Below are positions 1-64,000 of a stretch of DNA of 64,000 nt, one piece after another (the first letter of the stretch is position 1; the number at the start of each line of letters is the position of its first letter). This stretch comes from Valencia hispanica. Lineage: Eukaryota; Chordata; Actinopteri; Cyprinodontiformes; Valenciidae. The position numbers and the translations under genes were made by a program. Below the pieces are notes generated by a model. That model saw only the letters and a list, made by a program, of their open reading frames with translations, had not been told where the DNA came from and searched no databases. The stretch lies in the NCBI GenBank assembly GCA_963556495.2, contig OY747707.1, positions 29,341,871 through 29,405,870 on the forward strand, in the 5' to 3' direction.

Positions 1-91
1 CCTTGGATTGTGCCCATACTGGCCATCACTGGATCTGTTGGCCTGCTATTTGATACCTGTTGTCTTGGTGGATCAAACTGGTCCCTCAGAC

Positions 92-661
92 TAGGGATGG
101 GCATTCGATTAAACTGTCTTCATCGATCATCGGGAGAGTTAACGATCGATTTACGATTAATCATTGATATTTTTATATTAAAATTCATTGTTCATAGGCT
201 ATATTGAAATGCAGTGAGAATAGAAAAATAGCGTGTTTCCTCATTGAGATCTTCATTATAAGTGGGACACCTCTTGTGGCAGTTAATTCACGGTAGTTGC
301 ACAAAGAAAATATGCGCTATAAGCAGCGGAGCCGACAGCTAAAAGACGGTACTCATTAACACAACTGACGCTCATATTTTTTTTCTTCTCCAAAAAAGTA
401 ATAAAAAAAAAGTCATGTTAAAGAATAACTTAATAAAAAAATATATATAATACTTATAGGTCTGATAGTTTTGTGTTACATTTGGCAAAAAGAGTTGAGA
501 AAGAGGATGAGAGAAATCAGCGTACCTAACAAAAATTTAGGCTCATTAACAGAGTAAAAAAGACAAAAAAAGAAACCGGAACTTATATACAACTTTAGCA
601 TGAGTCTAGTGATTTTTGTTGAGAAAGATGAGCATGTTAACATGCGCTGGGGTCAGAAGCA
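92..661 (+). mobile_element. hAT-like transposon, copy 1, left part only
   Basis: The segment starts with TAGGGATGGGCATTCGATT and matches, almost base for base, the left halves of the two complete copies at 13551 and 21730. The match stops at about 661, where a LINE fragment begins; the right half and right terminal repeat are not found further on. No transposase is encoded, so this is a non-autonomous member. The bases just left of it (84-91) would be its 8-bp target duplication, but the partner is missing. Confidence 0.8.
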
Positions 662-1457
662 TAGCACTGAATCGGTTTACCTCAAGATTCTAAATGATTT
701 ATTTATTGCAACAGACTCTGGCAATTGCGTTCTCCTTATTCTTATTGATCTGTCTGCCGTCTTTGATACAGTTGACCATAACATCTTGATAACCCAGTTG
801 GAACAGTCTGTAGGAATAACCGACTCTGCGCTTCAGTGGGCGAAGCTTTTGTGTAAAGCTCGATGACAGTGTGTCATCATCTGCACCTTTGCCATAAGGG
901 GTCCCTCAGAGTTCTATTCTGGGACCTCTCCTGTTTTCACTATACATTCTTCCCCTGGGTGATATTTTTAGGAATCATGGTGTCCAGTACCTTCTGTATG
1001 CTGATAACTGCCAGATATTTGCGCCATTTAAACTTCATGTCTCTCCTCAGTCACTCTTTGACTGCTATAATGATGTCAAGGAGTGGCTGACAGGTAACTC
1101 TCTGCACTGGCTGTCCTGTTTGCTCCTAATATGAATGGTGCTATTCGCCCAATAGCCCTGTCTTTCATTTCTTCATGTCTTAGCCAGTCTGTCACCAATG
1201 TTGGACTCAAACTGGACTCTGCACTTAAAATGGATTCACAGATCAACACCACAGTGAGGTCCTGACGGATCTACAAATTGAAACCTATCCATAGTAAAAA
1301 GCATCGGGAATCTGTTAAACACACATTACATCACATTTGGACTACTCCAACTCCTCCCTAGTTGGTATTAACAAAGCTTCCCTCTCCCATCTCCAGCTGG
1401 TCCAAAATGCAGCTACTAGATTCTTAACTGGTGCTGTTAGGTGGGAGCATATTACGC
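662..1457 (+). pseudogene. L2-like LINE reverse transcriptase fragment
   Basis: Translations in shifting frames read as a non-LTR reverse transcriptase: a stretch around 690-830 contains DLSAVFDTVDHNIL (the first catalytic aspartate motif) and a stretch around 1337-1440 contains LVQNAATRFLTGA, typical of the C-terminal end of L2/Maui-type ORF2 in fish. Stops and frameshifts break it, and the middle (YADD region) is missing or unreadable. It is cut at 1457 by a solo LTR and resumes at 2762, where the reading continues. It is 5'-truncated against hAT copy 1. Confidence 0.75.
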
Positions 1458-2761
1458 TGTTAGGACACACACAGTTATTGGGTGGCGCTAATCCACATGC
1501 TACCTCCAACAGAGAAGAAGAGAACCAGAGCTTTTATAAGGGCTCTCTCCGCAAGCCCACGCTCTCTTCCCCTTAGCCTTTGGGCCAGCCTTGTGCTAGG
1601 AGAGGCCCCAGGAAATCCTTCCTTCGCTGGCGAGGGGAAAAGACACGAGTTTCTGGGAGAAACTCACTTCAAGGAAGACAAAGACTACTGATCGATCAGG
1701 TGAATCGTAAACCACAGATGAGACATACCCCACTGTTCTGCCCTGAGCCCTGCTGAAGCTTTCTGAATTACAGACACTGCCGTGAGGAAGGGAGCTGCTA
1801 ACAGCTACTGCATGCCGCAGAGCCACGTGACGCGTCCAGATGGAAGCCATTTCCACCCAGCGTGACAAAGCCTATGTGGGATGAATGTTGTGCTGGAAAG
1901 CTGCGGAAAAAGGTACTGTGTCAGTGAAGGAAGGTTGGAACTGATCGATGTTTAGCCAAGCCGGAGAGGAAGATCCGACATCCCAGCTAAATGCTGCTAC
2001 CTGTGCCCCAACAGCCATAAGGCCTCCCACTGCTAACCGACCGCAGCTATTGTTAGCCTGCCGGCTAACGTTGTTTGAGCTTTCCCCATCATCAATGGAG
2101 CAACCTGGAGAACTTTAACCATTCAAAAAGGTCTGTCTGTGCAGAGGCGAGATTAGTTTGGGATAAACAAGATTTAAGGGTTGTTTGTTTTCACTGTGAA
2201 TCTTACCTTGTGTAAGATTTCATTTATTGTTTGGGTACAAACAGGCCGCTCAGCCTGGAGGTTTAAACAATGATTTTCAAGGTTTCCGATGGAAAGTCTT
2301 TCTATATCCTGCAACTTGAGTGAATCAATCAGACAGGCTTTTTTATTTTCTTCGTTTGCTGTTTAATAAATTAATCAGAGCGTCTTTAGGCAGCTCCACA
2401 TGAGTTAGCTGTAGGCTACATGGTCGAGTGAACCATGGGGGCCCACCCTTGACTGCTCGGCTTCATGAACAATAAAGACATTAATGCCATTAATGGTATT
2501 CAAAATAGAAATCGTCTTTAAAACAGATTAAAACTAATTTAGCTTAATCCCCAAAACTCTTCAGTACAAGTCTTGGTCTTTAAGCAAACATATTCATACC
2601 GAACTGTGACTTAACTATCAATTTATTAGTTATTGTTATTGATATTCCTGGATTCCAGGTGGTGCCCCAAACTTGTTAATTTTGACATAAAATTATTAAT
2701 TCTATTAATAATTGGCCTAAGCAATTATTCATAGCCAAATCCACCTATCTGTGGCATAACA
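1458..2761. mobile_element. Probable solo LTR inserted in the LINE
   Basis: This 1304-bp block interrupts the LINE: the host sequence reads straight through if it is removed. It begins TGTTAGGACAC and ends GGCATAACA, the TG...CA ends of an LTR. It is flanked by ACGC on the left and ACAC on the right, a 4-bp target duplication with one CpG-type transition. It holds no long open frame; AATAAA signals lie in its right half. The class (Gypsy or ERV) is not resolved; a 4-bp duplication suits either. Confidence 0.6.
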
Positions 2762-3240
2762 ACACCCATTCTAAAATCACTGCATTGGCTGCCAGTCCAG
2801 TTTAGAATTCAGTTTAAAGTTATTTTATTTGTTTTTAAGTCTTTAAAAGGCCTTGCCCCTTTTTACTTGTTGGAGCAACTCCAAATCCCGAGGTGAACAA
2901 GCTTTCTCAGTGTAAGCTCCAAAACTCTGTAATGAGCTCCCTCTCCCTGTTAAGCAGTCCCCCTCTTTAAATATTTTAAAAACTCGTTTAAAGACACATT
3001 TTTTTAGCTTAGCTTTTACTTCCCCTTAACTCCCCTGGTTTTTATTGTTGGGTTTTGTCTATTGTACACTCTATCTTAGTGTGGTGTATCTTAGTGCTTT
3101 TTAATTTCTATCTATATACTAATTGTGTTATATTTTGTACGTCTCTGAATGTGTATCTTGTGTTGATACCTTACCCTCTGTACAGCACTTTGGTTGACTG
3201 TCGTGTTATGTATAAAGCGCTTTATAAATAAACTGGTATG
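2762..3240 (+). mobile_element. L2-like LINE 3' end
   Basis: This continues the fragment at 662-1457. The first 60 bases still code for the conserved end of ORF2 (the CACTGCATTGGCTGCCAGTC region), followed by a 3' untranslated region rich in T and a tail ending TTTATAAATAAACTGG with short TGGTA repeats, as in L2-like elements. Several stops show that it is dead. Confidence 0.75.
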
Positions 3241-3675
3241 GTATGTTTTAAAAATGAAGTAAGGAAGTACAGGGACGTTACTATCTATTTCAAAGAAAAC
3301 TATATCTAACCTATGTTGGGACATCTACTTTTCATTTAGGATGGTCAAGAATGAGAAAGAGAGACTTTCAGGGGGAACAGAAATGCTAAATAAAGTTGCT
3401 CTATGTTATTATTTTGACAACTGTCATGAAACATATTTAATATGTTGTAAATTGTATGCAGCCTTTTGAAAATCACAAGATCTGTTGTTTTTGAAATGCT
3501 AACTGTTAGTCTTTAATATAGGATTTAACATTACAAGATCGAAATCAATTGTCGTTTTTACAGCAACTGCTGTCATACACAGGACTGGGGCATTGATTAT
3601 GGTCATAACATAAATAATTAATAATTTCTTACAGTAGGAAAGCTGGAAAAACTATTTTGTCTTCTACTTATAGTA
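3241..3675. other. No gene seen
   Basis: AT-rich sequence without a convincing reading frame or recognised repeat. It probably belongs to the long glypican intron. Confidence 0.5.
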
Positions 3676-5016
3676 AACTCAGCAAATAAAGAAACGTCCC
3701 TTTTTCAGGACTGTGTATTTCAACAATAATGTTGTAAAAATCCAAATAACTTTACAGATCTTCTTTGTAAAGGGTTTAAACAATGTTTTACATGCATGTT
3801 CAATTAACCATAATCAATAAATTAACATGCACCTGTGGAATGGTCGTCAAGACCTTAACAGCTTACAGAAAGTAGGCATTTAAGGTCACAATTCTAAAAA
3901 CGCAGGACACTAAAGAGACTTGTCTACCGACTGTGAAAAACACCCAAAGAAAGATGCCCAGGGTCCTTGCTCATCTGCGTGAACGTGCGTTAGGCATGCT
4001 GCAGGGAGGCATGAGGACTGCTGATGTAGCTAGGGCAATAAATTGCCATGTCTGCACTGTGAGATGCCTAAGACAGCGCTACAGGGAGACAGGAAGGACA
4101 GATGATCATCCTCGCAGTGGAAGACCACGTGTAACAACACCTGCACAGGATCGGTACATACGAATATCACACCTGCGTGACAGGTACAGGATGGCCAAAA
4201 AAACTGCCCGAGTCACACCAGGAACACACAATCCCTCCATCAGTGCTCAGACTGTCCGCAATAGGCTGAGAGAGGCTGGACTGAGGGCTTGTAGGCCTGT
4301 TGTAAGGCAGGTCCTTACCAGACATCACCAGCAAAAACGCCGCCTATGGACATAAACCCACCTTTGCTGGACCAGACAGGAGTGGCAAAAAGTACTCTTC
4401 ACTGATGAGTCACGGTTTTGTCTCACTAGGGGTGATGGACGGATTCGTGTTTATCGTCGAAGGAATGAGCATTACACCGAGGCCTGTACCCTGGAGCGGG
4501 ATCGATTTGGAGGTGGGGGGTCCGTCATGGTCTGGGGCGGTATATCACATCACCATCAGACTGAGCTTGTTGTCATTGCAGTTCTGCCATGGCCAGCGAA
4601 GATCCCGGATCTCAATCCCACTGAGCACGTCTGGGACCTGTTGGATCACAGGGTGAGGGCTAGGGCCATTCCCCCCAGAAATGTCCAGGAACTTGCAAGT
4701 GCCTTGGTGGAAGAGTGGGGTAACATCTCACAGCAAAAACTGACAAATCTGGTCCAGTCCATGAGGAGGAGATGCACTGCAGTACTTCAAGCAGCTGGTG
4801 GCCACACCAGATACTGACTGGTACTTTTGATTTTGAGCCCCCCTTCATTCAAGGACACATTATTCTATTTCTATTAGTCACATGTCTGTGAAACATTTTT
4901 AGTTTATGTCGTATGGTGTTGACTCTTTAAGTGTTTATACAAATATTTACACACATTAAGTTTACTGAAAGTAAAAACAGTTGAAAGTCAGAGGACGTTT
5001 CTTTTTTTGCTGAGTT
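3676..5016 (+). mobile_element. Tc1-like element with internal deletion
   Basis: The element is bounded by TA dinucleotides (3674-3675 and 5017-5018). Its inverted ends start AACTCAGCAAATAAAGAAAC on the left and mirror as CTTTTTTTGCTGAGTT on the right. It carries a broken transposase gene (3954-4817). The TA duplication and end structure are diagnostic of the Tc1/mariner superfamily. Confidence 0.9.
3954..4817 (+). pseudogene. Tc1 transposase, stop and internal deletion
   Basis: Tc1 transposase cuts and pastes the element at TA sites. The first 133 residues hold the paired helix-turn-helix DNA-binding region (ADVARAINCHVCTVRCLRQR, then the GRPRVTT hook). A stop follows at 4353-4355, but related coding continues in other frames: the first catalytic aspartate (LFTDESRF) near 4400 and the glycine-rich VMVWGGIS near 4530. 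Then VVIA is joined directly to VLPWPA near 4580, so the segment with the second catalytic aspartate is deleted. The end (DLNPTEHVWD to GGHTRY) is intact. No functional enzyme is possible from this copy. The start was taken at the ATG before PRVLAHL. Confidence 0.9.
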
Positions 5017-5319
5017 TAGTTCTCAAACAGAACTTGGAGTAGCTAAAATCTGTAATTGTGGGTAAAGATGAACTGTCAGGTAGACTGATGGATGATACAT
5101 TTGTGTATTTACCTTTTGACATGGTTTACTAAAGTTTTTCCATTCAAGTATTAAATATTTATGTACATCAACTTAAATGTAAACAAAACTTAAAATTATT
5201 TAATGCGTTTTACCAAACAAAACCTGCACAGTAAATGTCAGCTACCATAGATGTGATAAAATAAATTGAAAAAAACACATCCAAGCTTACTTTAGCATCT
5301 AAATGGCCTCTCAATGTGG

Positions 5320-6110
5320 GTCAGTAGGCTACACAATCATTGGTAAGGCAGATGTCCAGAAGTCATTGACACCCTCCAGGGTAAGCCACAAAAGAGCATT
5401 GCTAAAGAACTGGTAATTCACAAAATTCTGTATCCAAGCATATTCAAAGAAAGGTGAGTGGAAGGAAAATGTGTTGTAGGAAAAGGTGTAAATGGCCTTG
5501 AGCAAATCGTCAAGCAAAATCCATTCGAGATTTTGGGAACTTCATAAGGAGTGGACAGCGGCTGGAATCAGTGGATCAAGAGCCACACCACACAGACAAA
5601 TCCTACATATGGGCTACAAACGTCACATCTCTTGAGTCAAGCCATTCTTGAACCAGAGACAATGTCAGAAGCATCTTACCTGGTTTAAGGAGAAACAGAG
5701 CTGCACTGTTGTTCAGTGGTTCAAAGTCCTCTTTTCGGATGAAAGTAAATTTTGCATTTCATTTGGAAATCAAGGTCCCAGAGTCTGGAGGAAGAGTGGA
5801 GAGGCACAGAATCCATATTGCTTAAAGTTCAGTGTGAAGTGTTCAGTCAGTGATGATTTGGGATGCCATGTCATCTGCTGGTTCTGGTCCACTGGGCTTT
5901 TAAAAGTCCACAGCCAAAGAAGGCATGTACCAGGATATCTTAAAGCACTTCGTGCTTCCTCCTGCTGACAAGCTTTATGGAGATGCTGATTTGAATTTCC
6001 AGCAGGACATGGCACCTGCTCACACTGCCGGATGTACCAAAAGCTGGTTCAAATTCATCTGAATTTAACCTCATAGAGAATCTACGGGGTGTTGTCAAAA
6101 GTAGGCCCAA
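5320..6110 (+). pseudogene. Decayed Tc1-like transposase, same family as 38338-39887
   Basis: Stretches such as FSDESKFCISFGNQGPRVW (near 5745-5790) and the GCHVICW region match the transposase of the element at 38338-39887 read on the other strand. The order runs from the N-terminal helix-turn-helix region (VIDTLQGKPQK-like, near 5365) to the catalytic core, with many indels. Terminal repeats are not recognisable, so it is an older copy. The first catalytic aspartate motif (DESK) is still present here, although it is lost in the younger copy. Confidence 0.7.
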
Positions 6111-7339
6111 CCAAGTATTGAGAGCATAGAAATTAACATATTTATAAGAAGTCCAACATTTCTGTTTAAAATGTCCTGTTTTAATATTATATTCTACTTT
6201 TCTGAGACAATGAATTATGGATTTTCATAATCTGTAAACTTTATCTATCAAAATTACAAGAAATTAAGGCTTGAAATGTATAATGAATCAATATAATATA
6301 TGAGTTTCACTTTCTGAATGACAAAACATACTGAATTTTTTCACAGTCGTCCCATTAAAAAAAAAATGTACCTGTATTTTGCCTGCCCTAGGACTGCAAA
6401 TGTTACTCATCTTAAATATATAATCTGGTATTGTGATATTTTTGCTTCGACTGTACATAATATTGTTTAAAATAAAGTAAGTAAAGTAATAAAAAGCACA
6501 GCTGTGCTGTCTGTTTTAAGGAATTCAGGCCCTTTATCATTATTTTTTTTATTTACCAGTACAAATCTTAATTGGTCATCATAACAATATTTACACATCT
6601 ACAAGGCCAAACACAAACTTTACGAAAAACATTTGGGAAATACATTTTTTTATTTTGCTTTACTGTTGTGCCAACACACACAAAAGAACAAGACTGTGCT
6701 GGTGAAGTCTATGCCTATAATCATACGGTGTATTAACAGTATCTATTCCCCACATTCACCAATATTAATGTCTCTAGAGGGTTTTCTTCACTGAATAGTG
6801 AAGTTCCTTCTTCAAATTAGCACTTGCCTCAATCAAAATTAAATGAATGTATTCTTATCACATTTTAAGGCATGTCAGAATTCATAATGAAAATCCTGTT
6901 CGTGTTTTATATAAGTGGGAGGAGAACATTTCAATGGGTAGATGTCCTTGGGTGAATGAGGACATATTCAAGAGGAAAGGGAGTCTCACTGATATGAAAA
7001 AGTCTACAATAAAAGCAGCAAAGTACAATGGTATGACAGTATTTTTTCTTATCCTCAAGAGATTCGTCGTGAAGGGAAAAAATGGCCAAGAATAAAGATT
7101 TTTGGAACAGCTATATGGTCCTAGCAAATGTACCATTATTTTTTCCTATGAACATATATCATAATATTCCACCTCAACATGCCTTTGCTACAAGGATAAA
7201 AATGTAGTAAAAACAGCATCAACACAGTGTTGACTGAACAGTAGGGTTTTTTAATGCAGAGGTATTTTAAATGTATCAGTTCCAGCACTGTGCACAGACA
7301 ACATATTAAAGAGGATTTGAAGACACTGCTTTTCTAGTT
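6111..7339. other. No gene seen
   Basis: AT-rich sequence; short open frames around 6850-7130 on both strands overlap each other and resemble no family I know. Confidence 0.5.
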
Positions 7340-8980
7340 AACACACTGGGCCTTGCAAAGTTATTCATTACCTTTAGACTTTTATTTTCTCATGTTTCAA
7401 CCGCAAAGTTCAATGTGTTTCATTGGGGTTTTATGTGCTATAGTACTAACAGAAAATAACACCAAATTGTGAAGTGGAAAAAAAAAAAAACACGACTTCA
7501 CACTTTTTGCCAATAGAAATCCTGTAAGATGTGGTGTGCATTTATATTCAGTTGTCTTGTGTCAGTGGTTTGTCGAACCACCTTTTGCTGCAGTTACAGT
7601 TTTAAATCTTTAGAATGTCTCAACCAGCTTTGCACATCTAGAGAATACATTTTTAGCATATTCTTAAATGCAACATAGCTCAAGCACAGACAGACTGGAT
7701 TGAAACCGTCTCAGAACATAAATGTTAAATTCTTGCCACAGTTTCTCAATTAGATTTAGATCTTGACTTAAAAAGGGTCATTCTAACACAGGAATATGGT
7801 TTGATCTAATCTATTCCCTTATAGCTCTGCTCAGTCCTAAGATTTTCGATGACCTCTAATAGGTTGCTCAGCTGCAGATCTCTGAAGCTCTTTCATAGTT
7901 AACACAGGTCTCTTGGTTGCTTTTCATATTAACACTCCTCTTACCTGGTCTGTCAGTTTAGATGGACAACCATATCTTGGTAGGTTTACGGTTGTGTCAT
8001 ACTAGCCTGTTTAAAAAGACACACCATGGCGGCATATTAGGGTAATATTGCCGGCACGGTGTGTCCTTTGAATGCACCCTGTCGGTATGGCGAGGCGAGA
8101 ATATTGCAGCATTCATGCCACCAAGCTTGACAGTAATATTACTGCAATGTTGCTGCAACCCTGGACTTTTGAATGAAGATTACGGCTTCACGCAACACAG
8201 GGTGAAGGACAGCCACCTTTTGGAGCGGCTCACGAAAAAACTTAAAGAGCGGGGCTTCAATCAGTATAAAAAACACAGTTTTTGTTCCTCTCTGGCGGAT
8301 GAACCAGCATCAGTGGTAGCAGCAGCCGAGAATGAGTCAGTGGATGACAGGAACGGCACCAAAGCGGCGGAGAGAATAGGTAAACTGAAAATTCTTACCC
8401 TCTCCCACACCCTCGCATCGTGTAATCTTTTGTGAAAAACACCTGATCGCGCCAAATTGTAGACATAGGTTCACCACTTATGACTGACCAAAGGCTCCCT
8501 GATGTCGCCTCGGCTTTGCAGCGAATTGGCGCCATTGTTTTTTGAAACAGGCTGCTGTCTCCAAAGCTTAGGATTTGTTTAAGACAATAAACTTACTTAA
8601 ACTTCTAAACATTTTAAACATTTGTTTTTCGGATCTGTGTGGTGTGGTCTCTGGTCTTCATGATGCTGTTTTTTCACTTATGTTCTTGAACAAACATTTG
8701 AGGCCTTTACAGAACAGTTAGACGTATGCGGAGTTTAAAACAAAAACAGGTAGACTAACTAGGTCACCTCAGAGGGCAACTGGTTCACATAGATTACATT
8801 TAGTGGTATGATAAGGGGTTAAAGGTAAATTCACACCACACTTTTCAGATTTCAATATTTAAAAAAAAAGTCATTCATTTTGTAATTATGGACTACTTTG
8901 TCTTGGTTTATCACAAAGAAATGTCAATAAAATATATTTAAGTTTGTGGTTATAATGTGACAAAGTGTGAAAAAGCACTT
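7340..8980 (-). mobile_element. Old Tc1/mariner-like relic, interrupted
   Basis: The left part (7340-8000) and right part (about 8560-8980) belong to one abundant fish Tc1/mariner-like family: outer ends near GCAAAGTTATTCATTACC, and internal phrases such as CCAGCTTTGCACATCTAGAG and GGTCTTCATGATGCTG. The coding direction would be leftward, but no open transposase remains. Relics of the same family are at 16265, 21170, 35690 and 43020. It is split by the element at 8004-8553. Confidence 0.55.
8004..8553 (+). mobile_element. Unclassified DNA transposon inserted in the relic
   Basis: The ends are imperfect inverted repeats: the left begins AGCCTGTTTAAAAAGACACA and the right, read on the minus strand, begins AGCCTGTTTCAAAAAACA. 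Just inside the left end is a stretch rich in GGCGGCA and GCCGGC that is also found inverted at 15785-15925. A frame at 8061-8435 (124 codons) spans most of it; its middle (about residues 38-105) is charged and non-repetitive and is followed by a possible splice donor near 8380. No homology was recognised. No clean target duplication was found. Confidence 0.5.
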
Positions 8981-10743
8981 AAATTTTTTCTAAATCTAGT
9001 TATACATTTGTGTGTTAACATAAACCTTCTGGTGCTGTCTCTGAAGTTCATTGAAGAAATGAAATGTTTGCATAGAGAATAGTCATTTGAAATATTTTTA
9101 GTTTTCAATAACCAGTTTGCATATTACCCAACTAGTTTCTCAATTAAAAGTAGATTGACTTAACTTACAATTAACTTACAATGCTTTTAAGTTAAAGAGA
9201 ATTTACAGCACATGTTCGTCATATACGGAACTAAAAGGTCAAATTTTGACTTTGAGCAGATGTTATATTTGCTTTTGGAAAATGACAGTATGAATTCTAT
9301 TAAATTCTGGCATTTTAAAAATGCTTAGTAAAATAAGGATCTAAATCAGGGAATCTAACAGGTTTAAAATATGCCAAACCCTCAATTTACTACTGACAGG
9401 AACATAAATATACAACCAACATATACAGTGCATTTGACCTTGAAGGTAATAGTGATGAAATATTTATGTGCTATATATACACCCTTGTGAAAGGTGCCCC
9501 AATATAAATTACGATTATGATTAATGTATAGAATTCCCCAACGCCATGGGCGCCACATTTTGGAGTGATGAGCACAACAAAATTAGCATATGTAGCTGTA
9601 TGCCTAGCCTTTGATGAGTTGTATGTAATAAAAAGCCAAGTGGATGCTTGTGAAGTCCAATGTGGATATTTGATCTGTGGGGAGCATGCCTAGAAGAACC
9701 CCCGATACCCCCAGCCCACAGGGGTGAGAAGTGAGAAAGGGAGCCACTCTGCATCAAGTCGGTTTGCTAAGTGGAACATGGCAAACTATTACAGGTAGCA
9801 ACTGCTGGTATTTTAGAAGACCTATATTCATGATTATCTTCAACTCATGATTAATGGATATTTTTAAAAGTTGTATCTAATAAAACTAAAGAGTTTGCGA
9901 AGGTTCTCTGGCTACAGCACTAGGATGCAAAAATTTGTTAAAAAAGGAAAATACCCTGGAATATCTTCAAAATTCAATCCACTCTGGTTTCACCTCACGT
10001 CTAGTGAGATGTTCTCAACAAGACAGAACTGGCAGCAAGTAGCTAAAGATAGATACAACGAGCCATTCTAGAGGGCTTTGTTTTATGATGGCTAGGTTTG
10101 GACAAGTAGACTAGAAGTTGGAGGGGGGTGGCAGAAAACCAACCTGCGGCCAAATGCCAAATTTTGATTCTGAAGTCAATAAAAACCAGACAATAATCAG
10201 GAGGATTGTTTACAGAAAATGCTGAACAGTGAATGGGTTGAAAAGAAGAAAACCATTGGGAACTCTGAAAAGACGTTTTAGGAATAAATAAACAATAAGA
10301 TCAAAGTGTTCACACATCAGGGGGGAGATAGATGTCAAAAATGTTTGAACAATTACTCTACTCATGTTAAAGAAGCTTACATCCAGTAACTTGACATCAT
10401 TGATAGCAAGGAATATATATACAGCTTTTAGTTTTTATAGATATGATTTTAATAATGCATTTGAACTGTTCTTGTTTCTGAATGTAATCATTATAAAACA
10501 TGTATGTTCAGCTAATTTTTGTTTGAGGTTGTTGTGCATCTTTTTTTATTCTACACATTGTCAAAATCTCATAACAATGAAAATTTTTTGTAGCCATAAA
10601 CAAAGGAATGGTAGAATTGGGATCGTATTTTTGACCATTCCTCTTAGTAGAATTAGAAGAGTTCATTAAAACTGGTTTGTTTCTTAGTATTTACAATAGG
10701 GCTAAGTTCAGAGCATTGGGGAGCTCATTCAGGAATCTTAAGG
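8981..10743. other. No gene seen
   Basis: AT-rich sequence with short frames only. The 101-codon frame at 10364-10669 is T-rich and low in complexity and is not believed to code. Confidence 0.5.
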
Positions 10744-11810
10744 TACCATAATTTTCGGACTATAACCCGTTACTTTTCTTACACGATTTGAAACCTGCAC
10801 CCTATACAACGATATGGCTAATTTTTAGATTTTTACTGGCTAACGGCCTCCGGGGGGCACTATAGCAGGAAGAGCAAATTGGTGTCTGAGTACCAAGTAG
10901 AAGCCCATCAGATTTACTTTCACAAGTGGCTTCAGTGGCTTTAGTGAGGAAGAGGAAGATAGTGATCAATGACTTTCCTAGTAGGTGAACATTTGTTTTA
11001 TTTTCTAACCAGGCATATTACTGCCATGTTGGTGCTGTGTTTTATTTTCTAATCCGACATGTTACTGTCGTGCTGTGTTGGTGCCTTATTGCCGATATTC
11101 AGGCAGTTCGGAAAAAAACACGTCTTTAATTAAAACCTAGAAAAGCACTCAGATCCCGCAGACCTCTGCCAGAGTCACTAATTTTAACTTTTGGTACTTT
11201 TCCATTAAAATCTCTCTTAATGAGACGCACGATTGTGTTTGTGCTGCCGTCAAATCAAAACAAACTTTATTTATAAAGCGTTTTTCATACAAAATTGCAT
11301 CTCAAAGGGCTTTACAGAGTAAAATGACCCCACTTAACCCCCCACCCCCCCAAGACAAAAACATGATGACAATTATATCCCAACGCCTCCTCCGAACCCA
11401 TCTCCCATGCACACACACACTTAAAAGCAACAGTAAATAAGGACATTTGGCCGAGTACAGATGAGCCAGGTAAAGAAATGTGGAGATTATGGACTGCTGT
11501 GCTAGGTGGACACACACACTTCAATGTGTGTGTGATCCACCCCAAATTCAGTCAGTTGTTCCTGGTCCCACTGCAGACATTTCCTGACATTTCTATAACT
11601 TTCTGAGTTATGTTATTAACAGACAGACAGACACGAAAATATTAGGTCTTCCATGTACCGTCTTTCTGTGTAAATATCTCATGTTACAATATGAAAATGT
11701 GTGGCTTTTATTGGTGCACCCTAAATATTTAAAAATATATATTTTTTCTTTTGAAATTTAGCTACTGCGGCTTATATTCAGGTGCGCTCAATTGTCAGAA
11801 AATTACGTTA
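10744..11810. mobile_element. Non-autonomous DNA transposon with 'TTTTCGGACTATAA' ends
   Basis: The left end reads TACCATAATTTTCGGACTAT. The right end, read on the minus strand, begins TAACGTAATTTTCTGAC and continues with GAATATAAGCCGC. This is the end structure of a family common in fish and reptile genomes. Inside, at about 11260-11345, is a short retroelement tail (TTTATTTATAAAGCG and CAAAGGGCTTTACAGAG) in minus orientation. No transposase is encoded. Confidence 0.55.
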
Positions 11811-13550
11811 AGCCTTCCAAAATATATCGAATGTGTGCTTTGGATCATGTACCCATATGCATTAGGGTTCATCCATCTGAATTAAACTGTCGCCCTAAAA
11901 TGAAAAGACATTGGTTTGAATGCTCAGGAACGGAAGTCTGCCAAAAACGGAAAACAGTGCCATGGTTCATATTGAACCAAGTTTACAATTGGCCTGGGCG
12001 AAAACAGCACTGTTCAGAAAGAAGTCCTTGCTCCAAACTGCATCTACAGAAAGGTCTAACGAGATAAAGACTGAAGTATTTGTCTAATAACAAGAGGTAT
12101 GCTTTGAGGAGTCAAGGTGAAGAATGGGTGGAATGATGAAAGCGTAGGACTATATTCAAATTATTCAACTTGCCCCTAAATAAATAGCTAGATCATGAAA
12201 CTTGGACTCAACTGTATAGTACAACAAGACATTGTTTCAAACAAACATCTGACCTGGTCTGGAAAGAGACAGTCCAATGCAGGATAACTTAGACCTTGTG
12301 GAATGGACTAAATCTCTGCTGTACTGAAAATTTAATAGCCTCGTCACAATGCCACAAAACCCTCTAATTTCAAAGGGAGTATACCAACACTGCCAATAAA
12401 GTGGTCAAATATCCAGCCAGAAGCTTGTTGATAGCTTCATAAAGTATGTAGCTTCTCTGTAACTAAGACTGTTTGTAAATTTTTGAACTTGTTTGGATTG
12501 GAGAAAATCTACAATAAAGGTTAGAATTGTGTAGGACATTCTTGTTTTTAAAAATCACAACCCATGCATGTTGTACAATTGTTCCCCTCTGCAAAGAGAT
12601 TAGTTAAATAATGAAAAACAAATCAAAAGCCAAAAATAAAAATAACATTTATGTCAAATCAATTTGATTTGTAACCTATTTGGAATTTTATTTTCAGTTT
12701 TATAATTTTTTTTGGCATCCTTGCATAAATCGAATAAGGTTGAAAGAGATAACAGACTGCAAGCGAGCTTCTATTTTTGTCATATTAAGCATGAAAGCGT
12801 GCAGCCCGGTATTGAGTGGGCAACAGTGGTTAAAAGCAGGATTACTAACTGCTGCAAATGTGTTAATACCTGCTCTTTTTAGGAGGGATAAAAAAGCCCT
12901 TTCTTAATAACTGCAAGTTCAAATTTAATTGGGCAGTTGCTGACAGGACCCAGTAGCTCAAATTACCACCGAGGATTTAGCTTAAATGAGTCTGACAAAC
13001 ATAATTTTTTTATGGCTGTGCATGCAGTATTATTTCTAAACCAATTTATACATAAGGACAACAAGCAGCGATATGAAGAAACCACACAAACTCTGTAGAA
13101 GCTTCTGTAAAACTGAGCCCTTTATGTGCAATTTTATTTCCATTCTTATTATGAAAGATGCATTAGCTGCTAAAGGAAAAACTTTTTGTGCCTTTTAGTT
13201 TAAAACTAATAAAGTAGGTAGCACTTGTATGAAAGGTTGGTAAGATGCTATACTCAACTTTATATGAAGCAATAAGGTTAAACAAGGTCCTATACCCACA
13301 CCTAAACAAATTCTATAAATACCCTGTTGGCAATATAAAATTTTAAGAAAGGAGGTTATCAGGTAAACAGAGCCCTGCTGAAAGCAAAAAGCAAAATAAG
13401 CTAAAACGTTGAGTCACAAATTGGATTGGAGATCGAAAATGGCTTACAAACAGCAGGGCCGGATTTAGGAGGATGTAGGCCCTTGGGCTTCTTGAACAAA
13501 TGTGAGGATCCTACATAGTCACAGTTATGTAGCTGCATATGAATGTGCAC
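11811..13550. other. No gene seen
   Basis: Short frames at 11792-12067 and 12680-12907 lack any recognisable domain. Intron-like sequence. Confidence 0.45.
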
Positions 13551-14808
13551 TAGGGATGGGCATTAGATTAAACTGTCTTCATCGATCATCGGGAGAATTA
13601 ACAATTGATTTTCGATTAATCATTGATATTTTTATATAAAAATTCAGTGTTCATAGGCTATATTAAAATGCAGTGAGAATAGAAAAAAAGCGTGTTTCCT
13701 CATTGAGCTCTTCATTACAAGTGGGACACCTCTTGTGGCAGTTAATTCACGGTAGTTGCACAAAGAAAATATGCGCGATAAGCAGCGGAGCCGACAGCTA
13801 AAAGACGGTACTCATTAACACAACTGATGCTCATATTTTTTTTCTATTCAAAAAAAGTAAAAAAAAAAAAAAAAGTCATGTTAAACAATAACTTAAAAAA
13901 AAAAATAATAATACTTATAGGTCTGATAGTTTTGTCTTACATTTGGCAAAAAGAGTCGAGAAAGAGGATAAGATCAGCGTACCCAACAATGAATTAGGCT
14001 CATTAACAGAGTAAAAAAGACAAAAACAAAAGAAACCGTAACTTATATACAACTTTAGCACCAGTCTAGTGATTTTTGTTGAGAAAGATGAGCATGTCAA
14101 CATCCGCTGGGGTCAGAAGCAAAAGCAGCCTGTTGAGCAGACTGACGGTCACCAGGCTGCTGTCGCGTCTGACCTGCATCGCCGAGATCACCTGCTGTGA
14201 GGGGACAGACGTCGCTGTGATACACATATCTCCGTGCTAACTTGGCAAGCCTCTGGAATCTTGTTTAATTCATTTTCCACCAGTCTGTAGGGGTGAAATC
14301 CAGGGGTGACGGATCCTCCCTCAGAAAGTAACCGGTGAGTACGTTTCTCTGCTCGTTGTGCATCTTGGCTCCTCCGTGCTAACACCGACTTGATGCTAGG
14401 TTGAGACCAAGAGCAGGATGCTCCGCTTCTAACCAGGGTTGGAAGTGCGTTCAAGTACTTATACACAGCTTCGCAGTGTTGGCAGTGAACCGATACTTTA
14501 TTTTGTTAGTTTTTTTAGTCAAAGTGGTCCCACGCCACACTTTGCTGCGACCTCTTCATGACAATGCTACTTTTGAAATACACAGAAACTGGCAAGAAAC
14601 TGAGTCGGTCTGTGGGTTTTATTTTCAGTCATCGCCCTCATGTGGTAAAGTGTTTAATTACTGCCACATAGTAAAATTAATTGCATTCCTTCAAAACTCA
14701 CACTACGCAACAGAACATGCATTTCTGTTTGATCGGTAAAAAAAAATGTAATCGATGAAATTCTTAATGATCAATTAATCGATTGTCGATTAATTATGCC
14801 CATCCCTA
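13551..14808 (+). mobile_element. hAT-like transposon, copy 2, complete
   Basis: The element begins TAGGGATGGGCATTAGATT and ends GATTAATTATGCCCATCCCTA, so the outer 13 bases are inverted repeats with AT-rich ATCGATTAAT motifs inside. It is flanked by a perfect 8-bp duplication, ATGTGCAC, at 13543-13550 and 14809-14816, the hallmark of hAT elements. It is 1258 bp long and non-autonomous. Compared with copy 3 it has an extra block of about 250 bp at 14120-14400 containing an exon-like stretch with a possible donor, perhaps the remains of a transposase leader. Confidence 0.92.
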
Positions 14809-15186
14809 ATGTGCACACAATATATACTGTATAAATAATGCACAATATCTGTTTTGTGTGTATATATCCAGCAGTGGTATTGGATATCAATATTGGCCCA
14901 TTTATCACATCGGTGCATCCCCGATATACACTGTAAAAAAAAATAAAGGCAGCACTAAAATAACATCCTAGATCTGAATGAATGAAGTATTCTTATCAAT
15001 GCTTTGTTTTTTATATAGTTAAATATGCTGACAACAAAATCACACAACAATTATCAATCGAAATCAAATTTATCAACCCATGGAGGTCTGGATTTGGAGT
15101 CACACTCAAAATTAAAGTGGAAAAACACACTACAGGCTGATCTAACTTTGATGTAATGTCCTTAAAAACAAGTCAAAAGGAGGCTC
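14809..15186. other. No gene; hAT end fragment
   Basis: AT-rich. Around 14875-14935 the sequence ATCGGTGCATCCCCGAT resembles the terminal motif of another common fish hAT family, but no partner end was found. Confidence 0.4.
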
Positions 15187-15590
15187 AGTAGTGTGTGGCC
15201 TCCATGTGCGTGTATGACCTGGGCATTGTCCTGATGAGGTGGTGGATGGTCTCCTGAGGGATCTCCTCCCAGACCTGGACTAAAGCATCCGCCAACTCCC
15301 GACAGTCAGTGGTGCAATGTGGCGTTAGTGGATGGAGCGAGACATAATGTCCCAGATGTGCTGAGTTGGATTCAGGTCTGGGGAACAGGCAGCCAGTCCA
15401 TAGTATCAATGCCTTCCTCTTGTAGGAAATGCTGACACACTCCAGCCACATGAGGTCTAGCATTGTCTTGCATTAGGAGGAACCCAGGGCCAACCGCACT
15501 AGCATATTGTCTCACAAGGGGTCTGAGGATCTCATCTCGCTACCTAATGGCAGTCAGGCTACCTCTGGCGAGCGGTGTCTGTGCTGTCAA
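15187..15590 (-). pseudogene. Tc1-like transposase C-terminal fragment
   Basis: Read leftward, the stretch contains MQDNARPHVAGVC-like sequence (the second catalytic aspartate region, near 15440-15480), then frameshifted DLNP-type sequence near 15365, and ends with RELADALVQVWEEIPQETIHH and a THY terminus. This is the last 40% of a Tc1 transposase; the N-terminal part and both terminal repeats are gone. Its family differs from those at 3676 and 38338. Confidence 0.8.
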
Positions 15591-15779
15591 CATGCAAGGT
15601 TGTATAAACCGTGAGACAAAAGAGTCCGGATCTCTGTATCACTCCAGTTTGCCATCTCAGCTGATAAAGTTTGCAAATGTGAAATTAACTCCCCATGTTT
15701 ACTTTTTGAAATACAGCATGTGAAATACTGTGACATCATGACACCACCCTCTGTTACGTCAAGGCATTATTTTTTCAAA

Positions 15780-15925
15780 TTTCCAGCGTTGTGGTAATAT
15801 TACTATCAAGCTTGGCGGCATGAATGGCGCATTATTCTCGCTTCGACATGCCGCCATGGCGCATTCAAAGAACACACCGTGGCGGCAGTATTACCCTAAC
15901 GTGCCGCCATGGTGTGTCTTTTGAA
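15780..15925 (-). repeat. Inverted copy of the GGCGGCA end block of 8004-8553
   Basis: Read on the minus strand, it matches about 8010-8150: AAAAGACACACCATGG, then GGTAATACTGCCGCCACGG, then the CAAGCTTGATAGTAATATT phrase. It is either the end of a second, decayed copy of the same element or one arm of a long inverted repeat. Confidence 0.65.
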
Positions 15926-16264
15926 GGCCTCTGAGATGGCAAGATACATTTGGGTATTCCTGAGCCTTATTTGTCACAGTTCCAGTTTATTCAAAAGTTT
16001 TATTTATGGCTCTGACTATAAACCTAGGTAGTAACTATTTTCTTGAAGCCACTTCCTGACAAATTAAAATCCAAAAACCCCTTTTAAATGCAGTGTTCAC
16101 CAATCCTTCTCTTTTGAAGAGTGGCTAAGAGAAATGGCCTGAAATGAAATGTTACATTTCCTGTATACCACAGAGAAACAAGAAGTTATGGATTACTAAT
16201 GAAAAGTTCTTACACACTTACACCAACTTCAATAGTAACGTATGGATTAACAATACTTCATTTA
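15926..16264. other. No gene seen
   Basis: AT-rich, no feature recognised. Confidence 0.4.
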
Positions 16265-17450
16265 CAGTTCTTTGCAAAAGTATTCTCTTGAACGTTTCCA
16301 CATTTTGTTATAACTACAAATGTTAATGGATTTATTGAGATTTGTTTGTGATGAACCAACAGAGTAGACCAAAATAGTGTGGTGGAGGGAATATCATATA
16401 TTGTTACAATACAATGTAAGAATACAATTCTGAAAAACCTTGTTCCCTTTAAACAAAATACAGTTCAACCAATTGTCTTCAGAAGTGCCTCAATTAGGAA
16501 ATTCTGTTTATCTCTGAGTTTTTTTTTAATCTGAGTTTAAATCCAACTATTCTGTGAAGGCCTCGGGCATTTTTTAGAGAACATTAGTGAACAAACAACA
16601 TCACAAAGAACAAAGAACACAGCAGACAGAACAAGAACAAAGTAGCATATAAAGCAGGGTTAAGTTATAAAAATATATCCCAACCATAGTTTGATGTGTC
16701 ATTCGAAACTGAAAAATGTATGGCACAACTACTAACCTAAAAAGATACTATATGGGTGTCCACATAAAGCACTAATCAGAGAAGCAGCCTAAGCCTCCTC
16801 TGTTGGGGCTGCTAAGATCCACAGCTCAGGTGGGAAGATCTTTCATTTGTCAGATTAAATTTACCTTTCAAAAATAACAACCTTTAAGGAGGTATCAAAT
16901 AAGATTTTCATTAACCCATTAAATGTTTTTATTGATCTAATATGATATTCTCATCTTAAATGTCACCTTGTCATTAGCTGCAACCAGTAAATCAACATAA
17001 TTAACAGAAACAAAGGCTTAGAAACATTCTGTGTAATTAATCTATACAATGTGTATCACTTAGTCAATTGAGTTACTGCAATAAATTAACTTTTCAGTAA
17101 TGTTCTAATTTATTGAATTTGATTGTAGTTGTGTACTTAAAATATCTGACCTTTATGGCAGAGTGGTGAGAAGAAATATACGGTTTAAAGAAAGCCATAA
17201 GAAGTCTTGTTTGCAGTCTGCCACAAGAAGGGACACGTCAAATTGATCAAAGAAGTTGCTCTGGTTGGTTGTAGCAAAAATTTAACTTCTTTGCCTTAAG
17301 GCAAGACCTAAGTACTTGCCTTAAGCTACACAGAGCATATTATCCCACTGTGCAACTTGGTAGTGGCAGCATGTGGAGACACTTTTCATCAGCATGGCCA
17401 GAGATGAAGGGGATGTGGATGCAGCTAAATACCAGAAAAAATACCAGGTA
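16265..17450 (+). mobile_element. Old Tc1/mariner-like relic
   Basis: This starts near TTTGCAAAAGTATTCTCTTG and contains GAAGGCCTCGGGCATTTTTTAG and GAACATTAGTGAACAAACA, which align with the relic at 43020-44165 and, in reverse, with that at 7340-8980. Around 17355-17400 the GTGGCAGCATGTGGAGAC phrase marks the former catalytic region. It has no open transposase and an unrelated stretch in the middle (about 16750-17150). Confidence 0.5.
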
Positions 17451-17639
17451 CCAGAAAACCTTTTGGACTCTTCCAAAAAAAACTTAGAAATGGGATGGAT
17501 GGAAACAGACAAGATGAGCTTCTGAGATCTTGCGAGAGCTGTGCGTAAGTAATATGGCCGGATACTGGTAAAACAAACAAACTCAGGCAAAACAAGACAA
17601 TAATTTCTAGCCAAATATAGCAAATGTTTTAAAAAACAT

Positions 17640-18475
17640 TTTATTGTGTTTCTCCATAAAACAAACTGGACGAGGACACCTTGGCGGCCTGGAGAGCTAC
17701 TTGGACGAGTGCTTTGACAACATAGTTATGGGCAAACCACAAAAATCCACTTCTACCATGTTGACAAGCACGCCATCAAAAAATCACCCGTTCTGAGGCC
17801 AGCACTTCCACCATCTCTCCAGAGAAACGCTACACTTATGTCCTGGATTCAATTGATAAGAAGCTAACCAGCCCAGATGCCAATCTTGCCCTGGTTGAGG
17901 TTCTACATAAGGAATTCCAAGCTCTGAAGGAATCTCTGGAGTTCAGCCAAGAACAGGTTGCATCACTTGCTGCAGAAAAACAAAACACTGAGAGAAAACG
18001 TAAGGAAATTCACAGATGAAATGTTGCAGCTGTCTGGAGAAAACAAAAAGATGATAACATTGTCTTCTCCGGGATCCCAGAACAGGCAGAGGAAGACACA
18101 GACACCACTGAAAACCACAGAAAACGTCAGCTGAAACTCCCAAGTGACATGGTAAAAAACATCCCTTTTTATCGTGTCCACTGGCTCAGATGTAAGAGGC
18201 CCAACAACAGCCGCCCCTGACCCATTGTTGCTAAATTTGAGCAGTACAAGCAAAAAGAGCAGGTCAGAGGCCGGGGCAGAGAGCTGCGTGGAACGAATTA
18301 CAGAATTATCAATCAATGTCCGAAAGAGATCCTGAATAGAAGGCGAGTTTTATTCCCAATCAGGAAGAAATATATCATTGAAGGCACCAGAGCTACAGTG
18401 GCTATAAATAAATTGTCTGTTAATGGTCATTTGTTCAGGGACCAACAGATCACCCCATGGCTTTATTAGGAGCAA
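17640..18475 (+). pseudogene. L1-like LINE ORF1 protein, broken
   Basis: ORF1 proteins of L1 elements are RNA-binding trimers that coat the element RNA. Reading across frames gives a coiled-coil-like stretch (SPEKRYTYVLDSIDKKL, near 17820-17870), the start of the RNA-recognition region (DDNIVFSGIPEQAEEDTDTT, near 18050), and the C-terminal domain (GTNYRIIN, ILNRRRVLFPIRKKYI, GHLFRDQQITPWL) ending near 18468. In-frame stops and at least two frameshifts make it non-functional. ORF2 remnants follow at 18950. Confidence 0.85.
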
Positions 18476-18949
18476 CAACAGTTTAGTCTGAGTCATGTAT
18501 CACTAGTTAGATGAGAGTTGTTTTATCAGGCAATTGTAATCTAATGTAAGCACAGCTCAGAAAGTTGTGTAGGTCGATGTGGGCCGGGCCAGGGCTGTGC
18601 ACTGGGTTATCGGCTCTTTATTTCCTCCTCTTCATAATACAAAATTTCTTTGTCACTCTTGTTTTTCTTCTGTCACTCTTGTTTGTCTTCTGTCATTCAC
18701 ACACAGATCATTTTTTCATAACATAACCATACGTCTCTCTCCCCCTCTCACCCCCAATACCTCCCTAGCTTTCATATATACTTCGCTGTCTTATATCTGT
18801 GCTTCTGGACTTACAATCAGGCAACCCCAAGCACTAACTATGACTGCCCTTGTGTTTATCTGTTTCTATGGTGACATGCACTTTCAAAGTTTAGTCTTAC
18901 TCTTAGGTTTGTCACATGGAATGTTCATTGAACTGGCACCAAAGAGAAA
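18476..18949. other. Between L1 ORF1 and ORF2 remnants
   Basis: The 134-codon frame at 18579-18983 overlaps the presumed inter-ORF region and the 5' start of ORF2. It shows no recognisable domain and is probably chance. Confidence 0.4.
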
Positions 18950-20515
18950 ATTATTACGATTTTTAACCAGTTTAAAATATTAAAGGCAGTTGTCTTATTA
19001 CAAGAGACTCATAAGTCTACCTCAGTTGTTGATGGTATTAAATCACCTGAGTTTCCTAATGTGTTTGCTGCATGCTATAACTTTAGACAAAGGAGAGAAA
19101 TATTAATAAATAAAAAAAGGGAATTTTACAGTTTTAGACACAGTTACAGATCCAGAGGGTAGATTAATAATAATAAATATATCTACACATAACTAAAAGT
19201 TATGTATTGTCAGTGTATATGGCCCAAATGTTGATGACCCGTCATTTGTTCATACCTTTTTCTCTGCACTTTCTGAACACTTGGAAAGTGGTCGCTCCCA
19301 CTTCTTCTTAGGGGCGACCTCAACTTTGGTTTAAATGAAGAAATAGCGAGGCTCAGTACAGCAGGGACTCAGTCCAGCTGGCAATCCATAGATATAGTTA
19401 AGCAGTACATGAGTGATTATGGACTTTGCAAGGCATGGCAATCTCTTCATCCCAATGATAGGAAATATACTTTTTTATCAAATGTCCACCATTCTTATTC
19501 CGACTGGATTATTTTTTAATCCGCAGCTCATTTTTGACTGACATTTCAGACACTGAGATTCACTCTATAGCTGTCAGCAATCATGCTCCTGTTTCTTTAA
19601 CTCTTTAAGTAAATAAGAAATAAATTCCACAAAGCAAAAATTGGAGATTCAGTAAATCATTGCAAAGGATGAAAATTTCATTAAACATAAAAAAAAAAGA
19701 GTGGGCTTCATATTTGGAGTATAATGACCTCCTGGGTACGTCACCATCCGTTCTCTGGGAGGCAAGAAAAGCTGTACTTAAGAGGTAAAATAATCTCATT
19801 CTCATCAAATCAAGTCAGAAAATAGAAACAAACATTCTCTGGAATTAGAAGAAACTATCAAATCATTAGAAGCTTCCCTGGATGAGGAGAGACTGGGCAA
19901 AATCCGTAAAGAAAAGCTAGAATTACATGAAATTATGAATAAACAGACCAAGTTCTTAATTCAAAGACTTCGAATAATATACTTTTAACAGGTTAAAATA
20001 TCAGGTAGCTTTTTGGCTAAACAGTTATAAATAAATAAATAAAAACGACAATATCTGCTGAGACCAGACCAGGAATATAGCTTTAAAGAATTTTACAACG
20101 CTTCATACTCACCGGAGATAAACCCATCAAATAATGAAATTGAACAATCTCTGGATAAAATTACACTTCCTAAATTATCAGATAGTCAAGCGATGGCCCT
20201 GAATTCACCACTAACAGCGGCTGAACTCTAGAATGCCCTCCAAAACATGACCAATAAAAAGGCTTGAGGCCCACATGGATTTCCTGCAGAGTTCTAAAAA
20301 GAATTCTGGCGTATTGTGGCACCAACATTCCACAGAATGTTGCAGGAAACCAAGGAAAATGGCAGACCTCAGCCAAATCGGAATTCTGCCTACATCAGTC
20401 TTCTACTAAAATCAGGTAAAGACCCTGTGTTTCCTACCAGCTACAGTCCCATGTCACTCATTAATGTTGATCTAAAAATAATCTACAAACCCCTCGCAAA
20501 AAGTTTGGCCATTGT
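18950..20515 (+). pseudogene. L1-like LINE ORF2 (endonuclease and start of RT), broken
   Basis: ORF2 encodes the endonuclease and reverse transcriptase that copy L1 RNA at a nick. Readable pieces include the endonuclease (IVSVYGPNVDDPSF near 19205; DYGLCKAWQSLHPNDRKYTF near 19410; YSDWI near 19500) and the beginning of the reverse transcriptase (RNSAYISLLLKSGKDP, then SYSPMSLINVDLKIIYKPLAK, 20390-20510). The reading stops at about 20515, before the catalytic YADD motif. Many stops and frameshifts. Confidence 0.85.
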
Positions 20516-20519
20516 TTGG

Positions 20520-21165
20520 TGGTATCTGTTGGGTGGCTCAGCCGGGGTCGGGGGTCAGGTTTTGGGTCCCGGGTCCAGCGTCTCCACTTGATCTCCTGTT
20601 CTCTATGTTTCGGGCTTGGTTGGTTCCTTGGTGGGTATGACTGACCTTGGCTGGACACCAATTCTGAGTGCCACATGGCCAGACATGACACGTAAAAAAT
20701 TTAAATAAAATGGTGCGGTGCTGGAGGTGTGTTTGTTTCCCCGCATCATCGGCACCCACACCCTAGGTGGGGTTGGCGAAAGGGCCTCCCCGTGTTCCCT
20801 TGAGCAGCTAATGTGAGTTACTCACACAAAAACATGCACAAGTCCTGGGGCTATATACTGCCTCCTCCTGGCCGGTCAGGGCGTCTGAAGGGTTGGGGAG
20901 GATCTGGCTGGAATAACGTGATCCTTCCACGCGCTACGTCCAGCCGGAGAAACCCCGCCACGTCAGGTGAAAAGAAGGGCCTGCTCACTCCCCAAGCATG
21001 AAGGAGGCTTGGGTTTCAGTGCGGGGCCCTCCTGGGGCTGGCAGAGGGAGAGCGGAACCCCAGGACTGGACCCCTAGGGTAGGAGCACTGGGTGATAAAT
21101 AATCGGAAAAAACCGTGGGATAAAAATATTTTTAAAAAAATTGAAAAAAAGGAATGGGATGGATG
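20520..21165 (+). repeat. GC-rich retroelement 3' tail, class uncertain
   Basis: The base composition shifts sharply to GC-rich at about 20520 and returns to AT-rich near 21100, ending in an A-rich tail (AAAAATATTTTTAAAAAAATT). The position right after the L1 ORF2 fragment suggests an L1-type 3' untranslated region after an internal deletion, or a second retroelement. The frames inside (20813-21001, 20461-20759) look like by-products of GC content. Confidence 0.45.
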
Positions 21166-21550
21166 TTCACTTTCCTGCAGGAAGACCCAAAATATACAAC
21201 CTGAGCTACAATCGAACGGTTTAGATCAAAGCTTATTCGTGTATTAGAATGGGCCAGTCAAAGTCCAGATCTCACTCCTATCTAGAACCTATGGCAACAC
21301 TGGAAAGTTGACATTCACAGATGTTCTTAAAACAAATGGCACTCTTTTAAGATATACATTTGTAAAAAGCTTAAAAACATAACCAAACACTTTTTGGGGG
21401 TCTTAGGTGGAATGCAGATTTCCTACACAACACAAAATAACTATGTATTATTTTCCTTCCACTTCACAATTACAGTTTGCTTGTCACAAAAAAATCTAAT
21501 TTTAATACATTAAAGCTTTTAGTTGTGACATGATGTGAAAAAGTTCCAAG

Positions 21551-22962
21551 CAGGGATGTGTATTGGCAAGAATCTGGTGATATGATATTTATCGTATTAC
21601 AGGGGGAACAATAAGATATATTACGATACTATGAGTAAGACTGATTTTTAAAGCTGAATTTGTAAAGCTGAAACTGTAGGAAAACTGTCACAGCATTCTA
21701 AACCCTCCAACCTATTTCATACTTAACACTAGGGATGCACATTCGATCAAACTGTCTTCATCGATCATCGGGAGAGTTAACGATCGATTTTCAATTAATC
21801 ATTGATATTTTTATGTTAAAATTCATTGTTCATAGGCTATATTAAAATGCAGTGAGAATAGAAAAATAGCGTGTTTCCTCATTGAGATCTTCATTACAAG
21901 CGGGACACCTCTTGTGGCAGTAAAAAGGAATTCATTCACGGTAGTTGCACAAAGAAAATATGCGCTATAAGCAGCGAAGCCGACAGCTAAAAGACGGTAC
22001 TCGTTAACACAACTGACGCTCAAATTTTTTTTCTTCTCCAAAAAATTTAAAAGAAAGTAATGTTAAACAATAACTTAATAAAAAAAATATAATACTTATA
22101 GGTTTGATAGTTTTGTGTTACAATTGGGCAAAAAGAGTTGAGAAAGAGAATGAGGGAGATCAGCGTACATAACAATCATTACTCATTAACAGAGTAAAAA
22201 AGACCACAAAAAAAAAACGTAACTTATATACAACTTTAGCATCAGTCTACTGATTTTTGTTGAGAAAGATGAGCATGTTAACATGCGCTGGGGTCAGAAG
22301 CGAAAGCAGCCTGGTTACCTGACTTGCTGCTAGGTTGAGACCAAGAGCAGGATGCTCCGCTTATAACCAGGGTTGGAAGTGCGTTCAAGTACTTATACAC
22401 AGCTTTGCGGTGTTGGCAGTGAAACAATACTTTTTTGTTTGTTTATTTTTTTAGTCAAAGTGGTCCCACGCCACACTTTGCTGCGACTTCTTCATGACAA
22501 TGCTACTTTTGAAATACACAGAAACTGGCAAGAAACTGAGTCGGCCCGTGGGTTTTATTTTCAGTCATCGCCCTCGTGTGGTAAAGTGTTTAATTACTGC
22601 CACATAGCAAAATTAATTGCATTCCTTCAAAACTCACACTACACAACAGAACATGCGTTAATTGATCAGTAAAAAAAAAATGGCATCGATGAATTCTTAA
22701 TGATCAATTAATCGATCATCGATTAATTATGCCCATCCCTACTTAACACATCCAATTGTATTACTTAGTTGATCCACTACAATGCAGAAGGTGAAAACCA
22801 ACTAGCAGTCACACTTTTAATTTTACCACAAAAATTACTGTCATCATTAATGGTTCCATTCAAATAAAATAAAAAAAGATACATTGCTTTTAAATATCGA
22901 TACAATATTGTGACATAAAATATTGTGATATATTGGCGTATCGATATGTACTTACATCCCTA
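21551..22962 (+). mobile_element. hAT-like MITE containing hAT copy 3
   Basis: This begins CAGGGATGTGTATTGG and ends TACTTACATCCCTA, with TATCGATA-rich inner ends. A perfect 8-bp duplication, GTTCCAAG, flanks it (21543-21550 and 22963-22970). Without the nested copy at 21730-22741 and its duplication it is only about 390 bp. Confidence 0.85.
21730..22741 (+). mobile_element. hAT-like transposon, copy 3, complete
   Basis: Same family as 92 and 13551: it begins TAGGGATGCACATTCGATC and ends ATTATGCCCATCCCTA. A perfect 8-bp duplication, CTTAACAC, lies at 21722-21729 and 22742-22749. It is 1012 bp long, non-autonomous and lacks the extra block of copy 2. Confidence 0.93.
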
Positions 22963-22990
22963 GTTCCAAGGTATCAATACTTTTGCAATG

Positions 22991-24600
22991 TGCTGTACAT
23001 TTCTTTTATATAAACTGATTGGCTCCCACTAGCTGGTGCGGGTGATTTTGGTGTCTCTTAATGTTTATTTTTGAGACTATGCTACTGTAATAAAAATACA
23101 TTGTTTTAAGAATTTTCCCCACTTTTACCAGGGGTTCCAATACATTTTCAAGGTGCTGTGTGTATAAATTGCAGGGCACAATGTTTCTTGCAGCTTTCAG
23201 ACAGAACAGCCACTGTAAAGAGCCCATCATGAGGCCACTTTGGCATTCATAAGCATGATTGATGACACAAGGATGGAGACAGCGCTTGAGAAATCCCTTC
23301 TGCCACTAGAAAATTGATGACTGTTTGGATTTTTTTTTTGTCCGCCTGATGGTACCCCCCATGCTGAGATAGATTCACATTACATTTCATAGCTGAACAG
23401 AGGCACAAACATTAGTACAGCCATATACAAACACAAAAACCCAACCACAAGCCGTATCATCTGCAGTTTCATTGCAAATATTTTCATGCTTGTTGAGTGA
23501 AATGGAAAAACATAAACATGCCACAGACCTATTGAAACTTGTGATCCCTTCAAGGAGCCCCAGATCTATTTCCACACAGAGGTTATGACTGACAGAAAGG
23601 TCACAATAATTTCACAATATATGACCGCTGCAGTGAAGCATGCTGGAATGGCAAACTTGACCATGTTCACAGCAAGTCTTTAATGTTATTGCCTTTTGAA
23701 AGCTTTTCATTGACCAGGGCAAATCGGACTCCTGAGCAGAGGTTGTTTGACTTCTGTATGCAGAAGATCACATAAAATATCAGCACGGTTATTTCTGTCC
23801 CACTTCTCTGTACTTACTGGCAGTAAACAGAGATGGACGTCAAATGTTAGTGCTGAATAGAAGCTCCACTGAATCCAGCAGACTGCTGTGTGACTCACTT
23901 TCCATATCTAGTCTCAAACATTGGGTAATCCTCCTGGAGGAAACTGAGACACCAGGGACAAGATTGAACACAGATTGGATCTTCAACAATTGCTGTGAAA
24001 TAGTAGACTGATGAGGTGAAAGATAGTTAATTTGTCACACCGAAACTAAAAAGTTAAAGTTAGAGCATGATTTACTGACAATAATGTGGTTCAGATTTCG
24101 AGATGAGTGAACACTAAAGTCTTTTATTGCAATCCACAAGTTTACCAGGATGTAGCTGCTGACAGCTTTCAGCCGTGGTCTGCAGGCAAAGGAACTGCCT
24201 CAGGCTTGTCAAATTACCTTCTCAGTCTTTAAACTTTGGATCATAACACAGTCTGCATGCTGTCATGCCATCTGACCTGGTTCCTCTAATCAAACACAAG
24301 GAACTAAGGTTGGTACGATTTTCATTTTTGGCTCTAAAACAGGTTTTGAAGACCAGTTTAATCTTTATGGAGTTGGCATGGAGTTGATAACTTAAGTATA
24401 CCATGACCTAAATTATTTCAAAACAGAAAAGAAAACACTCTTACTAAATAGGTCAAATAAGTTATATTATTCATTTATTACATTTTATTGTTACTTTGAT
24501 ACATAGTCTTAAGCAAGAAATATAAATATGTATCCCTATATATTATACGTAAAAATAATAAAATAATAAAATAAAATAAAATAGATTCATTAATGAGACA
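22991..24600. other. No gene seen
   Basis: Around 22990-23165 the phrase CAATACATTTTCAAGGTGCTGTG suggests another transposon end. The rest is intron-like. Confidence 0.4.
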
Positions 24601-25110
24601 TGTGCCCCTTTTCCGAACGGGTCGGGTCAGCACGGCCCAGAATGGGCTGGCTGTGTTTCCATGACTATCTATGCGGACGTAGACGAGGGCATGCCTAAAG
24701 TGGCGCGAAAGGTCCGTGATGTCATTCGTAATCGCCACAAGAGTGGTATACAAATGTGGACTTGCGCACTGAGATCGAGATATGAGAAACAACAATGGAG
24801 CACGTCGAAGTATTTTTGTACTTTGTATTTGGACTGAGGCTCCTTCTGAAGAAGAAACTCTTTGCACGACATCCAAGAATACGTCGCCAAAGCAATCAGT
24901 GGCTACCACTATGTAGGTAGGGGTGTGACTGACTTTACCGGGCCAATCAGTCCATAGGTGGGCGTGTTGGGTCGCTTCGGCCCGCTTTTGACCAAGGCAG
25001 AGGTAGTCCAAAAAAAGGGGTCGCCCCGACAAAGGTAATGGAAACGCGCCAAATCGGGGCTGAGTTTACCCATTCCAGACAGAACCGACCCTAGTGGAAA
25101 AGGGGCAACA
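24601..25110. mobile_element. Non-autonomous DNA transposon with GCCCCTTTTCC ends
   Basis: The left end reads TGTGCCCCTTTTCCGAACGG; the right end on the minus strand reads TGTTGCCCCTTTTCCACTAG, so these are inverted repeats. The interior is far more CpG-rich than its surroundings. A short plus-strand frame from about 24794 (42 codons, basic, KKKLFARHPRIRRQ) may be a remnant of a transposase start. The minus-strand frame 24478-25032 runs across the element boundary and is not a gene. Superfamily (Harbinger or hAT) is unresolved because no clear target duplication was seen. Confidence 0.6.
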
Positions 25111-25559
25111 CAGTCATTCAATACGTTAGAATATGCGTACCAATGGTAATTTTTTGGATTAAAAACACCTTCTGAAAAACAAACAAAAACTTTACCAGGT
25201 TTTATACATAAGTTTTATTCAGCCTAAATTTCTATATTATTATTTTTTTCTTTGTCAGTTGTAATATTTTACTCTTAAGTGTTTTTGCATTAGCTGTAAG
25301 CAGAAAACCATCGTAATGTGTTTTAAAAGTGTACGGAGTTATTAAAAAAATTACCACTTCAGCAATATTGTAATTTATTTAATTACAATATTACAATAAA
25401 TTATTTATAAATGTATAAATTATTTTTTTAAATTTAGCTGTATCAAGTCAAGCATTTATTTTGGTTAAATCTGATATTCATGGCTTTCAGCTAATAAAAA
25501 CCCCAAATACAGTTCCTCAGAAATTTTTTCTTTTGAAGCGTTAAGGAAACCAAAGTTGC
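25111..25559. other. No gene seen
   Basis: Very AT-rich, low-complexity intron-like sequence. Confidence 0.5.
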
Positions 25560-26110
25560 TCTAAAAGCGGTTTCCATCTTGTCTGCATTGTTATATCTGA
25601 TGTCTATCATCTTCCTTCAGGTGAGTTTGCTGGCCAGTCAAGCACAGTGATACCATGGTCACTGCACCAGGTACCAGTGGTACTTTGAGATTGAGGGCAG
25701 GTCTTCCGTTCTGCTGGAAAATGAAATCAGTATCTCCATAAACCTTGTCAGCAGTGGGAAGACTCAAGTGAACCTAAATATCCTGGTAGATAGCTGCACT
25801 GATTTTTGACTTGATAAAACATAGAGGACCAAAGAAGTAGATGGCCCAAATGTGGAAACATCACACTGGATCTCAAACATCTAGGATTCTGTGCCTCTCT
25901 ACACTGCTCTCTACTCTTCCTCCAGACTCTGAGACTTTGATTTCCAAATGAAATGCTAAATTTACTTTCACCTGAAAAGAAGACTTTCAACCACTGAGGA
26001 ACAGTCCAGTCTTTTCCCCTTAGTCTGGGTGAGATACTTCTGATATTGCCACTGGTTCAGGAGTGGTTTATTCCAAGGAATACCTAATCTTTTTGCAGTA
26101 GGACCAAGCC
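25560..26110 (-). pseudogene. Decayed Tc1-like transposase, family of 38338-39887
   Basis: Read leftward: a GESKFSISFGNQSLRVWRKS stretch (near 25900-25970), then the glycine/valine-rich region and the EDTDFIFQQN-type region near 25720, with the CITVLDWPANS-like region near 25640. It matches the transposases at 5320 and 38615. The first catalytic aspartate is replaced by glycine (GESK) and there are many indels. Confidence 0.75.
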
Positions 26111-26999
26111 AAGCACTTACATTTATAATGATTTATTGTTAGTCACAAATCAACATGGTAAAAAAAAGCTCTAATGAATAGAATTTAAAAAGACGGTTAA
26201 GAAAATCTGCCCTATATAACTAAATGTGTAATGTCTCAGTCTAATCTCATGTCTCACATAGTAACAGGATTGAAATGCTGCTCATATTAAAAGCTGATGC
26301 TCAAAGCTACTACATGAGATTTCAAGGAATCAAACCATGAAAGTTAATCACTCTCCAAGCACACACAGCATGTAGATTAAACGAGTCATTTGTAGACAAG
26401 GACCCGTAATATCAGAGCTGAATTTTTTCTGTATCATTGGTGAGCTAAAAGAGTGTGGGGGCAGCTGTAAGGCCGACATAAACACTAAGCAGGAGGCTTG
26501 TAGAGTCAGTCTTCACCGAGACCCCCAAGGACCAACTAACATACAAGTACTGCAATATGAACTCCAAGGTAATGTTGTCACTTAAGCTGTTCACCGTCTG
26601 CCACACACATGCTCCTGTGCTTCCCCTTAAACAGCTCCTTAACACACTGAAAGCCTCCAGCATTGCCTTGCCATAATTGTTACATAATTACTTTTATTGC
26701 TGTTTTAGGGCTAGCAGTTATCATTTTGCATGACTGCTCACATTATACACAAATGGCACATGTATATAATTTTTATACATGGGTTTTAATGTACGAGGCT
26801 GGACTTCTGGAGTTTAAAATGGCATCTCTCCCTATGCTTCTTTCCATTTCTCTGGTTTCATAGCACCTACGTAAAGGTTTATCACTGCCAGCTGTTTATT
26901 GGATGTGTTGGTAATAAGAGCTTAGCAACATACATATTCAGTATATAAAGTTTAAAAAACACGTTTCCATACACTGTATAGAAATACATAACCTTTTTT
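26111..26999. other. No gene seen
   Basis: The overlapping frames near 26445-26863 lack recognisable domains. Confidence 0.45.
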
Positions 27000-27480
27000 G
27001 CAACATTGGATTAAATTTTGCATACGCATACATGGATAACTACCCTTCATTTTTGGAGAAATCTCATATGACCTGATGAAACAAAAATTTAAGTGTTTGG
27101 CCCTAATGATCATTGTTATAATTTGAGAAAAAAGATTGAGAACACCAGTGCAAATGTCAAGTACAGGGGAGGCAGCTTCATGTTGTGGATGGGTTTTGCT
27201 GCAGGGGAGACTGGTGCACTATAATATTAAAGCAATACTCGACATCAGTCAGGAAAACAAAGTTTGTGTGCAAATCAATCTTACAAAAGGACAATGATCC
27301 AAAGTATGCCGCCAAATTAGTTACAAAGCTGTTTAGGAATAATCAGCATGAGCTGAGTAATATGGTCATCTGCTTGAGTGGTTGACTGAAAATGCATCCA
27401 CAGGTGTGCGTCCATTAAATTTGGAAGTTGTGAAATAACCTATCAGAAGCTTTGATATGATATCATGATATCATCATTTG
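27000..27480 (+). pseudogene. Salmonid-type Tc1 transposase fragment
   Basis: Near 27170-27390 the sequence codes in broken frames for the glycine-rich region of a Sleeping Beauty-like Tc1 transposase and for LQKDNDPKYAAKLVTKLF, the second catalytic aspartate motif (QQDNDPKH type). Neither terminal repeats nor the N-terminal region are seen. Confidence 0.65.
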
Positions 27481-30400
27481 GGTTTCCCCAGATTGTTTAA
27501 ACAAATACTAATTTTGGTGTACGTAAACCTATGACATGATAAACTATCTCTGGCATTATTCTGGCATTCAGCAAATATCAATAATGTTAGTTATACTAAC
27601 TAAAATAAATTAGAAAAGTTTATTTTAGTGTTAGACTGTTTTTTTTTATCTTTCTATATAGTGTATGTTAACATCTAGTATTTATAGCATGCAATCATAA
27701 ATTATGTCATATTTTGTAGATATTTAGAGTAGATTCTTTTTGAACATTCATCCCCATTTGTCTAAAATAAAAATACAGGCAACAACCATTCACATCTGGC
27801 AGTGAAATCTGTCCCCAACAATCAGATCTCTGTTACCTGGTTTACCTGCAAATAAACATTCATCCATGTTATTCACTGGGTATCAGCGGAACGATAGACA
27901 TGAGGTCTGCTGTTTTTCTGTAACATCACAAGTACATTTAATTACTTGAGCTACGTTTTTAATCAGACATTTATCATGTTTGAAAATTACCTATCGAGGG
28001 TTGTTTGCTACAAAACTCTTGAGGGGTTTAATTATGTATCTTAAAAGACATTAAATGAGAGGGGAGAAGGTGAATAAATAATGTGTGACTTCACAGAGCT
28101 TAGTGTCAGCACAAAGACTAATGACAAAAACAAACAGACCACTCACCCCCAGCTGTCAGCTGTGCATATCACCTATAATGCAATCCGAGTGCTGGGTTAA
28201 AACATGCAAAATGCTGCAGTCGAGCTGATATTCTTGTTAGGTTAGGTGATTGACTGAAGACATTGAACAACAACAAAACATACTACCAAGTAAGCAGAAT
28301 CAGCTCCAAAAACAATCCAAGCAAAGTAATGAGTGACACAGTTGTGAGGGAATATTGCTCTGATAAAAAGACTACCAACAGGCATTTAATAAAACTTCAA
28401 ACTGAACATTTACTGTCTTAGTTCTATTCTTGTAAATAGCTGTTTAATCAGTTTAAATTAGATGACAGCACCAACTGATTTTAACCCCATTAAAGCTATA
28501 GAATGTTCTCTTTTATAACTGAGAAACATCTCGGTAATAATTCTGCAACTTAAAAGAGAGCCACATGAGGTCAGTGGTTGGTCCAGTCTTACTGAAGACA
28601 GATTGCGGTCAGACTACACAACTAATCCAGATTTTTTGGTTTGTTTTTACAGATAAATAAATAACACATTTTCAGTGTGTTCACGCCTGCATTTAACACT
28701 GTCTGGACAAGATCTGATTGGTATGGGCAGATGTTATTGCCAGTTGTAAACAGGATCAATGTATGAGTGAATGATGAGGTTATAAAATCTGTCAGCAAAG
28801 TTGAAATAATAGGGAAGATATATAATAAGCCACAAACATGGCACCTTGCCATCCTGATTCCCCCAAACACACATCCATGCTGTGACACAGATAAATGCAT
28901 TGCATGTTTACACCCAAGTTCAGTCCCTCCAACTTAATAATTATTACACTATTGATATAGTTACCCAGGTCACTGTTATATATAAGGCTGCTTATTGGGA
29001 TAGAGATAGGATACCCTTTACTTGTGTGGGAGATCTGGAGTCCAGTTTCCAAGAGGCCTTTCTTTCCTGCCAAACTCTTATGTCTATTTAAAGGGGGTAC
29101 AGCCAGGTTTAGCCTCCAAAATGGTCCCTGGAGTCTTGTTTCTACTATGGGTGAAAAAGAATCATTGCAATAGACACCTAAACAAACTGAATCATCAGCC
29201 CTCAGAAACAAAAGTATACAGCACTGTCACTGCTGCAGGTTGATGGGGTGTGAGCCGTTTGCAACTTCCACTTAAATAGTGAGATATTTTGCAAAATTTC
29301 TACTGTATTTTGACTGATTATCAGTCAGTAAGAGAGATGAAGCCCCATTATAAAACAAAAAAAGTGTATTCAGATTAAGATTCTTTGAGCTTAATCTCCA
29401 TCCCTGAATACTTGATGACCAACAACTTTATCTTCCCATGAGGAGATTATTATTTCCAAAAATGTTCTAATAGTCAAAAAAATGTTGAAGCAAATAAAGC
29501 TTGCGCCACTATTTTGTTTAAAGAAGTACTTGCTCTACTCTTCACAGTGCACAAGCTTAATGGCTCAAATTCTATCTATAATTGAATATTAAACTAACCC
29601 ATTTGCTACATTTTGACCGATCAACTAGAAATTAAACCATTCTAAATTAAATGAATAATTAGAATGTCAATGGAACTGTTTTGTTTGCCTTCTTACATTT
29701 GTAGCATGGAATTGTTTTAAATTAAGTTTTTGACAGTTTAACTTTTAGATCAAGAAGTTAATTGACTTATTGCATTAGTCATAATTTGATAAAGACTGTC
29801 TGAATAAGACGCAATTAGGTACAAGCCTGCAGGGAATGTTCATTGCTGGGTGATTTTTGCTGAGTTATATGTTGTCTCTACAGGAACACCTTTAAACGTA
29901 TAACTCGTTCAAAGATCACATCAAAAGTATCCAGGATACCATCATTCAAACATTAAAATGAAAGTAAAAGAGAGAAATTTATCACTCAATTGGGAGATTA
30001 GCTGTGATGTCAGCAACATAGATTCAAAGGATTTAATCAGTTAGTTATTCAACCAATCTCTGAACAGGTGTCCCTGTTATCAAGTATGCAGCCTTTAACG
30101 TTTGCCAGATTTCCTGCGTTATAGAAAGAATCACTCACAATGGAGCATTATACTAATGGCATGTGACAACCTGCCTGAAACAGCATGATAAAAAGCCTTT
30201 TGAACTCATTCAAAAATGATTTGATTTATGTAAAGTGTTGCAGTAAATACTGTTTTAAAGTTCAAACTTTTAATTATTGAACTTGTGACAATGTGCACAT
30301 CATATGCTTATCTAGTCCTTATTAAAGCAACAATAGTAAAAAATACAACATTACATGATATAAGCATAAAGTGGGAAAGTTACAGTGTACAGCAATGATA

Positions 30401-32033
30401 AATAAATATTTTCACATATAAGAATGGTTGTATGTTCTTCATTATGTCTTCTTTTTGGCTTTCTGAGTAACCAACCTTATATACGACTGCACAATTTTAA
30501 TAATTATAAGAATGACAATAACGAGAGATGCACTGGTAAGAATCCCTTGCAGACAGAAATTTGGTTTATTTTAGGTTTAAACTACCGATTATGATTATGA
30601 GTGATTGCAAAAAGAAAAATGTACAGTAGCTTCTTTGACTGAGGTAGTCCTTTTGAAACCAATTGAAAATGAAATAATTACAAGATGATCCAATTTTATG
30701 GCTCAAAGGATATGTCACTAAGCTTTGTCTGAATTTCTGTTCAACTGAAAAAAGGGCATCAAAGTAAATGCTGTTAGTTGATGTCCAGTATGTATAGACT
30801 AAAAACAGAGGTACATTTTATTTTGATGCATTTATTGAATAGCGGAAACACAAATTTAGATTTTTTTTAATATTTCGGACAAATAAGAGCTGATCAAGAG
30901 AAAAATCTGATTGATTAATTGATAATAATAATAATAATAATACTGTAGTTGTTACTGATGAAGCAACTAGCAGATTTAATGATTAACATGATAACTTTTC
31001 AGCAGGTTAGTATGGTCATTTTAAAATAAAAGCCATTAAAACACTGCATCATTTACCATGATTATAAAAACAGCTATTTTTTTCATTTCTATGAACACCG
31101 CATCTCAGACAATTTGCTCCAGACACAAGCAACATGAAGTGAGATTAAAGTGAAGATATGTTGATGCCCAAAGAGTCTCAAACAGTTATGTTTTGGACTT
31201 TGAAAGAAAAGCATTTTGAGGATGTTTTTTTCACTACATACAAAAGGAAACAACACGAGTAATCATTTGCCTCCAGCAGCCACTGGGTGCCTAGAAGGTA
31301 ATGCAAAGAAAGTTAACTTTCATGCACTTTCATATCCAAGGTTTGCTTTTTTCCAGGAGGACAGACAAAATGAGTCTCTATGCCTGAAACCGTTTCATAA
31401 GTGTCTTTTTTCTGAAATGTGTCAAGACACAACTTGCTGCAAATCTTCACAATAAGACCTTTATAGAAAATATAATGGGCTCTGAATTTCAAAAGCCATA
31501 TTTTAGAGCCTATTAAAACACCTTACAGTATCTTCTCTGGTTGTAAAAAAGAGAATATCCATGCTAAGTACATTGTTTGTCTTGACTGCAGACTGTAAAT
31601 TGTCCATGCCATCACTTATTAAAGGCAAGTTGTCAAATGTCCTAATCACTGTTTAATAAAAAGAACTACAAGAACAATTTTAATGATGGATGCACAATAA
31701 GTGATGCTCGGGGGAGAAATAATTAGGAAGTTAAACATCATTATGTATATTAGTTGTTAAACATTTCCAACAATGTACATACTAACGTTTGCACAAATCT
31801 CCTTCATTTTCACTTCACTTCAATTCATTATTATTACTGTTATAAGGAATATATATGCTAATTTTGCAATGATTATCTCATGTTTTTTCACCTTGTTTTA
31901 AACAGGTAATGTTCATGAGATACAGGATGTCATTTATCAAGATATTGCTAAAGAACAGATATAAAGTGATACAGAAGAAATGCTGGGCTTGATTGTAAGA
32001 GTCAATATAAGACTGTAAAAATATCACTATCAA

Positions 32034-32034
<1 letters not shown>
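27481..32034. other. Long intron-like stretch without genes
   Basis: Four and a half kilobases with no recognisable transposon or gene, unlike the flanks. The frames at 28622-29243 overlap on both strands without a domain. The low repeat density could mean conserved non-coding sequence, which cannot be judged without a comparison genome. Confidence 0.45.
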
Positions 32035-32064
<30 letters not shown>

Positions 32065-32110
32065 AAGAAGAAGAAGAAGAAGAAGAAGAAGAAGAAGAAG
32101 AAGAAGAAGA
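32035..32110. repeat. (AAG)n microsatellite
   Basis: About 25 uninterrupted AAG units. On the minus strand they read as a poly-phenylalanine frame, which is an artefact. Confidence 0.98.
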
Positions 32111-33370
32111 CAGCCCTGCTTTTATGCAAATATTTGTAACAAAGAGTAAGTAACCAAAAAGACTTTGCCAACCAACCCCAGCAGGGTTGGTAGTATATAC
32201 TGTAGCATATTTTTTCAGATAATTTGCATTTAAAGTGTTAATTTGAACCAGTGATCATTTCTGTACATTATTCTCTTTGAGTGGTGAATTTGATCAAAAT
32301 CAATAAATGACCATTACTTTAATAATGTAAATATTATTAAAGTCACAACCAATTTCACATTCCATGACTAATTTAAACTCATGTAAAGATGCATCTGAGT
32401 TCTTGGCAAACATTTTAGCACAGCTACCACAACCAATTACCTTCAGTTTTTAATAAGTACCTAATTTCTAAATTCCTAATACCAAAATGACCCCCCACCA
32501 CAAAGTTTTGTCTCTTACACATTGTGACCATTGCAGAGCGGAGAGAGACTGTCAGGTCGAATATATTAAATTTTCAGCACCCTATAGTAATGTGACAACC
32601 AACCCCTACATACCCCAATTCTTCCGGTTCCACACTTATCACAATAACTTCAGTCTGTGATCTTATTTTTGACACATTTTAAGAAAAAAACTGACAATAC
32701 TGATAAACATGCGGAGTCTGGACACATTAATCCAAATACACTTTTTTATAGAAATAATAATTACACATTTGTATCTATTTATTTGTTGTTGTTTTTTAAT
32801 TGAAATCATTACAGCCTTCAAGTTAGGATAGCTGCACTGAAAATATAGTTGAAACCATGGTAACGCAGCTCCACTTATTGTTTTACCTAATTTTCACTGG
32901 ACAGAAGCTGACTACAGCACAGTTGGCCACCTGGTTTATTAACAGAGTCAGAGACCTCTGCTGGACACACAATAAGATCTTAAACTATCAATGAATTTAT
33001 TAACAGACTGTAGTATTGTAACTTTTGGCTAACATGTCATATAAATAAACAAGCAAATCTCACTTTAATGAATAAACCAGCCAGATGTATAGCTACCTCA
33101 CTGGTGTAAGCTGAGGGATGCATAAAAGCCTTCTCTGGGTTTTGATCAACATCCCGTTAGTTAAAGCCCTTTAGGCAGTCTTGGAGATCCCTCACAGGGG
33201 GAACTTTAAGTGACAGGTGGTTGATGTGCTGTATGAGTGATCTGTGTAATATGCTGTCAAAGGGTCCAAAACGCAGCCTCTTTATAAAACTGGCTCACAT
33301 AAATCCTGATGGTTGGAAACTAATTACTTTTACGCAATCTTTAACTGTCGGAAAGGTTGAGCAGACTTAC
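32111..33370. other. 5' end of the glypican first intron
   Basis: No gene or repeat recognised. It begins, in gene direction, at the GTAAGT donor at 33365-33370. Confidence 0.5.
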
Positions 33371-33521
33371 CTGGGATCTCCTGGTGAGGAACATGTGCGA
33401 AGGCGAAGCCCCTCTCATGGCAAGCCTCCCTCACCTCGCTGCAGTTCCGTGCCTTAAAATCTGCTCTTGTTGCGACTGACAGCACAGAAAAAGTGCAAAT
33501 GATAGTCTCTAATCTCAGCAT
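33371..33521 (-). CDS. gpc6: Glypican (gpc6/gpc4-type), first coding exon
   Basis: Glypicans are GPI-anchored heparan sulfate proteoglycans that modulate Wnt, Hedgehog and FGF signalling at the cell surface. The exon encodes 50 residues plus the first base of a glycine codon. Residues 1-19 (MLRLETIICTFSVLSVATR) look like a secretion signal. Residues 20-50, starting ADFKARNCSEVREA and ending VPHQEIP(G), follow the N-terminus of mature glypicans: the conserved Cys-x-Glu-Val-Arg, a GF pair, and Gln-Glu-Ile before the exon end. The exon ends in CCCAG followed by GTAAGT, a consensus donor splitting a glycine codon as known for the family. The match is best to glypican-6, with glypican-4 the alternative; paralogue choice is inference. 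Residue 34 is Cys where relatives usually have Tyr. Exon 2 was not found in the window. Confidence 0.85.
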
Positions 33522-33639
33522 GGCTCACTTCTGTAAAGATCCTTTAGTGATTAAAGGTTCCCAGCTGCAAAAAAACAAACAAACAAAAAACAACTCCCTC
33601 CTGCAGCAGACCCGCAAGTACTTAATGACTGCTCATGTG

Positions 33640-33960
33640 TGTTGTTTGGAGCTCAACTAGTATGTCTATCGACACATTTCCCGGAGCAGAGCGGCGAGTC
33701 GAAGCGCAGCCGAGAATATGTGGCGCACAGAAAGGGAAGGTGCCAGATGAAGAGGGTGGCTCAACTTGGTCCAGCGAAAGGAGCCCTTGTGGACGCTGCG
33801 CTGAAGTGGAAATGTTGTGTGCTGGTGAGTGCTGCGTGTTCGGATCAGACGGACCGGTGGGGCAGAGCGGGACACAAAATATGGAGTGGAATCAAGCCAC
33901 ATTTGATTCAGCACAGCGGGGGACGGGCTGGATGAACATATAGATTCAGACAAATATGTT
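33640..33960 (-). promoter_or_regulatory. CpG-rich upstream region of the glypican exon
   Basis: This is the only CpG-rich, non-transposon stretch for several kilobases and it lies 120-440 bp upstream of the glypican start codon, as expected for a 5' untranslated region and CpG-island promoter. Three overlapping frames of about 100 codons on both strands are explained by base composition. No TATA box was identified. Confidence 0.55.
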
Positions 33961-35689
33961 GCCACCCCTGGTAAAGATGGCTAAAAAGCCATAATAAAAA
34001 AGTAGCGTCTATTGCAGAATCATAAATTTAGCCTGAATTACTTTTAAATATATCCAACATTTAAACTCAGTGCATTCATGAGAGGAAGAAAATACTAACC
34101 AGTAATGTTTTTGTTTGTATTTTTACACAAAACCATGTTACCTCTAACCTAGTACAAGGGATAATGCCAATTATGCTCCTAAGGGCCCTCAGACAGACTG
34201 CCGCCCATCCCCACTGAACTACATGTCAAAACTTCAAATGTTTGGTTACATATATAAAGATATAGCCTGCATTTGGCTAAATGCACTTCAAAATCATACA
34301 TTTACTTAATATATTGGATGTATTTGTATAGTATGTTTCCCCTGTATGCATTTGCAAACCTTAATCTGGCTTTTTATATGGTGCGTTTGGAGTGATGGCT
34401 TCTTCTCCTCTGAGCGACCTTTCAACCTGTATATGGGGAAAAAATTAGTTTCTGTCTGGATGCTAACTTTCTCTCCTTCCTGAATGTTATGGTGGCTGAA
34501 CATTTCCATTCTGTTTACAGTTGCATATTGCTGGTTGAACAAATGAACTCGGTATCTTCAAGCATCTGGAAATTGTACTGAAGAATGAGCCAGAGTGAAG
34601 TTCAACAATTCTCCTTAAAGCCATGACATCATCATCTTGACTTTCTGAAATTGTTTAAAGGCATAGTAATCTTATTCAATATTGTAGGAAACAACTTCGT
34701 AATGTCTTATAGCCAACATAGGGTTGTACAAAGTATTAACAGCCAGGGTACCAATAATTGTGCACCAAGTAATTTAGCTAAAAATAATTATTTCTTAACA
34801 TGCTGTTTTCCCCCATGGAATAAATAACTCAAATTACAGATTAAATTTAGCTAAGATTTTCAGTGTGTAACCATGTTACTGTGATAATACATGAATTTAT
34901 TTTAAGGCTTTTTTTACACATACCAACTCATTTGTCCATGTCCATAGTTTCATTTTAGAGAAAAGGGAAAAAACTGAAACAATGCAAGCATGATGAAAAA
35001 CATGGGCTCACATAATATCCAAGTGTCTTAAGATAAAAATAAATCTCTAAAACCCTGCGTGGGAAGATTTGCTAAGTGGTTAAAAATCACTTCTTTAAGG
35101 TCTTTCCTCCTCTTTCACACATGCACTTTCATGCATTGTAAAAAAAATAATATTGACTATAAAACTTTCTTTATATCATCTGTACTTATATTTTTCTCCA
35201 CCAAAAGTGACCATGCTGAATTTAAAAAAAATGTAAATGTTTACTCACTTTCTCTTCCTTCACCATATACAGAACGACCAATGTAGCCTTTGAAACTATA
35301 AAACATGTGAATTTAAAGGATACAGTGAGTATCCGAAGACAAGCTTTCAGCGCACTATTGATTTTTGAACAGCTTGATCCCTCCGTGGATCAACAGTGGA
35401 TTAATTTGGCTGCCATCACGATGTAAAGGATTCCCATTAGTGTGAGGTGGCACCTTGTGAAGGTGCTTTCAAGTGTCACCGGCTTGTCTCAGAGGGGAAC
35501 CCTGCACAGGAAGATTTTGGATCACATTCCAGGTTAATAGAGGGAACATTTCCTTCATTTTGTTACTGGAGGCAGTTGTATTCTCTCTTTGAGTGATCAT
35601 ATTATGTGACCTTAAAAAGACAGTATTTTTTTTTTCATGGTTGATCCCATCCATTGATAGATCAGTAGGGATTTTGACTTTATCACACA
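33961..35689. other. No gene seen
   Basis: AT-rich sequence upstream of the glypican gene; short frames only. Confidence 0.45.
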
Positions 35690-35954
35690 CACAAGGCCTT
35701 CCAAAAACATTCACAACCTTTGAACCTTTTCACATTTCAAATTACAGCTGCAAATATCATTGTATTTTATTTGGATTATATGTGATAGGCAAAACAATTG
35801 CTGCATGATTCTAAAGCAACAAGAAATATTTTCATATGTTTCATATGCTCTCGCAAATTAAATTCTTAAAAGTGTGGTGTGTATCTGAATTTAGCCCCCC
35901 TTACTTTGCTAAACCTAAAATAAAACCACTGTAATCCTTTGCTATCTCATCTAA

Positions 35955-36182
35955 TCAGTAAAATGGCCTGTACTTGTATAGTGCTTAATTTAGTCCCTGG
36001 GGACCCCAAAGCGCTTCACACTACATTCAGTCATTCACCCATACATTTACACATCCTTGGGCAAGTGTGTTGCCCAAGGACACAATGTCGGAGACTGAGA
36101 TGGACGGAGCTCGAACCGACTCTGGTTACAAGACAAGCTCCTAACTCCTGCACCACAGTCACCCGCAAAACACAAATAGAGG
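35955..36182 (-). mobile_element. tRNA-derived SINE
   Basis: Read on the minus strand it starts with GTGACTGTGGTGCAGGAGTT (A-box-like) followed by GGTTCGAGCTCC (B-box-like), the internal RNA polymerase III promoter of a tRNA-derived SINE. It ends with the GAAGCGCTTTGGGGTCC and GCACTATACAAGTACAGGCC tail common in fish SINEs and LINEs. Confidence 0.65.
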
Positions 36183-36309
36183 GGTAGAAAACTGACCTAT
36201 TATCTTCATCGTGGTGGCAGCATCATACTATGAGATAATTAGAGCTAAATACAGGGCAATTCTGGAAGATAATCATTTAGAAGCGTCAAAACACTTGAGA
36301 TGCTTCTAT

Positions 36310-37200
36310 TTAATTTTGTTATTTATAACAGGAATTTAAAACAAGTGTCATCTCAAGGCACTTTACAAAGAAAAATTTCAATTCAATCATACAGACTGAA
36401 GTCAAGTACACAGATTCCAAATTGATCCTATTCAGCAAATATTGTGGTACAGTTAAGTTTATTATACAAATTGGTTAAAAAGTTTTCTATCTAAGGAAAC
36501 CCAGCAGATTGCATCAAGTCACTTAATTGCAGCATTCACTCGTCCTGGACAACCATGTAGCAGCAACAGTGGACTTTTGCTTGCATTGTGTTGTTGATTT
36601 TGCAGCAGTCCCTGTTACTGAGCATGCATGTAGCGACAGCAGAAAGGAAAACATGCCTTTAACAGGACGCAACCTCTAGCAGAACCTGGCTAGTGTGAGT
36701 GGCCAGTCTGCATACACAGACACAGCATACACAAAAAAGAAACAGAAACACTGATCTAGGAGTACTTTCTATGTTAAAGAAAAGTACACATTTAATGGCA
36801 GTGGTTGCTCCTTTAGTGGCTTCATCTAGGAGAGAAACACTGCTAAGCAGGTTCTGAACCAGTTTTCAATAGAGTGAAAGAGAACACATACAGTTAGTTG
36901 CAGCTAAAGTCTAGGAGAGAGAAAGGGTTACACACTGAAAGAAGGAGAACATTTAGTTAAAGATAGCAGTAGGTCCCTCCAGGAAGGTGTCACAGCTAAA
37001 CAGAATGCCAAGCCAGGTGTAGCTCATATGTAGGGAAAAAGGCAGAGTCAACATAAAGGTAAAAGCTGAGATAACAGTAAATAATGCAACATTGGAGAGT
37101 AGAAGGAGAATGTAGCAGAGTGAGAAAAAGTGGTCACTATGTCCTCCACCAGCCTAAGCCCAGGACATCATAACTACAGGAAATGCTCAGGATAACCTTA
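36310..37200 (-). mobile_element. Retroelement 3' region, class uncertain
   Basis: A 0.9-kb block splits the Tc1 relic. Its start (TTTAAAACAAGTGTCATCTC, then AGGCACTTTACAAAG) is a typical fish retroelement tail in minus orientation, followed by the CTAAGGAAACCCAGCAGATT phrase. I recognise it as a widespread fish repeat but cannot name the class. No coding capacity. Confidence 0.45.
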
Positions 37201-37290
37201 GTAACTTTAGATTTGTGGTGGTAAAAAGACAAAATGTCAAAAAGTTTAACGAGTATGAATATTTTGGCAATTCACTATAAAACTTTCACA

Positions 37291-38335
<1,045 letters not shown>

Positions 38336-38337
38336 CA

Positions 38338-39887
38338 CAGGTCCTTCTCAAAAAATTAGCATATTGTGATAAAGTTCATTCTTTTCCATAATGTAATGAT
38401 AAAAATTAAACTTTCATATATTTTAGATTCATTGCACACCAACTGAAATATTTCAGGTCTTTTATTGTTTTAAAACTCATTATTTTGGCATACAGCTCAT
38501 GAAAACCCAAAATTCCTATCCAAAAAAATTAGCATATTTCATCCGACCAATAAAAGAAAAGTGTTTTTAATACAAAAAAAGTCAACCTTCAAATAATTAT
38601 GTTCAGTTATGAACTCAATACTTGGTCGGGAATCCTTTTGCAGAAATGACTGCTTCAATGCGGCGTGCCATGGAGGCAATCAGCCTGTGGCACTGCTGAG
38701 GTGTTATGGAGGCCCAGGATGCTTCGATAGCAGCCTTAAGCTCATCCAGAGTGTTGGGTCTTGCGTCTCTCAACTTCCTCTTCACAATATCCCACAGATT
38801 CTCTATGGGGTTCAAGTCAGGAGAGTTGGCAGGCCAATTGAGCACAGTAATACCATGGTCAGTAAACCATTTACCAGGGGTTTTGGCACTGTGAGCAGGT
38901 GCCAGGTTGTGCTAAAAAATGAAATCTTCATCTCCATAAAGCTTTTCAGCAGATGGAACCATGAAGTGCTCCAAAATCTCCTGATAGCTAGCTGCATTGA
39001 CCCTGCCCTTGATAAAACACAGTGGACCAACACCAGCAGCTGACATGGCACCCCAGACCATCACTGACTGTGGGTACTTGACACTGGACTTCAGGCATTT
39101 TGGCATTTCCTTCTCCCCAGTCTTCCTCCAGACTCTGGGACCTTGATTTCCGAATGACATGCAAGTACTTTGGACCACTGAGCAACAGTCCAGTGCTGCT
39201 TCTCTGTAGCCCAGGTCAGCCGCTTCTGCTGCTGTTTCTGGTTCAAAAGTGGTTTGACCTGGGGAATGCGGCACCTGTAGCCCATTTCCTGCACACGCCT
39301 GTGCACGGTGGCTCTGGATGTTTCTACTCCAGACTCAGTCCACTGCTTCCGCAGGTCCCCCAAGGTTTGGAATCGGTCCTTCTCCACAATCTTCCTCAGG
39401 GTCCGGTCACCTCTTCTCGTTGAGCAGCGTTTTCTGCCACACATTTTCCTTCCCACATACTTCCCACTGAGGTTCCTTGATACAGCACTCTGGGAACAGC
39501 CTATTCATTCAGAAATGTCTTTCTGTGTCTTACCCTCTTGCTTGAGGGTGTCAATGATGGCCTTCTGGGCAGCAGTCAGTTCGGCAGTCTTACCCATGAT
39601 TGCGGTTTTAAGTAATGAACCAGGCTGGGAGTTTCAGATGAGATTCAGATGATTAGGTTAATAGCTCGTTTAGAGAACCTTTTCATGATATGCTAATTTT
39701 TTGAGATAGGAATTTTGGGTTTTCATGAGCTGTATGCCAAAATCATCAGTTTTAAAACAATAAAAGACCTGAAATATTTCAGTTGGTGTGCAATGAATCT
39801 AAAATATATTAAAGTTTAATTTTTATCATTACATTATGGAAAAGAATGAACTTTATCACAATATGCTAATTTTTTGAGAAGGACCTG
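38338..39887 (-). mobile_element. Tc1-like element with about 210-bp terminal repeats
   Basis: The ends are long inverted repeats beginning CAGGTCCTTCTCAAAAAATT, with TA directly after the right end (39888-39889) and the TA repeat on the left. Within each repeat the CAAAAAATTAGCATAT motif recurs at the inner end (38520-38538 and 39690-39705), the double direct-repeat layout of IR/DR-type Tc1 elements. It carries the broken transposase at 38615-39597. Confidence 0.93.
38615..39597 (-). pseudogene. Tc1 transposase, broken at the catalytic sites
   Basis: Starting at the ATG complementing 39595-39597, the N-terminal helix-turn-helix is followed by an in-frame stop near 39505. The readable core then starts near 39456 (GRKMCGRKRCSTRRGDRTL). 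The first catalytic aspartate block is missing through a small deletion near 39170 that also shifts the frame. The middle (SFGNQGPRVWRKTGEKEMP to GDEDFIF) is intact to 38915, a stop follows, the second catalytic aspartate is replaced by Asn (HNLAPAHS), and the C-terminal part (DLNPIENLWDIVKRKL to KGFPTKY) is intact. The enzyme is inactive. Confidence 0.92.
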
Positions 39888-40229
39888 TAACAAAATAAAA
39901 AAATAACTCTGTGACGATATTTATAAAATAACCCACCATATTATTGCATTATTATTGATTTCATTTTCAGGAAAATAGTTTGAAATAATGAAACATTAGA
40001 ATTCATGGAATATAGTCCTCCAGTTCCTAATGCAAAACTTTTTTCAACCACACACTTTGTAAATGTTTTTGTCTTACCTTTTCCATTTTTTCAATTAAGT
40101 TTTTCACTAATATCCATCCATCCATCACACTTGTTCACCTTATCTCTAAAGCTGAGCCCAGTCGCCCTGTTGAGGAAACTAATTTTAGCTGCTTGTATCC
40201 AAGAACTTCTTCTTTTGGTCATGAGCTGT
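39888..40229. other. No gene seen
   Basis: AT-rich spacer between the Tc1 element and the hAT MITE. Confidence 0.5.
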
Positions 40230-40929
40230 CAGAGGTGGGACAAAGTTATTGTTTTGCAAGTCACAAGTAAGTTTCAAGTCTTTGTCCTCGAGCCCCGAGT
40301 CAAGTCGAGTCAAAGATGAGGCAAGTCTCAAGTCCTACCATTTTAGTTTCGAGTCATTTCAAGTCCTCTTACCACAGAAATACATTTATACAAATCATGT
40401 ATGTCTGTAAGATTTGTATTTATTTAAACCTCTATTTATACAATAACATTAATCAAATACCGTAAAAAACTGAAAATTTAATTTTCAAAAAAAATGCTTG
40501 TATTTCAACAGCATATTGCACTAGAACAAAGCACAGCAGCTTCAGTCCTGTATTGTATTGACCTCATATTGCAAAACAGTTTAACTTTCAAATAGATATG
40601 GGTCCTTTTAACTGAAACTTTTTTAAACATATCATCAATAAAATCCTCACCCCTCAAAATGATCACTTCTGAAAAACCTGGACCAACCGGATAATATAAT
40701 TGGAATGCCTCCATGGTGTGTAAAAATATTTTCCCCAGTCTTCATGGGAAGTAGCAAGTCTTCTTAAGTCTAAAGGTGCAAGTCCAAGTAAAGTCACGAG
40801 TCATTGATGTTAAAGTCCAAGTCGAGTTGCAAGTCTTTGTACATTTTATCAAGTCGAGTCTGAAGTCATCAAATTCATGACTTGAGTCTGACTCGAGTCC
40901 AAGTCACATGACTCGTGTCTACACCTCTG
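40230..40929. mobile_element. hAT-like MITE rich in AAGTC repeats
   Basis: The ends are CAGAGGTGGGACAAAG and, on the other strand, CAGAGGTGTAGACACGAGTC. The flanking 8-bp duplication is TGAGCTGT (40222-40229) versus TGAACTGT (40930-40937), one transition apart. Both arms consist of many copies of AAGTC/GAGTC, forming subterminal repeats that could bind a transposase. Confidence 0.88.
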
Positions 40930-41304
40930 TGAACTGTATCTCATGACCATAGGTAAGGGTCAGAACATTGACGGACTAGTAAATTGAGAGCTTTGCTTTT
41001 CAGCGCAGCTCTTTTTTTCACCTGAACGACTGGAGCAGTGCCTGCATTACTGCAGATGAAGCCCAAAGCTGTCTGTCAATGTCCCATTCCATCCTGCCAC
41101 CACTCTTAAACAAGGCACGACAAAATTGAGGCACTCAGCCAATGCCTAATGAGTATGCTCAAATCCACCTGAGGCCTCTCTCCCTGGGTAACTAGGAGAG
41201 AGTTCATCCTCTTGGAGTTGGGTTCCAGAGCCCACATTGTGCATAAAGGTGAGTTCAACTATTTCTAGCCGGTACCACACAACCTCACACACCAACTTTG
41301 GCTC
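40930..41304. other. No gene seen
   Basis: No frame or repeat recognised. Confidence 0.45.
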
Positions 41305-41496
41305 CTTTTTTGAGATAGGAATTTTGGGTTTTCATGAGCTGTATGCCAAAATCATCAGTTTTAAAACAATAAAAGACCTGAAATATTTCAGTTGGTGTGC
41401 AATGAATCTAAAATATATGAAAGTTTAATTTTTATCATTACATTATGGAAAAGAATGAACTTTATCACAATATGCTAATTTTTTGAGAAGGACCTG
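41305..41496. mobile_element. Lone terminal repeat of the 38338-39887 Tc1 family
   Basis: Nearly identical to the right terminal repeat at 39697-39887 (from TTTTTTGAGATAGGAATTTT to GAGAAGGACCTG). No second end or transposase accompanies it, so it is the remnant of a larger copy or a template-switch product. It also abuts a TA run (41497-41514). Confidence 0.9.
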
Positions 41497-41514
41497 TATA
41501 TATATATATATATA
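41497..41514. repeat. Short (TA)n run
   Basis: Nine TA units adjoining the lone Tc1 terminal repeat, followed by CA-rich sequence. Confidence 0.9.
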
Positions 41515-43019
41515 CACGCACACCTATACACGCACATGTGTTCGTGTGTGTGTATACACATTACTGGGCATTGTGGGACTGCATTGCTGACAGCCCTTGA
41601 CTTCCAAAACCTATTGCTAATATGGATAGCAACATATGGCATATTACAACGTATCAGTATTAATTTAACAAACCTGAGCCAAAATCCAAAAGCTGAATGT
41701 GAACGATTTAGTACACCCTGGGCTGCTTAGGAGGGTAAGCAGCAGCAAGGTGCCCTTTATATTATCACACTTAATTAATTGATTGTAAATAAGTAACCAA
41801 CATTTTGGCACTTTGCTTGTTTGGAACTTTAAGGAGCAAGGTTATTTTGTGCATTGGGACAATAAATTAAATGAACTCAGTTGGACTGAATACAAAGGTT
41901 AATTAGTTAAAAGTGATGCTCATGGTGGTTCTACATGCTGCGTAATAGAGGTGTTGTTTCACTCTCTCTGTAGTTTGCACTAAACAGATAGAGTGTAATG
42001 TGTCGTGTTCCCCTTGTTCTGAGGTTAAAAATGTACATGTTGTAAAGATCAAATTATTAAATCATTCATTGATGCATTAAATTATGATTTCCATTGTATC
42101 CCAGGCAATCAGGAATCTGTGTTTTTACCAGCAAAATGGTGAATCAGAGCACTATAACATTATTTTCATTTTACGCTCTAAGGTGCTCTTTTTTTGTTAC
42201 ACCGGTGACACCCAAAATTATGAAACTATTGCATGGTGATACAAATTTATTTTATCCACCATTGGGTCCATTTTCTCATTTAATGTCCTGTGGGACACTG
42301 CTCTGTGCCTTGCTGAGGGAGCAATGGCAACACGCTGCTCCCCATTTTATATTAGCAGAACAATATGCCAAATCCAAAAAAGACTTTATGATGTTCTTGT
42401 TTCAGTCGGAAATTCCTGTACTTTGACATTGCACAAAATTTGGTAACGTTAAAGATTATGTGTTTGGCATTTTGAAATCGGACTTCAACAAAATTTGTGT
42501 CCAAATTTTTTAAAAGGGTGAGAAGGGTGAGACATTTTAAAGGGGTGAAAAATTCTAAAAGGGTGAGCCTGAAAACAACAGTACTTAACTGGCTATTAGT
42601 GGGATTTCACTAGGCAGACAACAACCTTTGTGGGTTGTGGTGCTTGGTCCAGCCCAGTAGGGGCTAAATAAATCATGAGAAATTAATTAAAATTGGTGGT
42701 CAGCTAAGTTAAGGGAGTAGCAAAACAATGTACATTGGATATTTAATAAAAGCAAAGAAGTAAACAAGGTATTTTGCTCTTGAAATTCCAACTGACAAAG
42801 AGAGTTTAGATACAGCAAATGTCTAACCTTACAGTCACAACATAAACCTAAAAACATTTTCAGATTACAGCTCAGTTTCTCTTACATTGGAGAGTTTTTG
42901 ACCGAATAAAGATCCAAGATGCATGTTACATTCATGGTTTAGATACATTTGTTGTGTATCTTTATGAGTCAGATGACTCTTTTCACTCTAAATACATACT
43001 TTAAATACAAATCTGTGGA
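41515..43019. other. No gene seen
   Basis: The 110-codon frame at 42094-42426 shows no domain. A short triplication of AAAAGGGTGAG occurs near 42515-42565. Confidence 0.45.
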
Positions 43020-44317
43020 CTGATTTGTCCTATAGTAAAGAGAAGTTGTTTAGGAATAGTTTGATCTCAGTCTAAATACAGCTTGTCTCTGAAGGCCTCA
43101 GAGTTTTTTTTTAGAGAAGATTAGTGAACAAAGAGAATCATGAACACCAAGAAACACACTAGAAAAGTCAGGAATAAAGTTGTGGAGAGGTTTAATGCAG
43201 GGTTAGGTAGGCCTGGGCAATAAACTGATTTTATCGAATAATCAAATATTTTCTGTCATTCTGAATTTCTTTTTAAGAAAAGACAGCAAGGGAAAAAGAT
43301 CTATGATGATCAGAATTGGATTTGGTATGAAAAAATCTGAGAATTTATTTTTAAGCCACATTGCCCAGCACTAGGGTTGTGTTGTAAAACAATATAGACC
43401 ACTTTAAGCATCTCACAGGGCACTGTTCAGTTACAAAAATGGTAACCTATCAAGACTTAGTCATTCACACAAACTGACAGATTTGGTTAGGAGAGGATTA
43501 ATCAAAAAATGCAGAGAGACCCATGGTTACTGTACTCAGGATAAGATCCAAAGCTCCGTTTAGATAATCTATTGACAGGACAACAAGTTGTGAACTCCCC
43601 AAATCTTACTTTTATGGAAAAGTGACAAAAAAATATTGTTCAAAGAAGTATATATGAATTCCTGTTTGCAGTTCTCCACAAACCATGAAGGGGACACTGT
43701 AGACACATGGAATAGATCCGATGAGAGCAAATTTGAAGTTTCTGATATGTGGCAGAAAACTAACAATCTGAATGCACTATTGTTACCATAAAACCTGATG
43801 GTGGCTGCATCATTGTGGAGACGCTTTGCTTCACCTGAAGCTGGTAAGAGTTGGTGGGAAGATAAATTTAACAATCCTGGAAGGAAATCTGTTAGTGGCT
43901 TCAAATAATTCAAGAGTGGGGAGGTGGTTCACTTCCAGCAGGATAGTGATTCTAAACATACCAGAGCTACAATAGGGTGGTTTAAATCAAAGCATATTAT
44001 GTGTTGGAATGGCTTAGACCTACTGTAATTCTGACTTGATAATTCAAATGCTCTCCACTGAATCTAACTGAGCTTGGAATATTGTGTGCAGAAGAGTGAG
44101 TCCCCCCCCCCCCCCCACCCCAAAAAAGGCATCACAACTGTAACTGCAGTGAAAGTCAATTTAAGAAAATATTGAAATGCCCTTATATGGGGTCAGATCA
44201 GTCTCATTAAGAATAAACTCATGCAGGGTTTTTCACAAATTCACATGCTCATTCACAAATGCACACGCTCTGGTTCACAAATATAATTTCAAAGAAACAC
44301 TTGTAATAGAACTTCAC

Positions 44318-44383
44318 AAATGCACACGATCCGTTTCCCAAATGCACACGATCCGTTACCCAAATGCACACAATCTGTTTCAC
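44318..44383. repeat. 22-bp tandem array, 3 units
   Basis: Three units of 22 bp, each beginning AAATGCACACGATCCGTT or a near variant, inside the left terminal repeat of the THAP element. Confidence 0.95.
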
Positions 44384-45802
44384 AAATATAATTTTGAGGG
44401 AAGCTTCAAATATAAGCTCACAGATCATACGAATCGCTAAATGTGCATTTACAAACCACTTCTCATTTGCGAATCTCTCTGTATTTGTGAGAGAATTTTG
44501 TGTGGTGAATTTTGAGACTGTTGTAACGTTGCAGGTCAACAAACGACACCATTGGCTAATGAATCTGTCAATCAAATTTACAATTCTGATTGACAGATTT
44601 GTCAGCTAACCAATGTCTTTGTTTTCAGCCAATCGTATGGCTGCTTACATTTTCTCCTCACTAGCGGAGCTGTTTTGAGACTGATGCATGTCACTACCAT
44701 ACTGTATATAACGGTCGCTACTTATCGCCATGTGTTGCGGTTAAACTTCACTGCGCATGCACACATAACAGCTCTGCCAGTGCAGCGTCATAGAGTTACG
44801 ACACTTTGAACTAGCCGACACGCAGTCACGTGGTTCATGGAGTCCTCAATAGTTCCAAACATACCAGCGCTGTTAGTCAGTCTGAGCGGCTTCTTGCGGG
44901 ACAGAACGCAAAATCGAATATTTCTCATTTCTCCTGGCGATTTTTGATCATTGACTAATAATGTGTACTGATTACTTTTTACTGAATAGCTATGCATTTT
45001 TATTTTATCAAGGCATTTCTAGAGGAACAGACATTCGTCACTGTTCTACATTTTAGAGGGAGACAAGAGCGCTAACACATTGTAGAATACATGTAGATCA
45101 CCGATCATATTTATTGATAAATTAATGCACTACACTGCTCAATATAGGCATGTTTAATAACTATGTGCCACAAGAAACCCTAAATTGGAGTAATAATATC
45201 CAATTTATAGCCTGTTTTCTGAATGATAGAAATGTTAATGCCATACCTTGTCCTCCTATACACTTAAAACATGCCAGTGGTTCAGACCTCTGCTCCAGCT
45301 TACCTTTAGATCTCCATCTTTCAACAAAGCATGGGATATTACTGTTCCCAGGATTTACTCCTAAAACACCCTATATGTCTAGCAGATGACATTCAGTCTG
45401 TGTTCTCTTTGCCTGCTGTTGGATAGAAAATTAGCTGAATGTAAGGCTGATCTAAGTTACATGTTTTGAACCAGTTTTAAATAACTTGGAAGAAAATATG
45501 CGGCTGTCTCTGCGTTGACTGATGACCTGGGATGAATTTTTTTCGATAGAACACATCATTCTATAATTATTTATTTTCTTATGAACTCATGCATCTATAA
45601 CCCAGTTGATTGTGGTTCTAGCCTGACTACAGTAAAATAGTAATTCATTGATAATGTTAAAACCAGTATATGTAAAAAAAAAAAAAAAAAAAAAGTGTTA
45701 ATTGAGGAAAAAACCATACGCAAACTTTTTATTAAATATTACGCAAAATGTAAAACAAGCTTTAATGAAGTATTTTTACTATCATTCTCACTGTCATTAC
45801 AT

Positions 45803-45925
45803 CTATACAAATACACTGCATGGATCAAATTTGGGCAATGTGGAAATGTGCTGAAGTCCTAATGAAGGTTCATCCTTGGTAACATTAACAGCAGCTCCCT
45901 TTGATAACAACCACTGGTGACCTTC
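45803..45925 (-). other. Possible minus-strand last exon inside the THAP element
   Basis: On the minus strand a pyrimidine-rich tract ending TTTTCAG precedes an open stretch beginning EGHQWLLSKGAAVNV and ending in a stop at 45803. With a possible donor (CCGGTAAGTT, near 47659-47668, minus strand) inside the same element this could be a second gene running against the THAP frame. No family was recognised. Confidence 0.3.
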
Positions 45926-46136
45926 CTGAAAACAATAGAGAAACAGTTCATTAGTAAAATGTTTTGCTTTGAAGGACTTAGTGGGTGAAAAATTCAAATT
46001 ACAAATCAAGATGTTTAGGGTGGAACAAGATAAAAGTTTAAAGTGTAATTATACATATTATATTTGGTTTTGTACAACATTTCATATGTATAAAATGTAT
46101 ATTTAAATAAAACCTTTATATGTTTATTGCTTTACA

Positions 46137-46367
46137 ATGACAGGCTGTGCTGCATTTGGATGCAGCAATCGGTCCAAGAAAGGGATCAGAACGTATGGCT
46201 TCCCTAAAGACACAGAAAGAAGAAGGAAATGGTTGGCTCAAGTCAGCAGGAAAAACCTCACCATCGCCAGAGGTCATAATAACAGAAAGCTGTGTACAAT
46301 AAGTTTAATCTGCACTGTCAAATATTTTCAATCAGGGTTCTACATGCCACCCTGTGATGGCACTTAG
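46137..46367 (+). CDS. THAP-type zinc-finger frame of the transposon, probably partial
   Basis: Starts MTGCAAFGCSNRSKKG. Cys4 and Cys9 give the opening C-x4-C of a THAP (C2CH) DNA-binding domain; GFPKD and RRKWLAQVSR follow with the conserved proline and tryptophan at usual spacing. The expected later Cys-x2-His pair is not clear: the frame reads LCTISLICTVKYF, with Lys where His is expected, and the closing AVPTF-type box is not visible. Either the domain is decayed or an exon boundary lies near 46300. Further exon-like pieces follow on the plus strand (46375-46461 before a GT; after an AG at 46739). It lies in the middle of the inverted-repeat element and is presumably part of its transposase. 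Confidence 0.6.
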   Translation: MTGCAAFGCSNRSKKGIRTYGFPKDTERRRKWLAQVSRKNLTIARGHNNRKLCTISLICTVKYFQSGFYMPPCDGT

Positions 46368-48072
46368 GCATAAGATGGAAGAGTACAAAAAAGCCATCAC
46401 ATTCCTCCAAGACATGATAACACTCTTCTGTGGACTTAAGATTGGTCAAACAGGTAGCTGGAAACTAGTGCAAAAAGGAATTGTAATGGTATAGTATGAT
46501 ATGATATAGTGATATAGATATGGTATAGTATGATATAGTATGATATAGTATGTTTTGGTGGGATTTTTTTGTCCCTTGTACTTTAATTTAAACGATTCTA
46601 CCTATGTTATTTTAATCATACATAGTCTTGGAATGTTCTTGGCATGTTCAGGGAATAATAAAAAAAAAGATTGTTATGCTTGCATTAGCTTTGGTATGAA
46701 ATGAAGTCATTTCTGATCATTTTGATTTTATTTTGACAGCCTCCCCATCACCACCCAGCCACCTCCAACACTCCACTTACCAACTTATGTATCACTCCAT
46801 CACTGACAGAACTGGGAAGTTCCACCAAACCTGATCACTGATCAGCTCTCCGTTCAGCAACTCATCTGAAAACAGGAAGATGGACATGGATGCAATGCAG
46901 TGTTACCTGTAATAGTTTAATAAGACTTTTTAGTTACCCTTTAACAGTTGTTTATTTAGGCTGACATTATAAATAATACTTATCAACTAATCAAATGATT
47001 ACAAACGATAATTTCATAAAACAAGTGCAAATGAAGAGTTCTGCAGTAAATATCAACTTTATAAAGGTTATGGTATTCAAGGACTTTTCTTTAAATGTCT
47101 TGATTCAGCTCTTATTTTGGAGGACACAAAACAAGAAAACAACATATCTTGTTACCTTGGTGATCCCGTGTGCCATATGCTTCAGCAGTTTATTGCAGTC
47201 AGTTCTTATGCGGTTTAACTGAAAAATAAAGAAATAATTTCTCATCTTCACAATCACATTTTTCTTTACTGATATCTCCATTTATGCTTCCATCTCTGAT
47301 GCATCAAAGTTAGTTAAAGACTGTTGATACAGTGACCAGCAACTCATTAGATATACTTTAGACACAAAAAAAATCCCCATTAAAATTAATGATATAAAAG
47401 TGTATATCCTATTTCAAACTGTGATGAATATTTTTAAAAGGCTGAATTTGACATACTGAAATAAACCCGTCAATAGGTCGTCAAGCTTTTCCAAACCTCT
47501 GCTACTCACAATTAGCTAGATGCAGTTAAACTACAACTAGCTCATCAACACAGTTAATCAACCAAAACTGGCTACATTAAATATGACCCTTGACTTATTT
47601 TTGGTACAGAGCAGTCAGCTAACGCTTTTCAATGCAAAAAAATGTTGTGATTCCATTAACTTACCGGAACAATAGTTCCAAAACGCCGAGGATGAACTGC
47701 GGTCAATGACGCTGCGCTGTTTGGAACTATCAATCTGCAGCTGCAGACCCACGTGACTTCCGCATTCCATTCTTTCCATAGAAGTCTATGGGAGTGTCAG
47801 AACTCTCTTGTAAGCAGCCATACGATTGGCTGAAAACGAAGATATTGGTTAGCTGACAAATCTGTCAATCAGAATCGTACATTTGATTGACAGATTCATT
47901 AGCCAATGGTGTCGTTTGTTGACTTGCAACGTTACAACAGTCTCAAAATTCACCACACAAAATTCTCTCACAAATACAGAGATTCGCGAATGAGAAATGG
48001 TTCGTAAATGCACATTTAGCGATTCGTATGATCTGTGAGTTTATATTTGAAGCTTCCCTCAAAATTATATTT

Positions 48073-48311
48073 GTGAAACAGATTGTGTGCATTTGTGAAA
48101 CGGATTGTGTGCATTTGTGAAGATTGTATGCATTTGTGAAACGGATTGTGTGCATTTGTGAAACGGATCGTGTGCATTTGTGAAACGGATCGTGTGCATT
48201 TGTGAAACGGATCGTTTGCATTTGTGAAATGGATTGTATGCATTTGTGAAACAGATTGTGTGCATTTGTGAAACGGATCGTGTGGATTTGTGAAACGGAT
48301 CGTGTGCATTT
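48073..48311. repeat. 22-bp tandem array, 11 units
   Basis: Ten 22-bp units and one 19-bp unit (239 bp), core GATCGTGTGCATTT, inside the right terminal repeat. The units vary at a few CpG-type positions. They abut directly, without spacers. Confidence 0.95.
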
Positions 48312-48690
48312 GTGGAGTTATATTACAAGTGTTTCTTCGAAATTATATTTGTGAACCAGAGCGTGTGCATTTGTGAATGAGCATGTGAATTTGTGAAAAA
48401 CCCTGCATGAGTTTATTCTTAATGAGATTGATCTGACCCCATATCTCAAACACTTTAGATGTTGATTTGTAAAAAAAAAAAATTGTCTGTTTGCATAGCA
48501 CTAATCATACACAGAGTAATTCAAAGTGTTTCACTGGAAAACAACAATACGTTATTTTCGTTCAAATTATTCGCTACTTTGCGTTGGTCTGTCACATCAA
48601 AACCTAACGCAATACATTAAATCCTACAGTGACACAATGTTGAAGAGTTCAAGGAGTGTGAATTATTTTTGCAAGAAACTGTACATATAG

Positions 48691-50392
48691 ATTGACAATT
48701 TACAATAACACACTTTAAAATACTGTAAGAACACAGAAATATACTATAATCTCAAAATTATATCTATTTTGTTCAAGACTAACTCTTGACCGATGGTAAA
48801 AATTAATACTTTATTTCACATTTCTCCCTTGTGCCTCTCAGCCTTGTGGTCTCAGGATGTTCGGTTTGACTTCACAGCTATGAATCCCCTTTAAACAAAG
48901 TTTTTCTGGTGGACTTTTTCACAGCGCAGCCTATCTCTTTAAGAAGAGAAAACTTATTAAATTCATTGCAAGTTTTCCTTTTTCTTTTAAGATAAATAAG
49001 TAATTTGCGATTAAGTGTAGCTTGTAATAAACATTTACTTAAATAATTCAATAACTTACAATGCACTGCAAAAAACCTCTGAACCCTCCCTCTGGGAAAA
49101 AACAAATGAAAAATAAATAAAAAAATTCCTTTTAAAATGATAATCGATTTTTTCCCTCACTTTAAAGTAGCTAACAAAAACAGAAAGTATTTCCCTTTAA
49201 ACTGAAGGTCTCTGGGGAAGGGAACACCATCTTTCAAATATTTTATGCAGTGAACTTCTCAACCTGCCAAACCACTCCACTATTCTCATGAGGACCCAGA
49301 ACATTTATAAACAGGGTGAAGAGAAACTCAAAAGTTTACTTGGTCTACCTTTTTAGTTCCGTCTTCTGACACTCAGAATCTAAATAAAAAAATTACTTTT
49401 ATATGTTTTTTGTTCTGGATAAACATTCTGACTCAGTTTTTTTCCAGGTACTCTGTCCCCATTCAGAGTTCTCTCTGACTTGAAAACATGCTTTTTGCAT
49501 GAGTTATCAGTAGATGGGGGAGTAAAAACATCTCCCGCTGCACTGAACAGCTGCTTAGAGGACAGGACTTCTAATCAACTCCCAGAGAAACAAGCTGCTG
49601 TGTTTCATCAGAGCAGAGAGGCAGGAAACTTACTGAGACAAGAATAAATAAATCCTGGCTTCTTCATTGCTAAATTAACAATTAACTGTTCTTCTGTCGT
49701 CACCAAGGCTTTCAGTGCACCACTGTCGACTCTGCATTGGAAGTGGGCATCCCTCATAGTTAAGGTAACTGAGGTTCATCAGTTCACTTGTAGAACTCAC
49801 AAATTGCCTTTGCATTGAAATCCGCCTGAGACTATTTCACTGTAAAGATTCTCACTGCAGAATGAGGCTAATGGTTACTAAGAGGTCTCTGAGGCACAGA
49901 AACTCCTTATTTCCAGGTACTCAAATTACTAACACAACAACTTTTGTCTCCACCACCAATATCCACAGTGGCAATGAAGTTTTTCCACACCCATTGGTAG
50001 CATGAATATAACTTTAATTTGGGCTTTTGAAATGTACTGAATTGGTCTTTCCAAGCTCTTTTTACAGACTGAAATTCATCTTAATTGATCTCTAAAACTA
50101 AAAATATTGTGCATTTGTTTAAATCTTTTTGATCATGTGTGGATTAAAAAACACTTAAAAAATAAGATCTAACTTATGTGCACAAGTGTAGCCTTTAAAT
50201 AGGATTGTTGAAGTCACATGCTGACTCAAAAAAGAAACAGTTGGAGTAAATGAATAAAAACCAATATCAAATACAACATTCATTTTAGTAAGTGTTTATA
50301 GACGTCTGTAGAACAGTAGATTTAGTTTCCATATTAGCAAACAACACTGTAAATGATCATAATTACAGATATATTTTAATTATCCTTCTACC
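48691..50392. other. No gene seen
   Basis: Short frames only. No recognised repeat before the LTR at 50393. Confidence 0.45.
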
Positions 50393-51215
50393 TGTTAGGA
50401 CTCTGGGGTGTTTGCCCATGTTTTTCTGTTTGTCTTTTTCTTTCTGCTTCCTGCTTATTTCTCCGCCATTATGGAGATTTCCACCAGAGGACCTGGCTGA
50501 GCTGAGGAACTGTTCATCAAGCAGGGGGCGGAGCCTTGCCTGCTGCACCTGCACAGGTGCAGATGATTGAGCTAATCACGGGTTGAAGATTTAAGGAGCT
50601 GGCTGTCAGACCTTCGGCACTTGAGTTCTAAAGTCGTTAGGTAAAATCTCAAGTTCTCCGTGCAATATCCTGAGTACCTAGTGTGGGTTTTCTTTTATAT
50701 GACAAACCTGTTAACTCCTCTCTTTGCTCCTTCCAAGGTTTTTTCTTGTCTCAAGCTGCTCGTGATCTGTTCCCCAGCTTCTCAGTAAGCCTTGGTCCTT
50801 CCCCCACGTCTGACTGCCTTCAAGCTCCTCCGTGATCCATGGTCCATCTCTGTGCTCTGCCTGCTTGCCCTCAGCTCCCATCCTTTCTCCTGGACTCTAC
50901 CATCTCCACATCTCCAAGAATGCAGCAGGAAGCTCCAGGAGATATCCCAGACTCCTAGCTCTCGCCCCCTGGTGTTTAAACTTCCTTCCACCAAGTAAGC
51001 CTCATCTGAGTTCATCTAAGCAATTACTCTTTATTCAGGAATCTATATTGGCTCTGGATTTCTTCCCCTGCAGCTCAGCTCTCCTCTGTTTCCTTCTGCA
51101 TTGTTCCCATGCTTTTCATCTTCACATTTTCATGTTTCAATAAAAACCTTAAAACTTTTACAACTGGTCTCCCTAGTAGTGTTCTGCATGTGGGTCAAAA
51201 AGCGGAATTCCAACA
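50393..51215 (+). mobile_element. 5' LTR of a Gypsy-type retrotransposon
   Basis: This begins TGTTAGGACTCTGGGG and, by the inverted end pattern, closes with GGAATTCCAACA. A polyadenylation signal (AATAAA, about 51139) lies in the right third, followed by the AACTGGTCTCCCTAGTAGTG phrase common to this fish family. The gag start codon follows at once, overlapping the last base. No 3' LTR is present in the window, so the right boundary is inferred. Confidence 0.65.
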
Positions 51216-52990
51216 TGACAGAACACTCAGGCCAAGCTGACCCAGCAGGGACCCTAACAAGATCCCTTTCTGATCATGATCAGGTTCTTCAGACTCTAAT
51301 AGATCAACAAGAAATGACACTTAAACGTTTGGTTAACACAACAGCTTTATTGCAGCAACCACCCGTTCCTGCTCCCTCCGTTGCTTCTGATGCTGCTTTA
51401 GCTGTCCATTTGGAAAAGTACTTGGGTGAGGCTGGGTGTTGCGGAGCTATCCTTCTCCAGTGTTCTATTGGATTTAACCGATTGCCCAGGAGCATTCACC
51501 AGAGATGATTCTAAGATTTCATACATGCTCAGTTTGTTAACTGGGAAAACACTCAGATGGGCAGAATCCCACTTCAGGACCTATCCCTGGATTGATGTCA
51601 CCTTTCCACAATTCATTATTATTCAAGAATTTAATGACTTTTGCCTACGATATTGACAAAACCTCTCATTCCAGAAACAAGTGAAAACTAAAATAAGGAA
51701 ACCGACTGGTTACTGAGTTTTCAATCAACTTTTGCACCCACACCATCACCTGAAATTGGAACCCTGAAGTCCTTAAGTTTATTTTATTTTTCATGCCCAA
51801 AATGATTTAAAGGATGGACCTGCTCTCCTGGACGGACCTGCTACATTAGACTATTTAATCAACCTGGCAACCCGCCTTGACAACCGTCTTGGGGAAAGAA
51901 ACAAAGACAGAGGTAAACTATTAACCGCAAGTAAGCAAACAATTGTTCCCATTGTCTGTTTCTCCTTCTAGTCATACTTCCAACGAAGCCGAACCCCTGC
52001 AGATTGGTCAAACCAGACTCACCCCAGAAGAAAGACAACGCAGGTCCTGGCTCTGCATTTACTGTGCCAATTCCAATAATTTAATTGCCAACTATCCCCT
52101 TCGATCCTCCAGCCATAACCCTGTAGTAAGAGAGGGGTCGCCAATAGAAACGGGGAGCTTGGCAGACCATGTCACCCCACAAATGACTCCCTGACTATGG
52201 TTGACAGTCCAAATTAACATAGGTAACAGACCCCTTTCTCTCAGTTCTTTTGATTCTGGTTGTGAAAAGAGTTTAATCGATTCCCCCCTGGTAACGCAAT
52301 GTAAGATCCAGATGGAACCATTAAAATCATCCCTTGGAGTTTCAGCATTAGATGGTAGGCCCCTTCAACAGATTTCCCACAAGACCGAACCGATCAATTT
52401 AATAGTTTCTGGTTGCATCACGAAAAACATTTCCTTCTACATCTTTGATTCACCACATAACCCATTAATTTCCATATATCAATTGGAACCAGTCCCGTGT
52501 TGACTGTTGATCCACTTTCTGTCACTCGTCCTGTCTCCAATCTGCTGTCCCATCCTTTAACTTCAAAACTGAATCCTCTCCACCTGAAAAGATTGACCTG
52601 TCCATCCCTCTTGAGTACCATGGCTTAAAGATGGTTTTTAGTAAGGATAAAGCCCTTTCTTTAAATCCACACAAGCCATATGATTGCTCAATAGACCTAC
52701 TACTAGGAGCTTCCATTAAAATCCAGCAATTTAAACAATCTCTCCAGGCCAGAAACTCAGGCAATAGAAAAATATATCGAGTCCGTGGCTGCTGGCATCA
52801 GCATTTCAACCAGTTCAAGGATCCACCATTTTCACATAACTAGACCTCCGTAACGACTATCACCATGTCAGAATATGCCAGAGACATAAATGGAAGATGG
52901 CCTGCTGAACCCCTGTCGGCCCCTCCAAATATTTGGTTATACCCTTCGAATGAACCAACCGTCTTCCAAGCTCTTGTAAAATTATATTTG
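51215..52990 (+). pseudogene. Gypsy (sushi-like) gag-pro-RT remains
   Basis: The reading starts MTEHSGQADPAG and follows a sushi-type gag: DQQEMTLKRLV with proline-rich PVPAPS, then after a frameshift DDSKISYMLSLLTGKTLRWA (capsid, 51500-51560). A nucleocapsid knuckle near 52045-52100 is damaged (CIYCANSNNLIANY, His and last Cys lost). The protease follows (FDSGCEKSLID, near 52248) with Gly-Cys after the catalytic DS. The start of the reverse transcriptase is visible (MVFSKDKALSLNPHKPYDCSI, 52631-52695, and in another frame near 52850-52985). Several stops and an internal deletion; everything downstream was lost when later elements landed. Confidence 0.85.
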
Positions 52991-53171
52991 TCAGACAGAT
53001 TCCAGTTTGGTCATGTAAATGATACATCTTGTTCACATTCAACAGTTACTTGTGGAGTACCACTGGGTTCTGTGATTAGACCAATTGTTTTTACTATATA
53101 TTTGCTTGTAATTGGTAAAATTATTAGACAGCACGGGATAAATTTCCACAGCTATGCCGATGATACACAAC
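52985..53171 (+). pseudogene. LINE reverse transcriptase fragment, cut by the Polinton
   Basis: The open stretch runs YLSDRFQFGHVNDTSCSHST, then CGVPLGSVIRPIVFTIYLL, and ends with HSYADDTQ, the catalytic YADD box of an L2/CR1-like non-LTR reverse transcriptase. It stops exactly after this box, where unrelated sequence begins with AGAGAAAGTATAG. The rest should be found on the far side of the Polinton, outside the window. Confidence 0.85.
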
Positions 53172-53204
53172 AGAGAAAGTATAGACCACTAGCTGTCAAA
53201 ATGC

Positions 53205-53555
53205 AAATGAGACCACGCCCACTTACGGACACACCCACTTACGGTCACACCCACTTCCGGAAACGCCCACTTCCGGGAACGCCCCTTCCGGTTACGCCCA
53301 CTTTTGCAGGCACCCTGGCTGCCGGAACAAGCTCCGCCATGTCACAAAAAGCTCCGCCCCCTGATGGTCACGCCCACCTGTCATTTTAAGCCCCGCCCCC
53401 TGATGGCCCCGCCCACCTGTCAAAACGGGATACGCACCCTGGTGGCCACGCCCACCTGTCAAGATAGGACACACCCACCTGTCAAAATTGGGTACGCCCA
53501 CCTGTCGAAATAGGGTACGCCCCCTGATGGTCACGCCCACCTGTCAAAATATGGC
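53205..53555. repeat. GC-rich CGCCCAC tandem repeats at the Polinton left end
   Basis: About five copies of CGCCCACTTCCGG-like units (53214-53300) are followed by six copies of CGCCCACCTGTCAAAAT-like units (53367-53550), several joined by GCCCCCTGATGG. They lie within the presumed terminal inverted repeat. Frames across them (53292-53540, both strands) are repeat artefacts. Confidence 0.9.
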
Positions 53556-53559
53556 ACTA

Positions 53560-53830
53560 AATGGCTCCCTCTAGTGGTTCTACAATTAAACTACATGCAA
53601 AAAATGAAAATACCTCCCCCTAGTGGCCCAATAAATACTATTACACCAAAACTTATAAATGCCTCCCTCTAGTGGTTCAAAATTAATATAACAGCCTATT
53701 GTATAATTGGCCCCCTCTAGTGGATCAAAGTAACATTACATGCAAATGTAAAAATACCTCCCCCTAGTGGCTCAAAAATGAAACTACATGCATATATGAA
53801 AATACCTCCCCCTAGTGGCCCAATAAATAG
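53560..53830. repeat. Six-unit minisatellite with CTCCCCCTAGTGG cores
   Basis: Irregular units of about 45-55 bp each contain CTCCC[CT]CTAGTGG (53565, 53612, 53661, 53710, 53756, 53804), and several also hold ACTACATGCA. Read on the minus strand the core is CCACTAGGGGGAGG, close to the known vertebrate CTCF core. Confidence 0.9.
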
Positions 53831-54395
53831 TAATGGTTTGAATCTAACTCCTCAGTGTCATCAGAACATGTCCGAACAAGTCCCTTTAATATTATACGGT
53901 CTGGGCTCTGTCTCAACATGACTCCTTGAGCATTCCATTTTATTTTAAACAGTTAAAAGGTGCTTTTTAGCTTCCTGACTTTAATTTAAAACCACATTAG
54001 CTCCAACACTCTAGAGACACCATTACATCTGATTCTAACAATTCAACCATGATAAATTAAACTTGTAAGAGCACTAAAAAGAGAATTTATTCACCCACAG
54101 CTATGTTGAAGCAGATGCTCATCCTTTTGTTGATTTTAAAAATGCACCATTACACAGTCTTTAAAAACAGATAAGGATTAAAAAAAAACATCACTTTAAA
54201 CCTGGTTGCTTTAAGCTGGAAATAAGAAATCTATAAAACTACTAAAGTTACTGATAAAAACCCGTCCACCAATCAGCGTTTGACACGCCCCTGCTCTGCT
54301 TTGTATTCGCTGTATTTATCACGCCCCTGACTTCACCTACGTCCGCAAGTCAGGTAAACCGGTTTGGGCGGTGCTCACCGGGCGGCATTTACCTG
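53831..54395. other. Non-coding left arm of the Polinton
   Basis: No frame. Probably the inner part of the terminal repeat and the upstream promoter region; CpG content rises from about 54260. Confidence 0.5.
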
Positions 54396-54403
54396 TATAA
54401 AAG
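54396..54403 (+). promoter_or_regulatory. TATA box of the Polinton left-arm promoter
   Basis: TATAAAAG preceded by a GC-rich region (GGGCGGTGCTCACCGGGCGG). It faces the polymerase and its neighbours. Transcription would start about 30 bases downstream, near 54427. No other TATA box of this quality lies between it and the polymerase start. Confidence 0.6.
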
Positions 54404-54716
54404 GCTGTCGGAAAACGGTTAATCTCTACAGCATGCTGGAAGGACCTCATTCAACAATCCGACCTTAAGGACACGGAGCGCGGTGCTGCGACGAACAAAG
54501 AAAACAGCGGTTTCACGAAGACTGTATCACCGGCTTCATTCGAGGGGAATCCCAGAAGCCCGCGTCATTGTCAGACCGCGTCAGAGCTGAGTCCTGGCGG
54601 GATTCCCGAGCTTCCCCTGCTAAGAGCTGGAGTTACGGGTTCAGCGGTGAAATCAACTTCACAGCGACTTCAGGAAATCTTCACATCGGCGACCTGTATT
54701 ATCGGTTTGGAGCGAG

Positions 54717-55208
54717 GTGAGTAAATGTTTTTTTTAGCTCGCAATTGTGCGATCGTCTTCGGATGTTTCATAGCACCAAGATGGATTCGCTGCTGGCTTA
54801 TCGATAGATTCACCATAGCATACATACTCTGTTACAGCTAGAAGTATCGCTCAACTCCAGTTGCTGCTCTGAGCTGGTTTTCGGGCTGGAGCGGGACTGG
54901 GGGTTGTTACAAAGCGAAACTCTGCTCTGAGGTGAGTTTACTGTTTGTTAAATTCTGTTGACTGTTTAGACACTGGTATTACCGTATTTTTATTTATTTT
55001 ATTATATTCCTGAATTTTATCTGCGCTTTATCATAGATCGTGATCGAAGCGCGGAGCTGTTTGCAATTGGACCTCAGCGGATCTGCCCAACGCCCGCCTT
55101 GCTACTTCAATTAACAGTGAGACTGTCTGGAGCTTTCTCCAACTTGTGTATTGTCTGACTCTGAATGTTTTTTCATGTCCTTTTTTTTCTGATCGTGTGT
55201 TTAAATAG
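54717..55208 (+). other. Probable intron in the polymerase leader
   Basis: A strong donor (GCGAG followed by GTGAGT at 54717) and a second, alternative one (CTGAG-GTGAGT, GT at 54932) precede an acceptor with a T-rich tract ending AAATAG at 55208, 18 bases before the polymerase ATG. Removing it would give a leader of about 290 bases. This is inferred from splice-site motifs only. Confidence 0.5.
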
Positions 55209-55226
55209 CAACATCAACCAGTCACT

Positions 55227-58200
55227 ATGAATGTCTCACAGGAGCTAAATAGTCTTCAACCGTCTAGTCAGGAAGATGAAGAATTTCAGATCAATGTACG
55301 TGACGAATTCAATAACATAGAGATCCGACACAACTTTGTCCGGCCTGAGGGTGATCATCCGTGTCCGTATGAATTTCATGATCACATAATGAATATGCTC
55401 AGGGGTTTATCAGACCGGGTGACACCACTGGTTAACACTAACGATATTGTGCAGATAGAGGTTAATGGACCCGGCGTGTCTCGCAGCGTGACTTTCTCTG
55501 TCGATGAAGGGGGGAGTAACGTCATGCAGCAGTTCGAAACGTTTTTAGATGATCTGATGCAATCCAATGCTGAAATAGCCTCAACAGAGCGTTTGGAGTT
55601 TGTAATTCAAACAGTGCGTGATCTTAGCGGGGGAGCTAGACGAAAAGCTGAAATGTCTCTCGATTGCGAGCTTATACACAAGAAGAGACGCCACCTATAT
55701 ATTGTGAACAATGATCGAGATGATAAACTGTGTTTTGCTATTAGCTTAGCCTGTGTTGCAGACCCTAGCCTCGGCTCCGATGCGGCTATACAGCTCGGTA
55801 GAGAGTTGCAACAGCGTGCAGGCCTTTCAGAACACACCCCCGTCAGATCAGGCGATATCCACAAATTTGAGAAGTTGTTGAACAGAAAAATAGTTGTTTT
55901 TATCAGAAGTGAGGGAGAGAGAGCTCTAGGGAAGATTCAGACCGACTTTGAGGACCGAAGCAGGACTGTTTTTCTATTGCAATTCAGAGACCATTACTAC
56001 GGGATCAAAAACTTGAAGGGTTTTATAGGGGCTCGGGATATTTGTCACTACTGTTTCGATCCTATAGGGCATAAATACATTCATGTATGCAAAGGTTCGT
56101 GCGCTGTCTGCAATGATGCAGCGTGTGCTCAGGGGGTTACAAATCCGATTCTTTGTCATGACTGTAACAGATATTGCAAGAACCAGACGTGTTACGATAG
56201 ACATAAAGTACCTGAGCTAAAACCCAGGGCGCGTGTGATGGTCAGTCATTGTGATCAGGTGAAGAAATGTCCCAACTGTGGGTTAAACTATAACCAGAGT
56301 CTCACAACAGGCAAGAAGCATGTGTGTCAAGGGAAGAAGTGTGGGATTTGTGGGGGTAAGCTTGATAAGGACCAGCCGGCATCAGACCATAAATGTTATA
56401 TCCAGACATGTTCTGTCGATACCGAAATAAGTGACAAGGTGATTTTTTACGATATTGAAACTTTCCCTGGTGCGCAGGGTGAGCATGTTCCATTTCTGAT
56501 CTGTTCAAAGTCCACATCTGGCGAGGAGTGGTCAGCCTACGGCAGTGATTGTATTCGGGAGTTTATTCGTGAAATCAGGAGGCCAGGCCGTCGGAATTAC
56601 ACATGTGTAGCCCATAATGCTAGAGCTTTTGATTCCTACCTTGTTCTGAATGCAATGACGGAGATGGGTTTAAATCCTGACATCATTATGCAAGGGTGTA
56701 AAATTATGAGCATCACTGATCCTGATTACGGTTTGAGGTTCATTGACAGCCTATCTTTCCTTGCCATGAAGCTTAGTAAAATGCCTGAAGCCCTCGGTTT
56801 TCCTGACCATAGCAAGGGCTATTTCCCACACCGTTTCTCATCCTCTGATAATCTGAGCTATGTAGGTTCTTACCCGCTGCCATCATTTTACGGTGTTGAG
56901 CGAATGAATCGTGCTGAGCAGGAGGAATTCTATACATGATACGCTGAGGTTAGCAAGGGCGTGTTTGACTTTAAAAAGGAGGCTCTCTTTTACTGTAAGA
57001 AGGATGTGGAGATACTCCTACAAGGATGTACAAGGTTTCGTCAGGAGTTTTTTAACGACAGTCAGATTGACCCTTTTAACAGGATCACCATCGCAAGCGC
57101 TTGTATGAAAGTGTTTCAAAGCAATCATTTGAAGGCAGACACTCTCGCTGTGCCTTCACCTACAGACTACAGCGAACAGTTTAAAAAGTTTTCCACAGCT
57201 TCCGTTGAATGGTTGGAATATGTTTCACATACAAGGAGGGTTGGAATACAGCATGCTCTAAGAGGTGGTGAGAAAAAGATTGGATCATACTTTTTAGACG
57301 GTTACCTGGAGGTAGGGGAGCGTAAAATAGGGTTTGAGTTCCATGGGTGTGAGCATCATGGCTGCAGCACCTGTCGCTATCCAACAGCTGAGAGTCCATT
57401 GACCGGTGTGCCTTATGGGCAGCTCTACGCTGCCACCATGGAGAGGGAGCATGTGCTGAGGACTGTGTACGGTATAGAGCTCGAGGTGATGTGGGAACAT
57501 GTGTGGGAAGAAATGAAGAAGAGTAACGCTGATGTGAAGCAGTTCATGATGACCTACCAGGCTCCCTGCACCACTTACCCCCCGTGAAGCGCTTTTTGGA
57601 GGGCGTACATGTGCAGTCAGGTTGAGGTACTCTGCAGCCCCCGGTGAGCAGGTTCTTTACCAGGACGTGTGTAGTCTTTACCCATTTGTTCAGAAGACGA
57701 AAAGCTTTCCTGTAGGGCACCCGATCATAATCAGGGAAAACTTTGATGATCCTAGAAATTATTATGGATTTATCAAAGCAGTCATTTCACCACCTCGTGG
57801 TCTTTATTTCCCCATTCTACCATTCAGAACAGATTATGGAAAGCTTGTATTCACCCTCTGTCGCACATGTGCATTGGAGAACAATCAGACACATAGTTGC
57901 ACCCAGACAGACACTGAGAGAGCCTTAACAGGTGTATGGGTGTCTGAAGAGGTTAAAGAAGCCCTTTCACACGGCTACAGAATCGATCAGATCATTGAGG
58001 TGTGGCACTTTGAGCAGCATAGTGATCAGATCTTTGCAAAGTATGTCAACTCCTTTTTGAAGACCAAGCAGGAAGCTTCAGGTTATCCCGAGGGTGTAGA
58101 GAGCGAGGAGGACAAACAGAAATACATCCAGGATTTCATGGTGAATCAGGGTGTAGAGTTAGACCCTGAAAAAATTAAAGTAAACCCGGCAAAACGTCAA

Positions 58201-58923
58201 GTAGCCAAGCTGTGTTTGAATTCGCTTTGGGGGAAGTTTGCTCAAAAAAATGACCAAACCCAAACCTCAATCATTAAACACCCTGACAAGTTTTTTGAGT
58301 TCCTGTTTTCAGGGAAGTTCGTCGTGACATACTTCAGCTTTCTGAACCCCAAGATGGTCATGATTCAATGGAAGTACAACAAAAACTGTGTAACGCCCCC
58401 TAACAAAACCACCAATGTGTTCGTTGCCGCATTTACAACAGCTTACGCACGACTAGAGTTATTCAGATACCTACACCAACTCCAAGAACGGGTACTCTAC
58501 CTTGACACAGACAGTGTAATCTATGTTGTGCGTGAAGGCGAGAGCTCTCTGCCGACAGGTAGCTATTTGGGTGACTTGACAAACGAGCTCCCACCAGGGG
58601 ACACCATTCAGGAGTTTGTTGCCGCAGGGCCAAAGAGTTACTCATATCAGACAAAGCACAGGGGGAAGATTGTGATGAGGGCAAAGGGGATATCGCGAAC
58701 CATAGAATGCTGTGAAAGGGTGAATTTTGATACAATGACAGGACTTGTTGACGGTTACCTGGGTGGTGAGAGAGGCGAGGTACTCAAAGCACCGCAGCAT
58801 TCCATCAAACGTGATAAAAACGGGTTCCATCTGAGGAATCACTCATTTACCAAAACTTTCAGGGTGGTCTATGACAAGCGGAGGTTGTTCCCAGACGGAA
58901 CGACGCTACCATTTGGTTTTTGA
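55227..58923 (+). pseudogene. polB: Protein-primed family B DNA polymerase, two disabling changes
   Basis: This is the replicative polymerase of the element, expected to use a terminal protein as primer. The first frame (570 codons) has a Cys/His-rich zinc region at residues about 273-390 (several C-x2-C pairs such as CHYC, CAVC, CGIC), then exonuclease motif I (YDIE, 408-411) and motif II (HNARAFDS, 463-470). It ends at a TGA (56937-56939); the same frame resumes directly with exonuclease III (YCKKDVEIL, near 56990). A frameshift lies between about 57560 and 57620. The last frame (from 57622) holds palm motif A (YQDVCSLYP), motif B (NSLWGKFAQ) and motif C (YLDTDS), with a long insertion between A and B as in protein-primed enzymes. 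ATG at 55227 follows a splice acceptor. The catalytic motifs are intact, so inactivation looks recent. Confidence 0.95.
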
Positions 58924-58932
58924 GGGGGGAAA

Positions 58933-59616
58933 ATGCAGCATCAGGGTGAACTGGAAGCGATTAACTTTGACCCAAGATTTATAACTCCTTTTTCAAGTCT
59001 TGTGGTAGGCCCGAGTGGCTGTGGGAAGTCTTTTTTTGTAAAAAATGTTTTGATTAATTGTCTACATGTGATGGATTCTGTACCTGAAAATATTGTTTGG
59101 ATCTACACTTCATTCCAACCATTGTATACGGAATTGATGAAGATTAATAAATCAATTAAATTCATCGAAGGATTGCCTCATTCCTTTGAAGATGATGTTT
59201 TATTCCCCCCAGATCAATCGCATCTATTGATTCTCGATGATGTACTCTTTCAAGCAGCTGAGCATCCAGAGGTCGTGAAAATATTTACACAATATCGACA
59301 CCATAGAAACATGAGCGTTATGATGTTGACTCAGAATGTGTTTCTCAAGGGGAAACATACTCGAACTATCAGTCTTAATTGTAATTATATGGTCTTGTTT
59401 AAAAACCCACGTGACAGATTGCAGGTAGCAAATTTAGCACGTCAAATTTTCCCTGGACAGAAACCCTTTTTCATGGAGAGTTTTGAAGATGCTACGAGCC
59501 AACCACACGGCTATTTATTTGTAGACCTAACCCCTGACACACCAGACCAATACAGGCTCAGGACAGGTTTACTTCCTGGACAGTGGCCGGCTGTTTACAT
59601 AGCTAAGAACAAGTGA
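58933..59616 (+). CDS. Genome-packaging ATPase (FtsK/HerA-A32 type)
   Basis: This protein is expected to pump the element DNA into capsids. Of 227 residues, 26-33 form the Walker A loop (GPSGCGKS), 98-103 the Walker B strand (LLILDD), and LTQN at 132-135 fits the sensor position seen after Walker B in this superfamily; Arg160 and Arg162 (NPRDR) are candidate arginine fingers. The ATG lies 9 bases after the polymerase stop. Its stop lies only five bases before the next ATG (59622), so the left-arm genes are packed almost end to end. The frame is intact. Polinton and adintovirus ATPases are of similar length. Confidence 0.93.
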   Translation: MQHQGELEAINFDPRFITPFSSLVVGPSGCGKSFFVKNVLINCLHVMDSVPENIVWIYTSFQPLYTELMKINKSIKFIEGLPHSFEDDVLFPPDQSHLLILDDVLFQAAEHPEVVKIFTQYRHHRNMSVMMLTQNVFLKGKHTRTISLNCNYMVLFKNPRDRLQVANLARQIFPGQKPFFMESFEDATSQPHGYLFVDLTPDTPDQYRLRTGLLPGQWPAVYIAKNK

Positions 59617-59621
59617 CCAAC

Positions 59622-59960
59622 ATGTCGGCACGCATAAAAAGAAATGCACCGTTACTAGGGGCTCTTTTTCATTCCACACCCCAGAAACGTAAAGATATCC
59701 TAACTCATTGTTCTCCCGACTTTCTACAAACCTTGTGCGAGATTGCTTTAAATGTGCTGAAAGGGAACATCAAGCTGTCCACAACACAATACAACAGACT
59801 TAAGAAGCAGAAAAAAATCCTCAGGCTGTTGGCTGATCAGAAGGTGGGGTTAAAGCGCAAACGACAGACATTGAAAACCCAGACAGGAGGAATTCTCCCG
59901 CTGATTGCAGCTGTAATACCGTTTCTCGGAGAATTGGTGGCTGGAATATTCCGCCGGTAG
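59622..59960 (+). CDS. pX/mu-like basic core protein
   Basis: A 112-residue basic protein (ATG chosen; an upstream GTG at 59613 is in frame but unlikely to be used in an animal cell). The first two thirds are rich in Lys and Arg (RLKKQKKILRLLADQ, LKRKR). Then a double glycine (TQTGG, about residue 89) leads into a hydrophobic tail, ILPLIAAVIPFLGELVAG, ending in RR. A basic segment followed by Gly-Gly and a hydrophobic tail is the layout of the adenovirus DNA-condensing protein pX, whose cleavage by adenain occurs at such a Gly-Gly context. The protease at 60755 would be the matching enzyme. The role in condensing packaged DNA is inferred from this likeness. Confidence 0.7.
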   Translation: MSARIKRNAPLLGALFHSTPQKRKDILTHCSPDFLQTLCEIALNVLKGNIKLSTTQYNRLKKQKKILRLLADQKVGLKRKRQTLKTQTGGILPLIAAVIPFLGELVAGIFRR

Positions 59961-59969
59961 AAGTGTATT

Positions 59970-60617
59970 ATGACACTGAGAGCATCACAGAAAATGTTTC
60001 TAGTCTCGCCGCATCACTTAAATCGTCTGAAGCAACGGGATAACTCCGGAACCATACGACAGAAGGCTCAGGATGACACTGATGAGGACATGCAGGCAAT
60101 ATTGGATGACCCAAACAGTGCATCGTACGAGAAAATTAAACGCTACCACGCATTACTTCAGAAATACCTAACCCTCCTTAAGCAAGGAGAGAACGAAGAG
60201 CCGCGTGTCACCCTATCGCTGCAGAGAGACCGTGCGAATGATGACCCCCCGAAGGACAACCAGATCGTTAGTGGGTATAGCCGAGGTTTAGACGGTCTAG
60301 ACTCCGCAGAGACCTCTTCTACACCTGCCGTTGAGAGTGTCGTGGATGAGAGAGCAGGCAGGAAATCAAAAAATAAAAAGCGCGTATTGATGTCACCAGT
60401 TTGGCCGTCTTTAAAGGCTCCAACTGCTACAAAACGGCGGGAAAGAAGGAGGTCGTTCATGATGTCACCAGTTTGGCCTCAGAATGCGCAGGTACCACGC
60501 AGAAAGCGTAAGAGTGTTACCTTATCACCCCTCTGGACCAGAGCGGAAGATCATTTCAGTAAAAAGTCTCTTCGTAAGGCAACCCGAGCCCCCAGCTGGC
60601 TCACATTCTCCCCCTAG
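59970..60617 (+). CDS. Basic protein with three SPxW repeats, function unknown
   Basis: 215 residues. The N-terminal part (MFLVSPHHLNRLKQ, then QAILDDPNSASYEKIKRYHA and LLQKYLTLLKQ) looks helical and may form a coiled coil. The middle (about 78-130) is acidic and low in complexity. The C-terminal third is strongly basic and repeats SPVW or SPLW after a hydrophobic pair at residues 142-145, 166-169 and 186-189, with KRR/RRKR clusters between; a weaker APSW is at 207-210. The frame begins 10 bases after the pX-like gene. A nucleic-acid-binding structural or scaffold role is possible but not shown; similar small basic genes occur next to the ATPase in other Polintons. Confidence 0.75.
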   Translation: MTLRASQKMFLVSPHHLNRLKQRDNSGTIRQKAQDDTDEDMQAILDDPNSASYEKIKRYHALLQKYLTLLKQGENEEPRVTLSLQRDRANDDPPKDNQIVSGYSRGLDGLDSAETSSTPAVESVVDERAGRKSKNKKRVLMSPVWPSLKAPTATKRRERRRSFMMSPVWPQNAQVPRRKRKSVTLSPLWTRAEDHFSKKSLRKATRAPSWLTFSP

Positions 60618-60653
60618 CTGCATGACTACTGAATAAGCGTTGTTTCTTTTCAC

Positions 60654-60659
60654 AATAAA
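60654..60659 (+). terminator. Polyadenylation signal of the left-arm genes
   Basis: AATAAA 37 bases after the stop of the last plus-strand gene, inside the short gap between the convergent gene sets. Confidence 0.7.
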
Positions 60660-60692
60660 CGATATGTGTTCACATAATTTCATGCGTACAGG

Positions 60693-60698
60693 TTTATT
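60693..60698 (-). terminator. Polyadenylation signal of the right-arm genes
   Basis: AATAAA on the minus strand, 57 bases past the protease stop. With the plus-strand signal 34 bases away, the two transcript sets end back to back. Confidence 0.7.
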
Positions 60699-60754
60699 TC
60701 ATTCCATGTTACACATCATAAGTCTAATACATTTGATGCATATTCTCATACATA

Positions 60755-61297
60755 TCAAAACCCGTAACAATCTTTAAACACATCTAGAGAACAGGTTCTA
60801 TGCGTGAAAAACGTTGTGTTTCGCTTCATAGCACATTTCACATACTTTTTGACAAAGTTAGATACAAGCTCATCATTTGATTCAGGAATTTGACAATACT
60901 TTGATAAAACTTGTTGCATGGAGAGACCACAGGCTCTATGGCATAAATAAAAAATACAGTGATGCCCACAAACAGAAGATTGAACGCTCTGAAATTGTTG
61001 GTTATGGTACATTATCACAGACGAACGATCTTTCAAAAAATCCAAAATGGATGAAGGGTAATAGACAAATTCTGGTGAGTACCCGTAAGAGTCAAAAAAC
61101 ATTGCTTTACCACCCTCTTCCAGAGTGAGGGCTAGCCAGTGTTCCCCAGGCATGTTAGAAGGGTGTGTATTGACGATAAAATAAGCCGGTCTGGGGAATG
61201 TTAGTGGTAGCAGCTCCAGTTGGTCGCTGGCCCATACACCGCAGAAAAGCTTCCCAAGCAGATGACTGAGTATTGCATCGAGTTCGTGATTATTCAT
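60755..61297 (-). CDS. Adenain-like cysteine protease
   Basis: A maturation protease that would cleave capsid and core precursors. In 180 residues the catalytic set of the C5 (adenain, Ulp1-fold) family is visible: His53 in GEHWLAL, Asp69 in FFDSYG, Gln103 in QFQSVQ and Cys110 in SSVCGHHC, the Gln and Cys seven residues apart as expected for the oxyanion hole. The length fits the family (around 200). The start codon lies one base after the capsid gene stop, so the two were probably translated from a shared or closely nested transcript set. Intact frame. Confidence 0.92.
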   Translation of the reverse strand: MNNHELDAILSHLLGKLFCGVWASDQLELLPLTFPRPAYFIVNTHPSNMPGEHWLALTLEEGGKAMFFDSYGYSPEFVYYPSSILDFLKDRSSVIMYHNQQFQSVQSSVCGHHCIFYLCHRACGLSMQQVLSKYCQIPESNDELVSNFVKKYVKCAMKRNTTFFTHRTCSLDVFKDCYGF

Positions 61298-61298
61298 G

Positions 61299-62504
61299 TC
61301 ATCTCATTTCTAGCCTAATGTTACCACTGCGTACTGGTGATAGTGCTTCAGATTCAGCACATGGGTCGAGATTAAAAGCAAATAATGCGTAACCCGTGTT
61401 AAAGTCCTCACTAGTTATGCTTAGGGGGAGATCCTTTAAATGCCTCCCTGCGGATGTAAACAGGTTGTAATATTCTCGTACAGAATTACCCTGATCGAAG
61501 TTTGGCTGGAAGGCCTTTGCAGGAATCTGTCTACCATCACGGGACAGAGCTAGATACTCCATATTATAATGCTTGAATGAAAACGGATTCAAATTGCGCG
61601 CTCCTGTGAAGGCCTGGTGATTAACCATCGAAATAACCACATATTTAGGTGTCATACCCAAGAACAGGTTCTCCTGAGTGCATATTCTTGAATGTTCAGG
61701 TATAGAGTATGTTTTTACATTTACACGCGATACCGGGTACAAAGCATTTCCTTTCATTAATGCGGTCTCATGACCGAGCCGTACGGCGGGAGATACAGTC
61801 ACCTTTTTGACAAAGAGAGCTGCACCTAAAATCCATAGTTTGAAAGTAGAATCTGCAGCACCCATAAGACAGAACGCATCGCTTGCTCGTGTTAGCTTAA
61901 TTCTTATGTCAACAGAGTTCAAAAGTAGTCTTTCACAGAATAATATGTCAGCATGAAGCGGTCCTAGTAGGTGCACCTCTCGAGATTGGGCTGTAAAGGA
62001 GGCACGTTGGTTTAATCCTTCATTCGGTCCATCAATAGTCTCTGTAGAATCCATTTCATCGGCTGTATCTTTATAAAAAAGCCCTGCACTGAACTGGCTT
62101 TTAAGGGTTTGATCTGAATAATTAAGCAATGTTTCGATCATAGCTCTATAAGGATGCGTAGCGCTGGACTGCGATATTAAACGGTCTCCAAGGGTTACAT
62201 CACATTGGGAAAAAATTGTGTTCAGAGGGTAGTTAATTAAGCCGACCTTAGCGTCACGAGCCATGGGCGAACCGTTAGCATTGCTAATTTTAATTCTGAG
62301 ATGGATCAACATGTCATTTAAATCGGTATACGACTCGCCCCCACCAGGGATAAAAAATTCTATCGGTCCTCCATCGGTGATGGCTGAAAGGGGTGAAATC
62401 TCAGTGTACAGCTTATCCTCTACCGATAGTTGAGTCATAGGCGCTGAAAATAAGTCAAGCTCACCGAGCGTACACTCTCCCAATTTGACATGTAGTAGAG
62501 CCAT
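61299..62504 (-). CDS. Major capsid protein (double jelly-roll)
   Basis: A 401-residue protein beginning MALLHVKLGECTLGELDLFS. I recognise it as the protein family annotated in many animal genomes as F54H12.2-like, established as the Polinton major capsid protein with two jelly-roll domains. The Asp/Gly pattern GGPIEFFIPGGGESYTDLND near residues 45-65 and the strand-rich body fit. The C-terminal third has YAL-F-NLDP, also usual for the family. It lies between the pVI-like gene (12 bases upstream) and the protease. Trimers would form the hexon-like faces of the particle. Intact frame. Confidence 0.88.
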   Translation of the reverse strand: MALLHVKLGECTLGELDLFSAPMTQLSVEDKLYTEISPLSAITDGGPIEFFIPGGGESYTDLNDMLIHLRIKISNANGSPMARDAKVGLINYPLNTIFSQCDVTLGDRLISQSSATHPYRAMIETLLNYSDQTLKSQFSAGLFYKDTADEMDSTETIDGPNEGLNQRASFTAQSREVHLLGPLHADILFCERLLLNSVDIRIKLTRASDAFCLMGAADSTFKLWILGAALFVKKVTVSPAVRLGHETALMKGNALYPVSRVNVKTYSIPEHSRICTQENLFLGMTPKYVVISMVNHQAFTGARNLNPFSFKHYNMEYLALSRDGRQIPAKAFQPNFDQGNSVREYYNLFTSAGRHLKDLPLSITSEDFNTGYALFAFNLDPCAESEALSPVRSGNIRLEMR

Positions 62505-62516
62505 ATTCCTATTCGG

Positions 62517-62963
62517 TTAAAATATGTCAGAGCCTCTGCCGGACTTCCTTCCCCTCTGCCTGCTCACCCTGAGTGGTTTCTTTTTCTTTGTCTTGGCTTG
62601 TTTTCTAGTCATCCAAACACGCTCTCCAGGGGGTCTCTTTCGACCTCGTCTTGATAAGATCATAATTCCTGAACCTTCCTGAGCATCAGAATTCTGACCG
62701 ATCTTGCTCTTGATTTTATTGACCGCCCTCCCAAAGACGTCCGAAGCTATATTCCATGCCGCAGCTTTAAGGTGCGGTTTAGCAATCGACACTCCTTTCT
62801 TAACAAATGGGGATATAAATCGGAAGAGGCGGGCAAACACAGATCCAAATCCACGACCATACATGACAGGCTGTCCTGAAAACCCGGGTAGCTCTCCACC
62901 CGTCTGGTTCACATAATATTGTACAAACCGCGTTGGTTCTGGTCTGTGTGTTAAGTATGCCAT
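62517..62963 (-). CDS. pVI-like membrane-active/basic minor protein
   Basis: 148 residues. A Gly-Gly (GGELPGF) near residue 23 and a Gly-rich VMYGRGFGSVFARLF stretch (33-47) precede an amphipathic segment (FRFISPFVKKGVSIAKPHLK). The C-terminal half is very basic (KTKKKKPLRVSRQRGRKSGRG). An amphipathic helix after a cleavable glycine motif and a basic tail is the layout of the adenovirus internal protein VI, which disrupts endosomal membranes. The call rests on this layout and position between penton and major capsid genes. Its first 13 bases overlap the end of the penton gene. Confidence 0.65.
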   Translation of the reverse strand: MAYLTHRPEPTRFVQYYVNQTGGELPGFSGQPVMYGRGFGSVFARLFRFISPFVKKGVSIAKPHLKAAAWNIASDVFGRAVNKIKSKIGQNSDAQEGSGIMILSRRGRKRPPGERVWMTRKQAKTKKKKPLRVSRQRGRKSGRGSDIF

Positions 62964-63760
62964 TTTACCGCAGGTGTCAAAACCGGTTTAAAGTGCAGCT
63001 TCACGATCGTCTTCCCGTATACAAAGTTCACACACTCGTTACGATCTGTTTTTACCTGTATGCAGATTGTCTTAATATAGCTTTTTGAAACGGGGAGGTA
63101 ATGCACTGTGTTATACCTCACACCAATCACGTCACCGAATTTACCATTTATGTTTACGACACCGAGCAGAGGTGAGTGACTGTCACCAACAGTTTGGAAA
63201 TGGATTATGTCTGTGTAGACAAACAGGTTATATACACCAGTGCCGAGATCCGCTGGGTGGGGCGCAGATCTGTTGGAGATGGTCCACCATTCGTCAGCGT
63301 TCAAACCGAGCATGATGGAGAGAGGGTTGCTAGCTCGAATTTTGTATCTTCCATCCCCCCTGAAGTCAAATTTTTTCGAGACATTATTGTAGGTTAGATC
63401 GATGCTCCTGTCATATTTCTTCATGGCTGGGACTAGAGCATCTGAGAGGTCTTGAGGTCTCTCAAAATACCCCCCTCCGGAAAACTTGGACCTGGCGTAT
63501 TCTATACGGGGTGTATTCCTCTCATCTTTAGATTTGTCTCCCACCTCATAAACAACCTTCTTTAAATCAATGTATGAATGCTGATCCAACAGGTTATACC
63601 ATGTATGAGGGTAGACAATTTCACACAGTCCCACTACCCAGTCTCCACTTAGCTCAATAGCCTTTGGAAGGTCTGTAGTATAATTTGAGCTCTTGTTATC
63701 TTTAAATACCTCTCCGCTGGCGTTGGAAGGTAGAGTTACATAGAACCCCTCATCAGACAT
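62951..63760 (-). CDS. Minor capsid protein (penton, single jelly-roll)
   Basis: 269 residues starting MSDEGFYVTLPSNASGEVFK. The N-terminal NASGEVFKDNKSSNYTTDLP and ELSGDWVVGLCEIVYPHTWYN are characteristic of Polinton/adintovirus penton-like proteins (peaks of aromatic residues and a conserved 'P-x-T-W-Y-N'). Such proteins form the vertices of the capsid. The stop overlaps the start of the pVI-like gene by 13 bases, and the ATG lies 129 bases from the integrase stop, consistent with one leftward gene block. Intact frame. Confidence 0.85.
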   Translation of the reverse strand: MSDEGFYVTLPSNASGEVFKDNKSSNYTTDLPKAIELSGDWVVGLCEIVYPHTWYNLLDQHSYIDLKKVVYEVGDKSKDERNTPRIEYARSKFSGGGYFERPQDLSDALVPAMKKYDRSIDLTYNNVSKKFDFRGDGRYKIRASNPLSIMLGLNADEWWTISNRSAPHPADLGTGVYNLFVYTDIIHFQTVGDSHSPLLGVVNINGKFGDVIGVRYNTVHYLPVSKSYIKTICIQVKTDRNECVNFVYGKTIVKLHFKPVLTPAVKWHT

Positions 63761-63889
63761 TGTGAATTTGACGGAGCAAAAAAAGTCATCTAAAGGCTTT
63801 GGAGGGTAAGGTTTACTAATTAATCATAGTCTGTAGAACCCACGCTTTATAGTGAATCGACGATGTGTTAAACGGTTTTGTGGGCGATA

Positions 63890-64000
63890 TTATTTGACAC
63901 TTTTAACATCTGAGGCTCTGACCCAACTGTTGAATTTTTCGGGCCAATTTCTCCACCGCACAAAGACTTGGTCCTCCCCGTTGACTCTCCGCCGCTTTAA
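63890..64000 (-). CDS. Integrase, C-terminal chromodomain tail (runs off the edge)
   Basis: An open stretch of 36 codons plus stop enters from the right edge. It contains VFVRWRNWPEKFNSWVRAS, the core of a chromodomain (Trp-Arg-x-Trp-Pro then Phe-Asn-Ser-Trp), which is the usual C-terminal module of Polinton and other retrovirus-type integrases. Chromodomains bind modified histone tails and can steer insertion. The catalytic core lies outside the window. The gene would be first in the right arm, next to the right terminal repeat. Confidence 0.85.
   Translation of the reverse strand, partial: LKRRRVNGEDQVFVRWRNWPEKFNSWVRASDVKSVK

Follow-up and report, generated by a model that had tools for sequence, protein, structure and literature searches.

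Judged from its sequence, the DNA at 53172..64000 is a real element, a vertebrate Maverick/Polinton of adintovirus-like character. It lies in a window (the whole stretch analysed, 64,000 nucleotides; contig OY747707.1:29341871-29405870) of the 1.29-Gb genome of Valencia hispanica. The locus is one decayed member of a recently multiplied family and is otherwise an ordinary copy; we hold with good confidence that it is a degraded copy from a young and large family of Mavericks in a teleost. Whether vertebrate Mavericks are transposons or viruses is unsettled. Here a recent burst, a constrained capsid and mirror-image copies with normal integration scars come together, so that the question becomes testable in one fish species.

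Gene content and ends of the element

The Maverick/Polinton features found are an rve integrase, a packaging ATPase, an adenain protease, a predicted double jelly-roll capsid, terminal repeats and a 6-bp target duplication (Table 1). The genes form two convergent modules, an order that matches the vertebrate Mavericks described in PMC8097293: the minus strand carries the protease, the major capsid protein, the PW/pVI-like protein and the penton, and then the end of the integrase at the window edge.

Table 1. Features of the Maverick/Polinton in the window
Feature	Position	Strand	Basis or remark
Left terminal inverted repeat	53172..54594	+	Terminus common to sampled copies
Tandem arrays	between 53215 and 53829		Inside left terminal inverted repeat
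TATA box	54396-54402		Inside left terminal inverted repeat; by eye
Protein-primed DNA polymerase B, piece 1	55227..56939	+	PF03175 1.4e-08
Polymerase piece 2, up to frame change	56940..57587	+	PF03175 1.3e-09
Polymerase piece 3	57553..58923	+	PF03175 1.6e-31
Packaging ATPase, 227 aa	58933..59616	+	PF02456 (Adeno_IVa2-type) 1.9e-05, above cut-off
Small core-type protein, PM position, 112 aa	59622..59960	+	ORF and gene order
PZ-position basic protein, 215 aa, three SPVWP/SPLWT-type repeats	59970..60617	+	ORF
Poly(A) signal AATAAA between convergent modules	60654-60659	+	By eye
Poly(A) signal AATAAA between convergent modules	60693-60698	-	By eye
Adenain-type cysteine protease, 180 aa	60755..61297	-	PF00770 2.4e-05, above cut-off
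Major capsid protein, 401 aa, C-terminally truncated	61299..62504	-	Short vs 435 aa
PW/pVI-like protein, 148 aa	62517..62963	-	ORF and position
Putative penton/minor capsid protein, 269 aa	62951..63760	-	ORF and position
Integrase C-terminus, 36 codons and stop	63890..64000	-	Gene runs on past window edge

The PF03175 match spans the three polymerase pieces in order (profile positions 7-462), all above cut-off, and an OTU-like N-terminal part was seen by eye, with no OTU match in Pfam. Among the PHROGs, polymerase piece 3 gave a strong match (phrog_1907, 4.7e-38) and the other matches were weak; those to NCBIfam all fell far below cut-off. The capsid is 54-78% identical to its relatives (best 120 of 646), many of them in named teleosts, and the protease is 58% identical to the adenain of a Larimichthys croaker adintovirus (P0127). 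Thus a protease relative carries an adintovirus name, and none of the capsid relatives among the matches listed does. By sequence, the capsid had no match in the PDB, and none of the 74 pattern matches in viral contigs was confirmed as a relative. No Pfam match was found for the PM-position protein or the penton candidate, and for the PZ-position protein there were 0 relatives at E<=0.001 among 222 candidates. The gene at 62951..63760 we take to be a penton, an assignment that also leans on a sequence pattern.

Seven genes had been described as having full open frames. This stands for the ATPase, the two small proteins, the protease, the PW/pVI-like protein and the penton; the major capsid frame is open and short. 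Full length was compared with relatives for one gene, the protease, which proved complete when aligned with 12 of them. The PW and penton genes were stop-free in all seven sister copies read.

The ends were studied in 20 copies chosen by hand from all parts of the capsid ranking; 15 of them have both termini and five lack one. The proposed left end at 53172 is borne out: 18 of the 20 copies have its first 24 bases at their own left end, 16 of them without a difference, and the copy end AGAGAAAGTATAGACCACTA is the same end as at 53172. The inner limit of the left repeat (54594) was set by matches of the window to the right ends of copies. Terminal inverted repeats are present in the sampled copies, and the window copy yielded the left one alone. 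The target duplications of 6 bp are identical in 14 of the 15 copies with both termini, and these copies measure 13,984-15,850 bp (median 15,632, n=15). A neighbour of the window copy looks, by eye, like the remnant of a LINE.

Size and age of the family

Genome-wide tables were made for four genes and hold at least 103 scored matches for the capsid (371 candidates), 150 for the protease (293), 93 for the polymerase (421) and 150 for the ATPase (341); these are lower bounds, and mirror-image copies count double for polymerase and ATPase. The protease-gene matches, at least 150 in the genome, are 94-100% identical. Free of stops, in a count of table rows by eye that may include frameshifted genes, are 87/103 scored matches for the capsid, 137/150 for the protease and 127/150 for the ATPase, and the polymerase frame of the family is open over at least 1236 codons, with no stop, in 56/93. 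When 24 sampled protease genes were translated directly, 5 contained stops, proportionally more than the 13 of 150 table rows. The suggestion that relatives with open frames exist in the same species is thus supported, with many for each of the four tabled genes.

The copies are also close to one another. The 26 capsid genes compared differ by a median of 4 of 1203 bases. For the capsid gene of the window copy the median distance to the others is 11 bases; 7 of these are private, and older variants are shared with a few copies. Fifteen of the 20 sampled copies allowed a comparison of the inner parts of their left and right repeats (two of them over fewer than 100 bases), which showed 62 substitutions in 9163 bases, a mean of 0.68% with a range of 0-2.03% per copy. 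Over the 1743 bases of its capsid and protease genes, the window copy has 8 private changes. The original prediction of a young insertion agrees with both figures. If neutral change is taken to run at 3-10 x 10^-9 per site and year, the mean insertion age would be roughly 0.3-1.1 million years and that of the window copy about 0.5-1.5 million years.

Selection on the capsid module

A comparison of selection across copies had been proposed, with neutral decay of the capsid genes as the opposing outcome. Variants were divided into shared (present in two or more copies) and private ones. In the capsid and protease genes together (26 and 25 copies), the shared variants are 9 synonymous and 0 nonsynonymous, and the private ones 31 synonymous and 36 nonsynonymous, plus 6 stops (Fisher p=0.002, from nine shared sites in two genes and no more than 26 copies, taken without regard to relatedness). 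For the capsid alone, both the shared variants (7 synonymous to 0 nonsynonymous, p=0.0002) and the private ones (25 to 25, p=0.002) fall below a neutral nonsynonymous fraction of 0.704; for the protease alone neither class is significant (p=0.08 shared, 0.35 private). The PW and penton genes (8 copies, too few) have one shared synonymous site each. The capsid pattern speaks for constraint, not for plain neutral decay, and because its private variants also lie below neutral expectation, strict neutrality after insertion fits poorly. We read these figures as pointing to constraint during the spread of the family and weaker constraint later, and the capsid likely was functional while the family spread. 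A similar conclusion on selection was reached for cyprinid Mavericks (PMC8097293).

These variants bear on the strongest competing account, an ordinary DNA transposon burst, in which polymerase and integrase spread the element through the germ line and the capsid genes were passengers. It would explain the many copies, and the private nonsynonymous changes are near neutral in the protease (11/17) and the penton (9/14). Against it, all nine shared variants in capsid and protease are synonymous, and of the 26 capsid genes, 11 share one DNA sequence and 15 one protein sequence. We consider such a burst rather unlikely: since the capsid was under purifying selection during the spread, the copies probably moved by way of functional capsids and not by polymerase and integrase alone.

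Damage to the window copy

According to the original prediction, the element is nearly complete with only the polymerase disabled. The polymerase lesions themselves are confirmed: one nonsense codon (56937-56939) and one frameshift (between 57553 and 57587). Copies free of them, which the prediction had proposed to seek, were found, the stop being absent from all nine copies that could be aligned (10 tried), seven of which are open through both places.

The major capsid protein is damaged as well. Exactly 34 more C-terminal residues are present in 100 of the 120 listed relatives (of 646), and the capsid-protease junction holds 113 more bases in all 24 measurable sister copies (25 tried). The shortening is, at the level of the sequence, a 113-bp deletion absent from the other sampled copies, and comparison with one copy disclosed no microhomology. 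Among the 103 scored matches, with internal stops read through, the capsid frame has a length of 405 in the window row vs 418-444 in the others. The full-length relative P0001 was modelled as a double jelly-roll matching the capsids of PBCV-1, faustovirus, Sputnik and mavirus; in this model the residues corresponding to the loss (402-435) are predicted to hold the strands 410-424 and 430-433. Loss of function of the short capsid may be inferred from this, although it need not be dead, because some adintoviruses are reported to have hexons truncated at the C-terminus (PMC11071296). An index of decay, based on protein changes at conserved columns, ranks the window capsid 20/103 and the window protease 29/36, neither of which is unusual; 18 of 120 capsid relatives and 9 of 44 protease relatives were left out of this index by length.

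The prediction had placed the integrase and the right terminal repeat to the right of 64000. The integrase is indeed there, and broken, and the repeat was not found. The C-terminal 36 codons of the integrase, chromodomain-like by eye, lie with their stop inside the window (64000-63890), where they had been overlooked, and the rest of the gene follows in the adjoining sequence (L009; rve PF00665, 2.1e-12 on L009:1-891). A nonsense codon interrupts it after codon 29 (L009:892-894), at a place that is open in 19 of the 20 sampled copies, the one exception having a stop at another codon. Similarity reaches L009:1818, within the first right-hand accessory gene, for 17 of the 20 copies and ends earlier for the other three. 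No right terminal repeat was found in the 27 kb past the window, where the matches were to host-flank repeats only.

The polymerase stop, the capsid deletion and the integrase nonsense codon do not occur in any of the sister copies sampled for them. A near-complete element disabled in its polymerase alone has in its favour that most frames are open and that truncated hexons are known in other adintoviruses (PMC11071296); with 34 capsid residues gone, a nonsense codon in the integrase and the right end lost, we hold it to be very improbable. A capsid gene domesticated by the host at this locus is less credible still, and can practically be set aside: most frames of the capsid module are open, yet the private changes of the window copy (12 nonsynonymous to 7 synonymous over four genes) are near the proportion expected with no constraint, its capsid is truncated, and near-identical genes stand in 102 other scored matches.

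On the favoured reading, a degraded member of a young family, the element would have existed as linear DNA copied by its protein-primed polymerase, as is generally supposed for elements of this design. Its ATPase would have packaged this DNA into a double jelly-roll capsid matured by the adenain protease, functions suggested by the protein families concerned, and the rve integrase would have inserted it, making the 6-bp duplications that are observed in the sampled copies. The family multiplied recently to at least 150 copies of the protease gene. Afterwards, the window copy decayed through two breaks in the polymerase, loss of the capsid C-terminus, the nonsense codon in the integrase and loss of the right end.

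Mirror-image copies

The polymerase table contains five pairs of matches in facing orientation, separated by no more than a few kilobases. At three of these loci (C26, C7 and C11) both termini are exact, the host flanks are unrelated and the 6-bp duplications (GTTATG, CACGTA and CATGCT, respectively) are identical; the copies measure 15,079 bp, 15,944 bp and 12,476 bp. They carry two left arms, and in C26 and C7 each arm has an ATPase match. In the one centre read, that of C11, the sequence follows the window as far as 59055 and turns back from 59351. In the capsid and protease tables, inspected by eye, no scored row lies inside these copies. Their outer ends, compared ungapped over the first 80 bases, show 0 (C26), 5 (C7) and 12 (C11) differences, which neither supports nor refutes a mirror origin because the ends of the 15 ordinary copies differ by 0-28.

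The fourth pair, C16, was rejected as a mirror copy. Its host flanks are inverted too (700 bp, 99.6%), which would suit a chromosomal inverted duplication or a fold-back of the assembly. The fifth, C1, has no recognisable second end. The capsid and ATPase tables offer further candidates, two left-left (C6, C4) and two right-right (C18, C15), the second end of C18 not being found. In another copy, c01, the right arm lies in an inverted duplication and the target duplication (CACTAG/CACTAG) is intact.

On balance, we favour the view that the mirror copies are snap-back genomes produced by linear, protein-primed replication outside the chromosome, and integrated, perhaps also packaged, in trans as helper-dependent defectives, much as defective interfering viruses are. 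Snap-back of a displaced strand would give a genome with two left ends, and a helper acting in trans is suggested because the copies have a normal duplication and apparently lack capsid genes. Two copies that recombined before they integrated could give the same structure. If the snap-back view is correct, the germ line holds evidence for linear protein-primed replication of Mavericks outside the chromosome and for the integration of defective genomes in trans, and mirror copies could be used as a footprint of the mode of replication. Among the titles listed in the literature (15 of 41 and 12 of 45), none dealt with mirror Polintons, which is not proof of their absence.

Comparison with known Mavericks and adintoviruses

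The family resembles the vertebrate Mavericks of Barreat and Katzourakis (2021, PMC8097293), which likewise have eight genes in two convergent modules, 6-bp duplications, an AG-type end, a similar size, intact-looking genes in teleosts and signs of purifying selection; the ends here start AGAGAA, near the (AG)3 given there. That paper, in the parts cited, counts up to 38 intact copies per genome, and in axolotl 287 copies, all defective. The genome of V. hispanica has at least 150 protease matches, a count per gene, whereas "intact" in that paper means that all core genes are open. The same source states that vertebrate Maverick particles have not been observed, and its Results and the first part of its Discussion make no mention of mirror-image copies.

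Adintoviruses (Starrett 2021, cited in PMC11071296) likewise combine PolB, hexon, penton, adenain and rve integrase. The definition quoted in PMC11071296 asks for a hexon recognisable by BLASTP, an OTU-like N-terminus of PolB and a chromodomain integrase; in our element, the OTU-like and chromodomain parts are seen by eye, and the window copy is an integrated and broken locus. Reads named after adintoviruses are noted in catfish RNA-seq and in a tortoise lesion (PMC11640650, PMC10812802). For the mirror-image copies, the closest likeness is with the snapback defective genomes of AAV (PMC8235507), which also carry one genome end twice; AAV, however, is a parvovirus with hairpin replication, whereas the copies described here are chromosomal and bear target duplications.

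Mirror-image and rearranged copies

In the genome assembly holding the window (G000), three copies of the Maverick family are mirror images built of two left arms, and several further loci are candidates for genomes of this kind, joined left to left or right to right (see table). For the candidate on C18 one end was located, and a second end was sought and not found. In the sister copy c01 (G000:C9:11460567-11476251; L011, L031) the penton-integrase arm is present as an inverted duplication; despite this, both ends are intact and flanked by the target duplication CACTAG/CACTAG.

Coordinates of mirror-image copies, accessory proteins and predicted leader signals
Feature	Location	Remarks
Mirror-image copy, two left arms	G000:C26:32758239-32773317	Ends intact; flanks unrelated; 6-bp target duplication perfect
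Mirror-image copy, two left arms	G000:C7:36844287-36860230	Ends intact; flanks unrelated; 6-bp target duplication perfect
Mirror-image copy, two left arms	G000:C11:38943024-38955499	Ends intact; flanks unrelated; 6-bp target duplication perfect
Candidate, left-left	G000:C6:17899798/17903732	Facing or diverging ATPase or capsid matches
Candidate, left-left	G000:C4:28876693/28878241	Facing or diverging ATPase or capsid matches
Candidate, right-right	G000:C15:16502653/16505720	Facing or diverging ATPase or capsid matches
Candidate, right-right	G000:C18:16899323/16900923	Facing or diverging ATPase or capsid matches
Accessory protein, right-hand side	L022:3617-4606	330 codons, stop to stop
Accessory protein, right-hand side	L022:2814-3416	201 codons, stop to stop
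TATA box	54396-54402	Within terminal repeat; by eye
Splice-donor-like sites	54717-54722, 54932-54937	Before polymerase start; by eye
Acceptor-like site	55207-55208	Before polymerase start; by eye

Accessory proteins, right flank and leader

Both accessory proteins gave nothing above cut-off in a Pfam scan; by eye, they share a Cys/His-rich stretch (CxxC...HQCL). The window copy has a truncated counterpart of the longer one. The protein in the PZ position (59970-60617) carries three basic repeats of the SPVWP/SPLWT type, and none of 222 candidates was related to it at E<=0.001. The DNA to the right of the window copy (L009:5065-6232) holds fragments of decayed transposase, Tc1/mariner-like by motif and spread over more than one reading frame.

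Ahead of the polymerase, the TATA box and the donor- and acceptor-like sites may form a spliced leader, and a TATA box in the terminal repeat would place the same predicted promoter at both ends of the element. The leader stretch 54874-55163 (ca. 290 bp) is matched twice in several sister copies (c04, c05, c11, c14 and c18), a doubling that perhaps marks a subfamily.
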